Virus record (IMG/VR): IMGVR_UViG_3300027816_000252
Location: 1 to 34,425 of that record
Length of the DNA stretch: 34,425 nucleotides
DNA from: a virus
Reading direction: 5' to 3' (one strand)
Part shown: in pieces, positions 1-34,425 of the stretch
How the letters are laid out: each line of letters begins with the position of its first letter
How positions within the stretch are numbered: position 1 is the first letter of the stretch
Made by a program: the position numbers and the translations under genes
Notes under the pieces: model-generated
Seen by the model: the letters and a program-made list of their open reading frames with translations, nothing else
Databases searched by the model: none
What the model was told of the DNA's origin: nothing

Positions 1-1239
1 CTTAATGGCACGGCGGCTCTCCTCCCATGTGCGCAGACCCATATCGTATTCAGCGCGAACACGGGTTGAGGTCGAGATGTCATCCTCGACGAGATCGCGC
101 ATTACGTCGTGATCATAGGTAATCCACACATCACCGAACTCTGGCGCAAGCCAATGATTAAGCTCGTCCTCAAAGGCGGAGAGCATCGGCTCGATTGTGT
201 GCTGTACGAGGCGGGCGCGGGCCTCGACATATTGCACACCCGACAGCCCTCCGTCGTTTGAGGCCGAACCGATCCCGATCATCCGGGGATCGACACCAAA
301 CGCCGCGCAGATGTCCTCACGCGACACGCGGCGGAGGTCCGGGAACTCGAGGTCGGAGAGGGTAAAGCCGAGCGGTTTAATGTCCCGCACGGCCCCAAAG
401 AATGCCGGGGTGCCGCGCTTCCCGCGGTCGACGATCCGTTGCTTATACCGCTCTTGCATATTGGCGGCATCGTCCGTCGTCGCCTCGTCGTTCATTAGGA
501 CGGCAAAGGTCGGGGTGCCATCGTTCGTAACAACCTGACGGACGTACTGCGTCGCCTCGTTATCTGCAAGCATTGAGCCGATCGCCGTCGCCCCGCGGGG
601 GTAGCCGAACACCTCGGCCTGAAACGGGCGACCCATATCGAGATCCTTAAAGTGCAAGATGTCTTCGACAGGGACCTCGACAATAATGCCAGCCCAGTTG
701 CCGTAGTCGTACCGCCGTGCATCGCCCTCGGGGTCGATCCAGACCTGTTGCACGGACTCGGCATTAATCGAGCGGAGGCCGATCGGCGGGCGGTTTGGCC
801 CGAGGCGCTCGAGTTGAAAAAAGGCGTTGCCATACCCGAGATAGTCGACGGCAAACTTTGCCCGGAACTGCCGCGCCGTAAGCCGCGGGGCCGGATAGTC
901 GAGGAGCTTCTGCAGGGGGTCGTTGCTATCGACACGGCTCTCATAGTCGCCACGCTCGCGGAGGACGACGAGTGGGATCGAGGCCACAATGTCAGCGACG
1001 GCCCGGATACAGGCGTGAACAACGGGGTGTTTATTAAAGCCTTGCGATCGAACAGTCGCGCCGTCGTAACGGTACTCGCCGGGGTTCGCCGTGCGCACCA
1101 GCGACATCTGCTGTGATCCGGGAATGTTCGGATACGTCAACGGGACGATGGCGCGGGTATCCTCACCGGCTCGTCCCGAAATAGCACGGAGCGCATCGCC
1201 CACGCGCATCAACAACGGTTTGCGCTGTGATTTAGTCAA
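1..1239 (-). CDS. Phage portal protein, HK97 family (cut by window edge)
   Basis: Forms the dodecameric ring at the capsid vertex through which DNA is packaged. Translated from base 1239 the frame is open to base 1 (413 codons). It shows the order of Phage_portal (PF04860): an N-terminal FNKHPVVHACIRAVADIVAS segment, YGNAFFQLER, a DILHFKD stretch, then DLRRVSREDICAAFGVDP and the late HTIEPMLSAFEDELNHWL helix. I chose the TTG start at 1237-1239 because GAGG lies 7 bases upstream; an in-frame GTG 12 codons further upstream has no such site. If base 1 is joined to base 34425, the frame adds four residues (RAVP) and stops at TAA 34411-34413, giving 417 residues. It follows the large terminase with a 71-base gap, the usual order. 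Confidence 0.95.
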   Translation of the reverse strand, partial: MTKSQRKPLLMRVGDALRAISGRAGEDTRAIVPLTYPNIPGSQQMSLVRTANPGEYRYDGATVRSQGFNKHPVVHACIRAVADIVASIPLVVLRERGDYESRVDSNDPLQKLLDYPAPRLTARQFRAKFAVDYLGYGNAFFQLERLGPNRPPIGLRSINAESVQQVWIDPEGDARRYDYGNWAGIIVEVPVEDILHFKDLDMGRPFQAEVFGYPRGATAIGSMLADNEATQYVRQVVTNDGTPTFAVLMNDEATTDDAANMQERYKQRIVDRGKRGTPAFFGAVRDIKPLGFTLSDLEFPDLRRVSREDICAAFGVDPRMIGIGSASNDGGLSGVQYVEARARLVQHTIEPMLSAFEDELNHWLAPEFGDVWITYDHDVMRDLVEDDISTSTRVRAEYDMGLRTWEESRRAIK

Positions 1240-1310
1240 GTCGGTGCCTCGCGTGAATATACCCCGCCGATACACAGTAACGTGAGAGCGAGCAAGTGCG
1301 CAAGGGGGTG

Positions 1311-2576
1311 TTAAATAACGAAGGCATCGGCGCTTTGAAGCATAAGGGATGTTAACGCCCACACAAGGGCGTCGACACGATCCGGGCTGTCGATGGCGTT
1401 CTGATCCGGGTGAAAGTTAAGCATCTGCCGCTCGAGGGTCGGATGCTCCCCAACGTGAAATACGGCGTTGCTTTCGTAAAGCGCATAGACGGGTTCTGCC
1501 CGGGCATACTTCCCCCGACTAGCCCGGACATCGATAACGCGCACCGTCCGGTCAACGGTCTGAACGGTCGACTTGACAAGATCGCCGCCCTGATTCGTCT
1601 CGGCGACGATGCTCCCGTTCCACCGCTTTGCCGCCTGTACCGCAACCGTCGCCCATTGGTTCGGGGTATACCGGCCCGAAAGATCCTCGAGGACGTATGC
1701 CTTCTTGTTCTTGTCAACCCCACAGACGACAATACCCGTCTCGTTGCTGTCCATCGTGGCGGTCATCGCGGGGTCGACGCCTACAAGGACACGCCGGAGA
1801 TCCGTCGGGGCGGAAAGGATGCGGCACCGCTCGATCTGCCCCCGGGTCCAGAGGAGGCCGGGGTTATCCTTTGACCAGCGGCCCTCGAAGATGTGCGCAT
1901 AGCGGGCGGGGTTGGCAAGGCGGATCTCCTCGGCCTTTTGAATCCACGTTGCCGAGAGGTTATGCCGGTTATCCTCCCAAGTCGTATGCACATAAAGGGT
2001 GTCAGGACGTGGATCCTTGACAAACATCCGGTAGAGGAAATGCTCCTCGTTGGTCGGGTTAAGGACGACAATAACGCGGTTGGGCAGGGTCTTGTGGCGA
2101 ATTGAGAGGTCGATGCGATCGAATGTCTCCTCGTCTACTAGCTCCTCGGCCTCGTCAAGCACCCACGTTGTCACACCCTGAATCGATTTAAGGGCCGCGG
2201 TCTGGTTCCCTGAGCTAGTCTTAATGCCGCGGAATAGGATCCGGGACCCCGTGCGGAGGTTAACGATCTCCGATCGCGTAATGTAGAAATCATCCTCGAC
2301 TGCTAAGAGGCCGATCTTCTCCCGGAACTCGGGGATAATCGACACATCGGCAGAGCTTAACGTGTAGCGGGTAAACAGGATAACGTGCCCCGGTTCATAC
2401 GTCAGGTTAAGCAGGGCGAGGGCAACGTGAAATGACTTACCGGACCCACGGCCCCCGGTAACAAAGGCATACCGCCATTTAGCGTCCCCGCCGAGTACCG
2501 GGGTCTGCCGAAACAGGGGCCGGTACTGGTGAAGAAGAACGACCCCCGAGGTCAGGGGTTCAGCTACAGCGGTCAC
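1311..2576 (-). CDS. terL: Terminase large subunit
   Basis: ATP-driven DNA packaging motor and headful/cos nuclease, 421 residues. Walker A is GGRGSGKS at residues 41-48, Walker B is VLDEAEE with D141/E142, and the coupling-type NPTN motif is near 173. The C-terminal RNase H-like nuclease has GVDPA with D268, an ETNQGG motif near 325 and DRVDALVWAL near 400, giving the expected acidic triad. The layout is of the PBSX/Terminase_3 type. The start overlaps the stop of the small subunit gene by four bases (ATGA-type coupling). Both domains look intact. Confidence 0.97.
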   Translation of the reverse strand: MTAVAEPLTSGVVLLHQYRPLFRQTPVLGGDAKWRYAFVTGGRGSGKSFHVALALLNLTYEPGHVILFTRYTLSSADVSIIPEFREKIGLLAVEDDFYITRSEIVNLRTGSRILFRGIKTSSGNQTAALKSIQGVTTWVLDEAEELVDEETFDRIDLSIRHKTLPNRVIVVLNPTNEEHFLYRMFVKDPRPDTLYVHTTWEDNRHNLSATWIQKAEEIRLANPARYAHIFEGRWSKDNPGLLWTRGQIERCRILSAPTDLRRVLVGVDPAMTATMDSNETGIVVCGVDKNKKAYVLEDLSGRYTPNQWATVAVQAAKRWNGSIVAETNQGGDLVKSTVQTVDRTVRVIDVRASRGKYARAEPVYALYESNAVFHVGEHPTLERQMLNFHPDQNAIDSPDRVDALVWALTSLMLQSADAFVI

Positions 2577-2959
2577 GGCTGTTGCGGATCCACAAGATCG
2601 TCAGTCCACGCGATCGGGGGCTTGGCAACGTGTTCCCCCTTGCTCGTAACGTCAAGATCCTTGCGCTCGATATAGCCTCGATGACGGGCCTTTGTCTTGA
2701 GGAAGAAGATCGTCGCGCTTGCCTCTTGGTTTCGGATCTGCTGAAACAGGCTTGACTCGGCAAAGTCGACGGCGACCTCCCCGAGATCCTCGACCGCGGC
2801 CTTGTATTCCTCGTCGGTGCGCATCCAGAGGTAATGCGTAGCCCGAGGGACTTCGGCCTTCTCACACGCGGCGGTAACGATGCCGAGCGTTTGGCGGAGG
2901 GCCTCGAGCATCGCCTTTTTAAGTTGTTTAGTTGTGGTTGGGCGGGCGGATCCGGGCAT
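2573..2959 (-). CDS. terS: Terminase small subunit-like protein
   Basis: A 128-residue protein directly before terL, with overlapping stop and start. The N-terminal half reads like a helix-turn-helix of phBC6A51-type small terminases (residues about 14-50, with TAACEKAEVPRATHYLWMRTD and then an EYKAAVEDL helix). It is followed by LFQQIRNQEASATIFFLKTK, a segment seen in that family, and RGYIERKDLDVTSKGE near residue 105. It should recognise the packaging site and load TerL. The assignment rests on this pattern and on gene order. Its start overlaps the stop of the upstream ParB-like gene as TAATG. Confidence 0.85.
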   Translation of the reverse strand: MPGSARPTTTKQLKKAMLEALRQTLGIVTAACEKAEVPRATHYLWMRTDEEYKAAVEDLGEVAVDFAESSLFQQIRNQEASATIFFLKTKARHRGYIERKDLDVTSKGEHVAKPPIAWTDDLVDPQQP

Positions 2960-3645
2960 TAGCTAACTCCTTGCGATTCTTGCGCTTGCCATTCTTGGCG
3001 TAGTTTAATCTGGGCGCGGGTCTCCCACGCCTTTGCATATTCGACGTTTTCAAAGAGCTTTGAGAAGCCGGTGATGTGCTTAAGTTTAAGCAGTTCTTCG
3101 GGTTCCATCCCTAGCTCGTTACAGATCGCGGCATCGGACCAGCCTCGGTCGAGCATCGAGAATACCATCTGCGCCATCCCGGTAACCGAGTGTTCACCCC
3201 GGGCGCGGTTATGGCGGACGGTCGAGGCCATGCGGTCGTTCAGGTCCTTCTCGATGACAACAACCGGGAGGTAGCCGAGGTTCCGTTCCCGGATGTCAGG
3301 GTTTGTCTTACAGGTAAAGTAGCGGTGAAAGCCGTCGACAATAACATACTTGCCCCGTTCTGTGTCCCGGATCACAACGACGGGCTGAGTGTACCCGTCG
3401 TGCTTGATCGAGGTGTAAAGGAGGGACATCTCCTTGCCCGCGACCGAGTTAGGGTTGTAGTCGTTCGCCTCGACCTGTTCGATCGGGACCCATCGGACGC
3501 GATCGACCGGCTGACCCCGAAGCGGGGATCGGACTGACAAGCTATCACGGATCTCCTCGATCGCCCGGAGCCGCTCGTCGTGGTCGTCGCAGAAGTCGAG
3601 GTAGGCCCATACCTCGTCGATAACGTCGGAAAGACTGTTAGCCAT
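2959..3645 (-). CDS. ParB/IbrB-like protein
   Basis: A 228-residue ParB-fold protein resembling IbrB/YbdM, the partner of the PAPS-reductase-like IbrA. Seen: VRWVPIEQVEANDYNPNSVA near residues 49-68, then EMSLLYTSIKHDGYTQPVVV, and the ParB box-like IVDGFHRYF near residue 107. The C-terminal part (GEHSVTGMAQMVFSMLDRGW, then ICNELGMEPEELLKLKHITG) looks like a ParB-type helix-turn-helix. In known operons IbrB and IbrA are adjacent and act together, and here the IbrA-like gene is immediately upstream with an 8-base overlap. ParB-fold proteins can be CTPases, nucleases or kinases; the activity here is unknown. Its placement between that enzyme and TerS links the pair to packaging or DNA handling by inference only. 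Confidence 0.85.
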   Translation of the reverse strand: MANSLSDVIDEVWAYLDFCDDHDERLRAIEEIRDSLSVRSPLRGQPVDRVRWVPIEQVEANDYNPNSVAGKEMSLLYTSIKHDGYTQPVVVIRDTERGKYVIVDGFHRYFTCKTNPDIRERNLGYLPVVVIEKDLNDRMASTVRHNRARGEHSVTGMAQMVFSMLDRGWSDAAICNELGMEPEELLKLKHITGFSKLFENVEYAKAWETRAQIKLRQEWQAQESQGVS

Positions 3646-4795
3646 TAATGTAGGGGTTGGTTTGAAGGTGCTTTAGGGGAATCTGGTCGCCGCGGTCGTA
3701 CTTGCGCCAAGTAGCTACCACAGGGCTCGCTTCCCAGTTGCCGAGCTTTGTAAACTCAAAGTCGTTAGCAAGGATACTGCCGATCTCGGCCTTGTGCCGC
3801 CTTTCTTGCGACCGCATACGGGCGTACTTGACATCTAGCTTTGCAAACTTGCGGGCGAACCCCTCCCTCTTGTCGTCGTCCGTTATCAGGTACTTAAGGA
3901 GGTGATCTCGGTACTCGGCCCACGTTGCAAACATCGGCGGCAGGGTTTTAACTGGCTCGAGGGCGACCTGTTGTAAGTGCTTAACGGTATTAATGCCACG
4001 GAGCCGGTAGACAAGCCGATTCCACGTTGCCGGTTCGATTTCCTGTAGGAACCGGAGGTGCTTGGTCGCGGTTTCGTGATGCAGATTGCTAACGCGCATA
4101 TCCTGAACGTGGTATCCGTACTGATACATTTTGTTATATATGTCGCAGTAGGTCCATCCGTTTGAGTGTATCGCTTTCCACACATCGCGGTAGCCCCAAT
4201 CATAGATCGGGTAAAAGTTGTAGTGCCCCCGCTTTCGGTCGGAGATCGTGCCCCACGTTGCCCACTTATAGGTTGCTTGCATCGTTACCCCCATCGCCCG
4301 GGCGGGGCTCTCCTCGGCCCGGACGCCACCGATTGTTGCAACCGGCGTGTTAGGGTAGTAATGCCGAATCAGGGCCGGGAATAGCTCGGCGAACCGATCG
4401 GTATCCGTCGGGTTCTCCGTGACGGCCTGAGGCCACTTCTGTCGCATCCAGCGGGCTTCGTCCTCGGGGTTCCAGCACCAAAGCCACGGTTCCTCGGCGC
4501 TCGTCGCGTTAAAGAGGCGCATCGGCATCTGAAACCAGAGCGGTTGGACGCGGGAATCCTCCATAACGGTCTGCACATAGTCGACCGTCGCTTGCCACTC
4601 GGCCTCCTGATCAATCCACATTACCGGGACCGGGAGCCGCCCCCGCCGCTCGGCTTCCTCAAGCGTAAGGTTTAGCACAACACAAGAATCCTTGCCGCCA
4701 GAAAAGCAGACGACGACTTGCGGAAACTCGTCAAACAGCCACGCGATACGCTTGCGGGCCGCGGTAAGCACATCCTCTGATAAGTAGATCTTCAT
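3638..4795 (-). CDS. PAPS-reductase/IbrA-like PP-loop enzyme
   Basis: A 385-residue phosphoadenosine-phosphosulfate-reductase-superfamily protein (adenine nucleotide alpha-hydrolase fold). The PP-loop SGGKDSCVVLNL is at about residues 32-43. It is followed by PVMWIDQEAEWQATVDYV (second strand and helix) and IGGVRAEESPAR near residue 158, a typical PAPSR loop. The C-terminal part (FYPIYDWGYRDVWKAI, NKMYQYG, MRVSNLHHE) matches the IbrA/YbdN (DUF3440-like) type rather than a sulfate-assimilation CysH. Related PP-loop enzymes activate sulfur for DNA phosphorothioation (DndC) or tRNA. No sulfur donor or carrier gene is visible here. It overlaps both neighbours, so the genes are probably translationally coupled. 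Confidence 0.88.
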   Translation of the reverse strand: MKIYLSEDVLTAARKRIAWLFDEFPQVVVCFSGGKDSCVVLNLTLEEAERRGRLPVPVMWIDQEAEWQATVDYVQTVMEDSRVQPLWFQMPMRLFNATSAEEPWLWCWNPEDEARWMRQKWPQAVTENPTDTDRFAELFPALIRHYYPNTPVATIGGVRAEESPARAMGVTMQATYKWATWGTISDRKRGHYNFYPIYDWGYRDVWKAIHSNGWTYCDIYNKMYQYGYHVQDMRVSNLHHETATKHLRFLQEIEPATWNRLVYRLRGINTVKHLQQVALEPVKTLPPMFATWAEYRDHLLKYLITDDDKREGFARKFAKLDVKYARMRSQERRHKAEIGSILANDFEFTKLGNWEASPVVATWRKYDRGDQIPLKHLQTNPYING

Positions 4796-5172
4796 AGCCG
4801 GATGGTAACATAGGTTGTTAACCCACGCCGCCGATGTACCGTGGCACCGTATTTTACATAGGTCGGTAGGCTTGAATCCGTAACGAATGCCGCCGCCGAT
4901 CGGATGCTCATCTTCCGGCAGAGTTCAAGCCGCCGCTCGAACAAAGTCGTATAGATCCCGCGGTTCCTATACTGACTTAGGACATAATCGTTCTTAAAAA
5001 ACGTGCGCGGGCCCGAGAGAAGGATCCCGACAAATCCGGCAAGCTGATTGTCCTCGGTATAGGCTCCGAGATACAGGGTCTTTTCTGCCTTCTGAAACGT
5101 TAAGAGTTCGTCCTGTGCCTCTTTAATATACGGACGAATCTCTTGCGCAGTAATCATCTTGATCGTAATCAC
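4792..5172 (-). CDS. GNAT-family N-acetyltransferase
   Basis: A 126-residue protein with the GNAT fold order: an N-terminal helix (IRPYIKEAQDELLTF), strands LYLGAYTEDNQLAGFVGILL, then motif A as VLSQYRNRGIYTTLFERRLE (residues about 64-83, acetyl-CoA pyrophosphate loop), followed by a strand with FVTDSSLPTYVKYGA, the usual motif B. The acceptor is unknown. It sits between the PP-loop enzyme and the glycosyltransferase-like gene with four-base overlaps on both sides, so it belongs to the same cassette and may modify the same target. The family call is firm and the substrate is not predicted. Confidence 0.85.
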   Translation of the reverse strand: MITIKMITAQEIRPYIKEAQDELLTFQKAEKTLYLGAYTEDNQLAGFVGILLSGPRTFFKNDYVLSQYRNRGIYTTLFERRLELCRKMSIRSAAAFVTDSSLPTYVKYGATVHRRRGLTTYVTIRL

Positions 5173-5723
5173 GGCATCGGATCCCGGAAGGTCAAGCTTT
5201 GCCGCTTACTACTGCGGCGGGGGTTAATCGCGCTCTTGACTTCGCGATGCTGAACTAAGCTTGGCACGTGCAAGCGGTACGGCTCTCGGCGGGAGCGCAG
5301 AAAGTCATTAATCATCGTATCCGTGCCCGTCGGATGTTCGGCGCGGCGAGGCCATTGGTCGGCATACTCCCGGATCTGTCGCGAATACGACAAGGGCAGA
5401 TAGAAGCATTGATTCATTAGGTAGTTGCGATCGAAGCGGGTCCCGAGCGTAAGATCGGCCTTGCGCATCGAGAAGAACTGCAGGACGCGATGCGGCGTCT
5501 CCTCGATAAATGCCTCGATCTTTGACAGGAATCCTTGCGTTAACAGAATATCTTCCTCGAGGTGAATACACGGGTCTTGCCCTGCAAGATCGAGCGCCCG
5601 CATAAACGTATCCCACGCATCGCGCCGTTCATCGAATACCCACTCGGCGCTCGGAAGATGCCGCCGCAGATATGCAATGCAGTCGACACGCTCCGGTACC
5701 GCTCGGACGATTATCCGGGTCAT
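5169..5723 (-). CDS. Glycosyltransferase-like protein
   Basis: A 184-residue protein. The N-terminal half has strands MTRIIVRAVPER and AEWVFDERRDAWDTFMRAL, followed by CIHLEEDILLTQGFLSKIE, where EED at 56-58 resembles the DxD metal-binding motif of GT-A glycosyltransferases. VLQFFSMRKADLTLGTRF, then MNQCFYLPLSYS and LHVPSLVQHREV resemble small phage glycosyltransferase-like proteins. Donor and acceptor are unknown. The C-terminus is basic (NPRRSSKRQS), which could suit nucleic-acid contact. It overlaps both neighbours by four bases within the modification-like cassette. Confidence 0.7.
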   Translation of the reverse strand: MTRIIVRAVPERVDCIAYLRRHLPSAEWVFDERRDAWDTFMRALDLAGQDPCIHLEEDILLTQGFLSKIEAFIEETPHRVLQFFSMRKADLTLGTRFDRNYLMNQCFYLPLSYSRQIREYADQWPRRAEHPTGTDTMINDFLRSRREPYRLHVPSLVQHREVKSAINPRRSSKRQSLTFRDPMP

Positions 5724-6040
5724 ACGGGCTTTCGCTGGCGCACGATCGGGGCGCGGTTAAGCACCCGGGTTTGCTCGATCGGGTTCCCCATCGTCCAATA
5801 CTTCCATTCCCCGATATTGAGGTAAACAAAGGTTCGCTTGCCGAACCGGTCCTCGTACCCATAGGTGCGCACGATCTCGACTGCCTCGGTAAAGGTAAGG
5901 CCGGGACCATCGTTCCATCGCTCGCGCAGGGCGTATTCGTGCGGGATCCACGGCATCGTTTTAGCAAACGTCCAGATCTGCCCCGGGATGGCGTCTGTAA
6001 GTCGCGCCAACGCGACCGACCGCTCGTTAACCGTCGACAT
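5720..6040 (-). CDS. Conserved phage protein of unknown function, aromatic-rich
   Basis: A 106-residue protein with motifs WTFAKTMPWIPHEYALRERW (residues about 23-42), FTEAVEIVRTYGYEDRF, and NIGEWKYWTMGNPIEQTRVL near residue 75. The concentration of Trp, Tyr, Pro and His in fixed blocks suggests an enzymatic or ligand-binding domain rather than a linker. I cannot name the family. It overlaps the glycosyltransferase-like gene by four bases and the ParB2 gene by 14, so it is part of the same cassette. Confidence 0.75.
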   Translation of the reverse strand: MSTVNERSVALARLTDAIPGQIWTFAKTMPWIPHEYALRERWNDGPGLTFTEAVEIVRTYGYEDRFGKRTFVYLNIGEWKYWTMGNPIEQTRVLNRAPIVRQRKPV

Positions 6041-6554
6041 AAAAATCGTGTGCGCAGTTAGGACAGGTCATTTGCTTCTGTGTAGTGCCGCGGCTAAACG
6101 GGTCTTGTAGCTTTTCGGAGGCGGCATTAATATCGCGATCCGTTACGGTTGTCCGATCGGCTTTGGGGTCCTCGTTTGGGAGGAACGGAAGGTCAAGCCC
6201 CCACGACGTTAACTCATACACATCCCAGTCGTCGTGATTTTCAAAGAAGGAGGAAAAAGCAAACTCGCCAGCGTGTACGTTGTCCTTAATGACAAGCTCC
6301 CGCTGTTGTGCCTCGGTAAGATCGGCGGCACGGATAACAGGTACATCGGACATCCCGATAGTCCTTGCGGCCTGATACCGTTGATTGCCAGCGAGAATCA
6401 TCCCGTTGCCATCGACGATAATCGGGCGGAGCTTAAGCATCTCGGGAAAGGTGCGCACGCTCTCGACGAGCCGCTGAAACTTGGCATCGCGGACAAAGCG
6501 CGGGTTCTTGGGGTTCGGGTAGATGTCCCCGACCGGTACAAGGGCATACTCCAT
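6027..6554 (-). CDS. ParB-like N-terminal-domain protein (ParB2) with CxxC tail
   Basis: A 175-residue protein with a typical ParB N-terminal domain (PF02195 type): YALVPVGDIYPNPKNPRF, LRPIIVDGNGMILAGNQRYQ (the ParB box as AGNQRYQA), then VPVIRAADLTEAQQRELVIK and DNVHAGEF. The C-terminal end has CPNCAHDFY, a single CxxC pair that may bind zinc on dimerisation. I chose the ATG at 6552-6554, preceded by GGAG with a 6-base gap; the longer open frame upstream overlaps another gene and looks non-coding. In phages such proteins often accompany adenine methylases or modification genes, but no methylase is present here. It differs from the IbrB-like protein at 2959-3645, so the cassette holds two distinct ParB-fold proteins. 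Confidence 0.85.
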   Translation of the reverse strand: MEYALVPVGDIYPNPKNPRFVRDAKFQRLVESVRTFPEMLKLRPIIVDGNGMILAGNQRYQAARTIGMSDVPVIRAADLTEAQQRELVIKDNVHAGEFAFSSFFENHDDWDVYELTSWGLDLPFLPNEDPKADRTTVTDRDINAASEKLQDPFSRGTTQKQMTCPNCAHDFYVDG

Positions 6555-6555
6555 T

Positions 6556-6732
6556 CTAGTCTCCGAGAGCAAGGTTAAAGCATTCGCGGCACAGCCAGAG
6601 TTGCATCGGTACCGTATCCGCGCCAATCCGTTCCGGTAACACAAGGGGAAAGAGTGCGTCCTCTGCCTCGAGGCACCCGTCGCAAGTACCATCGGGCGTC
6701 GGACTAATGAGTTGGGAGGTGAGTTCTGTCAC
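6556..6732 (-). CDS. Small zinc-binding protein, two CxxC motifs
   Basis: A 58-residue protein that starts with GTG at 6732. It has CDGC near residues 17-20 and CREC near residues 48-51, spaced like a treble-clef or zinc-ribbon phage microprotein. The stop TAG lies one base before the ATG of ParB2, and its last codons (CTC GGA GAC) contain the ribosome binding site of ParB2. No clear Shine-Dalgarno sequence precedes the GTG, so coupling to the overlapping upstream gene is likely. Confidence 0.7.
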   Translation of the reverse strand: MTELTSQLISPTPDGTCDGCLEAEDALFPLVLPERIGADTVPMQLWLCRECFNLALGD

Positions 6733-6835
6733 GGATCGAGCGCGGTAAAAGGAAAAGGAGGGCCAGTAGCGGGAGCGTACAGGCGAGGAATAGCGCGGTT
6801 AGCGCGATGTCAGCGACGAGGCGGGCGCGGGACAT
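6704..6835 (-). CDS. Single-span membrane microprotein
   Basis: A 43-residue frame from ATG 6833-6835. It has a basic N-terminus (MSRARL), a hydrophobic run ADIALTALFLACTLPLLALL (residues about 8-31, one membrane helix), and a short charged C-terminus (PRSIRDRTHLPTH). It overlaps the zinc protein before it and the one after it. No good ribosome binding site is visible and both overlaps are in other frames, so this is less certain than its neighbours. Confidence 0.5.
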   Translation of the reverse strand: MSRARLVADIALTALFLACTLPLLALLFLLPRSIRDRTHLPTH

Positions 6836-6968
6836 AGGGCAGTTTAGGGTAGGATCGTGGCGGTTTGGGGTAAGCTCGCTCTCCCGTTTGTGCGCACCGA
6901 ATGTTGTGAATGCGGATCGCCTCCGCATCCGTGCGGCTCTCGTCGCAAACCGGACAACGCCTTGTCAT
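6810..6968 (-). CDS. Small zinc-finger protein
   Basis: A 52-residue protein. CPVC at residues 5-8, a helix with IRIHNIRC, and His/Cys at about 21 and 25 give a C2HC-type finger (CxxC-x12-H-x3-C). A basic, proline-rich tail follows (PKPPRSYPKLPYVPRPPRR). The ATG overlaps the stop of the preceding gene as TAATG, which supports translational coupling. It may bind nucleic acid; no family name is claimed. Confidence 0.65.
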   Translation of the reverse strand: MTRRCPVCDESRTDAEAIRIHNIRCAQTGERAYPKPPRSYPKLPYVPRPPRR

Positions 6969-7366
6969 TATTTCTGCCGCTCGGCAACGCGCTTTTGTAT
7001 CTGTCGCACTACTGTCGGATGATAGAATCGTACCCGACGCCCGCCAAAGCTGACGACCTTGCAGGGTAGTCGCCAGCGGTCAATAAGGTGTCGGAGCTTA
7101 TTCTCCGGCATCTCGACCATGTGCGAGATCTGCGGTAGCCGGAGCCATCCCTTTTTGTAGGTATACTGCGGAGTAGGCTTCCGGTACTGCGTCTGCTCAA
7201 TATCCGTAACAACGGTCTGTACGGGTTGAAACTTGAATACATCGAGCCGGTAGGAAATTGCCGAGACGACAATACCGCCCCCGCAAAGCGCGGAGGCGGT
7301 CTGCTTATCCGGGGCCGTTACGGTCTGCGCCACGGATCCGTCGTTATTCAACTGATGCCATTTCAT
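6968..7366 (-). CDS. Putative helix-turn-helix DNA-binding protein
   Basis: A 132-residue protein from ATG 7364-7366, with GGAG nine bases upstream. The longer open frame would overlap the upstream gene almost completely and was rejected. The N-terminal part has no recognised motif. The C-terminal 50 residues (WLRLPQISHMVEMPENKLRH, then LIDRWRLPCKVVSFGGRRVR and FYHPTVVRQIQKRVAE) read like an excisionase/MerR-type winged helix: helix-turn-helix, an R-rich wing, and a closing HPTVV helix. It may be an early regulator. Confidence 0.65.
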   Translation of the reverse strand: MKWHQLNNDGSVAQTVTAPDKQTASALCGGGIVVSAISYRLDVFKFQPVQTVVTDIEQTQYRKPTPQYTYKKGWLRLPQISHMVEMPENKLRHLIDRWRLPCKVVSFGGRRVRFYHPTVVRQIQKRVAERQK

Positions 7367-7565
7367 CTGTCGCAACTCCGACGTGACCGATCCGATTGCC
7401 GTTTGTGTCCCGGAGAACGTGATGCCATTGACGGAAGATCTGATTGTATTGCTCGTACTCTGTGATAAAGTGGCGCGTCGCCTGATTAAGCACCTCGGAC
7501 ATTTCGCCGAGGGGATCGGAGACAAAGGCGTCGTTGTCAAGGTAGAACTCGATCGTAACCTTCAT
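7344..7565 (-). CDS. Hypothetical protein
   Basis: A 73-residue protein, MKVTIEFYLDNDAFVSDPLG at the N-terminus, followed by a long helix (MSEVLNQATRHFITEYEQY) and NGNRIGHVGV. The beta-strand start plus helix pattern is common in small phage early proteins, but I do not recognise a family. It has an ATGA overlap with the upstream DUF3846-like gene and a 23-base overlap with the next one. Confidence 0.7.
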   Translation of the reverse strand: MKVTIEFYLDNDAFVSDPLGEMSEVLNQATRHFITEYEQYNQIFRQWHHVLRDTNGNRIGHVGVATDEMASVE

Positions 7566-8029
7566 GCGAGAGCCTCCCGGTTAGCAAACCGATTAAAGTT
7601 GTGTAACGCGAGAATGCCGTGTACGAGAACGAACGGGCCACCGCAAGTCTCTGGCTCGACAATCGGGAAAACGCTACCGCCCTCGAGCGGCAGATAAATG
7701 GTCCGTAGGAGCCCGATCTCCATCGCGGTTAGGCTCCGACCTTCCCCGTCGTCTGTGAGGCCGGTAATGACGATATTGCCGAATACCGGGGCCGTGTGGT
7801 ACTGATCGCGCTTGCCAGACTCGAACCGATGAACGATCCCGATGTTAAGGGAAAGCTGTGCCGCGATGCCGTCCTCGTTCACATATCCCGTAATGCTTCC
7901 GTTGCCATAGGGCGAGCGAACCGTAAAAATTGGCTCGATGTACCCGCCGACAATCTGCTGTAGGCTTTCCAGCGAATCCGGGATTGTCGACTGCGTTAGG
8001 ATCCCGTCGGTAATCTCGATGACTTCCAT
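7562..8029 (-). CDS. DUF3846-like early protein
   Basis: A 155-residue protein. SLESLQQIVGGYIEPIFTVR (residues about 19-38), NEDGIAAQLSLNIG and, near residues 83-103, VFGNIVITGLTDDGEGRSLT follow the pattern of DUF3846 proteins found in many phages and plasmids; the function is unknown. The C-terminal extension (VEPETCGGPFVLVHGILALH) is not part of that pattern. It is the second gene after promoter P3, close behind the 71-residue gene. Confidence 0.7.
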   Translation of the reverse strand: MEVIEITDGILTQSTIPDSLESLQQIVGGYIEPIFTVRSPYGNGSITGYVNEDGIAAQLSLNIGIVHRFESGKRDQYHTAPVFGNIVITGLTDDGEGRSLTAMEIGLLRTIYLPLEGGSVFPIVEPETCGGPFVLVHGILALHNFNRFANREALA

Positions 8030-8030
8030 C

Positions 8031-8246
8031 TTAGTTGACCTCGAGGTTGACGGGAGAAAAGCGCGAGATGCTAACGTAACCGGCGAACCGCGGCTTGCCC
8101 TCGAGGTTGCGGAGCGTAATCAGGACGTTGGCGACCCCTTCCTGATTGTGAATGTCGGCGACCCGGACCCGGATCGACCGATGCTCGATGATGTCGCCGA
8201 CCCGAAGATCCTGCGCTTGCTTAGATCCGACCGCGGTGCTTGTCAT
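8031..8246 (-). CDS. Hypothetical protein, first gene after promoter P3
   Basis: A 71-residue protein whose ATG at 8244-8246 is preceded by GGAGG with a 4-base gap; this ribosome binding site fixes the start, because the longer frame runs through the promoter. The sequence (LRVGDIIEHRSIRVRVADIH, then NVLITLRNLEGKPRF and YVSISRFSPVNLEV) is all beta-like. It resembles small SH3/Tudor-like or PIN-less hydrolase-insert barrels, with no certain family. It is the leading gene of the P3 transcript. Confidence 0.75.
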   Translation of the reverse strand: MTSTAVGSKQAQDLRVGDIIEHRSIRVRVADIHNQEGVANVLITLRNLEGKPRFAGYVSISRFSPVNLEVN

Positions 8247-8287
8247 CCTACCTCCGACGTTAGGGTTGTCTTCCGGCCTACGGTGGG

Positions 8288-8317
8288 AGAATACAACCCC
8301 CCCTTGTCGTCTGTCAA
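8288..8317 (-). promoter_or_regulatory. Promoter P3 with operator-like dyad
   Basis: On the minus strand: -35 TTGACA (8312-8317), 18-base spacer, -10 TATTCT (8288-8293). The -35 lies inside CTTGACAGACGACAAG, the same block as in P1 and P2; its arms CTTGAC and GACAAG form a dyad with one mismatched pair. The stop codon of the helix-turn-helix gene (TGA 8314-8316) lies inside the -35. The transcript leads to the gene starting at 8246. Confidence 0.8.
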
Positions 8318-8571
8318 GAGGCGTCCTTAATCTTTTTCTCGATCTTGTCATCTGTTACATTATATGCAGGCTTCCCTGCATATGCGCCCTTGTATTGCAT
8401 AAGGCTTGCCATATCGATCCGCCAGTAAAAGCCGCGCCCGCCATAGGCTGTTGGACTAAGATCCGCCTTTGCTCGGACCTGTCCGCGCTTAATCCTCTGG
8501 TGGATCCGCTGTCGAGTGACACCGAGAAAGCGAGCGGCCTCGGCAACGGTAATCCAGTTTTCCTCTGTCAT
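8314..8571 (-). CDS. Excisionase-like helix-turn-helix protein
   Basis: An 85-residue protein. ITVAEAARFLGVTRQRIHQR (residues about 7-26), IKRGQVRAKADL and GFYWRIDMASLMQYK form a complete HTH_17/MerR-type winged helix. A lysine-rich tail follows (DDKIEKKIKDAS). No integrase is visible, so a transcriptional role is more likely than excision. Its last codons overlap promoter P3, which makes it a natural candidate for controlling P3 (inference). Confidence 0.8.
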   Translation of the reverse strand: MTEENWITVAEAARFLGVTRQRIHQRIKRGQVRAKADLSPTAYGGRGFYWRIDMASLMQYKGAYAGKPAYNVTDDKIEKKIKDAS

Positions 8572-8928
8572 CTAATCCTCAACGGTGACGTAAAGAGCCC
8601 CATCCCCGGGGCGGTCGTAACGATACAGATGTAACTCCACTACTTGCTTGTCGTCAAGCCATAGGACGTTATTGAGGGCGTCGAGGGCGACCTTTGCCCG
8701 ATTGTCGAGGTCCCCCGCCCGCCGGGATCGGTACCATCGCAGGGTGACGCGGACGGGCGTTCCGGCCTCGAATGGCACCCGCCCGTAGGGGACACCCGCG
8801 GCGATCGCCCGGATAAGCACCTCTTGCTTATAGGCTTTCGCCTCCGCTGAGAGGTAGGCTCGACCGCGAGCCAACCGCCAGTAGCGGTTTGCCGAGGGGG
8901 GCTCGGGCAGGGTTAGGTCAACCTTCAC
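8572..8928 (-). CDS. rusA: RusA-like Holliday junction resolvase
   Basis: A 118-residue protein. The RusA signature is clear: LPEPPSANRYWRLARGRAYL near the start, AEAKAYKQEVL, then GDLDNRAKVALDALNNVLWL with the catalytic aspartates (GDxDN, LDAL) and DDKQVVELHLYRYD. It resolves branched DNA before packaging, and would be the phage's own resolvase. GTG at 8926-8928 gives the usual RusA N-terminus; an alternative TTG start 15 codons upstream would overlap the HNH gene further. Neither has a good ribosome binding site. It ends one base before the start of the helix-turn-helix gene. Confidence 0.9.
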   Translation of the reverse strand: MKVDLTLPEPPSANRYWRLARGRAYLSAEAKAYKQEVLIRAIAAGVPYGRVPFEAGTPVRVTLRWYRSRRAGDLDNRAKVALDALNNVLWLDDKQVVELHLYRYDRPGDGALYVTVED

Positions 8929-9268
8929 GGGTCTGCGCCCATCGGAACTGCGTAAGAAAGGCGAGGTAGTCAAGCCGCGACGAGTTTAACCCGAGAGCCT
9001 TCCATCCCTTGCTGTGTTGCAGGGTGTGACAGGGCCGGCAGAGCGGGACGATCTGCGTATAGTCCGCCTTGCGGCCCGTCCCCCCGGATCGGGTATGCGC
9101 ATTCTCGGAGGGGATCCGGTTACACGCGATACAGGGCTGTGCCTGTACCCACGCGACCCGCTCCCGCGAGCCATAGATGCGGGCGTAGTCGTTCTCCGTT
9201 CGCTTTTTAGCCTTTGGCTTTTTCTTTGCCACTAGGCCGGTTTTTCGCTTGAGAGGGGTGCGCTTCAT
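8918..9268 (-). CDS. HNH endonuclease-like protein
   Basis: A 116-residue protein starting at ATG 9266-9268 with GGAG 7 bases upstream. It has a very basic N-terminus (MKRTPLKRKTGLVAKKKPKA), then CIACNRIPSENAHTRSG near residue 49, and PLCRPCHTLQHSKGW near residue 76. The CxxC...NAH...CxxCH arrangement fits a zinc-stabilised HNH (His-Me finger) fold as in small phage recombination nucleases. It lies next to rusA, so a role in recombination or DNA processing is likely; homing is less likely, as it does not interrupt a gene. Confidence 0.85.
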   Translation of the reverse strand: MKRTPLKRKTGLVAKKKPKAKKRTENDYARIYGSRERVAWVQAQPCIACNRIPSENAHTRSGGTGRKADYTQIVPLCRPCHTLQHSKGWKALGLNSSRLDYLAFLTQFRWAQTREG

Positions 9269-9494
9269 TAATCGTCTCCAATGTGGCAATCGCTCGGTTA
9301 AGGTACCAGACAGCCTTCTGTAGATCTTCGGCGGCATACCACTTATGTAAGGACCGCCATGTATACTTAATTGCCTGTCCTCGGCAGTAGGCGATAAATG
9401 CGTTATCGCCGAGCGCCGACTGTATCGCCTCGATACACTCGACCTTGCCCATAAGGTAGTGCGGGGGCTTGTTAACCATATCCGGCTTGGTCAC
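9207..9494 (-). CDS. DUF3310-like protein
   Basis: A 95-residue protein. MVNKPPHYLMGKVECIEAIQ, CRGQAIKYTWRSLHKWYAAE and DLQKAVWYLNRAI match the DUF3310 family of small phage proteins (sometimes labelled nucleotide-kinase-like, function not established). I chose GTG at 9492-9494, with GGAG 7 bases upstream; ATG at 9479 is the alternative. It ends 62 bases inside the HNH gene. Confidence 0.8.
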   Translation of the reverse strand: MTKPDMVNKPPHYLMGKVECIEAIQSALGDNAFIAYCRGQAIKYTWRSLHKWYAAEDLQKAVWYLNRAIATLETINEAHPSQAKNRPSGKEKAKG

Positions 9495-9616
9495 GACGGA
9501 TCTCCGTATCGCCGCGCTGTATCGCGGGCAAGTTGTACCCGCGCCCAATGCTCGGGGTAGAAATGCGACAGGACGCGGGCTCCGCGGAACTGGCTACGAA
9601 GCTCGATCCGGGGCAT
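9491..9616 (-). CDS. Small hypothetical protein
   Basis: A 41-residue frame (IELRSQFRGARVLSHFYPEH, then WARVQLARDTARRYGDPS) from ATG 9614-9616, preceded by AGGA with a short gap. A longer version from ATG 9685 is possible but would overlap the zinc-ribbon gene by about 90 bases. It overlaps the start of the DUF3310-like gene by four bases. The family is unknown. Confidence 0.5.
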   Translation of the reverse strand: MPRIELRSQFRGARVLSHFYPEHWARVQLARDTARRYGDPS

Positions 9617-9809
9617 CGGGTCCTGTGTGATCGCCGGATAACCGGCAAGGTTGCGGATTACACCCGCCGCAATATGGTCCGCCATCCGTAAGATCCTCGC
9701 CGCACGACGGACAAACCTCGCGCTGTTTTTTACTAAAGGTGTCAAGGCCGCTGTTCTCCCAGTTGTCGTTGTGATAGTCATTGTCGGACATATCGAAATC
9801 ACCCGCCAT
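9594..9809 (-). CDS. Small zinc-ribbon protein
   Basis: A 71-residue protein. An acidic, Asn-rich N-terminus (MSDNDYHNDNWENSGLDTF) is followed by CPSCGEDLTDGGPYCGGC (residues about 33-50), a four-cysteine ribbon spaced like zinc-ribbon domains. The tail has no structure I recognise. The start may be 9809 or 9791; neither has a strong ribosome binding site, and the 9809 start overlaps the upstream gene by 11 bases. Confidence 0.6.
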   Translation of the reverse strand: MAGDFDMSDNDYHNDNWENSGLDTFSKKQREVCPSCGEDLTDGGPYCGGCNPQPCRLSGDHTGPDAPDRAS

Positions 9810-10179
9810 TCGCTACCGTCCGCCCGAGGGCCGTAATCCGGCAGACGTTAGCCTCAGAGCCGTAGCTTGTTACCGCGGTCTCCCCGGTCGGCTCGATATA
9901 GCCAAGCCGCCGGAGATCGGAACACCGCTTCCAGCCGCCCGGGATCTTGGCGATAGTCGATGCCTGTTCGTCGGTCTGCGGGCCCTCGAGGTAGGCGCGG
10001 AGGATCCGCATCGCTTGCGAGGTACGGCGGGGCGCGTTCCGATCTGCCGCCTTGTGGCTAGTCTCGGGATCCGTCGTCCGTGCCGCGGGGAGCCGGGACG
10101 CGACCGCATCGACGATTGACCAGAGGCCCCCGATCGCGGCATATCGGCGCTGAATAGAAAGCTCTGCCTCGTCAGTCAT
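9799..10179 (-). CDS. Winged-helix DNA-binding protein
   Basis: A 126-residue protein. After an N-terminal segment with DPETSHKAADRNAPRRTSQA (residues about 37-56), a winged helix follows: MRILRAYLEGPQTDEQASTI, then GWKRCSDLRRLGYIEPTGET and CRITALGRTVANGG. This pattern (DPxTSxxAA plus wHTH ending in a LGR motif) is common in phage early genes and probably acts as a regulator or in replication. The ATG overlaps the stop of the acidic microprotein. Confidence 0.8.
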   Translation of the reverse strand: MTDEAELSIQRRYAAIGGLWSIVDAVASRLPAARTTDPETSHKAADRNAPRRTSQAMRILRAYLEGPQTDEQASTIAKIPGGWKRCSDLRRLGYIEPTGETAVTSYGSEANVCRITALGRTVANGG

Positions 10180-10351
10180 CGTCGCCCTCGTTATCGCCGC
10201 CGCTGTCGCGGTCGTCATAGTCGGCATCGTCGTACTTGCCGGGATCGAGCGCGGCCTCTGCCATCATCTCCCGGTATTCCTTGCTTGTAAGGCCCGGGCT
10301 ATTGCTCGGGCCGTGATAGGAACTGCCGTAGCCGTATTGACCGTTGCTCAT
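10172..10351 (-). CDS. Acidic microprotein
   Basis: A 59-residue protein. A Gly/Tyr/Ser-rich N-terminus (MSNGQYGYGSSYHG) and a short helix (LTSKEYREMMAEAALD) are followed by a strongly acidic tail in which about 13 of the last 22 residues are Asp or Glu. The ATG at 10349-10351 has GGAG five bases upstream and overlaps the stop of the preceding gene; its own stop overlaps the next ATG. A DNA-mimic or inhibitor role is possible but not shown. Confidence 0.7.
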   Translation of the reverse strand: MSNGQYGYGSSYHGPSNSPGLTSKEYREMMAEAALDPGKYDDADYDDRDSGGDNEGDDD

Positions 10352-10713
10352 CGGGGCTCCGTTGCGGCATAGCGCGTGAGATGGTTTCCGCGGTTAATGC
10401 GGTCGGTAATCGCCTGTATGCGGGTCTCGGTTAGGAGCCACTCGGCGCGGCCTAGCTCCATCGCGTCGAGATAGGCGAGATATGTCGGGTGCGTTCTGCC
10501 GAGGGCGTCGATCTTGCCCTCGGTCATCTTCTCCGTTGCCTCGGCTCGGACCTGTAGCTCGGCGGTCGCCTGTGCCACCTTCCGGCGGTGTTCGGCGGTC
10601 CCGCCGGGGCCGTATAGGGCATAGAGCGGGGCGGCTTCCCGTACTAGCTCATCGCGTTCGGCGATAAGCTGATCGATCGGGTCGATCCCGATGCGGCTCT
10701 CGATTGTAAACAT
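10348..10713 (-). CDS. Hypothetical helical protein
   Basis: A 121-residue, mostly alpha-helical protein: DPIDQLIAERDELVREAAPL, HRRKVAQATAELQVRAEATE, then GRTHPTYLAYLDAMELGRAE. Start at ATG 10711-10713 with GAGGA five bases upstream. It lies directly behind the SSB-like gene, which suggests a role with single-stranded DNA or recombination, but no family is recognised. Confidence 0.75.
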   Translation of the reverse strand: MFTIESRIGIDPIDQLIAERDELVREAAPLYALYGPGGTAEHRRKVAQATAELQVRAEATEKMTEGKIDALGRTHPTYLAYLDAMELGRAEWLLTETRIQAITDRINRGNHLTRYAATEPR

Positions 10714-10726
10714 TGCCGTCCTCTGG

Positions 10727-11401
10727 TTAAAAGGGGAGGTCGTCGTCATCGCGCTCTGCCGGAAACTTGCTGAAATCGGGCTCCTTGCTCGGCGGTACTA
10801 GTCGCTTGCCGCTCGGCGGCGGGGTCGTCGGGATCTGCGGGGCCGCTTCCTTCTGCGGCTCGCCCCAGTTCGCCATTACCCCGCGGTTGTTAATCGCGAT
10901 CCAGAGCGTTGCGCTCGCCGCCTGTACCGCGTCAGCGGTTAGGACGATGTCGTGCGTTTTACAAGAGGCCGAAAGACCTTGCGCCATCCTGTTCCAGAGG
11001 GCGATGTAAACGTCCTGTAAGCGGTCAACGTCGATCAGAGCGGGCTTCGCTGTCTCCCGGGCCGCGGGCTTTGCCGGGGCCGTAGTCGGCGGCTGTAGCC
11101 GTTTCGACGGCGCGGGAGTAGGACCGGCGGGGTCGATGTTCCAGTACGGCTTGCCGCTCGGATTAGGAGCCCGCGAGAATGTAAGCGTTTCCCCGATACA
11201 GGTCTCGCTTGTGAGGCCGAGCCGATCGAGTTGCTTCGTTGCCGTCGCCTCTGGCATTAGCGGGGTCTCGACCTCTGACCCTTCGCTGTCAGTCCCGGAA
11301 AAGACGATGCGATCACCGTATTTCGTCTGTACCGTCCGACAGGTGCTAACCGTAAACGTTGCCGCGTCTCCCGCCTGTTCGAGCTGTAACTTTGCCGCCA
11401 T
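10727..11401 (-). CDS. Single-stranded-DNA-binding-protein-like
   Basis: A 224-residue protein. The N-terminal 100 residues are beta-rich (FTVSTCRTVQTKYGDRIVFS, IGETLTFSRAPNPSGKPYWN) and compatible with an OB fold. A Pro/Ala-rich linker (about 90-115) leads to a helical segment and then a second linker. The C-terminus is acidic with a terminal Phe, ERDDDDLPF, the hallmark of bacterial and phage SSB tails that recruit partners. It is not close to canonical SSB in length, so this may be a functional analogue. An AAGGAG ribosome binding site is 6 bases before the ATG, directly next to a stable hairpin. It is the only replication-type protein seen apart from the resolvase and nucleases. Confidence 0.75.
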   Translation of the reverse strand: MAAKLQLEQAGDAATFTVSTCRTVQTKYGDRIVFSGTDSEGSEVETPLMPEATATKQLDRLGLTSETCIGETLTFSRAPNPSGKPYWNIDPAGPTPAPSKRLQPPTTAPAKPAARETAKPALIDVDRLQDVYIALWNRMAQGLSASCKTHDIVLTADAVQAASATLWIAINNRGVMANWGEPQKEAAPQIPTTPPPSGKRLVPPSKEPDFSKFPAERDDDDLPF

Positions 11402-11413
11402 TTGCTACTCCTT

Positions 11414-11455
11414 GGGGGCGCGTCCCCCGATAAAGGTCCCCGCCGTCGTGCGGGG
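11414..11455 (-). promoter_or_regulatory. Tandem hairpins in the SSB leader
   Basis: Two perfect hairpins lie between the stop of the preceding gene and the SSB-like gene: GGGGG/CCCCC with a 5-base loop at 11414-11428, and CCCCGC/GCGGGG with a 6-base loop at 11438-11455. The first abuts the AAGGAG ribosome binding site at 11408-11413. No U-run follows, so a translational control or RNA-stability element is more likely than a terminator. The function is inferred. Confidence 0.55.
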
Positions 11456-11456
11456 G

Positions 11457-11705
11457 TTAGTCCCGGGTCAGTCGATCCCGGGCCGCTTGTAGAGCGCGTC
11501 GTGCGCTCGCTAGATCCCAATCGGCGTTCATTGCCGCGAATGCGCTCCGCCGAATCCGATACAGTTGCTCCGATGTTAAGCCGTCCGGGATCTGCCGGTA
11601 ATCGCCAGACGTTACCTCGTCCATCTGATAGCGTAGCTCCGCGATGGTCGCCTGATAGCCGCGGAGCAGGGCGTCGATCTGCGCAAGGTAGTCCTCGTAT
11701 GTCAC
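11457..11705 (-). CDS. Hypothetical helical protein
   Basis: An 82-residue protein. From the GTG at 11703-11705, which overlaps the previous stop as GTGA, it reads VTYEDYLAQIDALLRGYQAT, then AELRYQMDEVTSGDY and a long C-terminal helix (DWDLASARRALQAARDRLTR). It is predicted all-helical and possibly coiled-coil. No family is recognised. It ends before the hairpin-bearing SSB leader. Confidence 0.7.
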   Translation of the reverse strand: MTYEDYLAQIDALLRGYQATIAELRYQMDEVTSGDYRQIPDGLTSEQLYRIRRSAFAAMNADWDLASARRALQAARDRLTRD

Positions 11706-11896
11706 GGGACGAATGCCGCCTCTTGAGAGTTTATGTCCGTTTCCGTCAGGATGTTTTCTCGAACGTGCCACGTTCGGATGCCGCTTGCCGAGGTCTTGGC
11801 TTCGGCAACCGAGCCGTCGGAGAAAAAGGAAAGAATGCCAAGCCGCGGATCGTAAAGCACCTGTACGAGCGTGGCGTCGGATGCGATCGGCTTCAT
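11702..11896 (-). CDS. Hypothetical protein
   Basis: A 64-residue protein, MKPIASDATLVQVLYDPRLG then LSFFSDGSVAEAKTSASG and a WHVRENILTET segment. It is predicted mainly beta. Its ATG overlaps the previous stop by four bases. The family is unknown; the reading frame is supported by the coupled overlaps on both sides. Confidence 0.65.
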   Translation of the reverse strand: MKPIASDATLVQVLYDPRLGILSFFSDGSVAEAKTSASGIRTWHVRENILTETDINSQEAAFVP

Positions 11897-12078
11897 ATCT
11901 GCCGACCGCCGAGGATTAGGTGCGTCATCTCGACCATCTTGCGGTAGCGGAGGGCCTGTACGATCTCGTTGCGCGTAGCGGCAAACTCGGCATCGCCTAG
12001 CTGATTGCCCTGCAGATCGAGGACTTGCCCGATCCAGTTTTTCGTGTCGCGGTCGTACCAGATCCGAGTCGTTGTCAT
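11893..12078 (-). CDS. Hypothetical protein, first gene after promoter P2
   Basis: A 61-residue protein, TRIWYDRDTKNWIGQVLDLQ then DAEFAATRNEIVQALRYRKM. The beta-hairpin followed by a helix resembles the HicB/RNase-H-like or other small alpha-beta early proteins, but no catalytic motif is present. AAGG lies five bases before the ATG. The P2 start point should lie about 20 bases upstream. Confidence 0.7.
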   Translation of the reverse strand: MTTTRIWYDRDTKNWIGQVLDLQGNQLGDAEFAATRNEIVQALRYRKMVEMTHLILGGRQI

Positions 12079-12105
12079 ATCGCCTTATGGTGAAGGGTAC
12101 GCTAC

Positions 12106-12134
12106 AGGATACTACGGGGCTTGTCGTCTGTCAA
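12106..12134 (-). promoter_or_regulatory. Promoter P2 with operator-like dyad
   Basis: Minus strand: -35 TTGACA (12129-12134), 17-base spacer, -10 TATCCT (12106-12111). It carries the block CTTGACAGACGACAAG, identical over 16 bases to the one in P3. It reads into the gene starting at 12078, with a leader of about 20 bases. The gene upstream of it ends at 12138, so the promoter fills the intergenic gap exactly. Confidence 0.8.
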
Positions 12135-12137
12135 GGG

Positions 12138-12485
12138 CTAGAAGTTGTAATCGTAAAACTTGCGCGGCGTGTCGGAGAGGACGTACTGGTTACGGTACCG
12201 GTCGTACCAGCGCCCGTCCTTGTGAAGCCGGATGCGGACGATGCCCGCGTCGGGGTTGCTTGTAATAATCCAGCGTTGCTGACTCTGATTAACCGCGTGA
12301 CCGGCGAAACCGCCGGGGATCCACTCTAGCTGAAAGGTCTTGTCGCGCTCGGCGTTCATGTGCCGGATCTCGACGGTGCGACCCGTAACGTTTCTGACAA
12401 TCTCGTAAGGCTCTACGTCAGTCCAGCCGAGGCGGTTTGCGTACTGAAAGATCCCTGCGCGATTAAGCGGGGCGGCGAGTGTCAT
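12138..12485 (-). CDS. Hypothetical phage protein
   Basis: A 115-residue protein. MTLAAPLNRAGIFQYANRLG, then RNVTGRTVEIRHMNAERDKT, then LEWIPGGFAGHAVNQSQQRW and a C-terminal YVLSDTPRKFYDYNF. Strands alternate with charged loops. The same kind of protein is common in early regions of unrelated phages, but the function is unknown. The ATG overlaps the previous stop as TAATG. Confidence 0.7.
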   Translation of the reverse strand: MTLAAPLNRAGIFQYANRLGWTDVEPYEIVRNVTGRTVEIRHMNAERDKTFQLEWIPGGFAGHAVNQSQQRWIITSNPDAGIVRIRLHKDGRWYDRYRNQYVLSDTPRKFYDYNF

Positions 12486-12688
12486 TAGCGGGCGACCTCG
12501 CGCAGTTCGAGGATGCGGCTTCCCCAAAACCCGTCGCGCTGTAGGGCTTCGATGTACTCGGGGAGCATCGAGGTATAGACCTCGGCGGAAACCCCGCCAT
12601 CGTATCGGTCGCGGAGGCGACGCGAAAGGAACGTGACCTTAGTGGTCGGCGCGTTCGGATCGTCGGGAAGGTCGATAAGATAGTCCAT
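12485..12688 (-). CDS. Hypothetical protein, first gene after promoter P1
   Basis: A 67-residue protein, MDYLIDLPDDPNAPTTKVTF then SRRLRDRYDGGVSAEVY and IEALQRDGFWGSRILELREV. GGAGG lies seven bases before the ATG, a sequence (CGGAGGTAG) shared with the first gene of the P3 transcript. The family is unknown. Confidence 0.7.
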   Translation of the reverse strand: MDYLIDLPDDPNAPTTKVTFLSRRLRDRYDGGVSAEVYTSMLPEYIEALQRDGFWGSRILELREVAR

Positions 12689-12732
12689 CGGTGCTACCTC
12701 CGAAAAAGGGTTAACGATCGCCTACGGTGCGG

Positions 12733-12761
12733 AGTATAGGGCCCCTCTTGTCATCCGTCAA
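12733..12761 (-). promoter_or_regulatory. Promoter P1 with operator-like dyad
   Basis: Minus strand: -35 TTGACG (12756-12761), 17-base spacer, -10 TATACT (12733-12738), the best -10 of the three. The surrounding block CTTGACGGATGACAAG differs from P2/P3 at two positions only. Its leader shares CACCGTAGGC and the CGGAGGTAG ribosome binding site with the P3 leader. It follows the only long gene-free stretch in the genome. Confidence 0.85.
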
Positions 12762-13120
12762 GAGGGTACACAAAAAAGATTTGTAACAAAAACTTGCGGG
12801 ATCCGCGGCGATGTATATCTTCGGGCTCGCGGTACGGCGGGCTTACTCTCGGTTTCCCGCCGGTCGATAGAGCGAACTATCGGCACACAATCCTAACCGT
12901 GCTAGCGTCGCCTTTACACAAATCCGGGCCCTGTCAGCCTACAACCCGGTCGGTCATCGAGGCGTATCGTTAGGAGCTAGACGGTCTAATAGCGAGCCCG
13001 TAGGTCACCCGTCGAGGGGTACTCTCACGCCCGGAGAGACACGCAGACGGCCCCATCGCTAGACTTTCGCCCCGCGTAGCACCCACACCCGGGCTGATGA
13101 CCGGGAATGGCTCGGGTCTG
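12762..13120 (-). other. Gene-free, hairpin-rich region upstream of P1
   Basis: About 360 bases without a supported gene. Hairpins seen: CGATAG/CTATCG with a 6-base loop at 12865-12882, extendable to 8 pairs; the palindrome TAGAC-N-GTCTA at 12978-12988; CTCTC/GAGAG at 13022-13038; and an ACCC/GGGT hairpin beside it. CGAGCC near 13110 can pair with GGCTCG near 12995, enclosing the last three. Possible roles are replication origin, a structured RNA, or the end point of the late transcript. No T-loop-like motif of a tRNA was found. Confidence 0.5.
12788..12806 (-). terminator. Weak candidate terminator before P1
   Basis: On the minus strand GCGG-ATC-CCGC is followed by AAG and then UUUUU. The stem is only four pairs with a tight loop, so this is a weak intrinsic terminator at best. 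The position, at the end of the gene-free region just before P1, is where the late transcript should end. Confidence 0.25.
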
Positions 13121-13414
13121 CTATGGCAGAAAGCCCATCGGTTTCCGGCGTTTTGCCTCAGGCGGTAGCACAAAAGTTTCCATATCGTCGTCCTCTGGCA
13201 CCTCAAAGCCGCCACCGTAGGCACTCGGCCCCTCGAGAACAAGCTCGTCATAGCCCGCGGCGACGAGTTGCCGCATCATATCGAGCAGTTCCTTTGCCAC
13301 GACGCCCGCATCGAGCGCCGGAACATCGCCGATCTCGATCGACAGGCCGTTGCGGTGAAACGTTACCGACGCCTTGCGGTTAACAAATGGGCTAACTTTA
13401 CGTTTCGAGGCCAT
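13121..13414 (-). CDS. Hypothetical protein
   Basis: A 97-residue protein. A basic N-terminus (MASKRKVSPFVNRKASVTFH) is followed by IEIGDVPALDAGVVAKELLD and a helix, with an acidic stretch (EVPEDDDMETFVLPPEAK). It is the last gene before the gene-free region. No family is recognised. GAGG is about nine bases before the start; the gene overlaps the previous one by 17 bases. Confidence 0.7.
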   Translation of the reverse strand: MASKRKVSPFVNRKASVTFHRNGLSIEIGDVPALDAGVVAKELLDMMRQLVAAGYDELVLEGPSAYGGGFEVPEDDDMETFVLPPEAKRRKPMGFLP

Positions 13415-13616
13415 CGCGCAGAGCCCTCAGGACTAGGGTTTCCATTCTCGGCAAATCGTTGCCGCACCACGGGCAGACCGTCCACGGCTCAAGCACATCA
13501 CGGGAGCGCCACCAGACCCATCCGACACCCCACAGATAGGAAAAGTCGCCACGATCCCGGGCCGCTTTACGATGCTCGCACGGGATAGGGCTCCAATCGC
13601 GACAGGTTTCGCTCAT
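13398..13616 (-). CDS. Small Cys-rich protein
   Basis: A 72-residue protein, rich in Trp (FSYLWGVGWVWWRSRDVLEP) with CPWCGNDLPRMETL near residue 48 and two earlier cysteines (residues 5 and 13) that could complete a zinc site. The ATG overlaps the stop of the phosphoesterase gene. The WxxCPWCGN pattern resembles small phage zinc proteins of unknown role. Confidence 0.7.
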   Translation of the reverse strand: MSETCRDWSPIPCEHRKAARDRGDFSYLWGVGWVWWRSRDVLEPWTVCPWCGNDLPRMETLVLRALRDGLET

Positions 13617-14959
13617 ACGGTCCCCCGCCGCGGCGAGCTATGTAAATCGGGGCTCCACGCATCGGAGCCCACCAGCGCCCCGCCACGGTGATACACGAAC
13701 CCCTCGATCATCCGGGGGGAGACGGAGAACTTTTCGTCCGCGTGATACTGATCGGGCGGACAGAGAGCGGCGTGAGTGCGCACCGTAATCCCGCCGTGCG
13801 TCGAGATCGCCGCCTTGCCGTGAAGGTGTCCGGTGTGCATCTCGCGGTAGATCGTCTGCCCCCACTCGACCGCGCATTGTGCCGCCATTACCTCGGCAAG
13901 CCGTTGCTTCCCCTTGTCCCCGTGATCGAGCCCGATCAGCACTTGTCCGTGCTGTAGGTACTTCGTCGTCGTGTTCGAGTCGTCGATCTGCACCCGCCGG
14001 TTCCGACGAAACTCCGAGACGAGGATCCGCTGTAATGCCCACGTTAACGTGCGGTCGTGGTTTCCGGGGACGAGGATCACGCGAGTTTCTACCCCCTCGG
14101 CACTCGCGGCGATTAAGTCAAAAAGCACCTCGGTGCCGCGCTTTAACATCTGCTGAACACGGCTGTCGTAATCGAGGATTGTCCCTTTCGTCGTCGCGCC
14201 CTGTCCGTCGTGGTGAAAGTAGTCCCCAAGAATCCAGAAGTGACGGGTCCCCACCTTGCGCTCGGTTCCGGCCTCGACAAGCGCCGTCACCCCGTCACGG
14301 ATCGTTCGGATAGCAATATCGGTGTCGTAACTCTGCGCACCGGTCCCCTCGCCCCACGCAAGCTTGGCAATATGCGGGTCGGCGATGACAATCCCCTGTA
14401 GCAGATCGTTTGCAGTTCCACGTGAAACATTTCCGATGAGCGGCTTCCGGGAAGCAAAGGCCCCCTCGAGGATTGCCGTTACCCGTTCCTCGACCGACGG
14501 GCCCGCCTTTGGGCGAAGCTTAACAAAGACACGGTGTAGCTCGGTCGTACTAACGCGGCCCGTAGCAAGATCCTTTGTCGCAACCTCGTACTTTGTGGCC
14601 TGACTCTCGGCAACCTCGAAGCGCGTTAGGTCGGCCTTAATGTGCCGCAAGAGATCGTCGACGGTCTTAATCCGGGATCCGTTCGCCCGCGCCTCGAGCC
14701 CGTCCGCGCTTTCGGTCTGCTCAACGGACTGCTCGCGCTCCGCAAGGCCGCGGAACTCCTTCGGGCGGGGCCCGACCTTAATGCCCTGCTTGCCCCGCTG
14801 TAGCTGTACGGCGGTCAGCGTCCGCACGGGGAGGCCGCGGTGAAACTCGCGATTAAGGGCCTCGGTAACTAAAGGCCCCGGCATTCCCTCGGCGGAGAGT
14901 TTAGCTAACCGCTTAAGCTCGCGGGTTGACCACGGGGTGAGATCGTTTCGATGGGCCAT
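13613..14959 (-). CDS. Calcineurin-like metallophosphoesterase
   Basis: A 448-residue protein. All five blocks of the metallophosphoesterase fold are seen: DPHIAK (about 194-199), GDYFHHD (about 245-251), VPGNHDR (about 297-303), a GLDHGD segment near 344, and GHLHG (about 377-381). The first 80 residues (WSTRELKRLAKLSAEGMPGP, LNREFHRGLPVRTL) look like a helix-turn-helix. A HTH plus phosphoesterase arrangement suggests a DNA-directed nuclease or phosphodiesterase, possibly in recombination or replication; the substrate is not determined. I prefer the ATG at 14957-14959. The position after the lysis genes is unusual for a DNA enzyme. Confidence 0.85.
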   Translation of the reverse strand: MAHRNDLTPWSTRELKRLAKLSAEGMPGPLVTEALNREFHRGLPVRTLTAVQLQRGKQGIKVGPRPKEFRGLAEREQSVEQTESADGLEARANGSRIKTVDDLLRHIKADLTRFEVAESQATKYEVATKDLATGRVSTTELHRVFVKLRPKAGPSVEERVTAILEGAFASRKPLIGNVSRGTANDLLQGIVIADPHIAKLAWGEGTGAQSYDTDIAIRTIRDGVTALVEAGTERKVGTRHFWILGDYFHHDGQGATTKGTILDYDSRVQQMLKRGTEVLFDLIAASAEGVETRVILVPGNHDRTLTWALQRILVSEFRRNRRVQIDDSNTTTKYLQHGQVLIGLDHGDKGKQRLAEVMAAQCAVEWGQTIYREMHTGHLHGKAAISTHGGITVRTHAALCPPDQYHADEKFSVSPRMIEGFVYHRGGALVGSDAWSPDLHSSPRRGTV

Positions 14960-15153
14960 TCCGGGAGCAGAAGGCGATCGATCAGCCACTCTCGCACGGC
15001 CCGACCGTCCGGGTGTGCCGAGGGGACGGATCCATCGGGGTTGCGGTTTATGTCAATGTGTCCACCACACAGACAGGACAGGCAAGGGGGCTTCCTCGGA
15101 TCACTACTCTCACCCTCACACTCGGGACAAAAAACACGAACGGAATAGGGCAT
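14905..15153 (-). CDS. Zinc-binding protein of unknown function
   Basis: An 82-residue protein. CPECEGESSDPRKPPCLSCL near residues 9-28 gives CxxC...CxxCxC, a probable zinc site. The second half (REWLIDRLLLPEWPIETISP) is helical. It overlaps the phosphoesterase gene by 55 bases, more than most overlaps here, so one of the two starts may be further downstream. GGGGA lies eight bases before ATG 15151-15153. Confidence 0.65.
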   Translation of the reverse strand: MPYSVRVFCPECEGESSDPRKPPCLSCLCGGHIDINRNPDGSVPSAHPDGRAVREWLIDRLLLPEWPIETISPRGQPASLSG

Positions 15154-15168
15154 ACACGGCATCCCCTA

Positions 15169-15735
15169 TCATAATGCTAACACCACGACGGTAGCGAGGA
15201 TCCCTATCCCAAACGCTTGCCATCGGGTCGGACATCGCCCGAGGAGGTTCGAGCAACGCCCTTGCAACAACGCCATCTCTTGCGTATCGGCAAGTGCTTG
15301 CAAGGCTTGTAGTTGCCTCGCCGCCTCCCGCCGCTCGACAAGATGGGTTGTCAATAGACTGTCAATAGTTTGTCGATATGTCAAGACCTCTGCACGAAGT
15401 TGTTCCGAGGCCGCAACCGTCTGCTCGAGGGTTGCCCGTAGTTGCGGCAAGGATGCCGCAGAATCGACAAGGACCGCCCGAGCCGTATCGAGGACTACCC
15501 CGAGGGTGTCCGAGGCCGCTAGGAGCCGCAGAGAGCCGATGCGGGCGCGGGTAGCCTGCGAGTCGGCCCGGGCCTGCGCAACCGTCAGGTTCGCTTGGGC
15601 GATTCGGATCTCGACCCGCAGACTATCCGCGGTCTGCTGTAGTCGCCGCTCGGACTGCCTCGAGCGTCCCGAAAAGAGGACACCCGCGACGATCGCGAGG
15701 ACGGCGAGGACGTTAAGTAAACTGCGCAAGGTCAA
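15169..15735 (-). CDS. Spanin-like coiled-coil membrane protein
   Basis: About 188 residues. From a TTG start (15733-15735, or 15729) it has an N-terminal membrane span LLNVLAVLAIVAGVLFSG, a long alpha-helical, Gln/Ala/Arg-rich coiled coil (about residues 30-155), and a C-terminal hydrophobic segment AFGIGILATVVVLAL. The start overlaps the end of the amidase gene. Placement directly after the endolysin and the coiled-coil architecture fit a Rz-type (i-spanin) protein that disrupts the outer membrane. The second span at the C-terminus is not standard, and no Rz1-like lipoprotein was found. The first 32 codons of the longer frame overlap the amidase and were discarded. Confidence 0.65.
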   Translation of the reverse strand: MTLRSLLNVLAVLAIVAGVLFSGRSRQSERRLQQTADSLRVEIRIAQANLTVAQARADSQATRARIGSLRLLAASDTLGVVLDTARAVLVDSAASLPQLRATLEQTVAASEQLRAEVLTYRQTIDSLLTTHLVERREAARQLQALQALADTQEMALLQGRCSNLLGRCPTRWQAFGIGILATVVVLAL

Positions 15736-16165
15736 AGCCCGGGACGTTCTCCGGGTCCGTCTTACGCCCGGGCGCAACCTTTGCGTGAGTCGTAACCGGG
15801 ACCGGCCCGTACTTACCGCGGACCTCAGCAATAAGCTTGCGCATCGCCTCCTTCTGCGCCTCCGTCAACGGCTCCTTCCCGTCGTTCTTATTGCTAAAGC
15901 ATAGCCCGACGGAGATCCCGTTAACATCCTTATGCCCGGACCATTCCGCCTTGCCCGCGTGCCACGCTCGCCGATCGTAGGGCACGACCGTATACACCTT
16001 GCCATCCCGTCCGACGAGCGCGTGATAGCTAACCTTTGACTCGCTCGATTGAAGCCACGACAAGCACCCCCGCTCGTTCGGGGAGGCGTCCGCGTGTAGG
16101 ACAATCACCTTAACGGCCTGTCCCTTCCGGTCGTTGTGATTCGGGGACGGATGTGTGCAACTCAT
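15713..16165 (-). CDS. N-acetylmuramoyl-L-alanine amidase (endolysin)
   Basis: A 150-residue Amidase_2/PGRP-fold enzyme that cleaves the amide between muramic acid and L-alanine in peptidoglycan. Zinc-ligand candidates are H24 (IVLHADAS), H127 (VTTHAKVAPG) and D137 (GRKTDPE), with the catalytic-type lysine K135. WHAGKAEWSG (68-77) and NGISVGLCFSN are also typical. It is as short as T7 lysozyme (151 residues) and has no signal peptide or cell-wall-binding domain, so it needs the holin for export. It overlaps the holin gene by four bases and the spanin-like gene by 23. Confidence 0.95.
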   Translation of the reverse strand: MSCTHPSPNHNDRKGQAVKVIVLHADASPNERGCLSWLQSSESKVSYHALVGRDGKVYTVVPYDRRAWHAGKAEWSGHKDVNGISVGLCFSNKNDGKEPLTEAQKEAMRKLIAEVRGKYGPVPVTTHAKVAPGRKTDPENVPGFDLAQFT

Positions 16166-16503
16166 TTTGACATCCGGTTAGCCGACGTTTTTCTGTCAAT
16201 CGTTTTAATGCCCGTAATCACGCCAAACTTTCGACCGTGCCACAGCGCGGCCCACATAAAAATAAGGCCGAACCCGCAGTTTAGTAGGATCTCTGTAAAC
16301 GGCGGCGTGGTGCGCAGGAGGACGTTTAGCAGGGAGCCCGAGACGATAAACGCAAGGCCAACCTTAATCGTGTAGTAACTGATCTGCCCAAAGCTGTCGA
16401 TCTGCTTTACACCGTCTCCAATCTTTGTAAAAAGCATTACATAAAAGGCAAGCCCCCCGATCGTAATCAGGAGGTTTGCCAGAAGGTTAATCGTGGCTAG
16501 CAT
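16162..16503 (-). CDS. Small membrane protein, putative holin or antiholin
   Basis: A 113-residue protein with three predicted membrane spans: ATINLLANLLITIGGLAFYV (about 3-22), YYTIKVGLAFIVSGSLLNVL (about 43-62) and ILLNCGFGLIFMWAALWHG (about 72-90). The C-terminus is basic (KTIDRKTSANRMSK). Its position between another holin-like gene and the amidase makes a lysis role likely. Start at ATG 16501-16503; a longer start would extend into the previous gene. Confidence 0.7.
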   Translation of the reverse strand: MLATINLLANLLITIGGLAFYVMLFTKIGDGVKQIDSFGQISYYTIKVGLAFIVSGSLLNVLLRTTPPFTEILLNCGFGLIFMWAALWHGRKFGVITGIKTIDRKTSANRMSK

Positions 16504-16780
16504 CGGTCTTGCCCTCCCCAAAGATTTTAGCGATCACAATCTCGACCCCGCGCTGACCGAGGACCCCGAGAAGAAACGCCATCGCGGACATTGTCTGCGG
16601 GCTTGCCGAGATCCCGGTTAGCTGAAAGACGACCGGGGTAAGAAAGTAAGCACTCGAGGTGCCCGCCGAGATCGCAAGAAGGTTATCCCGGACATTCCCG
16701 TGACTCGCCTTGCCCACCGCAATAAGGGAGCCAAAGAAACCGGCGACGACGAGCATAAGGCTCTGCTTAGTGTCCGACAT
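16487..16780 (-). CDS. Putative holin
   Basis: A 97-residue protein with three hydrophobic segments: SLMLVVAGFFGSLIAVGKA (about 7-25), LLAISAGTSSAYFLTPVVFQ (about 34-53) and AMAFLLGVLGQRGVEIVIA (about 66-84), then a charged tail (KIFGEGKTDASHD). The arrangement resembles small class I-type or LydA-like holins. It overlaps the next membrane gene by 17 bases. Which of the two forms the lethal hole is not clear. Confidence 0.75.
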   Translation of the reverse strand: MSDTKQSLMLVVAGFFGSLIAVGKASHGNVRDNLLAISAGTSSAYFLTPVVFQLTGISASPQTMSAMAFLLGVLGQRGVEIVIAKIFGEGKTDASHD

Positions 16781-16782
16781 TG

Positions 16783-17145
16783 TTATGCCTCAGCAGGGGT
16801 AGGGGGAACCGGGGGCGTCTGCCACGGCGGGGGTAGGGTTACTTGTGAGGGGTGTATCTGTTGCTCGATCTGCGCGGCGAGGTTCGCCTGTAGCTCGGCG
16901 ATCCGCTCCGGGCCCATCGCGGAGACCATCCAGCCCTCGACGATCTCCGGCGTCAGGTCAGCGAACGGCACGAACGGGTCGCCCTCCTTGTAGCTGACGG
17001 CTTGCGTCGAGTAGACGACCGCCGTATGCCCCGCATCATCAGCCGCGTTGTAGCGCCAATGCACGGTAAACACGACATCCACATACCCGTCTTGTTCAGG
17101 GTAGCAATCAAAGGCGGGGAAGTCCCATGTATACGTCAGACTCAT
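16783..17145 (-). CDS. Conserved hypothetical protein downstream of the tail fibre
   Basis: A 120-residue protein. YTWDFPAFDCYPEQDGYVDV, then FTVHWRYNAADDAGHTAVVY and EIVEGWMVSAMGPERIAELQ; the C-terminus is Pro-rich (LPPPWQTPPVPPTPAEA). Similar beta-rich proteins are frequent next to fibre genes in environmental phages; the function is unknown, possibly an accessory fibre component. It begins two bases after the fibre stop region. Confidence 0.7.
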   Translation of the reverse strand: MSLTYTWDFPAFDCYPEQDGYVDVVFTVHWRYNAADDAGHTAVVYSTQAVSYKEGDPFVPFADLTPEIVEGWMVSAMGPERIAELQANLAAQIEQQIHPSQVTLPPPWQTPPVPPTPAEA

Positions 17146-20100
17146 TTAGCTCTCCAGTTGAGCCACGCGCTCGCGTAGCGATTTGATTTCTGCCAGCATC
17201 AGGGGAATCATTGCGGTATAGCTCACCATCTGCAACTTGGGCGTCCCGTCCTCATTCACCGCATCCTTCTCACCGTCAACAGCAGAAGGATACGCCTCTT
17301 GTAATTCGTGGGCCACCACCATCGGGTACTTACCAGACTCACCATTGATGGTACCTTCATGCACCTTCATCTTGTCAAACACTTCGCCAGACTTAGTGTA
17401 GGCACCGTGGATCGTCTTGATCCGGTAGTCGGATGCCGTGGTCAGGTTGAGCGTCGCGTTGTCGCGGCGATAGTTGATATAGCCACGCAACGTCCGAGCG
17501 TTGTTTTGCCCGTCCGAGTAGAAGCTGATGAAGTACGTCGAGCCGCTCTCGACATTGTTCCAGACGTAGAGCGGCGACTGATTCGCGGTGTTGCTCGTGC
17601 CGTTGATTTCTGCCGTACTGCCCGACGATTCATTGACTACGAGGCGCGACCCGTTCCATCCGGTGCCGTTGACAAGAACATCACCGCCCTCCTTAATAGA
17701 AAATGGTGCCGAAGATTGCAACGTCTTATTCGTAACCGTGAACGCATCCGTTCCAGTTCCATACGGGTTGATGCCGATAATCCATTGCCGCGTGTAGGTG
17801 CTATCGTTACCCGGAGAGCCTGACCCACCAGCGGCGATTGCTATGGTTGATTCTCCATCATTCGGATTCGCAACCTGAAACTGCCCCCAGCTAGATGACG
17901 TTGACGTAACGAGTAGCTTGGCGCTCCCATTCACATGCAACCGTGCATAAGCTGACGGAGATGTCGTACCGATACCGACGAAACCATCCGATTTTTTTAT
18001 GAAAACGGCGGCGTTTGATGACCCAACCTGAATGTTTGTGTTGATGTAAAGACTGCCCTTGTTCGTTGCCGCCCCTTCGCAACCAATCTCTATCTTCGTC
18101 GTGCCAGCCTGTGCGAAGTTGAGATAGGCATAGTCAGACGTTGCGTTGATGGTCAGCGCGGCGTTGCCACCGTTGCCGTCAATGAGAACCGACTGCGTCG
18201 TTCCATTGTAGCTCGTCGCCACCGCACGGAAAATCGAGGTGCCAACAACGTCCAGCTTATATGCCGGACTCGTCGTGCCGATGCCGAGGTTGCCAGTAGT
18301 GTTCTGAATAACAACTGGAAATCCGCTATATCCAACATTATAAAATCCAAAGTTGTCAGAGTTTTCATAAATACCACAAAACCAACGCTGTGCTCCTGCG
18401 GCGTTGTAATAGTTTACGCCAGCGGATGCATTATCCGCTCCACGTTGCGTGCCAATCATTCCATAAGTATTGCCACGAAACCACGCGACAGGAGAGGAAC
18501 CTGCCGCTCCACCGTCGACGTTAAACTTATATGTTGTTGTTGTTGTACCTATGCCGACGTTGCCGGAGTTGGTCAAGCGCATTTTTTCGCTGTTCGACGA
18601 ACCAGTTCCGGTAATAAACTTTATTCCAGCGGCGGAGTCGTCAAAGATGCTGAACAACTCGAGCGATCTTCCGTCACTCCCGAGACGGAATCCAGCGTCA
18701 TAAGTTCCACCACCGAAAAACTTGATGCGATAAGACGCGCCCGGATTCCATGACAACGTCATGTTGCCATTGACGTCTAACTTTTCATTCGGTGTATTTG
18801 TACCGATGCCGACGTTACCGGTTGCGGTAATAGTTACCGCGTCAGTCTGCAAAGCGCCGTTCTTCGTCCAAAGGTGCAACTCACCAGATGCCCAGCCACC
18901 GGACACCCCGCCAACCTTGCGAGCCGCAATACCAGCCCAGCTTACCGTATTGCCAGCACCAGCCGTTTCACGCCCACCCATCGACAACTTGACCCATGTA
19001 TTGTTCGTCCCGTTCTCGTTGTGCATGAAGAACGCGACAGGCGCTTCGTCGATGCCACCCGTTGCGCTGGAATCAAGACGGACTCTCGACTGCGGAATCT
19101 GAAAATACGAACTTCCTCCATCCAAATAGGAGTCGTACATATAAATCGCACTACTGTTCGTATCACCATTGACGCCAACGCTACCGAGTACCGATAGCTT
19201 GTTGTATGGCGCGGTCGTTCCGATCCCGACGTTACCAGATGTGTCGATGCAAAGCCGTTCTATTGTCGCAGTCTGGTCATATATTACATATCTAGAATCG
19301 CCAAGTAATCCAGTACGCCAATGCCTTGATGCGTTCTGATATACATCATAAGCGTAAGCACTTGTAGAATATCGCCTAATAGATGCACCAGCCGCACTAC
19401 TAGCCGACATTACGTCGAGCTGATATTCGGAGTTAGTAATAAAACGTCCCTGTCCTGATACATCGAATTTATAACTTGGGCTCGACGTACCGATGCCAAC
19501 GTTGCCAGCGAAGTAGGCGTCCCCGTTAAGAAGACTGATATACGCTTGAAGCGTACTTGTTCCAGCACCGACAAAGCCGATTGAGTTTCCGGGCAACCCA
19601 GATACCGCCGAGTCAATCTGGCGGTGATAGATACCCCAGTTGCTTCCGGTATCCGCAGAATCGAGATATACCCATGCATCCCTATCGTTTGGCGGTGAGT
19701 AGAGATACACATTCGACGAAGGGTTAGCCGTCTGGTAGCTGTTGAGAATAAGACTATTGACGCCAGCATAGCGGTTGGCAGTTACCGTGCTACTAAACGA
19801 ACCCGTCGTAGCGTTGACGGTACCGCCCGACTGATTTGTTGCTGTCGTAGCCGTTGCCGCATTTCCGCTGATGCTGATACTCCACGTTCCGCTTGGCGTA
19901 ATCGTAGAGACGCCAGTAAGACGGCCCTTGGAGTCTACCGTGAGGCGCGGAATCGCATTGTTCCCGCCGTAGGTGCCAGCGACAACGGCGGTATCCGCAA
20001 GCGTTGTCGCAATAGACGTTGTGCCAGAACCCGTGACATCGCCAGACAACGTGATAGTCTGATTGCTTACCGTGATGCTTCCACCAAGCGACACGGAACT

Positions 20101-23100
20101 TCCGTTGATGGTGATGCTAGAATTGGCAAGTCGAGCGTTGTCAATCGCGGTAAATCCCGCACCAAGTGCACCGCTGGTCAGCGTACCAACGGAAGTCAGC
20201 GACGAATTGATGACGCCTGTGCCAAGCGTAGTCGCAGACAGCACATCTATTGCGGTGCCACCGCCGTTCAGAATCTTGTATGTCTCACCGAACGCAACGC
20301 GCACACCGCTCGTAAACGTAACGCTGTTGGAGAACGTATAGCTCGCGCCAGAGAACGTTCCCGCCGTGACGTTGTTCGCCGAGACGGATCCGACCGCCGG
20401 GACTGCCCAGACGCCGTTTGCGTTTAGGAAGTAGGTCGCCCCAACGTTGTTCGATCCGGGGACGTAACCCGCCGTCGTCGTGGTCGTGCTAAAGTTTGGC
20501 GGGGTCGCCCACGTTATGTCGCCCGTCGTGCCAGCCGACTGTAGGAACTGACCCGAGGATCCTGCGGCGACCGCCTCAAATGCGTTGCCGACAATATCGT
20601 AGACAATCGCCCGTGTTCCGGTCCCGGTAACGCCATAGCTTGTCGCGTTCGTGCCGCCGTTCGCGATTGCGACCGTGCCGGTGACGTTGCCCGCGTTGCC
20701 GCTGACCGAACCGGTGATCGTATTCGTGACGGTGAGGTTTGTCAGGGTGCCGACCGACGTCAGGCTCGAGGCCGTCACGCCGGACGCCAACGTCGAGCCG
20801 GTGAGCGTCCCCGCCGCCGCCGTTACGGTGATGTCCGCCGTCCCGTTGAACGAGACGCCGTTAATGTTGCGGGCCGTCTGCAACGCCGTTGCCGTCGACG
20901 CATTTCCGGTCAGGGTCCCCGTCAGAGTCCCGGAGACCGTCAGGTCGTTCGTGATCGTGTAGGACGCCCCGGAGAACGTCCCCGCCGTCACGCTCGAGGC
21001 CGGGATGCTCGGGGTCTGAAACCGCGCCGTAGTTGCCCCGGTCGCCTGTAGGATCATCCCGCTTGTAAGCCCGGACACGCTATGCTCGGGACCAAGCGCG
21101 GTCGTCGTCGCAAGGACGTGCAAGCCGGGAGCAGGGTTCCCCCACGCAAGAGCCCCGCCGCTGTAAATCAGTCCTTGACCGTTAGACCCTGTAGGGCCAA
21201 CCTCAAAAACACCCGAGCCGCCGTCATAGACAAAAATGCGTTCGTTTGTAATCCCGGTAAAAGCCGTGGATGTTAAGCCGGTACCGCCATAGTCTTTGCC
21301 AATCGAGGTCCCCTGCCAGACGCCGGTCGCAATCGTCCCGACCGAGGTAAGGCTAGAAGCCGTAACACCTGAGGCAAGCGTAGTTCCCGTCAAGGTCCCT
21401 GCGGCGGCAGTTACCGTGATGTCGGCACTCCCGTCAAAGGCCACCCCGTTAATATTGCGGGCCGTCTGTAGGGTCGTGGCGGTCGTCGCGTTCCCGGCGA
21501 GGGCCGCGGTAACTGTTCCGGCGGAGAAGTTACCAGAGGCATCACGGGCCACGACCTTGCTTGCCGTGTTATTCGGTGTCGCATCGACATCCGTTGTAAC
21601 ACTCGCGGATCCGTCGTAACTCCCGCCCGTTAGGTAGTTGCCGAGCGTTAGGGTCGCCTGTCCCGCAATGCTCGTAGCTTGCGTGTTACTAAGGAAATCA
21701 TCCGGGATGCCAATAGGCGTCCCGCTCCGTGCCGTCCCGGGCGTCCCGTCGAGGAACCCTGAGAGCCGGTAAAACACACGGTACCATCGGGTAATGCCGT
21801 CCGACGGTAGAACATCGACATAGGTAGCTGTAAGGGGCGGGAGCGTGTCAAGATCTGCAAACGTTCCCGGGGCCCCGGAGACATTCGGAGCCCGCTGAAC
21901 TACGATGTTATAGCCCTCGACTGCCCCGATCGTCAACGCAATACCGGTCGTCTGACCCGCGTTCGGAAATGAGGTGTAGAGCTTCATCTTCGGTGCGGCG
22001 GGTGCCGACACCGTGTTAAGCGCGGCGGTCGTAACAGTCGCCGTAGCAAACCCGGAATATGCCCCCGTCCCCTCGTCCCGGAATGCAACCCCAAACGTAT
22101 ACTGCGTTGACGGGGTAAGATCCCGAACGATTGTCGATGTCGACCCTGCCGACAGGGTGCCAATCCGGAATGCGGTCCAATCCGCGGGCGCGGAGGCTCC
22201 CGGGTAGGCAAAGATGTCAAGGGGGTCTAAGGTGTTCGGTGTTGGGCTCCCGAGACCGATCGTAAACGTTACCGCGTCTGCCGTAACGTTTGAGGTCGTA
22301 AGCGAGTTTGGCGCAACCCACGCGCCGAGGTCGACATAGGTCCACGCGGTCCACGCCGACGCACGAAGCTCTGTCTTTTCCGTGCGCATCCGGACGTACA
22401 CGCGGCTCCCCGGGGGGACAACGGGAAGCGTAAAGGCGATCGTCGGAATCGTGCCCGGGCGGAATCGTGTAAAGAGCGTGCCCGTTCTCGTCGTCGGTGT
22501 CGTTGCAGAAACCTGATACTGCACCGCAAGGGTAACATTCGAGCTATTTAGGGTCGCGGCATTCGTAACGGTCGCGGTCGCAATCCGACGGGGCTCCCCG
22601 GACCACGCGGCAAGCGTAAAGGTCGGGGCCGTCGGTTGAGCACTTACCCCTGAATCGACAAGCTTGTAGCTCGGGCCCTCCGGGGTCTCCGTGCGACGGA
22701 CGATCTGCGCGATCCGATTGCCAACGTTTGACTCGCCGATCCGGTAGTTCTTGTTTGGGTAATACGAGGCCGCGATGTTTACCTCGTCGCCAACCTGTAG
22801 GTTCGCGGCAGAGGAACTCGCAATAACCTGTACCTCGGACGCCACCGCGCCTCGTCCAAAGCGGTCAAAGCCTTCCGCGACAATCCCTGTAAAGAACCGT
22901 TGCACGACCTCAGGCGAAAACGCAAACGCCCCATTACTCGCCGATCCGTCGTGAATCATCCCCGGGATCTCATACTTGACCTCCTTCGTCGAGTATGTCG
23001 AGGTGTCCGCGTTCTGTGCGGCGATCGTAACCCCCTGCGCCGTTAGGCCGTCAGGCGGTGGGGGATCCCGAAGCTCAGGGTCCTGATCAAAGACCGAGAA

Positions 23101-24456
23101 ACTGGTTGACGTTAGGCGGAAACCAGTAACAACGGTGCCTTCGTCGAGGTCATAAATAGCGGGCGGTGTGTCGCCAACGATGTCTGCGTTAGCAATCGTA
23201 ATCGTCGGTGTCGCACTATTACTGATGCGGGTCGGGAAGAACTCTTGCTCCCCTGCCGCGTTCGTGCGCACGGAGAACCCGAACGGGCCGAAAATCGACG
23301 AGGACAAGAACTCGCCCATATTAACGGGCTCGGTAATCCGTAGCGCAAGGCGGACATCCGTGCCGACTGCGGCCTTTGTACTCGTTACCGAGGCGGCGTT
23401 AAAGGGGATGTTAACCGTTTCGTAGAGCTTAGAAACAATGTCAACCGGATGCTCGTCGATATAGAGCGCACTCTCCGGCGCGACCTCCTGACTCACCAGA
23501 CGCACCCGGACCTTAGCATTCGTCGACGGATAGGAGGTCGACTGCCCCGGTGTAAGTTGCACAAAGAGATAGTTCTGATCGCCGAACGGCGGGATCTGAA
23601 CTTGCCCTAAGCCCGTCAGCGTATATCCCGGGGGAGTAAACATTCCGCGGACGGTGCCGTACCATACGCTTGCCCCGGACTCTACGATCGCGAGAACAGA
23701 GGGATAAGCATTAACAAACTGCCGCTCCCGGATCTGCTTATAGTTGTCCCCGGTAAGATCTGCAATCGGGGGTTGCCTCTCGTAAAACCGTTGCATCGCC
23801 GCCTTAATCTTAGCAAGCGGAGGCGTTACCGTCCGCGCATAACTTGGCGGGTCATACGCGGCGACAAAGGCGAGGGCAAGGTAGCCACTCTGCACCTCAC
23901 GCCACGCGAACTCCCAGCCGCCGGATGCGCGGATCGGCCCAAAGTTCTGAATCGTCGGGCCTCCGACAAGACAGCCGCGGTTCGGGAACTCCCGGCGCTC
24001 GTCCGTCGCGGCAAGCGGATCGGATGACCAAGTAAAAATGGTATGCGTCGACTCGATCCGGCGGGAGTCGGACACCGTGAAGCTGTAGGTAATTGCATCG
24101 ACTTGCTGAATGCCGGTCAAATAACCGAGCGTCCAGATCGAATAGGTCGAGCCCCCATCCCGCGAGCATTCGAGCTTGGCACGACGGGACAAGAGTTGCT
24201 GACGAAACTGATTGTCCTCGAGCTTGTTCGTAATAAGGCGGACGGTGCCGGTACCGTCGGTGCCCGTGACAATATCGGCGACCGTAACAACGTAGGCCCC
24301 GGATCGCACCGCGCCTGTAAGGAGATCGACCTCTTGCCCATCGCCGCTTGGCACATCGACGATGTACGGATTCGATCCGCCCCGCTGTGATGTGACGGTA
24401 AGATCCGGGGTGGTTCCGTTAGCCTGATAGATCGTGAACCGGAAAAGAACCGTCAT
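17146..24456 (-). CDS. Giant fused tail hub/fibre with peptidase S74 chaperone
   Basis: A 2436-residue protein, about 21 percent of the genome. Residues about 1-620 (TVTSQRGGSNPYIVDVPSG, IDEHPVDIVSKLYET, YEIPGMIHDGSASNG) look like a gpJ-type hub. About 640-920 contain fibronectin-III-like repeats (TAPTFTLAAW, SLTTSNVTADAVTFTIG, STQYTFGVAFRD). About 930-1500 hold glycine/threonine-rich repeats. Six GNVGIGT-like beta repeats lie at about 1650, 1735, 1872, 1962, 2052 and 2155. The C-terminus is an intramolecular chaperone: SDYRIK with the Ser-Lys dyad S2342/K2347, VVAHELQEAYP, and a coiled coil to the end. The S74 domain normally trimerises the fibre and then cleaves itself off just before the Ser. 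It is followed on the minus strand by the 120-residue protein. Confidence 0.93.
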   Translation of the reverse strand: MTVLFRFTIYQANGTTPDLTVTSQRGGSNPYIVDVPSGDGQEVDLLTGAVRSGAYVVTVADIVTGTDGTGTVRLITNKLEDNQFRQQLLSRRAKLECSRDGGSTYSIWTLGYLTGIQQVDAITYSFTVSDSRRIESTHTIFTWSSDPLAATDERREFPNRGCLVGGPTIQNFGPIRASGGWEFAWREVQSGYLALAFVAAYDPPSYARTVTPPLAKIKAAMQRFYERQPPIADLTGDNYKQIRERQFVNAYPSVLAIVESGASVWYGTVRGMFTPPGYTLTGLGQVQIPPFGDQNYLFVQLTPGQSTSYPSTNAKVRVRLVSQEVAPESALYIDEHPVDIVSKLYETVNIPFNAASVTSTKAAVGTDVRLALRITEPVNMGEFLSSSIFGPFGFSVRTNAAGEQEFFPTRISNSATPTITIANADIVGDTPPAIYDLDEGTVVTGFRLTSTSFSVFDQDPELRDPPPPDGLTAQGVTIAAQNADTSTYSTKEVKYEIPGMIHDGSASNGAFAFSPEVVQRFFTGIVAEGFDRFGRGAVASEVQVIASSSAANLQVGDEVNIAASYYPNKNYRIGESNVGNRIAQIVRRTETPEGPSYKLVDSGVSAQPTAPTFTLAAWSGEPRRIATATVTNAATLNSSNVTLAVQYQVSATTPTTRTGTLFTRFRPGTIPTIAFTLPVVPPGSRVYVRMRTEKTELRASAWTAWTYVDLGAWVAPNSLTTSNVTADAVTFTIGLGSPTPNTLDPLDIFAYPGASAPADWTAFRIGTLSAGSTSTIVRDLTPSTQYTFGVAFRDEGTGAYSGFATATVTTAALNTVSAPAAPKMKLYTSFPNAGQTTGIALTIGAVEGYNIVVQRAPNVSGAPGTFADLDTLPPLTATYVDVLPSDGITRWYRVFYRLSGFLDGTPGTARSGTPIGIPDDFLSNTQATSIAGQATLTLGNYLTGGSYDGSASVTTDVDATPNNTASKVVARDASGNFSAGTVTAALAGNATTATTLQTARNINGVAFDGSADITVTAAAGTLTGTTLASGVTASSLTSVGTIATGVWQGTSIGKDYGGTGLTSTAFTGITNERIFVYDGGSGVFEVGPTGSNGQGLIYSGGALAWGNPAPGLHVLATTTALGPEHSVSGLTSGMILQATGATTARFQTPSIPASSVTAGTFSGASYTITNDLTVSGTLTGTLTGNASTATALQTARNINGVSFNGTADITVTAAAGTLTGSTLASGVTASSLTSVGTLTNLTVTNTITGSVSGNAGNVTGTVAIANGGTNATSYGVTGTGTRAIVYDIVGNAFEAVAAGSSGQFLQSAGTTGDITWATPPNFSTTTTTAGYVPGSNNVGATYFLNANGVWAVPAVGSVSANNVTAGTFSGASYTFSNSVTFTSGVRVAFGETYKILNGGGTAIDVLSATTLGTGVINSSLTSVGTLTSGALGAGFTAIDNARLANSSITINGSSVSLGGSITVSNQTITLSGDVTGSGTTSIATTLADTAVVAGTYGGNNAIPRLTVDSKGRLTGVSTITPSGTWSISISGNAATATTATNQSGGTVNATTGSFSSTVTANRYAGVNSLILNSYQTANPSSNVYLYSPPNDRDAWVYLDSADTGSNWGIYHRQIDSAVSGLPGNSIGFVGAGTSTLQAYISLLNGDAYFAGNVGIGTSSPSYKFDVSGQGRFITNSEYQLDVMSASSAAGASIRRYSTSAYAYDVYQNASRHWRTGLLGDSRYVIYDQTATIERLCIDTSGNVGIGTTAPYNKLSVLGSVGVNGDTNSSAIYMYDSYLDGGSSYFQIPQSRVRLDSSATGGIDEAPVAFFMHNENGTNNTWVKLSMGGRETAGAGNTVSWAGIAARKVGGVSGGWASGELHLWTKNGALQTDAVTITATGNVGIGTNTPNEKLDVNGNMTLSWNPGASYRIKFFGGGTYDAGFRLGSDGRSLELFSIFDDSAAGIKFITGTGSSNSEKMRLTNSGNVGIGTTTTTYKFNVDGGAAGSSPVAWFRGNTYGMIGTQRGADNASAGVNYYNAAGAQRWFCGIYENSDNFGFYNVGYSGFPVVIQNTTGNLGIGTTSPAYKLDVVGTSIFRAVATSYNGTTQSVLIDGNGGNAALTINATSDYAYLNFAQAGTTKIEIGCEGAATNKGSLYINTNIQVGSSNAAVFIKKSDGFVGIGTTSPSAYARLHVNGSAKLLVTSTSSSWGQFQVANPNDGESTIAIAAGGSGSPGNDSTYTRQWIIGINPYGTGTDAFTVTNKTLQSSAPFSIKEGGDVLVNGTGWNGSRLVVNESSGSTAEINGTSNTANQSPLYVWNNVESGSTYFISFYSDGQNNARTLRGYINYRRDNATLNLTTASDYRIKTIHGAYTKSGEVFDKMKVHEGTINGESGKYPMVVAHELQEAYPSAVDGEKDAVNEDGTPKLQMVSYTAMIPLMLAEIKSLRERVAQLES
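20751..20911. repeat. Fibre-internal repeat, copy 2
   Basis: About 54 codons of the fibre gene that encode nearly the same peptide as 21337-21498 (LQTARNINGVSFNGTADITV, then TLTGSTLASGVTASSLTSVG), but with many synonymous base changes. It lies at about residues 1182-1235 of the fibre. Confidence 0.85.
21337..21498. repeat. Fibre-internal repeat, copy 1
   Basis: About 54 codons encoding LQTARNINGVAFDGSADITV then TLTGTTLASGVTASSLTSVG, the partner of 20751-20911. The protein is nearly identical while the DNA has diverged, which points to an old duplication kept by selection on the protein. Confidence 0.85.
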
Positions 24457-24474
24457 TGACCGTGTGGCAGGGGG

Positions 24475-24912
24475 TTAGTAGATGCAGAGCATCGCGCCGG
24501 GGCTTGCCGCTATGTTGATTAGGGTGAATGACATAGAATACCGCAACTCCGCCTTGTCTTGCAGGGTGATGTCAACCCCGGCATCCGGCGCGAGGCAACA
24601 GGTCGCATAGGTTCGGGAGGCGGAGTCGCCGGTCGCTACGGAGACGGTGCCCCCGCCAAGGAGATGCGCCTCGAGGCGGAGCATAATCGACATCGAACTA
24701 TTCGGGATGTCATTCATCGTAAAGCTCGCGCCGTAGTCGGTTCGGAATGCGAACTGATACCGAGCCCCGGTCCCTAGCGCGGTTACGGCGGGCCCGATCG
24801 GACGTTGGAACGGGGTCCAATCGGCAAAGCGAGAGCCGACCCCTCCGGCAATCGCGGTCATTCCGTTGTCAAGGGTTGCCGATGTCCCGTCATTAAACGT
24901 AATGCTTGCCAT
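24475..24912 (-). CDS. Minor tail protein-like hypothetical protein
   Basis: A 145-residue, beta-rich protein between the tape measure and the hub. SITFNDGTSATLDNGMTAIA, GARYQFAFRTDYGASFTMND and MSIMLRLEAHLLGGGTVSVA. The position is that of a distal-tail or minor tail protein, but I do not recognise the family. Its ATG overlaps the tape measure stop by one base. It is separated from the fibre gene by 18 bases. Confidence 0.7.
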   Translation of the reverse strand: MASITFNDGTSATLDNGMTAIAGGVGSRFADWTPFQRPIGPAVTALGTGARYQFAFRTDYGASFTMNDIPNSSMSIMLRLEAHLLGGGTVSVATGDSASRTYATCCLAPDAGVDITLQDKAELRYSMSFTLINIAASPGAMLCIY

Positions 24913-26870
24913 TACCCGATCCTCCCGCGGCTATTCGCCTTGGTTAGAAGCTCTTGCATCGCTCGCTGTGCCGTCGGGTCGTTCGGGCCAATAATCGTCA
25001 CGTTCATCGGGGTCCGCGGAGCCATCCCTGCGGCGGTTGTCGCCGAGGTATTACCAAAGACAAGTTGCGTTGTCTGCCCCGCAGTACCGCGTGTACCGGC
25101 TCCAAAGCTCACAACCGAGGCGGCGGATCCTCCGCGACCCCCGCCCCCAAACGCGGCCCGGGCGACCCCTTTAAGGACGGCACCGGCGGCAATCATTGCA
25201 AGGGACGCGGCGACGGCACCGCCCGGGAGACCCGAGGCGAGGTAGTCAAAGATCCTCTGCATAAGCTGAGAAGCGACAAGCGACGCCTGCCCGAACTGTA
25301 TCATCGCGTCGCCGAGCCCCGCGAGCAGGGAGGTTGTCAGGGCCATAAAGCCCTCCCCGATATTCCCCGTAGCGATTGCGTTCTCGATCCCGGCAATAAT
25401 ACCGGTTGTCAAGGCAGTCGAGACACTAAGGGCAAACTCATTTTGAATTTGCTCGCGTAGCTCGAGGGCCGCTACCTTTGCCTGATCGAGCATTGGCAGG
25501 GTTGCGGCCTTGAGCTTTGACAGGTCGACGCCAAACCCTGCGGCAATCCGCGGTTGCGCCTCGGCGGATTCCCGGGCCCGATCCGCCGCCGCCTGAGCCG
25601 CGGCCTCCCGACGGAGCCGCGCCATACGCTCGGACGGGCTCTCAAATGCCGAGATCCCGGCCCCGGGCCCCCCGAGGGGAGCCCCTCGAGCCAGAGCCCG
25701 CCCTGCCGCGCTTAGGCCCCCACCACCGGCACCGCCGACGACGGGGGGAGCGACAACAACAGGCTTTGCCGCTTCCTTGCGGACCCCGGCGAGTGACTCA
25801 TAGATCCCGGTTTCCCAATCAGCCCACTCCTTCTGCTGATCGGCAAGCCCTTCGTCCATGTGATCGAAGCCCTTAAGCCAGTTATCGATCGACCTATCGA
25901 ACTCTGGCGTCAGGTTCCCCGTCAACATCGCGACAACCTTTACGACTGTCGCTCCGACGTTTGCAAGAAACTGATTAATCCGGTTGAGGATGCGAAACAG
26001 CGCAAGCCCCATATTTTTTATGCTTGCAAAAACACTCGAAAGGCCACCGACGATAATAACAATCAGGGTACCAACAGCCCCGGCAAGCGGCTGTAGAGCC
26101 GTTGAGAGGCCATTGATCGCGGCAACAAGCGGGGCGGTTTCGCCCGCGCTCGCCTCAAAGAGATTGTCAAAGTCGTTCTTAAGACCCTGCAACGCACCGC
26201 CGAGCGTATTTCGAGCGGCGGCGGCACTCCCGGCAAATTGCGTGTCAAGCTCTTTAAGGATGATCGCTTGCGCCTGAGCCGTCTGTCCGGTTTCGACAAG
26301 CGACTGAATCATCGCCTTCTGATCTTCGGTGAACTGAATGCCAGCTTTAGAAAGGGCCGCGGTACCGCGGATCGGATCGTTTAACGCCTTGCCGACTTGA
26401 ATTGCCGCACCCTTAAGATCCCCGCCCATCGCTTGCGCAACGTTAAGCACCGCTTGCGTTGCCTTCGGAAAGACATCGCCCTGAATCTTCGTGAATGTAA
26501 GCAAGAGGGCTTGCGCCCCGCCGATCGCCTCGTCGTCAAAAACACTTAGGCGAGACAGGGCCTCGGCGTGTGCGTTAAGGCTTTCAATACTCTGCCCCGC
26601 CGCGTTCCCCGTCGATTGCAGGGCGGCGGAGAGTTGCGCCTGTACGAACTGCGCTTGCGCGGTTGCGTCAACGATCTTCTTAATCGTTGCGCCAATAGCG
26701 ATAGCCCCGGCAAGCCGCTTTGCCGCGGACCCAAGACCGTCAAACGCCTTATCGGTTTTCTTTGCTTCCGCCGTCGTATCCGCCATCGACGCGGCAAGCT
26801 TCTTCATTGCCGCCTGTACGACGGCGGCTCCTTCTTCTTTGAGCTTGATTGAAAGCGCGTAAATGTCCAT
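24912..26870 (-). CDS. Tail tape measure protein
   Basis: A 652-residue protein that sets tail length and is ejected with the DNA. It is mostly alpha-helical. The conserved N-terminal block QLSAALQSTGNAAGQSIESL, then FTKIQGDVFPKATQAVLNVA and MGGDLKGAAIQVGKALNDPI is typical of phage tape measures (PF06791/TMP family-like). Hydrophobic segments at about 262-295 (GTLIVIIVGGLSSVF) and about 560-590 (AASLAMIAAGAVLKGVA) are the membrane-inserting helices. At roughly 0.15 nm per residue the tail would be about 100 nm, a siphovirus-like length. It ends in a disordered Gly-rich tail (FGGGGRGGSAASV). Confidence 0.93.
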   Translation of the reverse strand: MDIYALSIKLKEEGAAVVQAAMKKLAASMADTTAEAKKTDKAFDGLGSAAKRLAGAIAIGATIKKIVDATAQAQFVQAQLSAALQSTGNAAGQSIESLNAHAEALSRLSVFDDEAIGGAQALLLTFTKIQGDVFPKATQAVLNVAQAMGGDLKGAAIQVGKALNDPIRGTAALSKAGIQFTEDQKAMIQSLVETGQTAQAQAIILKELDTQFAGSAAAARNTLGGALQGLKNDFDNLFEASAGETAPLVAAINGLSTALQPLAGAVGTLIVIIVGGLSSVFASIKNMGLALFRILNRINQFLANVGATVVKVVAMLTGNLTPEFDRSIDNWLKGFDHMDEGLADQQKEWADWETGIYESLAGVRKEAAKPVVVAPPVVGGAGGGGLSAAGRALARGAPLGGPGAGISAFESPSERMARLRREAAAQAAADRARESAEAQPRIAAGFGVDLSKLKAATLPMLDQAKVAALELREQIQNEFALSVSTALTTGIIAGIENAIATGNIGEGFMALTTSLLAGLGDAMIQFGQASLVASQLMQRIFDYLASGLPGGAVAASLAMIAAGAVLKGVARAAFGGGGRGGSAASVVSFGAGTRGTAGQTTQLVFGNTSATTAAGMAPRTPMNVTIIGPNDPTAQRAMQELLTKANSRGRIG

Positions 26871-26873
26871 CGG

Positions 26874-27571
26874 TTACTGCGCCTCCGTTACAGGCTGTGC
26901 TTTTGCCATCTCTGCGGCGAGGGCCGTGAGTCGCTCCTTCGTATCCTTAAACATCTGCGACAACCGCCCCGCCGCCTTGAGGTACCGCGTCTCCATCTTC
27001 TGTAGCTCTTGCGGCTGATGAAACGCTACTGCCACAAGCCCTGCTAGATCCGTCCGTTCACCGAGCCGCGTTACCGCGGCCTCCCGCTCGATCTCCCGAA
27101 GCTCTGCCCACATCCACATCGTAAGGGCAAAGCTCTGCCGTGCTACTTCGTCAATCCCCTGCCCCGTTCGGATCGCCGTCTCGACGAGGATCCGCCGGAT
27201 ATACTGCTCTGGACTCCACGCGACCGAGACTGCGGCATCTTCCCCGGTCGCGTCCGTCAGTTTTTTTCCGACCGCTCCTCTAGCATCGTCTCTACTTCCG
27301 TAATCTGCCCGCGAGTAAGCTGTACAAGCGCGGCGATCTGATCGACCGTTAACGCGGCAAGCTCACTCTCGGACAGATCTGGACACGATGCGTGAATCAC
27401 ATCAAGCAACGCCGCCAACATCGATGCCCCACCCGTATCGTCGTTCTGCAAGGCCGCGATACGATGAGCCGCGGCCCCCGTTAGGGGCTTTACAGTAACC
27501 TTCCGTCCGAACAGCTTCACAACGGGCAGTCGCTTCGGATTCGTCAGGGCATCGAGGTCGATAACGGTCAT
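26874..27571 (-). CDS. Tail assembly chaperone, long form made by -1 frameshift
   Basis: The long chaperone (gpGT type). The first 104 codons are those of the short chaperone; a slip on A AAA AAC (27260-27266) moves ribosomes into the -1 frame, which is open from CTG at 27258-27260 to the stop at 26874. The extension is 47 codons plus the 81 residues that begin MWMWAELREI, giving 232 residues in total. The long form recruits the tape measure, while the short form coats the tube subunits; the ratio is set by the slip. In phage lambda the same arrangement (gpG/gpGT) is well known. The coordinates span both frames; the joint is one base back at 27260. Confidence 0.88.
27257..27571 (-). CDS. Tail assembly chaperone, short form (gpG type)
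   Basis: A 104-residue protein, MTVIDLDALTNPKRLPVVKL, then KVTVKPLTGAAAHRIAALQN and a helix-rich second half. It lies between the tail tube and the tape measure, where gpG-type chaperones sit. It ends EEERSEKN-type: the last codons GAA AAA AAC are the slippery site, with the stop TGA directly after it. Confidence 0.88.
   Translation of the reverse strand: MTVIDLDALTNPKRLPVVKLFGRKVTVKPLTGAAAHRIAALQNDDTGGASMLAALLDVIHASCPDLSESELAALTVDQIAALVQLTRGQITEVETMLEERSEKN
27260..27266 (-). promoter_or_regulatory. Programmed -1 frameshift site A AAA AAC
   Basis: A classic X XXY YYZ heptamer (A AAA AAC in the zero frame, codons AAA then AAC) with the in-frame stop TGA immediately downstream, and an open -1 frame that carries the rest of the chaperone. 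I did not establish a stimulatory stem-loop, although the following sequence is GC-rich. Confidence 0.88.
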
Positions 27572-27576
27572 ATCCC

Positions 27577-28194
27577 TTAGGCGTTAGTGAGGGCCGTGAG
27601 GTACTCGATCCGGTACGGCGCGGTGCCGGTCCCATCGAGGTAGCCTGCCCAGCCGGTGTCGAGACGGGCCTCGATCTCGATCGCGATCGCGACCTCTTGC
27701 CCGTCCTGTGAGGTGACATCGTACTTCGTAATAATCGCGGACGGGAAGCGGACCTGAACGTACTTTGGCGAGGCCGTCGTATGCCCGCCGCGGAGCCAGA
27801 TCGCCCGCACATCCGACATATAGTCCCCCGCAACAAGAAGCGCACCCGCGGCCTGTGGCGCATAGGACGAGGTAGCCCCGGTCCAGCCGCCGGTCGCCTG
27901 CACATCGGCCCCGGTGTCAAGCTGAGACACGCCACCGGCAACCAGCGCGGTCGCGGCGGGCGGGAGCGTAATCACGGTGCCGGAGATCTTCGGCATCTGC
28001 GACTGCTTGATGTCGAGGAGCTTCATCGGGGACCGCTTGCCGTCGAACTCGACGTTGCGGTAGGTGATGCCGGGGTCGAACTTGAGGCCCCCCTGAAAGG
28101 CACCATAGACGATGTTGCCGACGTACAGGACGCCGGAATCAAGGAGGACGCCATCCTTGAACTCTGAGGTAAAGCCAGTAAGCGGAGCGGTCAT
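27577..28194 (-). CDS. Major tail tube protein
   Basis: A 205-residue protein. LLDSGVLYVGNIVYGAFQGG, VEFDGKRSPMKLLDIKQSQM, then MPKISGTVITLPPAATALVA and a beta-rich second half. Together with its position between the tail terminator and the tail chaperones, this identifies the tube subunit. I expect it to polymerise into stacked hexamers along the tape measure. Six bases separate its stop from the chaperone start. Confidence 0.85.
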   Translation of the reverse strand: MTAPLTGFTSEFKDGVLLDSGVLYVGNIVYGAFQGGLKFDPGITYRNVEFDGKRSPMKLLDIKQSQMPKISGTVITLPPAATALVAGGVSQLDTGADVQATGGWTGATSSYAPQAAGALLVAGDYMSDVRAIWLRGGHTTASPKYVQVRFPSAIITKYDVTSQDGQEVAIAIEIEARLDTGWAGYLDGTGTAPYRIEYLTALTNA

Positions 28195-28228
28195 AGCAGT
28201 ATCCTACGGTGAAGGGACAGGGAGAAAG

Positions 28229-28723
28229 TTAAGCGCGGGAGGTCAAAACAACAGGCCAGAGGTACAAGTCGTAGTTGCCAACAACAGCCACGACGGAGCT
28301 ATCCGCCGGTTCAGTCATCTGCGGGACGGTCTGGCGCATCCGGGACCGACAGGCCATAAAGCCCGAGGTATTGGCAGTCAAGGCCGTTAGGCATTGGTCG
28401 ACAATATCCATCGCCCCCTCGACAAGGGCGATCTGGCTATCCGGCTTTCCGACGCATTGTACCTCGAGTACCGCCGTCTCCCGGTACCCGTTATACCCCG
28501 GCTGACTAACACGGTCAAGCCGCAGGGTAATGTAGGGGAAGGTCGGGCGCTCGGGCGCGGCCCGGATCCAGATCCGGGTCCCGACATAGTCGTTTAGCGT
28601 GTCGGCACTCGGGCTGGTATATGTCAAGAGGGCGTCCCGCAGAGTGCCGTAGATCTGCACCGTCGAGGCCGTCGACGGCAGGGTAAGGCTACCCGAGACG
28701 ATATACTTTGGCAGGGGGGTCAT
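28229..28723 (-). CDS. Tail terminator/completion protein (DUF3168-like)
   Basis: A 164-residue protein. TLRDALLTYTSPSADTLNDY, then PERPTFPYITLRLDRVSQPG and a TAVLEVQCVG strand with a later MDIVDQCLTA helix, which matches the alpha-beta plan of the lambda gpU/DUF3168 tail-terminator family. Gene order (neck, terminator, tube) supports it. It should cap the tail tube and mate it with the head connector. Confidence 0.75.
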   Translation of the reverse strand: MTPLPKYIVSGSLTLPSTASTVQIYGTLRDALLTYTSPSADTLNDYVGTRIWIRAAPERPTFPYITLRLDRVSQPGYNGYRETAVLEVQCVGKPDSQIALVEGAMDIVDQCLTALTANTSGFMACRSRMRQTVPQMTEPADSSVVAVVGNYDLYLWPVVLTSRA

Positions 28724-29169
28724 AGAGCCTCCGCCTTAAGGGAGCGTGTCAAGACCCTAGCATACGCCTTGCCGATTGCATCGACGCTGTTAAGGGCGAC
28801 CGGCTTAAAGATCTCGACGCGCTCATAGCGACGAGAAAACAGGTTGTGATGCCCAAGCTCCCACGCGAGGGCGATCTCGCCAACCGTGTAGGGGCGGGTC
28901 TTGCCAAGGCGGGTAAGCTGAACCGTAATGCCCTTCGGGATCCCGACAAGGGATGTCCACCCGTCTTGCGTCCAGATCGGGCGCTCCCGCTGAACGTGCT
29001 GAACGATCTGCGCCGTCGACCGGAACTTCTGGCTCGTATAGTACCCCTGAAAGAACCGCTTCTTGACGTTGCCCTCGTAGAGCGCGGCGGCGGCATCCGT
29101 CGCCTTGCGGCTCGCTTCCTTGTAGGCTCGCAAGAACTTCCCGGAGTTATCAGTAACCTTAATGCTCAT
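28720..29169 (-). CDS. Neck protein, HK97 gp10-like
   Basis: A 149-residue protein from ATG 29167-29169. MSIKVTDNSGKFLRAYKEAS, then AALYEGNVKKRFFQGYYTSQ and a later PYTVGEIALAWELGHHNLFS with FKPVALNSVDAIGKAYARVL. This is the plan of the HK97 gp10 family, which joins head connectors to the tail. A longer start at 29262 would overlap the previous gene, so I reject it. The ATG overlaps the previous stop by four bases. Confidence 0.8.
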   Translation of the reverse strand: MSIKVTDNSGKFLRAYKEASRKATDAAAALYEGNVKKRFFQGYYTSQKFRSTAQIVQHVQRERPIWTQDGWTSLVGIPKGITVQLTRLGKTRPYTVGEIALAWELGHHNLFSRRYERVEIFKPVALNSVDAIGKAYARVLTRSLKAEAL

Positions 29170-29420
29170 TGCACAGCCCGGAGCGTTGACCGGAGACGCC
29201 GGAGCGCCTCTGCCGCGGTCTGCGCCGTCTCCGTAACGGTCTGCGCATTCGGGCCGATCCACCGGAGGGCGATTGCAACATCCCCGACAGGAAACGCCTC
29301 AAGCGATCCGCCATATTCGTGTACAAACGTATCGATCCGCGACCGATCCGAGGGCCAGAGGCCCGACCGTCGCACATCCTGTCCGCAAAGGGTGCGGGCG
29401 TCGTCGCCGTGCATCGTCAC
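29166..29420 (-). CDS. Small head-tail region protein of unknown function
   Basis: An 84-residue protein, TMHGDDARTLCGQDVRRSGL, then SRIDTFVHEYGGSLEAFPVG and a C-terminal helix (TVTETAQTAAEALRRLRSTL). Start GTG at 29418-29420 overlaps the fibre-like gene stop as GTGA. The position suggests a connector accessory, but I recognise no family. Confidence 0.7.
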   Translation of the reverse strand: MTMHGDDARTLCGQDVRRSGLWPSDRSRIDTFVHEYGGSLEAFPVGDVAIALRWIGPNAQTVTETAQTAAEALRRLRSTLRAVQ

Positions 29421-29962
29421 CGGATAAACCCGATTGCCGATAGGCTGAGCGAGAGAGCCGTGACCGATGTCGTGTCCGTCTCGTTGCGGACGAACACCGA
29501 GATAGTGTCGTTCTGCGACGTCGGGATCAGCGTCGTCAGCGAGAAGCCGTAGCCCTCGTTGGAGTCTGACAGAATCGCGGAAACGTGCGCCGTCGTGATT
29601 GCCGTTCCGTTTTTAGCGAAACAGATGCCAAACGTCTTGTTATTTGACGCACACGAAAGCTCCACGTTTGCCGTTACGAGAAGGACTTGGTTAACTGCCT
29701 TCGTCGCCCGCAACTCGTTATTAGATGCCTGTGAAAACCCGTCCTGTCCGAGCGTCGTGTCAAGCGCGGTCGTCCCGGCAAGCTTGTAATAAGTGTTTGT
29801 CGCCGCAAAGGTCGTCTGCGCGGAGGCCGTAAGGTCAAGTTGCCCGCGGCTTGGGAACAGGGAGACGACTGCATCCCGGATGTCCTCGGGCGAGATTAGG
29901 CCGGTCGTGTTATCCGGGAGTTGCGCCAAGAGCGCGGCAAGGACCTTCGGGGTTTCAGCCAT
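29417..29962 (-). CDS. Putative capsid or neck fibre / decoration protein
   Basis: A 181-residue protein. LAALLAQLPDNTTGLISPED then IRDAVVSLFPS is an N-terminal block often found at the base of phage fibres and baseplate proteins. The rest, TAATNTYYKLAGTTALDTTL-like strands, NQVLLVTANVELSCASNNKT and a repeating beta pattern to IGFIR, resembles a C1q/TNF-like jelly roll. It sits between the head-closure protein and the neck proteins rather than among tail genes. I expect a neck- or capsid-attached appendage; the family is not certain. Confidence 0.65.
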   Translation of the reverse strand: MAETPKVLAALLAQLPDNTTGLISPEDIRDAVVSLFPSRGQLDLTASAQTTFAATNTYYKLAGTTALDTTLGQDGFSQASNNELRATKAVNQVLLVTANVELSCASNNKTFGICFAKNGTAITTAHVSAILSDSNEGYGFSLTTLIPTSQNDTISVFVRNETDTTSVTALSLSLSAIGFIR

Positions 29963-30405
29963 TAGTCATATCCCTCGTCAAAGCCAAGCGTAAATGCGCT
30001 CCCCGCCACGAGGAGATGCACCCCGTCCGCCACCGCGTCTGGATCGTTTGCGATAAACTCGGCATAGGCGGTCGGATCGACCTCCTCGAGCGTAATCTGT
30101 TTACAGCGCATCTGCCGCACTTCGTAGACGCCACGGACAAAATACAGTACCGTGCCGCCCTCCTCTTTAACGACACCAAACGGGTCGACGGCGACATCAT
30201 CGGAGACGGTCGCGACCGCACTTGTGCGGCTATCGGTATGCGCCTCGGGAGCCCCGGCAACGGTAAAAGCGTTTGCCGTCGTATCGAGCCGCCCCCAATA
30301 GACGCCGAGCTTGGTATACAGGGGCCGCTGAAAGCCATAGGCCCCGTCGTTCGACCGGGAGTAGAACCCAAGCCGCTGATCGAGCAGACCCGGGGCGATA
30401 TACAT
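29962..30405 (-). CDS. Head closure / head-tail joining protein
   Basis: A 147-residue protein. MYIAPGLLDQRLGFYSRSND, then GRLDTTANAFTVAGAPEAHT and VLYFVRGVYEVRQMRCKQIT. It has the beta-barrel plan of SPP1 gp16/Phage_H_T_join proteins (QRLxFY near the start). It follows the connector gene and overlaps it by one base. Confidence 0.75.
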   Translation of the reverse strand: MYIAPGLLDQRLGFYSRSNDGAYGFQRPLYTKLGVYWGRLDTTANAFTVAGAPEAHTDSRTSAVATVSDDVAVDPFGVVKEEGGTVLYFVRGVYEVRQMRCKQITLEEVDPTAYAEFIANDPDAVADGVHLLVAGSAFTLGFDEGYD

Positions 30406-30968
30406 TAGACGGCGACCCCGAGCTTAAGCCCGCGGATAACCTTGAGGACACGGGCCGCGGTATCCCGAGAGACATCCCACGAAATCGTAGTTGCCGCGCT
30501 CGTCTCGCTACTCGCGTTCGGGGTCCGCTTCTGATAGAGATCCGCGGCAAGATCAAGGATCGCTTGCGAGATAACCGGCTCCCACGCCGTATAGAACTGC
30601 GACAGCGAGAGGCCGACGTTGGCGGTAACGGTGTACCGGGGGTTAGAAAAGCTGTAGGTGTCACCCGAGTAGATAATACCATTCTGCCCGTCAACCCAAT
30701 ACTCGGTCGATGGCACAGTAACGCCCTCGACATCGACGATGCTGGTCACGCTAATCGGGCGGCGGGGAAAGACAATCGAGGTCACGGGGCGATCCGCGAG
30801 GGTCTCGCACCGGTCGATGTACGTCTGCGAGACTGCCGTAATAGGACAGTCGATCCACAACTCTAACTGCCCCTGCGCCCGGGCCAGCAGGGCTGTGAGG
30901 AGCGTGTTCTCCGCGTTGGACTCGATGCGGAGGTAACTCTTGAGGTCTGTAACGGTTGGGAGAGCCAC
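30405..30968 (-). CDS. Head-tail connector (gp6/gp15-like adaptor)
   Basis: A 187-residue protein. The N-terminal ALPTVTDLKSYLRIESNAEN then LLTALLARAQGQLELWIDCP is the signature of Phage_gp6/connector proteins. The middle has a beta domain with VPSTEYWVDGQNGIIYSGDT. The C-terminal helix (VISQAILDLAADLYQKRTPN) is also typical. It binds the portal ring. Confidence 0.9.
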   Translation of the reverse strand: MALPTVTDLKSYLRIESNAENTLLTALLARAQGQLELWIDCPITAVSQTYIDRCETLADRPVTSIVFPRRPISVTSIVDVEGVTVPSTEYWVDGQNGIIYSGDTYSFSNPRYTVTANVGLSLSQFYTAWEPVISQAILDLAADLYQKRTPNASSETSAATTISWDVSRDTAARVLKVIRGLKLGVAV

Positions 30969-31021
30969 GCGAACCTCAGGACAGTCGGAGAGAGGAACAG
31001 TCTACAATGCTAACCGGCAGA

Positions 31022-31047
31022 GCCGCGGGGGAGGATCCCCCCACGGC
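31022..31047 (-). other. Very stable hairpin after the major capsid gene
   Basis: GCCGTGGGGG pairs with CCCCCGCGGC (ten pairs, one G-U) across a six-base loop, starting 17 bases after the capsid stop codon. No U-run follows. It could be an RNA stabiliser, a processing site or a partial terminator that keeps capsid mRNA higher than the downstream genes (inference). Confidence 0.8.
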
Positions 31048-31063
31048 CCTACCGTGCCACGGC

Positions 31064-32410
31064 TTACGCCGCGGGCTCGTCAAGCACAACGAACGGCGAG
31101 TGCGGCATCACCTTGTTGCCAGACCCGTCGACCTTGTACGCGAACGTGCTGGTCGGGAGCGGAATGCCACCGGCGCGAGCGACGAAGCGGTAGGTCGTGA
31201 TGTCGTCCGTGAACTTGTAGTGAATCGAGGACTCGACGGTAAGGGCCTGACGCAGACCCATCGCGTAGAAATCCGGGTTCACCAACGCGATGTCGGCCTC
31301 GGTCCCGAGGGTCGGGAGCAAGTCCGTAACGATCACCGGAAGCCCGAGGAGGGTCGCCGGAGCGCCATCGCGGAGGTTCGGGAGGAACGTCACCATCGTG
31401 TTGTTGGTCGTCTGCAGGGCGTAGAGCGCGGGGAGCGAGTACCGCGAGATCATCCACACCGAGCGGGGGCCGACCGTGTGTTGCTTATACATCGAGAACA
31501 TATCCGCCGCCGAGAAGGTGTTTGCCGAAGCGCGGGCAACCTTGATTAGCGCGGTGTTGTTGGTGTTAAAGGCACCGAGCGGCTGGCTCGAGCCGGTGCC
31601 GTCGATGGTGATGTCTTCGTTGATCTTGTTAATCGCCTGTCCACCGACCGCCGAGGTGACCTCGGACGGAAGCTCGCCGGTAAAATCGTCACCGAGAAGC
31701 TCGTCGCCGAACTCCGTGATCGCGGCATACTTATACATCGTAAGCACGCGCTGACCGAACGACGGCTCGCGGGCGGGCTTGGCGGAGCCTTCGCCGACGA
31801 TGGTCACGTTCGCGATCTTACCAGCCATCGGGCGGTTAAGGGTGGACGTACCCTCGTCCTGCAGAAGATACGGAATCCTAAGTGAGCGTCCGGGGACATT
31901 GTATCTCCGGGCGATCTGAAACATCCCGGCCTGCGTGTTCGCGGTCGAGAAGATCTCCGGCACCTGCGTGAGCGGAAGGAGGTACTCGCCACCGTTGGTC
32001 GAGCCGGTGATAGTGCGGGTCATCAGGTCGACACGCTTAAGGCACTCGGCCTCGGTCGCGTTCGCGGGGCCCTTGGCAACGGCGCGGAGGTAGGCACCGA
32101 TATTACGGAAGCCGCGCTTCAACTCGCGACGCACCTCATCCTGAGCGCCCTGCATCCCGGAGAACTCCGGGCCGTGCGCGTCAACGCGGACGAGGCCCTC
32201 GTCGCCGCCCTGACGGGCGATCTCAGCATCGGCGGTAAACTCAGCCGCCGCCGCCGCCCGCATCTCGATGGCGCGGATATCAGCGGTGCGCTTCTCGACT
32301 TCCTCGGGGGTAAACGAGGCGGTCGTGTCCATCAGCTCGCCACGGAGCTTGTTGGCCTGCTCGCGAAGCTCGTTCGCGGCACGGTTCTTGGAAACCAGCG
32401 TGTTCTTCAT
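31064..32410 (-). CDS. Major capsid protein, HK97 fold
   Basis: A 448-residue protein. The N-terminal about 110 residues form a helical, coiled-coil delta/scaffold domain (NRAANELREQANKLRGELMD, TADIRAIEMRAAAAAEFTAD). It probably is cleaved by the upstream protease. The mature part starts near TRTITGSTNGGEYLLPL and contains typical elements: PEIFSTANTQAGMFQIARRY (N-arm), a P-domain helix (FGDELLGDDFTGELPSEVTS) and the A-domain QTTNNTMVTFLPNLRDGAPA, then LLGLPVIVTDLLPTLGTEAD. No separate scaffold gene is present, in agreement with a fused delta domain. A ten-pair hairpin follows the stop. Confidence 0.97.
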   Translation of the reverse strand: MKNTLVSKNRAANELREQANKLRGELMDTTASFTPEEVEKRTADIRAIEMRAAAAAEFTADAEIARQGGDEGLVRVDAHGPEFSGMQGAQDEVRRELKRGFRNIGAYLRAVAKGPANATEAECLKRVDLMTRTITGSTNGGEYLLPLTQVPEIFSTANTQAGMFQIARRYNVPGRSLRIPYLLQDEGTSTLNRPMAGKIANVTIVGEGSAKPAREPSFGQRVLTMYKYAAITEFGDELLGDDFTGELPSEVTSAVGGQAINKINEDITIDGTGSSQPLGAFNTNNTALIKVARASANTFSAADMFSMYKQHTVGPRSVWMISRYSLPALYALQTTNNTMVTFLPNLRDGAPATLLGLPVIVTDLLPTLGTEADIALVNPDFYAMGLRQALTVESSIHYKFTDDITTYRFVARAGGIPLPTSTFAYKVDGSGNKVMPHSPFVVLDEPAA

Positions 32411-32419
32411 TGTCCGATC

Positions 32420-33196
32420 CTAGTGGGTAGTGTACGTCGAGCGAACAGCCGAGGCTCGCTCGGCAAGGGAAGCATACCGAACCGTTGCCTCGGTCGAGGA
32501 GGGCGTCTCAATCACGACAGGCGTGACCGGGGAGGCCGTCTCGGTGCGGGTTGGCGGAAGGTAGCGGGACAGCACCGCGTGGCGTTGACTCTCGGATAGC
32601 GCATCTAGAGTAACGCGAGCGGCAAGGGTAAGGAGGTCGTCATCCGTGCGCTCGGAGACTACTTCCTCAACTTCGTTGCGGGCAGAGGCGATCTCTGCGC
32701 CGGGGACCGCGGGCATCGGGGTAATAGATACTTCCCGCAGTTCGATTTCTGTAAAGCGTTCGACGGTTTTATTGTCAACCGTCACCATCTCGGAGGCGCG
32801 GGGGACAAAGCCGATCGAGAAGCCCGTCGATGCGCCAGAGGCAAGGACCGCCTTGACATACTCGAGAGCCGATCGGCCCTCGGCGGTGTCAAAGATGTCA
32901 GCGGTCATAATCAGCGCGTCACCGGCGTCCTCCATCTTGGTTACGACGCCAACGTGCGCCTTTGAGGTCCGTTCGTGATCCATCAGAAGCGGGACCTTGC
33001 GGGCGGCAACGCGCCCGTCGACCGATCGCTTGGCGCACTTTCGGGCGAACATCGTCCCGTAGGAGTCGACGACCTCGTATGTCAGGGCGACCCCAGAGAC
33101 ACGGCCCGCAATCCCTGCGGGCAGTTCGGCCTCGGCGCGGATCTCGAGGGCCGCGTCGGTAAGGTGCCAGACGGTCGTGCGGGGGGTCTTAGCCAT
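32420..33196 (-). CDS. Prohead maturation protease, HK97 family
   Basis: A 258-residue serine protease of the Peptidase_S78 family. Catalytic candidates are H74 (PLLMDHERT) and S127 in the GFSIGF motif; ELREVSITPMPAVPGA follows near residue 151, as usual. It should cut the delta domain from the capsid protein. The C-terminal 90 residues (Pro/Thr-rich, TRTETASPVTPVVIETPSST) are an extension of unknown role, possibly a scaffold-like tail. It is next to the capsid gene (gap 9 bases). Confidence 0.93.
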   Translation of the reverse strand: MAKTPRTTVWHLTDAALEIRAEAELPAGIAGRVSGVALTYEVVDSYGTMFARKCAKRSVDGRVAARKVPLLMDHERTSKAHVGVVTKMEDAGDALIMTADIFDTAEGRSALEYVKAVLASGASTGFSIGFVPRASEMVTVDNKTVERFTEIELREVSITPMPAVPGAEIASARNEVEEVVSERTDDDLLTLAARVTLDALSESQRHAVLSRYLPPTRTETASPVTPVVIETPSSTEATVRYASLAERASAVRSTYTTH

Positions 33197-33198
33197 CG

Positions 33199-33363
33199 TT
33201 ACTCCTTTGGCGCGATGTCAGGCTTGTCAGCGGTAGCCGGAGCGATTTTTCTGGCAAGGACGGTTGCGGCCTCAGCTACCTGTAGCCCGCCGGTCTTAAC
33301 GGCAAGGTCAATAAGTTGCATAAGGGCGGCGGCTTCTTCCTTCGACAGTTCAATCGCGGTCAT
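33199..33363 (-). CDS. Small helical protein between MuF and protease
   Basis: A 54-residue protein, MTAIELSKEEAAALMQLIDL, then AVKTGGLQVAEAATVLARKI. It is two-helix-like and acidic near the start. ATG 33361-33363 has AGAGGA four bases upstream; an earlier ATG at 33393 overlaps the MuF stop as TAATG and lacks a ribosome binding site. Similar small proteins occur at this place in other HK97-type phages; function unknown. Confidence 0.7.
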   Translation of the reverse strand: MTAIELSKEEAAALMQLIDLAVKTGGLQVAEAATVLARKIAPATADKPDIAPKE

Positions 33364-33392
33364 CGGTTCCTCTGAGAGTGGTAGGGACGGCA

Positions 33393-34425
33393 TTATGCCG
33401 GTTCATCGCTGTAGGCCAACACGCACCGACAGTTAATAACTTCGTCTGCATCGCCATCCGGGTCAAGCGGATACATAAGGCCGTTCGACTCGAATGGCTG
33501 ATCGATTGGGATGCTTCCTTCGCCCATACAAGCCGTGTGTGTATCGCGGGTCTCCTTGTCAGAGAATGCGAGCCACTCCTTCGACCGATAGACATCGCCC
33601 ATCTCTTGCGCCTGATCCCACGACCCCTGAGATAGCGCCCCGGCGGACTCGGTTCGGGCAATCATTGTAGCGCGAACGTCCATCCGTTCCTCACCATAGA
33701 CGGCCCGGGCGACGAGCCGGGATGCCTCGGTAATGGTGAGACCAGCCCGCTCGGAGGCGACAAGGACGGAGACCACCTCATCAGCCGTCGTGCCCCCGAC
33801 CCGCTCGGCAAGCTTTTGGGCGCGGCGGCGGATCGCGTTTTCAACGCTTGCAACCGACCGCTTGGTAAGGCCAGACTCGACGGTGTCCGCGGCAAGCTCG
33901 GCCCCGACCCCGGCGACCTCGGTAGCCCCAAAGCCGTAGCTCTTGGCAATATGCGGGGTAAATGACTCGTTCCAGTTCTCGTCGAAATCGCCGTTTATCG
34001 AGTACGCCTGACGCACCCGCTGGCGAGCTTCGGCATAGTCGGAGGCGTTCGCGATGCTCTTGCTTACCTTTGGGCGCTCGGCGCGGAACAGAGCCTCGGC
34101 AGTCGCCTTGTAGGTCTGCTCGGTGCGGTCAAGCTCTTGCATCGCCCGCTCGTAGATCCCGCGCTTGCGGGCCATCTTCGGGTCGATCGGGGCGTCGTTC
34201 CGGTCCTTAAGCTTTTCCTTTTCCTTGCGGATAACAGCCCGCATATGATCGAGCCCGCGGTCGCCGACGGCGAGCCACTTAATCTGCGCCACGACCCCGG
34301 CGGTCTGAAAGTCGCCCCGGTGCCGAGCGACCCACGCCTCCCGCAACCGGATGGCGTTCTCCTCCGCCTCTCCGTCGGGCACCCCGCCGCGCTTCGCGAT
34401 CGGCGCGAGCTTACGGAACTGCTCG
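33393..34425 (-). CDS. Mu F-like minor head protein (cut by window edge)
   Basis: A minor head protein that binds the portal and may be ejected with the DNA. The C-terminal Phage_Mu_F domain is clear: ATMIARTESAGALSQGSWDQ, then WLAFSDKETRDTHTACMGEG and DEVINCRCVLAY (about 230 to the end), including the conserved Cys pair of NCRCVL. The N-terminal part is helical (DPKMARKRGIYERAMQELDR). Within the window the frame is open to base 34425. Continuing at base 1, the frame reaches a GTG at 9-11 that is preceded by GGAGGAG with a 7-base gap, for a total of 347 residues. An in-window GTG start at 34382 (329 residues) is possible but has no comparable site. It would overlap the portal stop. Confidence 0.9.
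   Translation of the reverse strand, partial: EQFRKLAPIAKRGGVPDGEAEENAIRLREAWVARHRGDFQTAGVVAQIKWLAVGDRGLDHMRAVIRKEKEKLKDRNDAPIDPKMARKRGIYERAMQELDRTEQTYKATAEALFRAERPKVSKSIANASDYAEARQRVRQAYSINGDFDENWNESFTPHIAKSYGFGATEVAGVGAELAADTVESGLTKRSVASVENAIRRRAQKLAERVGGTTADEVVSVLVASERAGLTITEASRLVARAVYGEERMDVRATMIARTESAGALSQGSWDQAQEMGDVYRSKEWLAFSDKETRDTHTACMGEGSIPIDQPFESNGLMYPLDPDGDADEVINCRCVLAYSDEPA

Follow-up and report, generated by a model that had tools for sequence, protein, structure and literature searches.

Several described systems resemble parts of the locus analysed here. In the DNA modification loci of two phages, the Mom protein of Mu has a GNAT fold and the β-glucosyltransferase of T4 is a GT-B enzyme. 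Protein pairs of the IbrAB type are widespread in phages and bacteria, and to our knowledge no biochemical activity has been assigned to them. IbrAB was reportedly described by Sandt, Hopper and Hill in 2002 as an activator of eib prophage genes. The function of the related ybdNM operon of E. coli is unknown (PMC9068703). The phage loci for 5-carboxymethylcytosine (CmoA/CmoX/CmoY) have ParBc genes nearby (PMC12783734), and DndC has a 4Fe-4S centre bound by cysteines, together with a cysteine dyad (PMC10853773).

The window, i.e. the whole stretch of 34,425 nucleotides corresponding to positions 1 to 34,425 of the IMG/VR virus record IMGVR_UViG_3300027816_000252, contains a run of six open reading frames that leads into the terminase genes:

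6027 to 6554, minus strand: ParB1 (P0001), 175 amino acids, ParB_N-domain protein, first gene of the cassette
5720 to 6040, minus strand: P0002, 106 amino acids, small aromatic-rich domain
5169 to 5723, minus strand: P0003, 184 amino acids, predicted GT-A-fold glycosyltransferase
4792 to 5172, minus strand: P0004, 126 amino acids, GNAT-fold acyltransferase, GTG start
3638 to 4795, minus strand: P0005, 385 amino acids, PP-loop ATP-pyrophosphatase-type enzyme of the IbrA/YbdN type (PAPS_reduct and DUF3440)
2959 to 3645, minus strand: ParB2 (P0006), 228 amino acids, ParB/sulfiredoxin fold, IbrB equivalent
2573 to 2959, minus strand: TerS, small terminase subunit (phrog_4044, 2e-6), a neighbour outside the cassette
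1311 to 2576, minus strand: TerL, large terminase subunit (Pfam Terminase_3, 4e-31), a neighbour outside the cassette

As the original prediction had it, all six frames are present, overlap by 4 to 14 bases (14, 4, 4, 4 and 8 from ParB1 to ParB2, with the ParB1 start set at the ATG at 6554) and read into terS and terL; ParB2 overlaps terS by one base, and terS overlaps terL by four. The complete genome is circular or permuted and measures about 34.84 kb, of which some 413 bases are absent from the window.

Like IbrA/IbrB (E. coli ybdN/ybdM) and the annotated phage pairs, the locus encodes a PAPS_reduct plus DUF3440 enzyme and an adjacent ParB-fold partner, but here the pair sits next to the terminase genes, in the company of a glycosyltransferase, a GNAT protein, P0002 and another ParB. 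With the CmoA/CmoX/CmoY system it may share a handle-plus-ligation logic, an ATP-dependent enzyme and ParBc proteins nearby (PMC12783734), whereas no CmoA, CmoX or AsnB-type CmoY was seen in the window, the PP-loop family is a different one and a glycosyltransferase is present. Dnd/Ssp systems also have a PP-loop enzyme near a protein of the ParB superfamily, DndB (PMC10853773); unlike them, the window shows neither a conserved cysteine in its PP-loop enzyme nor DndA, DndD or DndE. Mu likewise has a transferase within its modification locus, but a sequence relation between Mom and P0004 was not detected (one Mom sequence, 22 columns, E 0.12, no significant profile match). The glycosyltransferase recalls the T4 α- and β-glucosyltransferases; however, P0003 is GT-A by its model and T4 β-GT is GT-B, and no dCMP hydroxymethylase was recognised in the window, nor any enzyme providing a hydroxyl handle for the glycosyltransferase among the scanned phage open reading frames.

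P0005 is assigned to its family by Pfam matches to PAPS_reduct (E 5.2e-19) and DUF3440 (E 1.4e-9), both over the curated cut-offs, and by a match to phrog_2302 (1e-81). In an alignment of 119 sequences of the family each position of the SGGKDS motif is kept in at least 92%, and no column holds cysteine in more than 59%. The closest solved relatives are FAD synthase, CysD and CysH, of which FAD synthase and CysD match best. Identification of P0005 as a PAPS reductase (CysH) was rejected: the catalytic cysteine is not conserved, and the NCBIfam scores of the CysH type lie far under the cut-off. Judged by its sequence, adenylyl activation would fit P0005 better than phosphorothioation.

Both flanking genes encode ParB-domain proteins. 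ParB1 matches Pfam ParB_N (E 8.6e-7), phrog_620 (1.9e-23) and, with residues 33 to 171, the DNA methyltransferase family phrog_498 (3.5e-22), to the N-terminal part of which it corresponds. ParB2 matches ParB_N (E 5e-7) and phrog_2159 (4.8e-72), has the invariant motifs DGFHR and RxNRAxGxH in its alignment, and also matches free serine kinases. The first gene had been taken for IbrB, which was mistaken: it is the last gene, P0006, that adjoins the PP-loop gene and reaches 49% in the alignment with the protein annotated as IbrB in Streptococcus phage CHPC1148 (locus L035). In most relatives the ParB protein adjoining the PP-loop gene is ParB2.

P0003 matches the glucosyltransferases of phrog_854 (1.8e-5). 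Its model (pLDDT 96) resembles the Mimivirus R655 glycosyltransferase (Z 15.1), GnT-I (14.9) and COLGALT1 (14.7); comparison with 9crz covered 161 residues at 2.9 Å (Z 15.1). The family has an EDD-type acidic metal-binding motif, in which D58 is kept in 90% or more of the sequences. On the strength of modelled fold and acidic motif, P0003 is a predicted GT-A glycosyltransferase. P0004 scores over the cut-off for Pfam Acetyltransf_1 (7.1e-6), an alignment of its family finds numerous GNAT structures, the best of them at E 1.7e-11, and R69 is invariant in a YRxxG-type motif that agrees with the RxxGxG-type CoA motif. In P0002, P33, H34 and N95 are invariant and Y81, W82 and M84 almost invariant among 37 aligned members. 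When its predicted model (pLDDT 91.8) was compared with the PDB, no match exceeded Z 4.3 and none was significant. In several relatives, which belong to a separate cluster of 12 loci, P0002 and a class I methyltransferase domain are joined in one protein.

Viral loci were collected by the glycosyltransferase alone. Of the 66 loci found, 62 have the PP-loop gene in the same orientation and no more than 2.4 kb away; the four in which it was not detected are all short stretches. This linkage is far beyond chance. Among 135 non-redundant loci collected by the PP-loop gene, a gene of the ParB clusters occurs in 125, the glycosyltransferase in 59, a P0002-type gene in 38, GNAT in 29, a methylase-like protein in 27 and a protein with an HxD...H motif in 23. 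The HxD...H protein shares no locus with GNAT, and none with the methylase-like protein; these co-occurrences are read as counts, because the p-values disregard shared ancestry and are not taken as probabilities. In relatives the cassette often lies directly upstream of terL, and in all 39 glycosyltransferase loci having a clustered terL, which represent three separate TerL clusters, terL is downstream.

In other phages the position between the glycosyltransferase and the PP-loop gene is filled by a DNA adenine-methylase-like protein. Among solved structures this family comes closest to CcrM, DpnA and MboIIA, which are DNA adenine methylases, and ParB1 and the methylase-like family match consecutive parts of phrog_498. 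The HxD...H family had no match in Pfam or PHROG and no convincing one in the PDB; its invariant H85, D87 and H131 suggest an oxygenase-like protein. One related branch has an SNF2-type helicase.

The cassette is thus conserved as a unit: its core, the PP-loop enzyme and ParB2, is constant, and the companions are swapped among many unrelated phages. The original prediction would have been abandoned for an unconserved neighbourhood or for conservation of the IbrAB pair alone, and neither was found. The notion that the glycosyltransferase is missing from cellular genomes was rejected: in six genome loci (L192, L195, L196, L199, L200 and L201) profiles detected a glycosyltransferase-like gene close to the PP-loop gene, and the earlier negative scan had been limited by its search pattern.

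All six families are present in the cultured Microbacterium phage Hendrix (Rogerhendrixvirus), whose host is Microbacterium foliorum. Its right-end cassette is a single run reaching terL in the order glycosyltransferase, glycosyltransferase-like protein, methyltransferase containing the P0002 domain, GNAT, PP-loop enzyme, circular junction, ParB2, ParB1-like protein, terL. Identity to the window proteins is 36% for the glycosyltransferase, 38% for the PP-loop enzyme and 55% for ParB2. It differs from the window in that the P0002 domain lies inside a methyltransferase and in having an additional glycosyltransferase-like gene and a third ParB. No description of the function of the Hendrix cassette was met among the papers found. 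Relatives also occur in the isolates Treponema bryantii B25 and Flavobacterium sedimenticola YZ-48. The cassette is widespread and apparently undescribed in the literature searched, from which preprints and most subscription journals were left out.

Six-base palindromes are avoided in the window (observed/expected 0.668; 10 absent, 0.15 expected), similarly to the unmodified phage lambda (0.682) and in contrast to T4 (0.975); the ratio for Hendrix is 0.954. Among the cassette loci the median ratio was 0.726 with the glycosyltransferase versus 0.84 without it. Relief from palindrome avoidance, which is expected of complete protection although it does not strictly define a hypermodification system, was seen neither in the window nor in the glycosyltransferase loci. 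Given the avoidance in the window, and with the glycosyltransferase loci showing no improvement, general resistance to type II restriction is unlikely. The strong avoidance also argues against complete protective hypermodification of the DNA.

The exchange with a methylase-like protein, the match of ParB1 to phrog_498 and the position at the terminase genes make DNA the most plausible, best-supported putative substrate. We give an even chance to the reading that the six genes form one cassette for the modification of nucleic acid. It would most likely act on the DNA of the phage itself at a late stage of infection, and probably in a site-specific or partial manner. P0005 would use ATP, and no sulfur, to adenylylate either the target or a small donor, and ParB2 would be its obligate NTP-binding partner, placing it on the DNA. 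ParB1 may provide DNA targeting, a role that ParB domains could also have in fusions with DNA methyltransferases. The glycosyltransferase, and in the window phage also GNAT, would then decorate the installed group; in other phages the adenine-methylase-like or the HxD...H protein would replace GNAT. A bolder version, less likely than not, would be a hydroxymethyl-free hypermodification of DNA, in which a cysteine-free PP-loop enzyme and ParB install a new group on the base by adenylyl activation, and a dedicated GT-A enzyme together with a swappable GNAT, methylase or oxygenase-like protein decorates it. No characterised close homologue acting on DNA was found for any cassette enzyme.

The cassette could instead modify RNA, such as tRNA, or build a nucleotide-linked small molecule, the glycosyltransferase and GNAT decorating what is made so that defences based on tRNA or nucleotides are evaded. 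Some PP-loop enzymes have tRNA as their substrate, and that of FAD synthase is a free nucleotide. The nearest solved PP-loop relatives do use small molecules, the serine kinase matches of ParB2 point the same way and the scarcity of palindromes suggests that the DNA lacks broad protection, but the methylase-like partner, the ParB domains, the helicase branch and the terminase position all favour DNA, and we consider this alternative unlikely. Host takeover, with the PP-loop enzyme and ParB2 co-activating late transcription in the manner of IbrAB and the transferases being morons or modifying host proteins, appears distinctly unlikely. Phage annotations do name IbrA/IbrB co-activators of prophage gene expression; yet this would leave unexplained why the glycosyltransferase occurs almost solely beside the PP-loop gene, why methylase, HxD...H protein and GNAT exchange at one position, and the catalytic motif is intact in almost all sequences.

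It is very unlikely that the glycosyltransferase and GNAT act on virion proteins or host glycans, with the ParB and PP-loop genes neighbours by chance or otherwise engaged. GT-A enzymes of the same fold, e.g. COLGALT1, act on proteins, and seroconverting prophages employ glycosyl- and acetyltransferases (PMC12373910), but the tie to the PP-loop gene in 62 of 66 loci speaks against it, and surface glycosylation gives no reason to expect an operon of overlapping genes that includes ParB proteins, or a DNA-methylase-like substitute. DNA phosphorothioation through a DndC-like enzyme is hardly credible. P0005 has weak matches to DndC models (PADLOC 3.7e-7; NCBIfam 5.3e-5, far under the cut-off), whereas its family lacks a conserved cysteine and matches FAD synthase and CysD best, and no dndA, dndD or dndE was seen. 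Of the original proposal, the cassette as a conserved functional unit that includes both a glycosyltransferase and an acyltransferase is supported, and the DndC/sulfur analogy is not.

That IbrAB-type pairs are so closely linked with a dedicated glycosyltransferase and with exchangeable transferases suggests that they make a group that is later decorated, and Hendrix and the bacterial isolates with relatives make the function of such pairs directly testable. If DNA is the substrate, the cassette would add a new way in which phages modify DNA; if the hydroxymethyl-free pathway is true, it would also explain the biochemical role of IbrAB.

Directly before the terminase genes, a cassette of six genes runs into terS and terL; this arrangement, noted in the original prediction, is borne out by the ORF coordinates.

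6554-2959, minus strand: the six-gene cassette, neighbouring genes overlapping by 4 to 14 bases
First cassette gene, minus strand: P0001 (ParB1), ParB_N
Cassette, minus strand: P0002, small aromatic-rich protein, no match among Pfam/PHROG-type profile families
Cassette, minus strand: P0003 (GT), PHROG glucosyltransferase
Cassette, minus strand: P0004, GNAT
Cassette, minus strand: P0005 (PP-loop), PAPS_reduct and DUF3440
Last cassette gene, minus strand: P0006 (ParB2), ParB_N
2959-2573, minus strand: terS, entered by the cassette
2576-1311, minus strand: terL, downstream of terS

The gene names first proposed held except for IbrB, which corresponds to P0006 (49% when aligned to the protein annotated as IbrB in Streptococcus phage CHPC1148). 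A 99.9% identical contig joins position 1 of this IMG/VR virus record to position 34,425 through 413 further bases, which makes the genome circular or permuted, with a length of about 34.84 kb. Elsewhere, the minus strand encodes a 2436-aa tail protein (17146-24456), whose C-terminus by eye resembles an S74-type intramolecular chaperone, and a 458-aa protein (13613-14989) with a calcineurin-like phosphoesterase domain (Metallophos, 8.8e-5).

The cassette is almost certainly a conserved functional unit. A search for the same neighbourhood in other phages had been named beforehand as a check, and the neighbourhood proved conserved. Scanning viral contigs with the GT alignment alone gave 66 loci, 62 of which carry a PP-loop gene on the same strand at a distance of 3 to 2326 bases; it was not detected in the other four, stretches of 4.2, 4.5, 4.7 and 8.3 kb. 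Wherever a GT locus had a clustered terL (39/39), terL lay downstream. Three TerL clusters are represented, thus the cassette is not the relic of a single phage lineage. In a PP-loop-led search, neighbours were tallied over 135 non-redundant loci: ParB cluster 125, GT 59, terL 48, P0002-type 38, GNAT 29, methylase-like 27, HxD...H protein 23 and SNF2-type helicase 20. The commonest order is ParB1 - P0002 - GT - [GNAT or HxD...H or methylase] - PP-loop - ParB2 - (ParB) - terS - terL. The HxD...H family never shares one of these loci with GNAT or methylase, which suggests exchange in one position. No description of the cassette was found in the literature searched.

The HxD...H proteins (e.g. 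locus L154, 2828-3349, and relatives) have about 170 aa, almost always adjoin the GT and lack a Pfam, PHROG or convincing PDB match; they may be Fe-dependent oxygenases. In other phage branches, three more unnamed families without a convincing match immediately precede the PP-loop gene (clusters 21, 27 and 34; examples L086 6124-6999, L073 6255-6998, L112 6574-7002). The PP-loop gene is split over two reading frames in L010 and L011 (decay or sequencing error), and contig L084 has two opposed copies, probably an assembly artefact. In SPO1 (L188, 24642-25265) a ParB-like gene directly follows the large terminase gene.

Among 50,697 phage records, the only GT relatives (E up to 0.01) come from two records of Microbacterium phage Hendrix, in the same cassette. 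The Hendrix genome is circularly permuted (PMC7302621). Its record ends with the GT (36% to P0003, profile E 1.8e-45), a second GT-like gene (4.4e-5), a P0002-domain methyltransferase (1.7e-11), GNAT (6.9e-5) and, last, the PP-loop gene (38%); it starts with the ParB2 equivalent (55% over 184 residues), a ParB1-like gene, a third ParB, gp4 and terL. Across the junction, all six families thus form one uninterrupted run. Bacterial genomes with related loci include Treponema bryantii B25 (two GT-like genes, ParB, PP-loop, ParB2, methylase-like, terS, terL) and Flavobacterium sedimenticola YZ-48 (P0002-type, PP-loop, ParB2, terL).

P0003 is very probably a GT-A glycosyltransferase, judging by its model (pLDDT 96), which has this fold and matches Mimivirus R655 (Z 15.1), GnT-I (14.9) and COLGALT1 (14.7). 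The P0002 model is confident (pLDDT 91.8), with no structure match above Z 4.3; in several relatives a class I methyltransferase domain is fused to the P0002 domain. ParB2 matches ParB, Noc and free serine kinases. A profile comparison of P0004 with one Mu Mom sequence gave no significant match.

Across 119 P0005-family sequences the SGGKDS motif hardly varies, and among solved structures the family comes closest to FAD synthase, the sulfate adenylyltransferase subunit CysD and PAPS reductases. Whereas DndC binds its 4Fe-4S centre through cysteines and also has a cysteine dyad (PMC10853773), no cysteine column in the 119 sequences exceeds 59%. From these sequence features we infer that, instead of transferring sulfur, P0005 catalyses adenylyl transfer or activation; the enzyme probably acts without sulfur.

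Complete hypermodification is expected to lift the pressure for losing restriction sites, so palindrome avoidance counts against complete protection. In the window six-base palindromes reach 0.668 of the Markov expectation, ten are absent (0.15 expected by chance), and CATG (15 vs 82 expected) and AATT (12 vs 46) are scarce, which suggests past type II restriction pressure. In 40-kb stretches the six-base ratio is 0.682 for lambda, 0.975 for T4, 0.857 for SPO1, 0.954 for Hendrix and 0.692 for Arthrobacter phage Laroye; of the annotated cassette phages, Hendrix thus resembles a protected phage, whereas Laroye, which has no GT, does not. The median is 0.726 for cassette loci with GT (n = 29, at least 12 kb) and 0.84 for those without (n = 30), so presence of the GT is not accompanied by relief from avoidance. 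The substrate may be something other than DNA.

Gene company gives DNA an even or slightly better chance of being the substrate. In other phages the same cassette position is taken by a methylase-like protein whose best matches are the DNA adenine methylases CcrM, DpnA and MboIIA, and successive parts of the DNA methyltransferase family phrog_498 are matched by ParB1 and this protein. An SNF2-type helicase joins the cassette in a related branch. ParBc genes are also present in phage 5-carboxymethylcytosine loci, according to a paper which adds that such genes are often fused to DNA methyltransferases (PMC12783734). Any DNA modification may be partial, site-specific or recently acquired, or may guard against other defences.

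Follow-up and report, generated by a model that had tools for sequence, protein, structure and literature searches.

A candidate operator fused to the -35 element of three putative early promoters in an uncultivated soil phage, with variants in related lineages

In the cluster A mycobacteriophages (the L5 family), 20-30 sites are distributed genome-wide, mostly not at promoters, and the repressor, a monomer of two domains, recognises an asymmetric 13-mer (excerpts of PMC6550527, PMC9283540). In cluster K, each extended start-associated sequence (ESAS) is an imperfect inverted repeat of 17 bp whose spacer varies, located next to a start-associated sequence (excerpt of PMC3203893). Among small winged-helix proteins, XisF4 and P2 Cox have an additional role as regulators of phage promoters (excerpt of PMC7379572), and BldC occupies direct repeats in a head-to-tail manner (excerpt of PMC5859096). 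A literature search on early phage promoters with shared or Xis-type operators found nothing on point, and an earlier description in print may exist.

The locus described here is similar to the cluster A operators (excerpts of PMC6550527, PMC9283540) in having a putative repressor site at early promoters, with a motif that varies among related phages; judged by sequence only, its sites contain the -35 elements of three promoters, P1, P2 and P3. It differs from them in that the window (the whole stretch of DNA analysed, 34,425 bases) has three sites, all at promoters and partly dyadic. It is also similar to the cluster K ESAS, an inverted-repeat element upstream of many phage genes whose consensus differs between subclusters (excerpt of PMC3203893), with the difference that the element here extends a -35. 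The locus provides a concrete candidate operator, a candidate regulator and natural sister-lineage variants for a phage group in which no cultured member was found, and makes operator-regulator co-evolution testable with short DNA and small proteins.

The window is the entire IMG/VR record of an uncultivated soil phage. All genes read are on the minus strand, and recognisable proteins include a terminase, head and tail proteins and an Mre11-like exonuclease. The two ends of the window (positions 1 and 34425) are joined on a second contig (loci L037 and L051), with 413 extra bases between them (blastn); the genome is therefore circular or circularly permuted and the record nearly complete. Regarding relatives, megablast of positions 1-25000 against 50,697 phage records revealed none that was close or cultured, protein matches were remote only, and a host scan of a genome collection gave a single remote match. 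Two ParB-like (ParB_N) proteins (2959-3645 and 6027-6692) are encoded beside a PAPS-reductase-like protein (3638-4795).

The three promoters, detected by motif and promoter scans, and the first open frames behind them are as follows:
12747-12762, minus strand: operator-like 16-mer of P1, CTTGACGGATGACAAG, containing the -35 TTGACG (motif and promoter scans)
12733-12738, minus strand: -10 of P1, TATACT, after a 17-base spacer (promoter scan)
12485-12688, minus strand: first open frame after P1, 67 aa, no function found
12120-12135, minus strand: operator-like 16-mer of P2, CTTGACAGACGACAAG, containing the -35 TTGACA (motif and promoter scans)
12106-12111, minus strand: -10 of P2, TATCCT, after a 17-base spacer (promoter scan)
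11893-12078, minus strand: first open frame after P2, 61 aa
8303-8318, minus strand: operator-like 16-mer of P3, CTTGACAGACGACAAG, containing the -35 TTGACA and the stop codon of gene 8314-8571 (motif and promoter scans)
8288-8293, minus strand: -10 of P3, TATTCT, after an 18-base spacer (promoter scan)
8031-8246, minus strand: first open frame after P3, 71 aa, from an ATG behind a ribosome site

A first-pass annotation of this DNA had reported the 16-mers on the minus strand at P1, P2 and P3 and the -10 hexamers TATTCT, TATCCT and TATACT; the motif scan bore out the places, and the hexamers are as claimed, while the equal distance it gave between -35 and -10 was incorrect, the spacers being 17 (P1), 17 (P2) and 18 bases (P3). 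Its description of the 16-mer arms as a dyad with one mismatch holds for the window, in which five of six positions are complementary and the mismatch is A5/A12. All three promoters match the sigma-70 type, which asks for hexamers near consensus and 16-18 bases apart; the -35 has the full consensus at P2 and P3 and is one base off at P1. Between 6000 and 15500, seven promoter-like sites were found against 3.1 expected from shuffles, and P1-P3 were the sole sites with 10 of 12 sigma-70 matches. Allowing up to three mismatches, the 16-mer had four matches in the window, where 0.62 were expected and none of 100 shuffles reached four. The fourth match (8344-8359, three mismatches) is within chance and was rejected as an extra site, and stoperator-like sites away from promoters were not found in the window beyond P1-P3.

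Regarding the leaders, those of P1 and P3 have CACCGTAGGC and CGGAGGTAG in common, as had been noticed in the initial reading, and none of 2000 shuffles reached their alignment score, whereas the scores of P1-P2 and P2-P3 were reached by 246 and 228 of 2000 shuffles, respectively; by this comparison the shared P1/P3 leader looks like a duplicated cassette. P2 has only the 16-mer in common with the other promoters, and its leader is unrelated to that of P1 or P3.

A scan with the exonuclease yielded 35 loci; group A denotes loci of at least 68% identity and the far group those of 49-53%. The criteria for promoters were TTGAC or TTGAT, a properly spaced -10, and a start codon behind a ribosome site; the extension beyond the -35 was ignored. 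This gave 21 non-redundant group-A promoters, from which one located inside a spanin-like gene (L098 9598) was left out; 19 of the remaining 20 came from exonuclease-fetched loci, and the other (L137 809) was obtained with the motif-bearing pattern, yet carries the CGTATAG variant. This search in relatives, which the first-pass annotation had suggested, detected the motif TTGAYRNNYGNCAAG in 17 of the 20 promoters and the variant TTGACAGGCGTATAG in three, so that a motif first spotted in raw sequence by eye was borne out in relatives gathered without its help. Positions 7-16 of the 16-mer had an identity of 0.80 within genomes and 0.71-0.77 between them in these 20 promoters, compared with 0.28-0.39 for the adjoining seven spacer bases, and G11, A15 and G16 were present in all 20 sites. 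Retention of the extension while the adjacent spacer diverges indicates that it is under selection beyond what a sigma factor explains.

The dyad, in turn, is suggestive at the group-A promoters. The arm pairs TTG-C/G-CAA are complementary in 20, 17, 17 and 19 of the 20 sites, that is, four of the eight arm pairs nearly always are, and to this extent the proposed dyad stands; the other inner pairs are complementary in 3, 2 and 5 of 20, the outer C-G pair is kept in only 13, and the left arm is set by the -35 itself. In three sites CGTATAG replaces CGNCAAG, with the loss of two arm pairs, which counts against the operator model; a T at position 12 is confined to these three. On these counts the pattern TTGACANNYGNCAAG is a better description of the group-A sites than the dyad. 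Reading the site as direct repeats instead (GACA and GNCA at a distance of 7 bp) was weighed by eye and dropped. In 11 records of both groups TTGACANNYGNCAAG had five matches, all at group-A promoter places, with none on the other strand and none for the reversed pattern. A collection-wide scan with the full promoter pattern found 23 stretches; 17 of these were new, of which 15 encode proteins of the phage family and two do not. A scan of IMG/VR with the 16-mer returned 76 stretches, mostly uninformative; in a blastn check five of these loci (L020, L037, L051, L055 and L066) matched the window.

Other lineages have other extensions. Sister lineage D (L183 and L184) has a perfect dyad, TTGAC-WW-GTCAA, at the equivalent promoters, in the form TTGACAAGTCAA or TTGACTTGTCAA at both L184 promoters and one L183 promoter, the second L183 promoter reading TTGACAAGTAAA. 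In lineage E (L254, L255 and one site in L251) TTGACAGNCTC is common to three promoters, those of L255 being on the opposite strand from its exonuclease; lineage E promoters also have leader bases in common, so part of this signal may be due to duplication. In a test of ten promoters from four lineages, each represented by one chosen genome (the window, L110, L253 and L255), identity of the extension was 0.70 within genomes and 0.32 between lineages; label permutations did as well in 4 of 20,000 cases for the extension and in 5773 of 20,000 for the spacer control. Lineage B is an exception that counts against the operator model, as the two L110 promoters have no common extension (0.20). The initial proposal that conservation past the -35 reflects a bound protein is supported by the retention of the extension in relatives when the neighbouring spacer is not retained, and by the difference between lineages in the extension shared. 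The far-group promoters L110:3675, L111:12902 and L108:12890 have TTGGCATTACTCTATTGGCACC around the -10 in common; made of TTGGCA direct repeats, it is a candidate for a different far-group operator.

Regarding the protein that might bind the operator, P3 is flanked by two small HTH proteins, and an inverted pair is located upstream of it:
8314-8571, minus strand: 85-aa HTH_17 protein with a predicted winged helix, best candidate operator binder (Pfam HTH_17 at 2e-07, predicted fold, helix that tracks the motif); its gene ends inside the P3 -35
6968-7540, minus strand: second HTH-like protein, downstream of P3, rival candidate regulator (HTH region; homologues match HTH_17 weakly in two records)
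8363-8382, no strand assigned: inverted TATGCAG pair upstream of P3, conserved in many relatives

A scan with an HNH-like neighbour gene gave 79 loci, of which 78 (L167-L244) were examined. These contain 32 HTH_17 genes of the 8314-8571 kind, several of them on contigs already counted in the earlier sets, and each of the 32 is followed closely by a TTGA[CT] promoter. Where that promoter carries the motif or its variant (18 genes, 14 facing NNYGNCAAG and four facing GGCGTATAG), the gene always encodes the helix [ST]RQx[IV]HQRI; the other 14 genes never do, having HAW, FVW or HHW helices and facing other sequences. Within HQRI, Q and R are the same in all eight group-A proteins, and the five far-group proteins differ at both positions. 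The recognition helix of the 8314-8571 protein thus appears to change with the operator, a correlation drawn from few independent lineages.

Among the three candidate binders put forward in the first-pass annotation, it is the 8314-8571 protein that follows the motif most closely; 9799-10227 was rejected, as tblastn gave no match to it in several motif-bearing loci, and 6968-7540 homologues differ without constraint in their HTH region even between genomes whose operator is the same. The AlphaFold model of the 8314-8571 protein is a winged helix of modest confidence (mean pLDDT 70), whose closest folds are Pukovnik Xis and BldC (TM 0.75-0.85 of the target, weak E values of 0.04-0.4); no fold match was found at E 0.001. 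The protein may resemble Xis, Cox and BldC in having a small winged-helix fold, and excision is unlikely to be its task since no integrase was found. Two observations count against the operator model: BldC, the fold neighbour of the candidate binder, binds direct repeats (excerpt of PMC5859096), and a regulator similar to 8314-8571 was not found in the lineage E records examined. The 8314-8571 protein would be the likeliest operator binder, an assignment that is tentative and that we hold at well below even chances.

We consider it rather probable that the extension is a lineage-specific operator over an early-promoter -35, bound by a phage protein, probably for repression. Host sigma-70 RNA polymerase would read TTGACA and the -10, and TTGACANNYGNCAAG would be an operator fused to the -35, a phage DNA-binding protein reading the -35 and the next nine bases. 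With a -35 at or next to consensus and a spacing of 17-18, the promoters should fire unaided, so the bound protein would most likely repress by covering the -35. Once accumulated, one protein would turn P1, P2 and P3 down together, and the likeliest repressor would be 8314-8571, the 85-aa putative winged-helix protein of Xis/BldC type whose gene immediately precedes P3. Neither an integrase nor a resolvase was found in the 11 records of both groups, which are not known to be complete, and an HTH_3 protein, the mark of a CI-like repressor, was absent from all 11, the window included (the control was found in 14 of 14 genomes); early-gene shut-off is preferred over lysogenic immunity for this reason.

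Within this reading of a phage-encoded repressor, a different phage protein such as 6968-7540 could bind the operator, with 8314-8571 binding the TATGCA copies upstream of P3, an arrangement that we regard as unlikely. Of 13 loci from both groups, nine have copies of TATGCA, often 11 bp apart, located 29-84 bases before the P3-equivalent -35, even where they are outside the coding frame, and though the helix differs between the groups; the pair at 8363-8382 is likely a second regulatory element. Given the resemblance of the 8314-8571 model to BldC and Xis, and the head-to-tail binding of BldC to direct repeats (excerpt of PMC5859096), the TATGCA copies may be the site of this protein instead of the 16-mer. 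Against this, the HTH region of 6968-7540 varies freely under the same operator, whereas the 8314-8571 helix does not.

Alternatively, the extension could be read by an activator or a polymerase-redirecting phage protein, the sites switching one gene class on. The -10s are only moderate (TATACT, TATCCT, TATTCT) and the sites are confined to promoters, as this would lead one to expect; activator-dependent promoters usually have a poor -35, whereas here P2 and P3 have the exact consensus, P1 departs from it by one base and the spacing is ordinary, and we judge activation to be quite unlikely. We give a similarly low rating to a host protein that binds the extension, or a host sigma factor that prefers it, with no phage regulator involved: members of the same phage family whose gene order is similar lack the extension or share another, a point that differing hosts would weaken. 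Recent duplication of promoter cassettes, with the 16-mer shared by common descent only, is very improbable, since the clearly related P1 and P3 leaders and the leader bases common to lineage E promoters are outweighed by a P2 leader that is unrelated even though its 16-mer is identical to that of P3, which contradicts duplication as sole cause, and by divergence of the spacer adjoining a 16-mer that has not diverged.

Extending the repressor reading, a small Xis/BldC-type protein could be a master early repressor acting via -35 operators in phages without recognisable lysogeny genes, the lineages having swapped operator-protein pairs (TTGACANNYGNCAAG, TTGACWWGTCAA, TTGACAGNCTC) and retained promoters of this kind, which would keep relatives from cross-regulating each other during co-infection; this extension is speculative and we think it doubtful.

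An element of about 300 nt beside P1 (12830-13131, plus strand), predicted to be a structured RNA and perhaps more interesting than the promoters, has compensatory changes in 27 of 62 pairs among 15 sequences; none of 500 shuffles matched its structure on any of five measures, and its G-U pairs favour the plus strand. No match was found in Rfam 15 at E up to 10 (window and L100), and the element is possibly a new RNA family. A covariance model, built from several of the 49 sources searched, some of which are the same contig, detected it in 28 of the 49, plus an 18-bit fragment in L089. It has the direction of the exonuclease in all 18 full-length matches among L091-L121, and is inverted in the window and the near-identical L088, the L089 fragment being oriented as in L088.

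A further structured element, about 110-140 nt long, not seen in the window and without a gathering match in Rfam for eight loci, follows the 13121-13414 homologue in relatives (L091:2986-3111, L096:11915-12048, L110:3043-3166 and others). Ten of its 22 pairs are changed on both sides among 12 sequences, it has its own TTGAC promoter before it and a terminator-like end, and, on visual inspection, a pseudoknot can form between its first loop and a stretch downstream.
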